Shown here one piece after another: positions 1-21,117 of a stretch of 21,117 nucleotides of DNA. The notes beneath the pieces are model-generated. The model saw only the letters and a program-made list of their open reading frames with translations, did not search any database and was not told the origin of the DNA. The DNA lies in the IMG/VR virus record IMGVR_UViG_3300047163_000186, positions 1 to 21,117 of that record; one strand, given 5' to 3'. The translations under genes and the position numbers were made by a program. Positions within the stretch are counted from its first letter, which is position 1. Every line of letters starts with the position of its first letter. The DNA is from a virus.

Positions 1-1661
1 CCGCCAAATGCAACAAACCCGCTCGTGTACTCGTTGCCGTTGTCCGGCGGCGTCCATGACGACCACGCATACGACCCAAGAAATTGCGATGCGTCGTCGT
101 CGTACATCATAATCGTCGTGACGCCGCTGCCTGGCGCGTTACTCATTGCAAAATAGGCGCAGTTGTTAAGCGCAAACGGCGCGGGCGCGGTGAACGTGTC
201 GGACATTTGCGTCTGCGCGATGAAGCTGCCCGCAATCGCCTGAACATACTTCGCCGAGCCGTTTGCGGTGAACGATCCTTGCGTGAGCGCAATCGGCAAA
301 CCGATGTCCTCAGTTTCCAATGCGCCGGGAGCAAGACGACGGAATGACGAGCCATTCCAGAATACGAGCGCATCGCGCAGCGTAGCGACGCAGAGCGGCG
401 ATGGGATGCCGGTGTTTTGAAGCGCAGGCTGCACATTGAACTGATACTCGCCCGGCTGGAAGTCGTAGCCGGTAATCGCGTAGATGCTGTTCGTTTTGAA
501 CACGTAGAGGATATTGCCGATAGGCACACATGCCTGAATGCCGGGGTCGCCGTCGCCAGCGCCGATTTGATACGGCCCGTTCTGGATCATAAACGAGCAG
601 TTTTCAGGCGCATTGATGTCGCTCGCCCAAAGCGTATTTGGCTGACCGGAAACGCCCCAATACCAAACGTGATTATGCCATGATACACAGCCCGTCGGAG
701 TGCCGCCGCTGAACATGAAGTTGTTGACCGGCCCGGATACTTGCGTAAGTGTCGATCCGCTCCATTTGTACGGAGCCGTGATCGCACTACTGCCCGACGT
801 GAGGCTATTTGTGTTCGAGTTTCCGTCCCAGGTACCGTTCGAGCTTGTGATCTTAATCGTGCCGACAACGGCGGCGTTTAAGGCGGTGAGCTTAATCAGC
901 GATTCCGGTTGCGGGGCGAGGCTTCCGGCAAATGCCTGCGACACAGCAACGGCCTGCGCGAGCGCTGGAATCGTTCCTTGGCCGGAACTCGAACCGAAGG
1001 CAGACGATCCGCCGTTGTTGATCGCCGTTGCGAGGTTTTGCCCAAGCGAAAATACGTTATCCGCCGCCGTCGCCGTGTATGTTGTTGTAATTGTTCCGGC
1101 ACTCGGAGCCGTCGTCGTGACAGTGACGGTGAACACGTCGCCAGCCGCAAGCGTGCCCGCTGCGCCGCTTCCCATATAGAGACTAAGCACGCCTCCGATA
1201 GCCGCTCCATTCGTAGCGCCTGGTCCGCAAATGATGAGCACGTCCTGGGTGACGACCGGATCATATACTGATGCATACGTTGCTGGTCCGAGTGCGCTTG
1301 TGAAGTCCACCTGGGGCTGCAATGTGGCTGGCGCTCCCGTATTAGGATTCGTTCCCGTATACAGAGTCGTCCCGATTGCTGCGACGAGTTGCGTTAGCAA
1401 GGTTGCGCGAGTGCGATACCAGCGTTTCCCTGTTGCCGAAAACGGAAGCGGCACCGCGAACGAACGCCCTGTGTTATCGACGTATGCGTCGAGCGCGCCA
1501 GGACGAACGCCCCACGCGCCACCACGGCGATAGATCAAGTTCGCGTGCGCGACGTTTCCGCCGTTATCGCCAACCTTGCGCGGCGTGCTGGACTCGTCCA
1601 GTACATTCCCGAGTGGCACGGGATACTGGATGCGCTTTGTGACGGGGCCGGTGCCAGACAT
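1..1661 (-). CDS. Beta-propeller-like virion (tail hub/stabilisation) protein, C-terminus beyond window
   Basis: The reading frame opens at ATG 1661, which overlaps the upstream TAA as TAATG, and stays open for 553 residues to the window edge. I translated it by hand and saw no stop. The N-terminus contains GGNVAHANLIYRRGGAWGVR, then repeated aromatic beta-strand segments such as WHNHVWYWG, ILYVFKTNSIYAITG and DALVFWNGSSFRRL. This is the pattern of phage propeller-like hub or stabilisation proteins, in the style of P22 gp10 or T7 tail tube B. An extra Thr/Ala-rich segment at about residues 166-305 resembles domains in two neighbouring virion proteins. It is translationally coupled to the connector-like gene. 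The structural role is inferred from strand pattern and position; the exact family is not established. Confidence 0.75.
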   Translation of the reverse strand, partial: MSGTGPVTKRIQYPVPLGNVLDESSTPRKVGDNGGNVAHANLIYRRGGAWGVRPGALDAYVDNTGRSFAVPLPFSATGKRWYRTRATLLTQLVAAIGTTLYTGTNPNTGAPATLQPQVDFTSALGPATYASVYDPVVTQDVLIICGPGATNGAAIGGVLSLYMGSGAAGTLAAGDVFTVTVTTTAPSAGTITTTYTATAADNVFSLGQNLATAINNGGSSAFGSSSGQGTIPALAQAVAVSQAFAGSLAPQPESLIKLTALNAAVVGTIKITSSNGTWDGNSNTNSLTSGSSAITAPYKWSGSTLTQVSGPVNNFMFSGGTPTGCVSWHNHVWYWGVSGQPNTLWASDINAPENCSFMIQNGPYQIGAGDGDPGIQACVPIGNILYVFKTNSIYAITGYDFQPGEYQFNVQPALQNTGIPSPLCVATLRDALVFWNGSSFRRLAPGALETEDIGLPIALTQGSFTANGSAKYVQAIAGSFIAQTQMSDTFTAPAPFALNNCAYFAMSNAPGSGVTTIMMYDDDASQFLGSYAWSSWTPPDNGNEYTSGFVAFG

Positions 1662-2869
1662 TAGCCGCCGCCTTCAGGCCAATTCGAGTCGTAGTCCGAG
1701 CCCGCAATCGTTTCTTGCGTTGCGCGATTCGAGTCGAACACGAACGCTTTACCGCGCTTCACCTCGAGGTCGAACATGTCCATGTAGTGTTTCGATTGGT
1801 TGAAGTCTTGCTTGCGCGCCCAATAGTCCGTGAGCACGCGGTACACCGGCGCCATGTGAAATTGCGGCGGGATGCCGGGCACGTCGAGCGGGTTAATGAG
1901 GATCGTTCCGAGCGACGAGTAGTAAAACGTGATGATGTCGCCGCTCGGCGCGAGCGTCGTCGCCGCGGTCGGCGCAACGACGCCGCTGCCGGTGATCGTC
2001 GCGAAGTAGCTGATTGACGTACCGGGCGCAGCGAGCGCGGTGAGTTGCACGCTGTTATTCGCGGTTGACGGCACGGCGAGAAACGCGGTGATGCCGACGC
2101 ACGCGGGCGACGCGGCGATGGCCGCGGCGAGCTTCGTCGCAACGGACGCGAGCGTGTCGGACGCCTGCACGACAAACGGCAGCGTTGTGACCGGCGTCGA
2201 CGTCGCGTTTTGTTGCAGCGTCGCGGTGACTGTTTGCCCGGTGATCGCGAGCGTAAACGAAATGGTGCCGGTGCCCGGTCCCTGCGCGTTTCCGGGCGAC
2301 GGCTGCGGCTGCAAGCGAATGTATCCGCCGAACGGCTGGCGGTAATAGTACGGCTGGCCCGTCGTGTTCGGCAGCACCGAGCCGACAGTGTAATCGAACT
2401 CGGAGAACGATTGCCCGACGAGCTTGTACGTCTGCTCTCCCGCGGGCGTGTATTCGATGCGCGTGATAGATACGAGCCCCGGCGGAACCGGATAGTCGAG
2501 CACCGGATAAACGTGAAAGTTGTCCATGCGATCCGTGAGCGACGGCGCGCAGCCGGTCTGCGAAATCCATTGCGCAATCGCAATGTTCAAGTCGCGCGTG
2601 ACAACCGTGATGTTGAAGTCGCCGGTCGTCGGCGCGGCGTAGCCCGTGTCGGGGCCATCTTCGCGCAACAGGTGCCAGGTGCGATTCTGCATGTCGGTAA
2701 GCGACATGGCACCAGGAGCCGCGCCGGGCGGCCCGAGCAGCAGCGTGCCGCCGTCGATGCCAACGTAGAGGTTTTGGTCCTGGCCGACCGACAGGTGATT
2801 GTACTGTCCGCCGGGTCCTTGCCCCGCGCCACGTTCGACCGTGAGGTTCGGTCCCGGCGTGAACGACAT
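1661..2869 (-). CDS. Connector/adaptor-like virion protein with inserted domain (402 aa)
   Basis: The body reads like the phage head-tail connector/adaptor proteins found between capsid and tail genes: residues 55-165 (DMQNRTWHLLRE, VTRDLNIAIAQWISQTG, MDNFHVYPVLDYPVPPGL) and residues 311-390 (DIITFYYSSLGTIL, DVPGIPPQFHMAPVYRVL, then a helical YWARKQDFNQSKHYMDMFDLEVKRGK). Residues about 195-309 are a Thr/Ala/Ser-rich beta segment (DTLASVATKLAAAIAA, VQLTALAAPGTS) that interrupts a strand pair and looks like an insertion. Start ATG 2869 lies just after the fibre-like gene's stop. The gene ends in TAATG with the next gene. Role is inferred from sequence style and neighbours. Confidence 0.7.
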   Translation of the reverse strand: MSFTPGPNLTVERGAGQGPGGQYNHLSVGQDQNLYVGIDGGTLLLGPPGAAPGAMSLTDMQNRTWHLLREDGPDTGYAAPTTGDFNITVVTRDLNIAIAQWISQTGCAPSLTDRMDNFHVYPVLDYPVPPGLVSITRIEYTPAGEQTYKLVGQSFSEFDYTVGSVLPNTTGQPYYYRQPFGGYIRLQPQPSPGNAQGPGTGTISFTLAITGQTVTATLQQNATSTPVTTLPFVVQASDTLASVATKLAAAIAASPACVGITAFLAVPSTANNSVQLTALAAPGTSISYFATITGSGVVAPTAATTLAPSGDIITFYYSSLGTILINPLDVPGIPPQFHMAPVYRVLTDYWARKQDFNQSKHYMDMFDLEVKRGKAFVFDSNRATQETIAGSDYDSNWPEGGG

Positions 2870-2872
2870 GCG

Positions 2873-4147
2873 TTAGTAGTCCGCGCTGAATACTAGCTGC
2901 GTCCCGGTGCCCGTACTTGCCAGCACACAGCCCTGCCCGGCTGTCAAACCTGCCGCGATTGTTACTAGGAGAGAGATGGCATTTGCCGTTGCTGTATTCA
3001 CGGCAGGAGTAGCACTACAAACTGTTGCCGTATTAAGATACGCAATTTCGAATCCCGCTGCTGCAGAAGCCGTCAAAGTAGGATTCGCGCGCAGCGAGAC
3101 GGGAATGGGAATAACAATAAGTGCCTGTGTAGTGCTTTGTGCAAAGCCGGTTCCAAAAGAGGCGTTTATTGATGAGAACGGCAGTCCGCTCTGCGCGACG
3201 TAACAATACCGCTGGCAAAGTGCGAGTTCTTGTCCATAGAGGCGCTGCTCGAACGGCGTCGCTGCCGAGCCGACTTCGAGTTGGACGTTCGTGATGTCCA
3301 GGGTCGCGGCGTTTGTCGCCACGAGCTTCGTGTTGGCTGCCGCCGTGAAGAAGTTGCCCGCCTGCCAAGTGAACGGCACGCCGTTGGCATTCGAGCCGGA
3401 GCCGAGGTCAAACTCAACGAGCAGCGCCGACGCCGTTCCGGTCAATACCCATGCGCCAGCGATGTCTCCCGGAATCGGAATTGTGACATACGCGAAAGTG
3501 GCAGTTGGCAAAACGAATGTGAACGGATACGAACGGGTATTAGCGGCGTTCTGGATTGCCCCGGCATACGTTCCGCCGACACTAGCGCGAGCCCAGAAGC
3601 TAAGAGTTAGCTGGCTTGCCGCACTTGTGCCAAATGCAATTTCCTGAACGAGATTTGCCTCGACGTTGGTAGTCACTTCAAAAAAGTCGGCGGCGAGTGA
3701 GGCGTAAGATGAAAGTGATGTGACCCGCGTTGCGAACGCAGCGGGAACGCCGAGTGACGGAGCCAGCGCGATTTGCTGAAGCGAAAACTTGCCCACTTGC
3801 GAGAGGTACGCTTTCCAGCGGTCTACGCCATACTGCGCGTTGACCGGAGTGATGTTCGCACCGTTGTTGCGCTGGTCAATTTCCATGTTGCCGTTGATGA
3901 GCTTGTTGCGGAACGAGTTCTGCGTGAAGCTCGCGGTCGGCACGACCGGCTGCAACAACGTTGCGAGTTGCGCGAGCGTGATTTGATACGTGCGCCCCGA
4001 CGCGCTGCGGTAGATGACCATGTTGTCGGTCGTCTGCGCGGGCGAACCGCTCGGCAGTTGCCCAATCGTATAGTCCGCGCGCGGCGAAGAAGCCGCGAGA
4101 TTCAGCGCGGCTTCGAGGGCGAGTTCGTCAATCCGGTCGCGGTGCAT
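2873..4147 (-). CDS. Tail-fibre/receptor-binding-like protein (424 aa)
   Basis: The N-terminal 75 residues carry a short virion-attachment-like region (MVIYRSASGRTYQITLAQLATLL). From residue 79 the protein has the phrase FRNKLINGNMEIDQRNNG followed by VDRWKAY, which commonly opens a carbohydrate-binding jelly-roll domain in phage fibres and spikes. Around residues 288-317 comes its usual closing segment, NVQLEVGSAATPFEQRLYG, then ELALCQRYCYV. The C-terminal 100 residues are Ala/Thr/Ser rich and may trimerise. Probable role: receptor or surface-glycan binding by the virion. It lies between capsid-side and connector-side genes, earlier than fibres usually sit. Start ATG 4147 is within a TAATG created by a duplicated 9-base motif. 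Confidence 0.78.
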   Translation of the reverse strand: MHRDRIDELALEAALNLAASSPRADYTIGQLPSGSPAQTTDNMVIYRSASGRTYQITLAQLATLLQPVVPTASFTQNSFRNKLINGNMEIDQRNNGANITPVNAQYGVDRWKAYLSQVGKFSLQQIALAPSLGVPAAFATRVTSLSSYASLAADFFEVTTNVEANLVQEIAFGTSAASQLTLSFWARASVGGTYAGAIQNAANTRSYPFTFVLPTATFAYVTIPIPGDIAGAWVLTGTASALLVEFDLGSGSNANGVPFTWQAGNFFTAAANTKLVATNAATLDITNVQLEVGSAATPFEQRLYGQELALCQRYCYVAQSGLPFSSINASFGTGFAQSTTQALIVIPIPVSLRANPTLTASAAAGFEIAYLNTATVCSATPAVNTATANAISLLVTIAAGLTAGQGCVLASTGTGTQLVFSADY

Positions 4148-4155
4148 TACGAAGT

Positions 4156-4380
4156 TTACGAAGTTTCGCGGCGGCCCGAGGCGGCGTTCTTGTGCGTCAT
4201 GCGTCCGCGGTTGCGCATGTCGCCTGGCATACCTTCGATTTCGGAAAAGCGGCCGTTCTCGATGGCCACGCGCTTCGTCATGCCCGAGTAGATGCCGTCC
4301 GGGTTCAATAGCGGGTTCTCGTTCGCCGACTTCGCGCGCGAGCGCTTCGCCACGGGGCTTTCTTCGTCAAGATCGGGCAC
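4156..4380 (-). CDS. Hypothetical small hydrophilic protein (74 aa)
   Basis: The frame begins with GTG 4380 and ends with TAA 4156, 4 bases after the previous stop and 8 before the next ATG, so it is packed into the operon like its neighbours. The protein is basic and charged (VAKRSRAKSANENPLLNPDG, then RVAIENGRFSEIEGMPGDMRNRGRMTHKN). The middle, YSGMTKRVAIENGRFSEIEGMP, looks like a small folded strand-turn region. No family recognised. The location suggests a virion or assembly component, which is inference. Confidence 0.65.
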   Translation of the reverse strand: MPDLDEESPVAKRSRAKSANENPLLNPDGIYSGMTKRVAIENGRFSEIEGMPGDMRNRGRMTHKNAASGRRETS

Positions 4381-4383
4381 GGG

Positions 4384-4710
4384 CTACTCCTGTGGCGCGG
4401 ACTCCGGCGCCGATGGTTCGAGGTTGATCGTTTCGAGCGGCGCAGGCGCGGGCGGCTCGATGATCGGCGGATCGTCGCTGTTCACCGGCAGCGTGACCGG
4501 AGCTTCGTCGATTGGAACGAGCTTGTAGCCCGCGGGGATGACCGGCTGTTCCACGAGCACGTGCGTCGCGCTGTAGTACGGATTCTCGACGCTTACCGTG
4601 TTCTTGCAATACGCGCACGTGCCGACGAGAAATTCGTCGGCGTACGATCCCGCGCAGGCCGTAAGCGTGCCGTCGTTCGGACAGTTGCGGCCGATGGCTT
4701 GTTGCGCCAT
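4384..4710 (-). CDS. Small zinc-ribbon-like protein with proline-rich tail (108 aa)
   Basis: Cysteines at 10, 19, 32 and 35 (NC..., TAC, TCAYC) give a possible zinc ribbon in the first 40 residues. After a short folded stretch (YYSATHVLVEQPVIPAGYKL) the C-terminal third is acidic and proline rich (DDPPIIEPPAPAPLE). Start ATG 4710 has a good Shine-Dalgarno AAGGGG about seven bases upstream, and the stop is three bases before the next GTG. No known family assigned; metal binding is inferred only from the cysteine spacing. Confidence 0.7.
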   Translation of the reverse strand: MAQQAIGRNCPNDGTLTACAGSYADEFLVGTCAYCKNTVSVENPYYSATHVLVEQPVIPAGYKLVPIDEAPVTLPVNSDDPPIIEPPAPAPLETINLEPSAPESAPQE

Positions 4711-4711
4711 G

Positions 4712-5380
4712 TTATGCCCCTTCGGCGTCGAGCGTGAATAGACGGCCCTTCATCATGCCCGCGACTTCGGCGATTTGCGCTTTGAGCGCCGCCATTTCGC
4801 GCTCGTGCTTGAGGCTGACTTCGGAAAGCTCGGCTTCGTAGCGCGCCTTGACCTGTTCGGCCGTTTCGCGATTGCCGAACGTGTCCTTGAGCGGGTCCCA
4901 CTCGCCGATTTTGTAGAGCTTGTGCAAGTCGATTTCGCCGCTCGTTGAGCCGTCATCTTCGATGACCTCGACCAGGACGTGCGGGAAGCGGTGCGGACCG
5001 ATGGGCTGCACGCCGTCTTTCGACATCGACGCCGGGCGCGGGTAGTCGTAGCGATTGAGGACGCGCGACTTTTCTTCGGCCCAAAATTTGCGGAGCTTTT
5101 CCTTACGGCGTTCGTCCGCATCTTTGAACTCGAGCGGCACGGTGAACGGGCCGAACCAGGCTTGCGCCTTTGAGAGCGGCTGTACCACGTGCTTGCCGGG
5201 CTCGACGGTGATGACCGTATCGCGTCCGTGCTTGCCGCCGACATTCCAGAACAGCGGCAGCGGGTCCGCTACGTCGGCGGCGAGCTTGATGCGGCATTGC
5301 TTGTCGGCCTGCACGGCGTCTTTCGAGCGCTCGTGCAGGTCGGCTTGGTCCAGTTGGTCGAGGTCGAGAACGTCGAGCAT
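4712..5380 (-). CDS. Hypothetical virion-region protein with C-terminal coiled coil (222 aa)
   Basis: The start is ATG 5380, overlapping the upstream TAA by one base (TAATG); the open frame continues further upstream but that part is out of frame with the decoration-like gene and is not coding. The first 100 residues (RSKDAVQADKQCRIKL, VITVEPGKHVVQPLSKAQAWFGPF) resemble a compact beta domain. Residues about 175-205 (ETAEQVKARYEAELSEVSLK and on) have heptad-like spacing and are probably a coiled coil. No family recognised. The gene sits among capsid-associated genes, so a head-assembly or completion role is possible but not shown. Confidence 0.7.
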   Translation of the reverse strand: MLDVLDLDQLDQADLHERSKDAVQADKQCRIKLAADVADPLPLFWNVGGKHGRDTVITVEPGKHVVQPLSKAQAWFGPFTVPLEFKDADERRKEKLRKFWAEEKSRVLNRYDYPRPASMSKDGVQPIGPHRFPHVLVEVIEDDGSTSGEIDLHKLYKIGEWDPLKDTFGNRETAEQVKARYEAELSEVSLKHEREMAALKAQIAEVAGMMKGRLFTLDAEGA

Positions 5381-6396
5381 TACGACGGCACCACGTAGAC
5401 CGGGATGCTGCCGCGGTAGCCGGTGCCGCCCGCGAACTGCGTGGTCACGACGTTGGTCGAGACGCCCGTGACCGCGGCCGTAACTGTCAGTCCGTTCGAA
5501 GCGTTGTTCGCGATCATGCCCGAGAGCGAGAGGTTGTACTGGTTCGTGAGCACACCGTTCGTACCGAACGTGATTTGCCACGGGTTCGCCAGGGCGTTGA
5601 CCGTCCAGGTGATGACGCCCGCGACGTTCGTCGCGATCCAGTAGTTCGAGAACGACAACTGTGCGTTCAGGTACGCGACAACCGCCGCCGCCGCCGTCGT
5701 GACCGATGCGGCTTGTGCCGCGGTCAGTGCCGGAACGACGTACGTGTACGTTTGCGCAACGCCGGGGGCGGCCGTCGTAAACGGCGCGGTGACCGTGTAC
5801 GTGTAGACGTCGCCCGTCGTAGGAACACCAGCGATGGTGAATGTCGCCGCCGCTTGCGCGAGCGCCGCTGCCGTGAGCGACGATCCGAAGAACGCGCCGA
5901 CCGGCAGCATTGCGACACCGATGGTGCCGAGGCCGCCCGTTGCGGTGGCCGTCGCGACGCCTTGGCCACGACCGGGTGACGCCGCCGCGACCGACGGAAC
6001 GATTGGCAAGCCGTTCGTGATGGTGACGGCACCGGCGCCCGATTGGTCAATCAGGAGCGCGGGGTGGAAACCACGGAGAACAATGTCGACGCCGGTCGTG
6101 CCGCGCGTCGTGGTTGGCGACGAAGCCGACGTGTACTGCCCTGGCTGTACCGAGCCGCCGAAGCCGGGCCACGTTTCAGCAACGACGCCCATGAGAAGGT
6201 TCTGCGTCGCGCCGATGGTCGTGGACGGAAGTCCGACCGTGCCTTCGTCTGGATAGATTTGAAGGTCTTGCTGGACGAGCTTAACGGCAAGGCCGGGCGT
6301 GAACGTCGTGTTGATCGCCGGACGGAAGGTGTCGAGGTCGCGGTCATAGCCGAGGTATTGGCCCGTGATGTCACGGGTCTGTGCTTGATACGGCAT
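5380..6396 (-). CDS. Capsid decoration-like or other virion structural protein (338 aa)
   Basis: It follows the major capsid gene and a 66-aa gene. The first 170 residues (PAINTTFTPGLAVKLVQQDL, NLLMGVVAETWPGFGGSVQPGQ, VDIVLRGFHPALL, TNGLPIVPS) look like a beta-rich head decoration fold of the type placed after capsid genes. From about 185 on there is a Thr/Ala/Val-rich extension (GDVYTYTVTAPF, AQTYTYVVPALTAAQAA, VAYLNAQL) reminiscent of segments in the connector-like and propeller-like proteins. Low charge and absence of a signal or membrane segment fit a virion surface protein. Start ATG 6396. Function is inference. Confidence 0.68.
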   Translation of the reverse strand: MPYQAQTRDITGQYLGYDRDLDTFRPAINTTFTPGLAVKLVQQDLQIYPDEGTVGLPSTTIGATQNLLMGVVAETWPGFGGSVQPGQYTSASSPTTTRGTTGVDIVLRGFHPALLIDQSGAGAVTITNGLPIVPSVAAASPGRGQGVATATATGGLGTIGVAMLPVGAFFGSSLTAAALAQAAATFTIAGVPTTGDVYTYTVTAPFTTAAPGVAQTYTYVVPALTAAQAASVTTAAAAVVAYLNAQLSFSNYWIATNVAGVITWTVNALANPWQITFGTNGVLTNQYNLSLSGMIANNASNGLTVTAAVTGVSTNVVTTQFAGGTGYRGSIPVYVVPS

Positions 6397-6399
6397 GAG

Positions 6400-6600
6400 T
6401 TATTTGCCGCGCTTTCCGCGAGACGCGAAGTTCTGATTCAGAAGCTCGCCTTCATTCGCGCTGTAGCCGTGCGAGAAGTCTTTGGCTTCCATCGTCGAGC
6501 TTGCGGCCGTCGTGATGTTGCCCATCTTTGCGTCCTGTGCGGACGTGTGCGCCGGGCTGGAACCACCACCGGCCATACCCTTTGCTCCGTTTTTAGCCAT
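6400..6600 (-). CDS. Small Gly/Ser-rich basic protein downstream of capsid gene (66 aa)
   Basis: ATG 6600 is preceded by a strong Shine-Dalgarno AAGGGAG at good spacing, ten bases after the capsid stop. The protein is flexible, with a Lys/Gly-rich start (MAKNGAKGMAGGGSSP), a middle with SAQDAKMGNITTAASSTMEA, and a basic end (NFASRGKRGK). It is likely a minor capsid-associated protein given its place, but no family is recognised. Confidence 0.65.
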   Translation of the reverse strand: MAKNGAKGMAGGGSSPAHTSAQDAKMGNITTAASSTMEAKDFSHGYSANEGELLNQNFASRGKRGK

Positions 6601-6610
6601 GATCGCTCCC

Positions 6611-7570
6611 TTAGCCGTTGCTGATGTTTTGGTAGACGCCGCACGCCGAAGGCTTACGGACCTCGAAATTCCCGTAAACGAAAACGTGTCCGGTGTCGGT
6701 GTCTTGGTTGACCGGACGGATGAAACCGTCGAACACGAAGTCGACGTCTTTGTGAACGACCATGCGCTCGTGGTCGAGGTTGTGGAAGTTCATCGTGCCG
6801 GTTGGTTGTGCGGCGTCGTCGACGAGCGCGCAGCCTTGGAACGCGATGTTGCGGAAACCGAGCGTTGCGATTTCCGAATCGACGAACCATTCCTGCGGCG
6901 TCAAAAGCTGCCAGTACGACGCGTAGCCGGTCTTGGTCGCGCTAATGAGGTGGATGCGCTCCTCGTCCGTTTTGCACTGCATCCAGAGCGTCATCATGGA
7001 AGCGGTCGAAAGCGCGGTTGGCGTGCCCGGGTTGAACACCTGGGCCTGCCACCACGGGTTCGCAAGGCGGTCGATACCGAGATAGACCTGGAACCCTTGG
7101 GCGTTGTTGACGCCCGCGGTCAGACCGTCCCAGTCCTTCGTCGCGTTACCCGTGCCGTTCGCGAAAACTTGCGAACCGAGCTTGTCGAACAGCGCCATGT
7201 ACGCTGACTCGATCTTGTTCTTCACGAGGTCGAGTTGCGCGGGTTTGCCCGATGCGCGAGCCTTGTCGATGCCGTTGATCGTCACCGAGACTTGGGCTTG
7301 CTTCCACTGAAGCTCGTAGGTCGTGAACTCTTCTTGCGCGTCGCTCGGAAGAACGTCGGCGCCCGAGTACGTCACGGCCGTTTGGTTCGGCTGCGCGAGG
7401 ATCGGTTGCGAGATGATGGAGCCGCCGTCCTCGCGGATCAGGCGCTTCTTACCGCGCAAAATACCGAGGATGGCCTTGGACTGAAAGCGTTGGTCGATGA
7501 TGACCTTGCGGAGATTACGTTCGACGAACGCATTGATTTCCGCCGTGCTTACGAATGGAATTTGTGGCAT
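6611..7570 (-). CDS. Major capsid protein (319 aa)
   Basis: This forms the icosahedral head shell. The length and order (portal, scaffold, capsid) fit. The C-terminal part has the recognisable phage capsid string HNLDHERMVVHKDVDFVFDG, then FIRPVNQDTDTGHVFVYGNF and VRKPSACGVYQNI, and the N-terminus has EINAFVERNLRKVIIDQRFQ, the helical arm. The middle contains LGIDRLANPWWQAQVFNPGT and MMTLWMQCKTDEERIHLISATKTGY, typical of HK97-fold major capsid proteins of podoviruses. Start ATG 7570 has AAGGA at good spacing, right after the scaffold-like gene's stop. No long N-terminal delta domain is present, consistent with a separate scaffold gene. Confidence 0.88.
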   Translation of the reverse strand: MPQIPFVSTAEINAFVERNLRKVIIDQRFQSKAILGILRGKKRLIREDGGSIISQPILAQPNQTAVTYSGADVLPSDAQEEFTTYELQWKQAQVSVTINGIDKARASGKPAQLDLVKNKIESAYMALFDKLGSQVFANGTGNATKDWDGLTAGVNNAQGFQVYLGIDRLANPWWQAQVFNPGTPTALSTASMMTLWMQCKTDEERIHLISATKTGYASYWQLLTPQEWFVDSEIATLGFRNIAFQGCALVDDAAQPTGTMNFHNLDHERMVVHKDVDFVFDGFIRPVNQDTDTGHVFVYGNFEVRKPSACGVYQNISNG

Positions 7571-7573
7571 GCG

Positions 7574-8737
7574 TTATTCCTTGTAATCGCCGGGGTGAGC
7601 TTCGAGCCACGCTTGGGTGGCCTCGTCGGTGTCCGCGTATTTTTTTGCGCGGGTGTTGGGGGTCGGGCGAGACGCCGCGGGTGCAGCGCCTTGCGGAACG
7701 AGCGCCAAGGCCGGAGCCGGGGCGGGTTGCGCCGTCTGCGCATTGCGCGCGGCGGCGAGTGCTTCGTACATCGGCGCTTTGAGCGCCAACGCGTCGAGCA
7801 AACCTTTGCTGTTGTCTTGCGTCCAGAGCGCGCTTGCCGTGAGCTTGAGGTCCTCGAACAGTTGCGGGTCCGCAACGACGAACGGGTAGCGCTGGCTGAC
7901 GGTCGCGACTTCGTTATTGAACCGCGTGAGCGCCGCTTCTTTTTGGCGGTCGTTCTTCCACTGGGTAAGCTCGGTGATTTGGCGTTGCAGCGCCGGGTCG
8001 ACCGCTGGTTTCGCGGGAGCCGGTGCCGCGGCTGGTGCCGCTCCTTGTGGATTCTCCGAATCGAAGTAGCGCGCGCACGTGTCGAGGTACTCGCGCTTCT
8101 TCGGGTCCGACATGTACGCGTCGATGAACTTCGGAATTTCCGGGTCCGCCGTGATGCGCTCGACAATCGGGCCCCAGATTTCGCGCGCCTGCTCCGCGTT
8201 CATACGGAAAATTTGCTGGAAGCCTTCGGCCTCCGGCTTCAGCGCCTGTAGCGACACGCGCTCTTGCAGCGCGTCGACGATTTGTTGCCGCGTCCACTCG
8301 ACGCCATCGGCGAGCCCGATGCGTTCATCGGCTGCGTACGTCTTTGGAGCGGGTGTGGCTGGCTCGGCCGGTTTTTCGGTTGCGGCTGGCGCTTCCGTCG
8401 GCGGCGTGGCTTCCGGCGCGGGCGTCTCGGTTGGCGGGACGACTTCCGGCGCTGATACTTCTTCGGTGGGCGGCGTTTCCGGCTCGAGCGGAATCGGCGG
8501 CGTAATTGGCGCGGGGGCGGCGCTCTCGTCGAACTCGGCGCCTACGGGATGCTCCGCGAGCCACGCGTCGGTGACGGAAACGTCATCGGCCGCGGTCGTA
8601 GCGACAGCGGCTGGTGCGCCAATGGCGCTTGCGGGATCGTTAAGGGGCGCGAGTTTTCCGGTTGCGTCAACCGGAAGCGGAGCGATTTTATCCACGTGCT
8701 CTTTCGTTGGAGGTGATGTGCAAGGAGCGGACGGCAC
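7574..8737 (-). CDS. Scaffold-like protein (387 aa)
   Basis: It sits immediately upstream of the capsid gene and has the make-up of phage scaffolds: a long Pro/Ala/Thr/Glu-rich N-terminal half (about 1-160), helical central parts (QQIVDALQERVSLQALKPEA, NAEQAREIWGPIVERI, ALQRQITELTQWKNDRQKEA) and a basic/helical C-terminus. Two copies of an AWLxxHP motif occur, near residue 57 and near the C-terminus (AWLEAHPGDYKE). Start GTG 8737 is the longest option; GTG 8695 is also possible because the Shine-Dalgarno site is weak for both. Role: chaperoning capsid assembly, inferred from location and composition. Confidence 0.72.
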   Translation of the reverse strand: MPSAPCTSPPTKEHVDKIAPLPVDATGKLAPLNDPASAIGAPAAVATTAADDVSVTDAWLAEHPVGAEFDESAAPAPITPPIPLEPETPPTEEVSAPEVVPPTETPAPEATPPTEAPAATEKPAEPATPAPKTYAADERIGLADGVEWTRQQIVDALQERVSLQALKPEAEGFQQIFRMNAEQAREIWGPIVERITADPEIPKFIDAYMSDPKKREYLDTCARYFDSENPQGAAPAAAPAPAKPAVDPALQRQITELTQWKNDRQKEAALTRFNNEVATVSQRYPFVVADPQLFEDLKLTASALWTQDNSKGLLDALALKAPMYEALAAARNAQTAQPAPAPALALVPQGAAPAASRPTPNTRAKKYADTDEATQAWLEAHPGDYKE

Positions 8738-8764
8738 CGAAATGCCGCCCGCCGCTGATACGAG

Positions 8765-8902
8765 TTAGCGCTTCGAGTGACGCTTGCTCATACGTTTGCG
8801 CCCGCGACCGCCCTTGCGACCGACGTGGCGAGCGCCGCGTCGCAGTCCGCGTTCTTCTTTGCGCGACTTGGCGTGGTGCTTTTTGCTTTTACGCTTGGCC
8901 AT
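8765..8902 (-). CDS. Very basic 45-aa protein
   Basis: A short frame from ATG 8902 to TAA 8765, preceded by a strong AGGAGG about twelve bases upstream. The product is almost all Lys, Arg, His, Ser and Gly (MAKRKSKKHHAKSRKEERGL, then RRGARHVGRKGGRGRKRMSK). Such tiny highly charged proteins in head clusters can bind DNA or RNA, or line the capsid interior. No family is recognised. It is coupled to the scaffold-like gene 27 bases downstream. Confidence comes from the RBS and from the continuous basic sequence. Confidence 0.7.
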   Translation of the reverse strand: MAKRKSKKHHAKSRKEERGLRRGARHVGRKGGRGRKRMSKRHSKR

Positions 8903-8966
8903 TTTTCGATGTGTCCTCCTCTCCCAAGATTTCGAGAGGAGCGTAACGCGAGAGCGAAATAGCGCT

Positions 8967-8984
8967 CCCCCGTAAAATCACGGT
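8967..8984. repeat. 18-base repeat, copy 1 (CCCCCGTAAAATCACGGT)
   Basis: This 18-base sequence is identical to positions 13081-13098. On the minus strand it reads ACCGTGATTTTACGGGGG, a 4-bp stem CCGT/ACGG with a GATTTT loop followed by G's. It lies 7 bases after the stop of the MYGDLL gene, in an 88-base gap. Between this repeat and the 45-aa gene there are alternative small hairpins: GAGCG at 8952-8956 or GGAGCG at 8938-8943 can each pair with CGCTC(C) at 8963-8968. There is no T tract, so a terminator is not evident. Role unknown. Confidence 0.75.
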
Positions 8985-8990
8985 CGGCTT

Positions 8991-9383
8991 CTAAAAGCCG
9001 CCGACGCCACCGGAAACGGATGACGGCGACGGCACCGTCGTCGCGTCTGCGCCCGGCTTCGCGGGCTCGCCGAGGCCGGGCGACTTCGTGCCAGCCGCCT
9101 TCGCGACGGATTTGATTTGGTCGATCATCGTATCGACTTGCGCGCCGAGCGACGGGTAGTGCCCTTTCACTTCGCGCAGCGACATTACGGCGTTGTCGGC
9201 CGCCTCTTTCTTGTCCGTCGACGGATCGCCGGTCGGCATTGCGCCCGCGCCCGTGGGCGGCGGCGGCACGCCCGGCATCTTCGGCGGCGCGCCGAGCCCG
9301 GCGCCGAGCGCGGCGGCCTGCGGCGGCGGGCCGATTGGGGGAGCGCCTCCGGGCGCCGGTTGATTCAGTAGATCGCCGTACAT
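8991..9383 (-). CDS. MYGxLL-family small protein, copy 3 (130 aa)
   Basis: The N-terminus MYGDLLNQPAPGGAPPIGPP matches the start of two other proteins upstream (MYGQLL and MYGELL). The next part is Pro/Gly/Ala rich (to residue about 50). Then comes one helical region, KKEAADNAVMSLREVKGHYP and VDTMIDQIKSVAKAAG, and a low-complexity tail ending GGVGGF. Start ATG 9383 has AGGGAG at correct spacing. It lies directly downstream of the portal gene. No known family; it is a paralogous component of the portal block. Confidence 0.75.
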   Translation of the reverse strand: MYGDLLNQPAPGGAPPIGPPPQAAALGAGLGAPPKMPGVPPPPTGAGAMPTGDPSTDKKEAADNAVMSLREVKGHYPSLGAQVDTMIDQIKSVAKAAGTKSPGLGEPAKPGADATTVPSPSSVSGGVGGF

Positions 9384-9392
9384 GATGTCTCC

Positions 9393-11495
9393 CTAGCGTT
9401 GCTGGCGGGTCGAGCCCGTGTTGTTGTGCTGCGGCTGCGGCGCTTTGTGGCGTCGCGTTGGATTGGACGATTGCGCCGGGCCGGGCTTGCCCTTGCCCTT
9501 GGATGCCTGCGCGGCCATCTCTTGAGCTTTGTCCGCGGCTTCTTGTCGCTCCATGCGCGGAAGCTCGGTGCGGTAGCCCTCGATGCGCTGCTTGTCGTGC
9601 CACCAGCGGCGGTCGATGAGATGCTTGTCGTACATTTGCATCCACTTATTCCAAAGACCGGCGGGTGAGGACGACAGCGACGAAATGGGAACGACGCCGA
9701 ACTCGACCGAGCCTTGCAAGTCTTTGCGCCCGTACGTCTGCCAGTCGATATGCGTTGCCGACGACGGCTCGACTACCGCGCCTTCTTCGTCGACCTCGCG
9801 TTCGTGATCGGGACGACGCAATGGCCGCTGCCCGTTATCGAATTGCTGAATGAGCGCAACGCGCAGCTTGCCGATGCGGTTGATGCCGGACTCAAGGTTG
9901 CGCACCTTGAGGCGGATCGGCGCGGCGCCGGACTCTTGCAGTTGATCCATCGTCGCGAAGGCCGTGTTCGACGCTGGCAGCGCGCCGGTGACGGCATCAT
10001 TCACACCGGAGACTTCGCCCATCGCTTTTCCGATGATGCCGTAAAGCTCGAGGAATTGCGGCGGAATCGGCGGCTTCTCGAGCGGCGCGAGCGCGTCCAT
10101 GTCGTCCATCGCGATGATCGAGCCGGGCTTGTTTTTGATCGACGCAGCATTAACGCCCGAGCCCTTGCGGAGCTTGAACGACGGGTTGCCGGTCTTTTCG
10201 AGAATGTCGTAGACCTGCGAGACGATCCGGTTGAGCGCAACGGCGCAATCCTTGAGCGCCATCGTTTCGCCTTGGCCCCAAAACGCGCCGACGTTGTAGT
10301 CTTTCCACATGGCGAACGGGAAGCCGTCGGTTTGGAACGGCACCGGAATATCGCGCAGCAGAATACGGCCGCCCGCGATCATAACGAGTCGGCCGTTCGG
10401 GAACTTCTCGCGCCACGCGGTTTCCATAACGGGCTTCATTTTCGCTTTGCGAATCGGGCGAATGAACGGCATGCCGTCGATTTCCGAAATTTCCGCGCGG
10501 CGGCCGACGATTTCCAATTCGTACTCGCCGTCGGCGCCGATGACCGGCTCCATCTTTGGCTTGCCGTTCACGTACTTCGGGCGTTCGTACATTTCGAGCG
10601 AGTCGTCGCGCAACCAGTATTCGCAGACTTCGACGGTATCGCCGTCCTCGTCCATGTACTCTGGCCCCGGCGACGTCCATTGCGGCGCGCTGATGTTGCC
10701 GTTGACGTTTTGCGCCGAGATGATGCGCTCGGTTTCGTTGATGTCGCCTTCGCGAATGTAATCGCGGTCGCGGTCGCGGCCCTTGCCGATACGCATGCCA
10801 CGCACGCCCCATGCAGCGCGCGCCTGCGTCGGGAAGTTGCGACGGACCCAGCCCATCGTTTGCTCCTCGACGTGAATCACGTACTCGGCATCTTCGATAC
10901 ACGTTGCCGTGCGATTCGTGAAAATGCGATACGGCACAATCGGTGCAGCAAGGTGCTTCCCGCGACCGCCGTTGCCGTACGGGTCGTAGGTGATCTTCAT
11001 AAACGCCGTGCCCCAGATGAGGCCGAACAGAACAAACTGCGAGAGCTTCTCTTGCATGTTGTTCTCGTCCCAATCGCGGTCGACGAGCTTCTTGAGGAGG
11101 TCGGCGGCATCTTCGGAGCCAGGCACCGTCGGCTCGATCATAATGCGCGGCTTGTTGTCGGTCATTACCGCTTGCATGAACGTGATGAACGAGCGAATTT
11201 TGTTGACGGTGATCTTCGCGCGCCATGACGGCCACTTCGTCGGCCACACGTTGCCGATGTAGAGGTCCCACGCGATGTCGAACGTCTCGTACGGCTCGCG
11301 CGCCTTGCGGGCGTCGTCGTAGAGGTTCGCGCAGTAGCGAACGATCTTGAACTTTTCTTTTTCTTCTTCGGTTAGCTCCGGCGAATCGTCGTCGTCGTCG
11401 TAATCGCGCTTACGCCCTTTTTCTTCTTGCTGCGAAAGCCAAACTGCGTGCGAGAGTAGACCGGAGCGCTCCCCCATCGCGCTTTCGAGAGGCAT
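9393..11495 (-). CDS. Portal protein (700 aa)
   Basis: The portal forms the dodecameric DNA-entry channel at one capsid vertex. Location between terminase and capsid genes and length near 700 fit podovirus portals. Seen motifs: a charged N-terminus (DYDDDDDSPELTEEEKEKFK), WPSWRAKITVNKIRSFITFM, TDNKPRIMIEPTVPGSEDAA, WDENNMQEKLSQFVLFGLIW, GLIWGTAFMKITYDPYGNGG, and later GSGVNAASIKNKPGSIIAMD, GVNDAVTGALPASNTAFATM and LQESGAAPIRLKVRNLESGI, the clip/stem-like region. The C-terminus is basic and Gln/Asn rich. Start ATG 11495; an in-frame ATG at 11477 is an alternative since the Shine-Dalgarno site is weak. Confidence 0.9.
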   Translation of the reverse strand: MPLESAMGERSGLLSHAVWLSQQEEKGRKRDYDDDDDSPELTEEEKEKFKIVRYCANLYDDARKAREPYETFDIAWDLYIGNVWPTKWPSWRAKITVNKIRSFITFMQAVMTDNKPRIMIEPTVPGSEDAADLLKKLVDRDWDENNMQEKLSQFVLFGLIWGTAFMKITYDPYGNGGRGKHLAAPIVPYRIFTNRTATCIEDAEYVIHVEEQTMGWVRRNFPTQARAAWGVRGMRIGKGRDRDRDYIREGDINETERIISAQNVNGNISAPQWTSPGPEYMDEDGDTVEVCEYWLRDDSLEMYERPKYVNGKPKMEPVIGADGEYELEIVGRRAEISEIDGMPFIRPIRKAKMKPVMETAWREKFPNGRLVMIAGGRILLRDIPVPFQTDGFPFAMWKDYNVGAFWGQGETMALKDCAVALNRIVSQVYDILEKTGNPSFKLRKGSGVNAASIKNKPGSIIAMDDMDALAPLEKPPIPPQFLELYGIIGKAMGEVSGVNDAVTGALPASNTAFATMDQLQESGAAPIRLKVRNLESGINRIGKLRVALIQQFDNGQRPLRRPDHEREVDEEGAVVEPSSATHIDWQTYGRKDLQGSVEFGVVPISSLSSSPAGLWNKWMQMYDKHLIDRRWWHDKQRIEGYRTELPRMERQEAADKAQEMAAQASKGKGKPGPAQSSNPTRRHKAPQPQHNNTGSTRQQR

Positions 11496-11496
11496 G

Positions 11497-11856
11497 CTAT
11501 GGGGCCGTCACCACGCAGTATACACGATACACGTTCACCGGCGCGCTTCCATTCGCGGCTGAGAGCGCGATGGCCGCAACGCGTGCAGCCTCGAGCGGAT
11601 ACACGGTACCGGCGTTTTGAAGCTGCACGACAAATTGGATGACGCCGGTAGACGGCATATCAACCTTCGTTGGTTGTAGCGCCGTTGCGGCCGTGACTAC
11701 TTGGTCGACCTGCGCGACCTGCACCGGCGCGTTTACGTTTGCGGCCGACAGCGCTACCGCCGCGGCGAGCGCACTGAATCCCGGGAGCGGCGTTTGCGCG
11801 TTCGCGAGCGACACGAACCACTGGACGTCGATTGGCTGTTGCGAAATGGTTGGCAT
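11497..11856 (-). CDS. Internally duplicated 119-aa protein
   Basis: The protein consists of two similar halves of about 45 residues. The first has VQWFVSLANAQT, ALAAAVALSAANVNAPVQV and VDQVVTA. The second has IQFVVQLQNAGT, AARVAAIALSAANGSAPVNV and VYCVVTA. It has almost no charged residues and looks like a beta-strand/helix/strand repeat. Start ATG 11856 is 4 bases after the preceding gene, and the stop is one base from the portal start. Function unknown; position suggests a portal- or packaging-associated role. Confidence 0.75.
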   Translation of the reverse strand: MPTISQQPIDVQWFVSLANAQTPLPGFSALAAAVALSAANVNAPVQVAQVDQVVTAATALQPTKVDMPSTGVIQFVVQLQNAGTVYPLEAARVAAIALSAANGSAPVNVYRVYCVVTAP

Positions 11857-11859
11857 TGC

Positions 11860-12225
11860 TTACTCCCGCGCTTTCGCGATTTCTTTGAGGTGCGTGACGT
11901 TCTCTTGCTTCCACTGGTGGTACGGCTGAACGCCCGTGTACGAAGCGCCCTTTTTCAAATCCTCACGGCTGATTTTTCCCGCCGCGTAGTCCGCGGCGAG
12001 CGCCTTCATAAACGCCTCTTGGTGCGCTTCGTACGCGGCGCGATGCGCGGCTTCGTTCGCGGCGACGGCTTCTTCGGACGGCGGCGGCGGCATTGCGCCC
12101 GCTGCTCCGCCGGGTGCGGGCGTCGGCGTTGGCGCAGGCGTGGGCGGCTCAATCGGCTGCGGATAGCCCTTGATCGCGGGCGGGGCGCCGAGCGGGCCTG
12201 CCCCACCGAGTAGTTGGCCGTACAT
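11860..12225 (-). CDS. MYGxLL-family small protein, copy 2 (121 aa)
   Basis: It starts MYGQLLGGAGPLGAPPAIKG, close to the next gene upstream. Residues 20-50 are Pro/Ala/Thr rich, and 50-121 are helical and charged (SEEAVAANEAAHRAAYEAHQ, AGKISREDLKKG, VQPYHQWKQENVTHLKEIAK). Start ATG 12225 overlaps the upstream TAA as TAATG. It shares its N-terminal module with the proteins encoded at 12225-12626 and 8991-9383. No known family. Confidence 0.78.
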   Translation of the reverse strand: MYGQLLGGAGPLGAPPAIKGYPQPIEPPTPAPTPTPAPGGAAGAMPPPPSEEAVAANEAAHRAAYEAHQEAFMKALAADYAAGKISREDLKKGASYTGVQPYHQWKQENVTHLKEIAKARE

Positions 12226-12626
12226 TACGAACCCCCGTTTGCCGGGCCGAATCCCGGAATGCCGCCGCCGGGCGTCACTTTATCAACGTCCGTCCACATC
12301 GAACCCTGCGGCTTTCGCATTGTGCCGGGGTCGGTTGCGCCTGGGATTTTTCCGTAAATCTTAAATAGCGTCTCAAATGCTTTGCTTGCTTCACGGTCTT
12401 GTGGCGTCGGGTCATCGCCGCCTGACGTGAGCATCTTCATGTAGTTGCCATGCTGTTTTTGCGCGTGCTCGAGCGCCGCAAGCGCATCGTTGCGTTGCTT
12501 GTGAAAGTGCATTTGGTCGGCAGACTTCTGTCCAGCCGGTGCCGCAATGATTGGCGCTTGAACGCCTTTAATCGCCGGAGGCGCTCCGAGCGGAGACTCG
12601 TTTGGCGAGAGAAGCTCGCCGTACAT
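12225..12626 (-). CDS. MYGxLL-family small protein, copy 1 (133 aa)
   Basis: It starts MYGELLSPNESPLGAPPAIK, almost the same N-terminal module as the downstream gene. A helical part (MHFHKQRNDALAALEHAQKQ and NYMKML) follows, then a charged stretch DDPTPQDREASKAFETLFKI, and a Gly/Pro-rich end. The ATG at 12626 overlaps the preceding stop (TAATG); although the frame is open further upstream, that region belongs to the FmdB-like gene in another frame. No known family. Confidence 0.78.
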   Translation of the reverse strand: MYGELLSPNESPLGAPPAIKGVQAPIIAAPAGQKSADQMHFHKQRNDALAALEHAQKQHGNYMKMLTSGGDDPTPQDREASKAFETLFKIYGKIPGATDPGTMRKPQGSMWTDVDKVTPGGGIPGFGPANGGS

Positions 12627-13048
12627 TAGCGGCCCACCGAACGATATGCGCCGCCGGAGAGCGGCTCGAGCCCGGCGCGCTTTGCGATTTCGCGAGCGTT
12701 GCGGTTGGTGGCGACTTCGTTGTGCGTGATCGGCCGGTACGCGAGCTTCGGCTTGCCGTCCTCGCGCGTGCCGATGATTGTCTCTACACCTGGCAGGCCC
12801 ATGTTGAAGTCTGCCGTGCCGTCTTGGCGGCGCGCCTCCGATGGCGCCGACTCGCCGCCGCACGACATGCGCATGCCGGGAATCGTCAGCGCCGTAATGA
12901 CCTGCTCGACCGGCGCGAAGCACCGGCGCTTCCGGCCGCCGCGGTAGGCATTGCGTGGCGGAGCCGCTTCGCAAGAAAGCGGCTCGCCGATGCGGCGAAA
13001 TACCTCGTGGGTCCCGTGCTCGGGGCAGCGACAGTCGTAGCGTGGCAC
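12626..13048 (-). CDS. FmdB-like zinc-ribbon protein (140 aa)
   Basis: The N-terminus (from GTG 13048) reads VPRYDCRCPEHGTHEVFRRI, matching the start of the FmdB-type zinc ribbon (PxYxYxCxxCG) with a His in the second position of the first pair. Further cysteines (LSCEA, RRCFAP, MSCGG) may complete it. The remainder contains FNMGLPGVETIIGTREDGKP and a short helical end (NAREIAKRAGLEPLSGGAYR). The GTG has no clear Shine-Dalgarno site; no better start exists without reading past the terL stop. Family resemblance moderate; function, perhaps nucleic-acid or protein binding, is inference. Confidence 0.65.
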   Translation of the reverse strand: MPRYDCRCPEHGTHEVFRRIGEPLSCEAAPPRNAYRGGRKRRCFAPVEQVITALTIPGMRMSCGGESAPSEARRQDGTADFNMGLPGVETIIGTREDGKPKLAYRPITHNEVATNRNAREIAKRAGLEPLSGGAYRSVGR

Positions 13049-13080
13049 GCAACCATAGTGCCAAGCGTCAACAAAAGGAG

Positions 13081-13098
13081 CCCCCGTAAAATCACGGT
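13081..13098. repeat. 18-base repeat, copy 2 (CCCCCGTAAAATCACGGT)
   Basis: Identical to 8967-8984. On the minus strand its last A coincides with the TAA stop of terL, so it follows that stop directly, much as copy 1 follows the stop of the MYGDLL gene within 7 bases. The two copies bracket the portal block of six genes. A small CCGT/ACGG stem-loop can form. Role unknown; candidates are a processing site, a regulatory element or a recombination remnant. Confidence 0.75.
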
Positions 13099-14891
13099 TA
13101 GTAGTCGTCGCTGCTCCAAAAGAGCCCCTCGTCGAGCGATTCGTCGTCGATGTCGCGCGCTTGCACGCCCGGCGCAATGTAGCGCGTGGGGTCCACGAAC
13201 GGATCGAACGTCGGTAGGTCGGGGTCGTAATACGAATCGACCTCGACCTCCTCGACGTCCGTCTCGCCCGGGATGATCGACGACCGCAAGCGCATCATTG
13301 CGCACAAAATTTGAAACGCCGATACCATGTCGTCGTGCCGCCCGGCGGCGCCGCCATAGGAGCCCGCGTCGCCGAAGTTGTCGAGTTGCCGGTACGTCGA
13401 CATTTCGAGAACGAGGTCTTGGTCCGGCACGTCGATTTTATCATCGTCGATCATGCGCAGCGTTGCGCCAATCATGTACGGTTTCGTTTTCGAATCGCTC
13501 TGCCAGCCGAGGCTCGACGTCGCTTTCATCTTCGTCTTGCCGAACGGTTGCCAACGGTACACGCGGTAGAGGTTCTTGTCGTCGCAGTAGACGCACATGG
13601 CCGAGCCGGGGCCTGTCCATTCCGGCACAAGCTCCGGTGCCGTTACGCTCTCGCCGACTTGGTAGCGCAATCCCCAGCATAGCGCCGCGGCGACTTCGCC
13701 GAACGCAATCGGGTTAATGTGCCCGCGCCACGTCATAATGAGTTCGTCGCGCTCGAGTTCGTTCAGCACGCCGACCATGATGACGGAGTAGTCGCCGTCG
13801 CGCGACTCAGGGTTGCCGCCGCCGACGTCGCACGTCACGATGATTCGCTCGCCGCGCGTCGGCCAGCGATAGACCTTGAGATTGTTGTACGTGTTCTCAT
13901 TGACGTGCGGCTCAAAGCCGAGAGCGCGCGCTTGCCCCTTCGTGTAGAAATGCGGGCGACGCACCAATTCGTGAATCGGCTCCGACTCGTTTTTCGCGTC
14001 GCTGACGCCCCAGTACACGTCGCCCGACCAGATCGGCTCGCGCACGTTCGACATGAGCCGCTTGATCGACTTGCGTCCGAACACGGAGTTGCCGGAGAGT
14101 AAGAACGCCGTCGCAAGATCGGTCGGGTATTCCTGATCGAACATGTCCTCGTCGCGGTTGAACGTCGGACCCGCCAGCATCATGCGCCGCCAGTTCAATT
14201 GCTCGAGCGAAATGTGCGGGAAGCGGCGAAGCAGATCGCGTTCCGTGCCGTTGAGTTGCTTGCCGAATGCGATGCGCTTCTCGTCCGACTCAAACGGAAC
14301 CGCGAAGCTCTGCGTCATCTCGTGCCACGGGATGAACACCAGTCGCATTTCGCCGTATTGCGTATCCTTGCGTGCCTGCGCATCCATGCATTGCTCGTAG
14401 AACCAGCGCCCGCGACCCTCTTGTCCGTTCGGCGTCGACTCGATGTAGAGCGCGGAATGGGCTTCGCTTGAGAGTGTTGGGTAGAGCGAACGGAAAAGCT
14501 CGTGGCCGTCGACGTAACGCGACGCTTCCGTTGCGTGAATGTTTTGGAAGCCGTAGCCGAGGAAGGCGTCGATGGAGCGCGCGGTCGCGACGTAGATGCC
14601 CGAGTCGAGCGGCGGCGCAAACAACAGCCGGTCCTTCGGCGGGTTGTTGTTGTACTCGGGAGGCAGCGGCGGGCGCACCATGATGCGCTGACCGGCAAGC
14701 TCGAAATACTCCGGCGACTCTTTCCAGAATCGCGTGTACATGCCGAGGACGTTTTCCGACGGGTTCTTTTCGTTTGCGACGATTAGCGACTTCGAGTATT
14801 CGTTCGTCGTCGTATCGTCGTAAATGAGCGATGAGACGCCGGTCGACAGACCGGCGCGGCGAGCTTTACAGATAACGATTCGCACGGGCAT
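13098..14891 (-). CDS. terL: Large terminase (TerL), packaging ATPase and nuclease; N-terminus likely truncated by the ATG call
   Basis: The motor subunit that cuts the concatemer and pumps DNA into the head. Residue numbers are from ATG 14891. Walker A-like CKARRAGLST lies at 8-17, acidic Walker-B-like HATE at 119-122, and a coupling-type motif ESTPNG at 151-156. The nuclease half has CDVGGG at about 354 (catalytic Asp), SRDGDYSV at about 363-370 and GRHDDMVSAF near residue 530. Having Walker A only eight residues from the start is abnormal: homologues carry an adenine-binding region before it, and the same frame is open for about 65 more codons upstream (separate entry). The gene follows the duplicated acidic protein and ends next to the 18-base repeat. 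Confidence 0.92.
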   Translation of the reverse strand: MPVRIVICKARRAGLSTGVSSLIYDDTTTNEYSKSLIVANEKNPSENVLGMYTRFWKESPEYFELAGQRIMVRPPLPPEYNNNPPKDRLLFAPPLDSGIYVATARSIDAFLGYGFQNIHATEASRYVDGHELFRSLYPTLSSEAHSALYIESTPNGQEGRGRWFYEQCMDAQARKDTQYGEMRLVFIPWHEMTQSFAVPFESDEKRIAFGKQLNGTERDLLRRFPHISLEQLNWRRMMLAGPTFNRDEDMFDQEYPTDLATAFLLSGNSVFGRKSIKRLMSNVREPIWSGDVYWGVSDAKNESEPIHELVRRPHFYTKGQARALGFEPHVNENTYNNLKVYRWPTRGERIIVTCDVGGGNPESRDGDYSVIMVGVLNELERDELIMTWRGHINPIAFGEVAAALCWGLRYQVGESVTAPELVPEWTGPGSAMCVYCDDKNLYRVYRWQPFGKTKMKATSSLGWQSDSKTKPYMIGATLRMIDDDKIDVPDQDLVLEMSTYRQLDNFGDAGSYGGAAGRHDDMVSAFQILCAMMRLRSSIIPGETDVEEVEVDSYYDPDLPTFDPFVDPTRYIAPGVQARDIDDESLDEGLFWSSDDY

Positions 14892-15094
14892 GCGATGATC
14901 GCGAAACCAGCGGTAGTCGCGATAGAGGCGAAGCTGCGCCTCGTTGTAGCGCAGCGGGATGACTTTCCGGTTTTGCGCAGCGAGAATCTTGAAGCTGTTC
15001 TCGATGCGGAATCGCTCGTCGGTTGCGTAGCGATTAAGAAGCTGCCGGGCGCGCTCGGCGTCAGCAGCTACGTTCGCAGGTTGTCGTTATTCAC
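14892..15094 (-). other. Likely N-terminal coding part of TerL, no in-frame start: frameshift or sequence error candidate
   Basis: In the TerL frame codons continue open from 15086 down to 14892. The predicted residues include RIENSFKILAAQNRKVIPLR, then YNEAQLRLYRDYRWFRDH, which read like a terminase N-terminus before Walker A. No ATG, GTG or TTG occurs in this stretch. A GTG at 15094 overlaps the upstream gene's TAG (TAGTG), as the other couplings do, but it opens a different frame that stops after eight codons (at 15068). A -1 shift or a one-base sequencing error would join them. Confidence 0.6.
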
Positions 15095-15492
15095 TAGTCC
15101 TCGACGTCATCTTCACGGAAGCCGGAAGCCGCGGCATCGGCGACGCGCGCGTACGCGTTCATCTTGTCGACGTTCATCGTGAGCGAGCCCTGCACGTAAT
15201 TCTGTACGCGCTGGATGCATTGCACGTACAAGTCGCGCGACATTTCGTTCAGCAAATCGTCGTTGTACGGCGTGGCCTGGCGCATGCCCGCGGGAATATC
15301 GCTCAGGTCATCTTCGTTCACTTCGTCGAACCCGCACGCCGCGGCGTCGAGTGCTGCCGCAATGGCTTGCAGCATTTCGTCGTCGCAATCCGGGAGCTTG
15401 AGCTTCTCAAGCGCGAACTTGCACGTATCGTAATACACGCTGCGCGAGATGGTGTCGAGTTGGGCGTCGTTATACGAGCGGGCGCTGTTCAT
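15094..15492 (-). CDS. Acidic, internally duplicated small protein (132 aa)
   Basis: Two similar halves of about 60 residues: the first has SYNDAQLDTISRSVYYDT and AIAAALDAAACGFDEVNEDD, the second PYNDDLLNEMSRDLYVQC and AYARVADAAASGFREDDVED. Both share YNDxxL, SRxxY and DAAAxGFxExD. The protein is acidic, with helical segments. Start ATG 15492 lies within the end of the HTH gene (23-base overlap), and its stop TAG overlaps a GTG that would start terL. No family recognised. Confidence 0.75.
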   Translation of the reverse strand: MNSARSYNDAQLDTISRSVYYDTCKFALEKLKLPDCDDEMLQAIAAALDAAACGFDEVNEDDLSDIPAGMRQATPYNDDLLNEMSRDLYVQCIQRVQNYVQGSLTMNVDKMNAYARVADAAASGFREDDVED

Positions 15493-15868
15493 CGTGGCCT
15501 TTCTTGATTTTTGGAACGAAGCGGTTTGGGTCGACCACGCCGAGCGCGATCACGATAGCGATGAGGTGCGGGCGGTTCAGTGCGTAGAAGCGCTTCTTCA
15601 TTTCCTCAACCGCGTACTCGACGCCGCGCCAGCCCATGCCAAGTTGGTCGGCAATTTCGTAATTGCTCATGCCTTCGGCGACCCCATGTAAGATGCGCTG
15701 CCATTCGTGCGATACGGGATACTGCCCGACTTCGAGCGCAACGTGGTAGGCATCGCATTCCCCGCAATGCGAAATGGCGGTGTTCGCGTTGAACGCGCGC
15801 TTGATCGCGCGCTTTGCGGCCAGCGCACCTTTGTTGTCTGGGAACGAAGCATTGGGGCACGCCATCAT
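15470..15868 (-). CDS. Zinc-knuckle plus LuxR-type HTH protein (132 aa)
   Basis: Starts at ATG 15868, overlapping the terS stop (ATGA). The frame is open further upstream, but that is antisense-like sequence within terS. The N-terminal 45 residues contain CGECDAYHVALEV, a CxxCxxxH knuckle. Residues 55-95 (HEWQRILHGVAEGMSNYEIA, then DQLGMGWRGVEYAVEEMKKR) match a LuxR/GerE-type helix-turn-helix, followed by LIAIVIALGVVD. Possible DNA-binding regulator or packaging-site recognition factor. The position between terS and terL is unusual for a regulator. Confidence 0.75.
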   Translation of the reverse strand: MMACPNASFPDNKGALAAKRAIKRAFNANTAISHCGECDAYHVALEVGQYPVSHEWQRILHGVAEGMSNYEIADQLGMGWRGVEYAVEEMKKRFYALNRPHLIAIVIALGVVDPNRFVPKIKKGHDEQRPLV

Positions 15869-16500
15869 TGTCGCGACAAAACCTCGTCGATGGTTTTGTC
15901 GCCCGTGTCGATGCGCACTCCCGTATCGCTCGGCTCGTGCGCGAGGAGCGCTACCGGATCGTGCGTCGTTACGTTCTTCTGCTCGACGTTGTGCGGCGAT
16001 GCACCGTTCACGAGCACGGCGAGGTTGATCGACGTCGCCTGCGGTGGCGCCTGGTCTTGCACGCGGCCTTCGACCTTTGCTAAGAGCGCCGCGGCCTTGA
16101 CCGCATTTTCGTCCGTGCCGTGCAGCGCGATTTTGCGCGTACGCTCGAGGATGGCTTGCCACGACTCGTCGACCGCCTTGAAGTCGTTGTCGAGAATCGC
16201 CTTCACGCCGGGCGTCGTGAAGATGGCCTCGGCGAGTTCCTTCACGAGCTTTGGCTTATACGTCCACGGCTGTTTCTCCGAATGGAAGATCGGGAACCCG
16301 AGGCGCGCGAGCGCTTTTGCCTGATTGCCCCATTCCGCAACGAGCGCGCGCGCGGCGAAGCCGTCACGTGTTTCCTGCGAGCCCATAAGCGCCCACGTCT
16401 CGAGCGAGAGCGGCGCCTCGCCGATTTCGAACCGCGCCAGTAGTTGCGCGTTCTCGAGGCGCAGGCGATTGAGTTCCATTTTCTCTTTCGCGCCGCTCAT
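15865..16500 (-). CDS. Small terminase-like protein (211 aa)
   Basis: Located two genes upstream of terL and of fitting length. The N-terminus is helical (ELNRLRLENAQLLARFEIG). A middle helical region LVAEWGNQAKALARLGFPIF with VKELAEAIFTTPGVKAIL resembles the DNA-binding and oligomerisation helices of phage small terminases. The C-terminal tail is flexible and ends DTGDKTIDEVLSRQ. Start ATG 16500 overlaps the upstream gene stop. Role: recognition of the packaging site, inferred mainly from position and helix content. Confidence 0.7.
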   Translation of the reverse strand: MSGAKEKMELNRLRLENAQLLARFEIGEAPLSLETWALMGSQETRDGFAARALVAEWGNQAKALARLGFPIFHSEKQPWTYKPKLVKELAEAIFTTPGVKAILDNDFKAVDESWQAILERTRKIALHGTDENAVKAAALLAKVEGRVQDQAPPQATSINLAVLVNGASPHNVEQKNVTTHDPVALLAHEPSDTGVRIDTGDKTIDEVLSRQ

Positions 16501-16874
16501 TCGAAATTGCCCACCGTTCGGTAGATGCCACCGTCGGCACCGATGGGTGACGGCGGTACACCCTCGTTTCCGTCGGTAGTGATGTCGTCGTCGTTGTTGC
16601 GCGGGTCGCGCTGCATGAGGAGCGCCTCCTTAATTTCCGCATCGGTCGGCAGCGGCATGTGCGCGCGCGCCGGTGGGCGGATTTCCTCGAGCGCATCGTT
16701 TGCTGCGCGCACCGTCTCGACCGTTTCGTCGGCCTGCACGCCGTGCGCGCGCGCCGTGTGCGCCTCACGGACGGCGTGGGCGAACCACCAGCCAGCAACA
16801 CCGAGCACCGCCGCGGCGACACAGAAAAGCACCGCTGCCATAAAGAGAATGGCGGCGGCGATGATGTTATCCAC
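16497..16874 (-). CDS. One-pass membrane protein (125 aa)
   Basis: A hydrophobic stretch at residues 3-35 (AAAILFMAAVLFCVAAAVLG, then VAGWWFAHAV) forms one or two close membrane segments. A helical region with acidic and Arg residues follows (EAHTARAHGVQADETVETVR), then a disordered tail. I chose GTG 16874, which overlaps the upstream stop by eight bases; TTG 16889 also fits. No recognised family. A lysis-type role such as a holin is possible for a small membrane protein but there is no direct sign of it here. Confidence 0.62.
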   Translation of the reverse strand: MDNIIAAAILFMAAVLFCVAAAVLGVAGWWFAHAVREAHTARAHGVQADETVETVRAANDALEEIRPPARAHMPLPTDAEIKEALLMQRDPRNNDDDITTDGNEGVPPSPIGADGGIYRTVGNFE

Positions 16875-17154
16875 GTTCGACCTGCGCAATGATCGCGTCC
16901 AGGGAGTCGAGCGCAGCGTGTGCGGGGGCTGGTTTTGTCGGCGGCTTCGGCGTTGCTACCGGAGCCGCCGCGGCAGGGGGTTCCGGCTCCGGGGGTTTCT
17001 TCACCGGCTTCGACGCGCGCCCACCGGCGGCGGCAATATCTTTGAGATGCTCGGGGTGCTTCGTGTGTGTCGCAACCCCGCCTTTGCGTCCGAGTGTGCG
17101 CATGTAGTGCGCGTGCTCCGGCGTCCCGCGCTTCGGGACATTACTATTGGCCAT
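16867..17154 (-). CDS. KGG-motif-like basic protein (95 aa)
   Basis: The first half has RGTPEHAHYMRTLGRKGGVA and IAAAGGRAS, resembling the stress-induced KGG/GGxA repeat proteins (short basic motifs). The second half is Pro/Ala/Lys rich (KKPPEPEPPAAAAPVATPKP) and ends in HAALDSLDAIIAQVERG. ATG 17154 overlaps the previous gene's end. No clear function; such phage proteins may bind nucleic acid. Confidence 0.68.
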   Translation of the reverse strand: MANSNVPKRGTPEHAHYMRTLGRKGGVATHTKHPEHLKDIAAAGGRASKPVKKPPEPEPPAAAAPVATPKPPTKPAPAHAALDSLDAIIAQVERG

Positions 17155-17500
17155 GCGCCTCGCGCAATGCCTGATAGGCGTTCTGCTTCATCATCGCGCG
17201 TTGGGCTTTGATCGCGTACACGCGATTGAGGTCGGCCATCGTGCCCTTGCCCGCAAGCGTGCGTTCGATGATCCCTTCGCGTTCGCCGACGCCGTAGCTC
17301 ATGTGCTGCGTGTGCGAGTACGCCTCGCCGTTCGAAAGCGTGACCGTTACGACGAGTTGCTCGGTCGACGTCCCTTTCATGCGCACCCAGCCGGTGTTCT
17401 CCCACTTCACGGGATGCACGATATGTTGCGTCGGCGCGGCCATCGGCGAGAAGCTGGGCTTGCGCGGACCAGGCGGCACGAACACGCGCGGCTTCTTCAC
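17144..17500 (-). CDS. Hypothetical protein (118 aa)
   Basis: ATG 17500 overlaps the preceding stop by 4 bases, and the frame carries strong GC-rich third positions. The protein has a Pro-rich basic start (MKKPRVFVPPGPRKPSFSPM), a beta-like middle (TEQLVVTVTLSNGEAYSHTQ) and a helical end (MADLNRVYAIKAQRAMMKQN). No family recognised. Part of the early side of the minus operon. Confidence 0.65.
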   Translation of the reverse strand: MKKPRVFVPPGPRKPSFSPMAAPTQHIVHPVKWENTGWVRMKGTSTEQLVVTVTLSNGEAYSHTQHMSYGVGEREGIIERTLAGKGTMADLNRVYAIKAQRAMMKQNAYQALREAHGQ

Positions 17501-17844
17501 CAGTTGTTCTCGTTGTCCGCCGACGCGCCGAACGAGTATTCGCCTATGAACGTCGCGAGAGCATCGGCGTGCTTAATGCGCGTGAGCTTATCCGCGCTCG
17601 TTGCGCTGCGATAGTCGGCCTGATAGCCGCGCGCCGACGGATACTTGCCGTAGTCGCGCAGGAAGCTAATCGCAAAGCGCATGGCCGAGACTTCCTCGTC
17701 GGTCATGCGCTTCGGTTCGTTCTGCATGCCCAAGGCGCGGCCAACGATCTTCGTAGCCTGATCGCGAAGCTCTTTGGCGGCAGATGACTGAAGCACCCAG
17801 CGCGCAAGCTCGACCTGCTCCGGCGTTGGGCGACTATGCACCAT
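17497..17844 (-). CDS. Hypothetical helical protein (115 aa)
   Basis: Mostly helical and charged (TPEQVELARWVLQSSAAKEL and RDQATKIVGRALG, later EEVSAMRFAISFLRDYGKYP). It overlaps the Acb2-like gene's end by 11 bases. No family recognised; small phage accessory proteins often sit here. Start ATG 17844. Confidence 0.65.
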   Translation of the reverse strand: MVHSRPTPEQVELARWVLQSSAAKELRDQATKIVGRALGMQNEPKRMTDEEVSAMRFAISFLRDYGKYPSARGYQADYRSATSADKLTRIKHADALATFIGEYSFGASADNENNW

Positions 17845-18052
17845 CGACGACGCTTTCGGGATCGTTGTGGACGACCGACTTCACGGCCCACATGGCCGAC
17901 GCCTCGAGTTCGGTCTTAGCGACGGAGAGTTCGCGCGACGCAATGCCGTTCGCGTCAAGCGACTCGTACAGGCGAGTGTACGCCTCGCGCAGCGCGGCGA
18001 TTTTGTCGACGCCCTCGGCGCTGGGTTTGTGGTACGCGAAGGTTTTAAGCAT
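17834..18052 (-). CDS. Acb2/Tad1-hairpin-like protein, candidate cyclic-nucleotide sponge (72 aa)
   Basis: The protein (ATG 18052) has MLKTFAYHKPSAEGVDKIAA, LREAYTRLYESLDANG and then SRELSVAKTELEASAMWAVK. The order FxYHxP, a Leu/Arg helix, SRExSxAxxxLExAxxWA matches small phage proteins called Acb2/Tad1 hairpin domain. Family members sequester cyclic oligonucleotide signals of CBASS or Thoeris immunity. Binding here is inference. An AAAGG Shine-Dalgarno sits upstream of ATG 18052; a TTG at 18076 is a longer, less likely start. First gene of the minus operon. Confidence 0.75.
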   Translation of the reverse strand: MLKTFAYHKPSAEGVDKIAALREAYTRLYESLDANGIASRELSVAKTELEASAMWAVKSVVHNDPESVVDGA

Positions 18053-18111
18053 AAAGGTGCGGCCTTTCAGCGGCAAGCGAATCGGGGTACGTCGCGGCGG
18101 TTAGCCTGCGC

Positions 18112-18141
18112 TTGGCATGAATCCTTCCGGCGTGGTATGAT
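18112..18141 (+). promoter_or_regulatory. Sigma70-like promoter with extended -10
   Basis: TTGGCA at 18112-18117, an 18-base spacer, then TATGAT at 18136-18141, preceded by TGG (extended -10). Expected start near 18148. It would drive the plus-strand islet, possibly through a leader. Confidence 0.55.
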
Positions 18142-18172
18142 TGCCGCCGGAGGCCGCTCTACCGGAGCGTGT

Positions 18173-18188
18173 GTGCATGCGTGCATGC
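18173..18188. repeat. Tandem octamer GTGCATGC x2, candidate operator
   Basis: GTGCATGC repeated directly, giving two GCATGC palindromes two bases apart. It lies about 25-40 bases downstream of the likely start of the first plus-strand promoter, where a repressor could act. No bound protein is identified. Confidence 0.45.
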
Positions 18189-18323
18189 CTCGAACGCATG
18201 AAGTCGCCGGGCAGCCGTCTCTTATCGGGGCGCGGCTCGCTCCAAAACAGCGCCGCGGGCCGCTGGACGCACGCCCGCCTACATGTTGCGCTTCCCTCGC
18301 TCCGAGCCCCCATATCTTGTGGC

Positions 18324-18352
18324 TTGTCGAGCGCTGCCTTGCGCCGTACAAT
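18324..18352 (+). promoter_or_regulatory. Sigma70-like promoter upstream of plus-strand islet
   Basis: TTGTCG at 18324-18329, a 17-base spacer, then TACAAT at 18347-18352; expected start near 18359. It lies about 60-95 bases before the first islet start codon. Confidence 0.5.
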
Positions 18353-18379
18353 GGGGGCCACTAGCTGGGACCCGAAGCA

Positions 18380-18413
18380 GAACGCCCCGGCGCCGTAAGG
18401 AGCCAGGGCGTTC
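18380..18413 (+). promoter_or_regulatory. Hairpin with Shine-Dalgarno in the loop (leader structure)
   Basis: GAACGCCC at 18380-18387 pairs perfectly with GGGCGTTC at 18406-18413, with an 18-base loop containing AAGGAG (18397-18402). This is just upstream of ATG 18418, the alternative longer start of the zinc-knuckle gene. It could modulate translation; not shown. Confidence 0.4.
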
Positions 18414-18453
18414 GAGCATGCTCCCCAATTCGCGGTCAGAAAGGCAAGGCTCG

Positions 18454-18663
18454 ATGGCGCACGTTCCCCCGGCTCTCCCCAAGGTCCTCGTCGAGATGGA
18501 CTGTTTTGATTGCGAGGGTTCCGGCCTCGGCGAGGTCTGGAACCAGTCGGTGTGCCTTGCTTGCGAGGGGTCGGGCAAGGAATACGGTGAGTTGGTTTTG
18601 AGCTTCCCCGGGGCGTGGGAGTACAAGATACACAACGTGCCCGCGCCGGAGCGCCGCCGATAG
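18454..18663 (+). CDS. Small DnaJ-type zinc-knuckle protein (69 aa)
   Basis: Two CxxCxGxG-like modules: CFDCEGSG (Cys 17 and 20) and CLACEGSG (Cys 34 and 37), as in DnaJ zinc-finger modules. ATG 18454 has AAGG-like sites upstream; ATG 18418 would add 12 residues (MLPNSRSERQGS). The stop TAG overlaps the GTG start of the next gene. Likely zinc-binding; the partner is unknown. Confidence 0.7.
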   Translation: MAHVPPALPKVLVEMDCFDCEGSGLGEVWNQSVCLACEGSGKEYGELVLSFPGAWEYKIHNVPAPERRR

Positions 18664-19037
18664 TGCGCGTCATCGTTGCCGGGAGCCGCCGCGGCCGCCC
18701 GGACCACGAACTGGTCGACGCGCTCGTCCTCTCCGGGTTCACCCCGACCGAGTTTGTGCTCGGTGGCGCGCAGGGGGTCGATGCGCAAGCCGATGCGCTC
18801 GCCCGCAGCATGGACATTCCGATCACGACCTTCCGGGCGAACTGGGCCGCCGCAGGCCGCGCCGCCGGACCGATCCGCAATCGCCGCATGGCCGAGTACG
18901 CCGCGGAGGACGACGGCGCGCTCATTGCGCTGCACGGCGGCGACGGCACGGCCTCGATGATCCGGGAGGCGCGCCGTCAGGGCTTGAAAATCTACATTCA
19001 CAACCCGCCTGCCTCGGAGGAAGAATGGACCTCGTAA
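18663..19037 (+). CDS. DUF2493/YspA-type SLOG-family protein (124 aa)
   Basis: Starts with GTG 18663 (TAGTG overlap). The reading MRVIVAGSRRGRPDHELVDA, then FVLGGAQGVDAQADALARSM, AGRAAGPIRNRRMAEYA and HGGDGTASMIREARRQG matches the DUF2493 branch of the SLOG (YpsA-related Rossmann-like) superfamily. The GSR, GGAQGVD and GPIRNRRM motifs form its nucleotide-type pocket. Family function in phages is unclear; nucleotide or ADP-ribose-like ligand binding is predicted for SLOG proteins. It is in a tightly overlapping islet. Confidence 0.85.
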   Translation: MRVIVAGSRRGRPDHELVDALVLSGFTPTEFVLGGAQGVDAQADALARSMDIPITTFRANWAAAGRAAGPIRNRRMAEYAAEDDGALIALHGGDGTASMIREARRQGLKIYIHNPPASEEEWTS

Positions 19038-19228
19038 AACGCGCCGACATGATCGTGCGAGCCGAGCGCCCGCCCGGACCGATCCTCGAGTTGTCGCCGG
19101 ACCGCCACACCGCAACCGCCCCGTGCAACCGCTGCGGCGACGTGCGCCCGGTCACCGGCCTGCGCACCCGGCCGGGCGACCGGCTTACCCGGCTCTGCTC
19201 GCGCTGCCTCAAGAAAGCCGCCGCATGA
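19025..19228 (+). CDS. Small zinc-ribbon-like protein (67 aa)
   Basis: CNRC at 34-37 and CSRC at 58-61 form a four-cysteine ribbon. ATG 19025 lies within the SLOG gene's end (13-base overlap), and its TGA overlaps the next ATG (ATGATG). Basic C-terminus. Function unknown. Confidence 0.7.
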   Translation: MDLVKRADMIVRAERPPGPILELSPDRHTATAPCNRCGDVRPVTGLRTRPGDRLTRLCSRCLKKAAA

Positions 19229-19419
19229 TGTTCCTGTTGGTCTGCCTGCTCGCACTGGTCTTTCTCGGCTGGTGCGGCGGCGCCGTGCTTCTCGGACTCG
19301 AGGACGGTCCGCACAACGCCCAGAGCGAGGGCCGCTCGCGGATCGAAATTGCCGTGCGCTGGAATCCGCTCTACCGCGCCACCGTGTGGGCCATGTCGCC
19401 GCCGGAGAAGCGCTCGTGA
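19225..19419 (+). CDS. Small membrane protein (64 aa)
   Basis: The N-terminus MMFLLVCLLALVFLGWCGGA forms a membrane helix or uncleaved signal anchor, followed by a short polar part (GPHNAQSEGRSRIEIAVRWN). Start ATG 19225 overlaps the preceding TGA. No known family. Confidence 0.68.
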   Translation: MMFLLVCLLALVFLGWCGGAVLLGLEDGPHNAQSEGRSRIEIAVRWNPLYRATVWAMSPPEKRS

Positions 19420-19610
19420 TGTCGCCGGAGGAGTGCTTGACACTCGAACGCGTTGCCGCGGCGAACTGGCAAACCGCTCGCATCAACGCCGCTAGTAAAA
19501 TCGTGGCCGCCGTCATCGACCGCGGCGGATGCCCGGGCGGCAGCCTCGCCGAGGCGTACTTCGGCGCGATCGCCTTACTCAAAGACCAGTTCCGCAAGGA
19601 GCGCCCATGA
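19419..19610 (+). CDS. Small helical protein (63 aa)
   Basis: ATG 19419 overlaps the previous TGA by one base. The protein (MSPEECLTLERVAAANWQTA, then ASKIVAAVIDRGG and AEAYFGAIALLKDQFRKER) looks helical. Not recognised. Its TGA overlaps the next ATG. Confidence 0.65.
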   Translation: MSPEECLTLERVAAANWQTARINAASKIVAAVIDRGGCPGGSLAEAYFGAIALLKDQFRKERP

Positions 19611-19930
19611 AGCGCGGTTGGTTCCTCGCGGCGCTTGGCTCCGCCGCGGTTGCTCCGGCGTTGCCCGACGTTACACCGTTCGTGGCGAAGGGTGCGGCCC
19701 CGCTGGCCGTCTCAGTGGAGGTGCCGGTCACACCGGCGTTCCTCGCCGACGCGCAAGCCTTGTACGACGCGGCGTGCTCGTGGAAAGGCGTTCGCCCGAC
19801 GATGATGGTCGTCTCCAAGGTCGATTACGCACGCTACCAAGCGCTGCTGTCCTATTTCGAGGAGTCGTCTAACCTCGAGTACCCCGCCATGATCCGCATG
19901 CCGCTGCGCCAGGGGAGTTACCCGAAGTGA
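19607..19930 (+). CDS. Protein with N-terminal signal-like segment (107 aa)
   Basis: Starts MKRGWFLAALGSAAVAPALP, a Sec-like signal with a possible cleavage after APA. The rest includes VTPAFLADAQALYDAACSWK and RPTMMVVSKVDYARYQALLS. Possibly exported or a virion-linked protein. ATG 19607 overlaps the upstream TGA. Confidence 0.65.
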   Translation: MKRGWFLAALGSAAVAPALPDVTPFVAKGAAPLAVSVEVPVTPAFLADAQALYDAACSWKGVRPTMMVVSKVDYARYQALLSYFEESSNLEYPAMIRMPLRQGSYPK

Positions 19931-20139
19931 CGCAGGCCGGATTCGATCTGCGCCCATCGGCTCCCGGCTGCGTCGGCTGCGGCTTCCCCACCCGGATCAT
20001 GCTCATTGTGAATCCGGGCAATCACCACTTCCCGATTTGCGGCGACGCCTCGTGTACCGCGGTCGCCAAGAAGCGCCTGGACGACAACAAAGGCGCCGAT
20101 TGCTCGACGCCCTTGCGGAATCCCGACCCTTTGCCGTAA
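19927..20139 (+). CDS. Small Cys-rich protein, possible zinc knuckle (70 aa)
   Basis: GTG 19927 overlaps the previous TGA. Cysteines at 15, 18, 38 and 43 (CVGC and CGDASC) suggest a zinc-binding fold. The sequence also includes NHHFPICGD. It is the last gene of the islet. Function unknown. Confidence 0.6.
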   Translation: MTQAGFDLRPSAPGCVGCGFPTRIMLIVNPGNHHFPICGDASCTAVAKKRLDDNKGADCSTPLRNPDPLP

Positions 20140-20386
20140 ACTCACCGCAGCGAATTTTTCTAAGTTCGCCATCGTTCGAACCGCCGGAGAACCGGCCCCA
20201 CAGAGAGCGAGCGCGTTATGCGCCCCGGAGAACTTCGGGTTTGAAGCTAGGCGCTGCTGTGGTCACCAATTCGGCGAGGCCAGTGGCAGCGTTGTGTTTT
20301 GAGGGGGAGGGGGGAGTCGGCGGCCTGCGGCCTTTCGGCTAGCGCGGACGCTCGCAGGACCTTCCCGCAAAACGCACTTCTCGCGC

Positions 20387-20415
20387 ACTATACCACGCTT
20401 CGAGCCTAGCGTAAA
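20387..20415 (-). promoter_or_regulatory. Possible minus-strand promoter
   Basis: On the minus strand TTTACG (20415-20410), a 17-base spacer, then TATAGT (20392-20387), with TGG before it. It points toward the islet genes in antisense. No coding gene follows it in a convincing frame, so it may drive a small RNA or be chance. Confidence 0.3.
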
Positions 20416-20429
20416 CCCCTCGTGCGCGT

Positions 20430-20435
20430 TACAAT
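20430..20435 (+). promoter_or_regulatory. -10-like TACAAT just before the HNH start codon
   Basis: TACAAT ends six bases before ATG 20442, so a start site would fall at or next to the first codon: a leaderless transcript. The -35 is weak (TAGCGT). Confidence 0.35.
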
Positions 20436-20441
20436 CGCGGC

Positions 20442-20861
20442 ATGCCTGAATATCCCGGCCAGGCAGCACGGCTCGTCATGCTCTTGAAGCGTGACGGACC
20501 GGCCTGTTGGCTCTGCCACGAAAATGTCGACATTGCCGCCCCACGCGGCTCGAAGCGCGCCCCCAGCATCGACCACGTGATCGAACGCCGTAACGGCGGC
20601 TCGAACCTGCCCGCAAACCTGCGCGTCGCGCACGTCTCGTGCAACAACAACCGCGACAAGCTCTACCCGCACACGGCTGGCCCACCGGCCCCGGCGAACA
20701 CCAAAGGCTATCGCTCGCCCACGGTCTACGACGTGCCGCTCGACCTCGACGACGCCTTCCGCGCACGGCTCGACCTCGCCGCAACGATCCTCGGCTCGCC
20801 CCTGCGCCTGCGCATCAAAGCCAAACGCCGAGCCGTGTATCGCGCACAGCCCGGCGCCTAA
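20442..20861 (+). CDS. HNH endonuclease (139 aa)
   Basis: Cys 22 and 25 (CWLC), then IDHVIERRNGGSNLPANLRV with His 45 and Asn 59, then AHVSCNNNRDKL (His 64, Cys 67). This gives an HNH catalytic core held by zinc cysteines. ATG 20442 is the only good start. Orientation is opposite to the packaging genes. It could be a homing or packaging-linked nuclease; HNH enzymes occur near cos-type packaging loci, but no direct link is seen here. Confidence 0.85.
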   Translation: MPEYPGQAARLVMLLKRDGPACWLCHENVDIAAPRGSKRAPSIDHVIERRNGGSNLPANLRVAHVSCNNNRDKLYPHTAGPPAPANTKGYRSPTVYDVPLDLDDAFRARLDLAATILGSPLRLRIKAKRRAVYRAQPGA

Positions 20862-20938
20862 CCGCCGCTGACACGGCATCGGTGTCCGGCAGTTCGAAGC
20901 TGCCGTCGCGCGTCAGGTAGTCGCGCATCACCGAAATT

Positions 20939-21013
20939 TGGAGCACCGCCGGGGAATCGAACCCCGCCCATCGGCTTGGAAGGCCGCCGCGCCGCCAACA
21001 ACGCTTGAAGTGC
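20939..21013 (-). tRNA. tRNA-Gly(TCC)-like gene with imperfect 5' half
   Basis: On the minus strand the anticodon loop CTTCCAA, a perfect five-pair T stem around TTCGATT, discriminator T and encoded CCA are clear. A 75-base cloverleaf is possible: acceptor GCACTTC with GCGGTGC (one mismatch, one wobble), D stem GCGT/GCGC, anticodon stem with one mismatch. Positions 8 and 14 are not the usual bases. A better acceptor match (GCACCGG, 6 of 7) lies upstream at 21020-21026 but is too far. A degenerate phage tRNA or a tRNA-derived att site are both possible. Confidence 0.6.
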
Positions 21014-21117
21014 AAGGACCCGGTGCCACGGGGGAACGTGCCGGTCGAACAGCACTCGACGCCTGTCCGTAGCCCGCGGTCGCCACCAAACGTACGAAAA
21101 CACGCCCAAAAAATCAA

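Follow-up and report, generated by a model that had tools for sequence, protein, structure and literature searches.

The gene considered here encodes a terminase large subunit (TerL) on the minus strand of IMG/VR virus record IMGVR_UViG_3300047163_000186, of which positions 1-21,117 were analyzed; this whole stretch of 21,117 bases is referred to as the window. The protein matches PHROG 2 (phrog_2, terminase large subunit; E 4.6e-19), and Foldseek comparison of its fold returns T4 gp17 (E 6.9e-17) and the RB49 nuclease domain (E 4.2e-6). Moreover, the A3 profile matches the nuclease chains of gp17. Walker A (KARRAGLS) and an invariant NEAQ approximately 25 residues before it both lie in the TerL frame, and the window TerL carries its upstream adenine-binding segment and Walker A in one frame. 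By family profile and fold, the window protein is thus a terminase large subunit combining packaging ATPase and nuclease. Elsewhere in the window, three small minus-strand genes near the portal gene (8991-9383, 11860-12225, and ~12225-12629) begin alike (MYGDLLNQ..GAPPIG, MYGQLLGG..GAPPAIKG, and MYGELLSP..GAPPAIKG, respectively) and, to judge from this common N-terminal motif, are perhaps paralogues. A search of the window against Rfam yields nothing except a tRNA-Gly.

The TerL frame opens at position 15086, directly 3' of a TAA (Table 1), and a sequence-only reading had stated that it then runs for 65 codons without any ATG, GTG, or TTG, the first such codon being codon 66, ATG 14891. The same reading had noted that a GTG (15094-15092) overlaps the TAG of the upstream gene as TAGTG and reads eight codons to a second TAG in another frame. 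Both descriptions proved correct when the sequence was reread, and the lack of an in-frame start recurs in all 13 sequences described below. TerL occupies the -1 frame of the short open reading frame (ORF) that begins at this GTG, and as the TAA closes the TerL frame upstream, a shift between the two frames must lie 3' of it.

Table 1. Features of the TerL start region and neighbouring positions in the window.
Feature	Position	Strand	Basis or remark
Upstream small gene, 132 aa, partner in the TAGTG overlap	15094..15492	-	ORF list
Short 0-frame ORF, MNNDNLRT-stop (GTG AAT AAC GAC AAC CTG CGA ACG TAG)	15068..15094	-	Proposed TerL translation start
In-frame TAA closing the TerL frame upstream	15087..15089	-	ORF reading
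CGA, proposed -1 shift site	15074..15076	-	Invariant, 13/13
0-frame TAG two codons 3' of CGA, would end unshifted translation	15068..15070	-	9/13
Stem-loop directly 3' of CGA-ACG-T: AGCTGCTG (15069-15062), 14-nt loop, CGGCAGCT (15047-15040)	15040..15069	-	Anchored stem score, covariation
TerL body, -1 frame, 658 codons + stop (AAC GTA GCT ...)	13098..15074	-	PHROG and fold matches
First in-frame ATG, not the TerL start	14889..14891	-	3' of invariant NEAQ; ATG not conserved in relatives
tRNA-Gly (TCC), contig edge	20939-21013	-	Window

A scan of viral contigs with the window TerL alone gave no match, and a query with the portal protein matched two viral contigs; the remaining relatives were found with alignments of TerL, portal, and major head protein. 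The set of TerL genes without a start comprises 13 distinct sequences from many separate metagenome assemblies: the window, L012, L013 (which stands also for L014, L015, L025, and L030), L017, L019, L026, L027, L051, L059, L060, L061, L068, and L069. The 12 further IMG/VR TerLs are mostly 48-68% identical to that of the window, and L059 and L060 are a near-identical pair. Ordinary in-frame starts are found in L016 (GTG), L028 (ATG), L011 (TTG), L020 (ATG), and L043/L075 (GTG), and most of the more distant TerLs (~25% identity) have an in-frame start-like codon near the N-terminus. In a tree, members with the proposed frameshift branch off at all depths of the group, with ordinary starts interspersed in three places; the frameshift is therefore more likely to have been lost several times than gained several times, although many forks of this tree are weak. 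L043 (2698-2760) and L075 contain, besides the GTG of the TerL frame, a short TTG ORF that ends CGA GTT TGA and stands in the -1 relation, an arrangement that possibly represents an intermediate state.

The family shows further peculiarities outside the start region. In-frame insertions of ~300-350 amino acids lie at the same place in three TerLs (L019:2262-3323, after GPPFNRDEDIF; L068:4440-5500; L031:972-1889) and carry LAGLIDADG_3 (E 4e-20, 6.8e-16, and 9.3e-20, respectively); that of L031 also has a sub-threshold intein splicing match. On these profile matches, the three insertions are probable TerL inteins. In L012, an in-frame TAG (2532-2534; CAG AGC TAG CAC) occupies TerL codon 522 in the nuclease domain and the match continues beyond it; error, defect, and suppression are candidate explanations. 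Genes labelled 'tail spike protein' in the Bacteroides phages PQ571263, PQ571269, and PQ571277 (L005, L006) are TerL homologues of this family, and the label is likely a misannotation.

In all 13 sequences, the TerL frame lacks ATG, GTG, and TTG before the conserved N-terminal RLxRFxxDxRFRIEN, and because this recurs in 13 of 13 distinct sequences, window included, the missing start is far beyond chance. The first in-frame codon of this kind falls at codon 27-81; in L012 it is codon 81, beyond Walker A at 71-78, and an internal start there would therefore yield a dead ATPase. When start codons within the seven codons before a conserved CGA are counted by frame, one lies 3-6 codons before the CGA in the frame that needs a -1 shift in 13/13 sequences, in the TerL frame in 0/13, and in the third frame in 1/13. 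TerL is thus, throughout the set, a -1 frame ORF behind a conserved start-bearing ORF, which is short and lies near the stop of the upstream gene. The short ORF ends in a stop in the window (MNNDNLRT*), L013 (MNDNLRT*), L017 (MTKPRT*), L051 (MNSRT*), L061 (MNQPLRT*), L059 and L060 (MISAPRS*), L069 (MTSIARS*), and L068 (MGISSRS*), and is without the TAG in L012 (MAATSLRSKPL..), L019 (MIDVRTKPL..), L027 (MNPALRKQPL.., from TTG), and L026 (MSSGRRQPRP.., from TTG).

The comparison also places the proposed shift, which the sequence-only reading had not located, at CGA 15076-15074 of the window. In 9 of the 13 sequences, the CGA is continued in the 0 frame by A(C/G)N TAG; AAG or CAG replaces the TAG in the other four, in three of which the replaced base still pairs in the stem described below. 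Just 1 nt separates the opening of the TerL frame from the CGA in L051 and L068, so that a shift would have to take place on the codon before the CGA, on the CGA, or on the next codon, and of these three only the CGA is common to all 13. The TerL-frame residue at this position varies (A, S, T, or P) despite the presence of CGA in 13/13; likewise, the TerL codon two places further on has A as its third base in 13/13, whether its residue is V, Q, E, T, A, or L. Thus, it is the bases that are conserved here and not the residues. Under the codon usage of each gene, and with the 13 sequences treated as independent although they are related, the joint chance is ~10^-12 for the 13 A endings and ~10^-4 for the 13 G endings at the CGA codon. 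CGA is rare among the Arg codons of the window TerL (4/45). It is followed by ACN or AGN in 11/13 sequences and by AAG (L027) or CGA in the others. None of the 13 sites examined has a slippery heptamer X_XXY_YYZ, and no consistent -1 re-pairing is available among them, being partly available in L027 (CGA_AAG) only. Transcriptional slippage was rejected, as there is no homopolymer at the site in the window. No second use of the signal emerged from a search for CGAASNTAGC, which has 0-3 occurrences per record, a frequency similar to that of a reversed control.

Downstream of the CGA, the RNA is predicted to fold into a hairpin, the first stem base of which lies 5-8 bases past the C of CGA in 13/13 sequences. 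The summed anchored stem score is 261.5, compared with 170.5 +/- 10.9 (maximum 218 of 2000) in synonymous shuffles that kept the TerL protein and codon usage, and with 119-153 at nine other anchors downstream. With arms registered by hand, because the MAFFT DNA alignment misaligned the 3' arm, 88.5% of stem cells pair and three pairs are changed on both sides; the covariation score is 0.271 compared with 0.156 +/- 0.035, and 0/500 shuffles reach it. The hairpin therefore exceeds synonymous constraint and shows covariation, and its stimulation of a shift is putative. The signal is collective over 13 related sequences and is not significant in single ones, window included (window stem alone against synonymous shuffles, p = 0.20); in L069, L059, and L061, the stems are weaker or differently paired. 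A less specific test, the minimum free energy of a 50-nt window against synonymous shuffles, gives a negative z in 13/13 with individual p of 0.013-0.42, which is suggestive only. No stem excess was found in the ordinary-start relatives.

Several observations indicate that the segment forming the hairpin is itself TerL coding sequence. The CGA-to-RF distance is 44, 47, 50, or 53 nt, differing by multiples of 3 only, and no stop interrupts the TerL frame over this stretch in 13/13. Relatives align from residue 1-12 of the open TerL frame with 43-65% identity, and the residues of the hairpin segment align with the N-termini of the ordinary-start relatives. Moreover, a predicted model places helices at residues 4-31, with a mean pLDDT of about 80-85 for residues 11-40. 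The alignment and the predicted helices agree with the sequence-only description of the 65 upstream codons as terminase-like. Across the hairpin, third-position differences in the TerL frame number 147, as against 104 and 125, a modest signal. Phase, open frame, alignment, predicted helices, and third-position signal together favour a local -1 shift over a bypass like that of T4 gene 60, in which ribosomes would take off near CGA-NNN-UAG, jump the hairpin, and land downstream. Such a bypass would account for the stop codon and hairpin at the take-off site, which resemble gene 60, and a jump of 3n+2 nt would give the same frame change; nevertheless, the coding character of the segment speaks against it, as does the lack, by inspection of the 13 sites, of a shared landing codon matching either the CGA or the codon before the UAG, and it is considered very unlikely.

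The sequence-only reading had left a choice between a one-base error and an unusual -1 frameshift, and only the latter has stood. If one base were missing between GTG 15094 and the TerL frame, through sequencing or assembly error or in a broken gene, restoring it would join both frames to give an in-frame start, and indels in single contigs are a common cause of such patterns. However, the frame relation, the CGA, and the hairpin are repeated in 12 other contigs from separate metagenomes, with TerLs down to ~48% identity, and frame and motifs are under selection. Recurrence in 13 sequences from many separate assemblies refutes an error, which is left with a negligible probability; the same conservation, the hairpin at the site, and the absence of this hairpin from ordinary-start relatives argue for the frameshift. 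Alternatively, ribosomes might initiate directly in the TerL frame, using either an unusual codon close to the site or an ATC, ATT, TTG, or ATG farther downstream. The TerL codon over the UAG is GTA, CTA, or TTA in 9/13 sequences, resembling known start codons, and re-initiation after the short ORF is conceivable. The codon at this position is, however, CAA in L012, GAA in L019, GCA in L027, and ACA in L026; no start-like codon, canonical or otherwise, is shared by the group, that of L012 being the one past Walker A; and neither the restriction of the short-ORF start to one frame nor the invariant CGA would be explained. None of the relatives begins at the equivalent of ATG 14891, and this codon was rejected as the TerL start. 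Initiation in the TerL frame thus appears improbable. A fusion of the upstream gene with TerL by +1 or -1 frameshifting or read-through could be imagined, as the genes abut and the upstream stop lies in the TerL frame in several relatives. The upstream gene is nonetheless +1 relative to TerL in the window and L013, in frame in L012, L017, L026, and L027, and -1 in L019, whereas the short ORF is always -1; because the former relation differs between relatives, TerL is not made as such a fusion, and this explanation has next to no probability.

It is likely, on comparative evidence, that a conserved programmed -1 frameshift near the start is needed to make TerL in this group of uncultured bacterial viruses. 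Ribosomes would start at the codon overlapping or adjoining the stop of the upstream gene (GTG 15094 in the window), read 3-6 codons, shift by -1 at the conserved CGA, and continue in the TerL frame, so that the window product would begin M-N-N-D-N-L-[R or T]-N-V-A-A-D-A-E-R-A-R-Q-L-L-N-R-Y.... Ribosomes that fail to shift would, in most members, stop at the UAG two codons on and release a peptide of 5-8 residues. As slippery heptamer and general re-pairing are both missing, the shift would have to occur without re-pairing. The decoding of CGA relies on a weak I.A wobble in most bacteria. The hairpin, ~four bases after the CGA, may slow delivery of the next tRNA while the CGA is in the A site. 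In particular, if numbering starts with +1 at the first base of the codon preceding the CGA, the stem core, AGC, has its first base at +11, close to the distance of 11-12 nt at which the dnaX and HIV stems hinder the A-site tRNA (PMC7282821), and this position fits a shift with the CGA in the A site.

Two ways of shifting at the CGA can be envisaged. In doublet decoding, a tentative and rather doubtful proposal, tRNAThr(CGU) would read only the CG of CGA, and the A would be re-read as part of AAC or AAG; the -1 frame would be established in the A site during the delay that the hairpin imposes on the cognate tRNAArg. A cryo-EM study of 2025 suggests that doublet decoding requires U36, two G-C pairs, and a purine at the third codon position, and states that it is unknown whether a tRNA with the CGU anticodon doublet-decodes CGA (PMC12202706). 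The matching tRNA, with U36 and G or C at 34 and 35, would here be tRNAThr(CGU). The corresponding sequence features (G or C at positions 1 and 2, a purine at position 3, and no re-pairing) are present at the CGA in 13/13. In the alternative candidate, tRNAArg(ICG) on the CGA would let the next tRNA bind the overlapping AAC or AAG; out-of-frame binding beside a weak wobble has been argued for Ty3, in the +1 direction (PMC5009743, PMC12661321). The models predict different residues at the shift, Thr for doublet decoding and Arg for tRNAArg(ICG). A phage tRNA encoded near the site as the cause of the decoding was rejected, the only ones being tRNA-Gly(TCC) in the window and a tRNA-His in L017.

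Programmed -1 frameshifting on a slippery heptamer with a 3' stem-loop operates in dnaX, in phage tail-assembly genes, and in IS elements. As in those cases, the TerL site is conserved, has a 3' stem-loop, and involves two frames that differ by -1, but it contains no X_XXY_YYZ in any of the 13 sequences and lies 3-6 codons after the start codon; as reading on in the 0 frame would yield no more than a peptide of 5-8 residues in most members, the frameshift product would be the whole functional protein. RF2 (prfB) with its +1 frameshift, and T4 gene 60 and the phage Hau3 terminase with their bypassing, are examples of obligatory recoding. The TerL group resembles them in that the recoding falls near the beginning or in the middle of the gene and an in-frame stop follows the site closely, and the Hau3 gene also encodes a terminase; direction, signal, and distance differ, and the TerL group has neither a non-coding gap nor the matched take-off and landing codons of the gene 60 type.

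Closer in the codon used are the CGA_AAG -1 sites of Bacillus cdd and the IS1222 transposase, cited in PMC5009743, in which CGA, with its weak I.A wobble, is the key codon. CGA is common to both; however, these sites work by A_AAG re-pairing, which is impossible in 11/13 sequences here (ACN or AGN next), and L027 is the sole member that has CGA_AAG exactly and so falls within this class. Doublet decoding yields -1 shifts by tRNASer3 on GCA and tRNAThr3 on CCG/A, presumably at low frequency (PMC12202706); as proposed for the TerL site, the -1 shift involves no re-pairing and the codon combines two G/C bases with a purine in third position, and no conserved use of it in any gene was found in the literature searched. 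The Ty3/OAZ1-type frameshifts likewise proceed without re-pairing, with a weak inosine-wobble tRNA in the P site and out-of-frame binding in the A site (PMC5009743, PMC12661321), and CGA can replace the Ty3 codon (PMC5009743); unlike the TerL shift, they are yeast systems and run in the +1 direction. The TerL signal would thus be a variant of programmed -1 frameshifting whose site lies outside the known re-pairing classes, and no report of such a signal in a terminase gene was found in the open-licence literature.

As shifted ribosomes would make whole TerL and unshifted ones, in most members, a short peptide, the fraction that shifts would set the level of TerL, and a low, fixed level may be the purpose, the protein presumably being needed in few copies. 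If the proposed frameshift is true, these phages express an essential motor gene in no other way than by a shift within a few codons of the start, and the site concerned departs from the rule that -1 shifts require re-pairing; standard gene callers will then miss or truncate the TerL N-terminus in this group. The site would then be a conserved natural test case for CGA doublet decoding or for another -1 shift without re-pairing in bacteria, and were doublet reading to hold, these viruses would owe all of their TerL to a codon read by two bases only.
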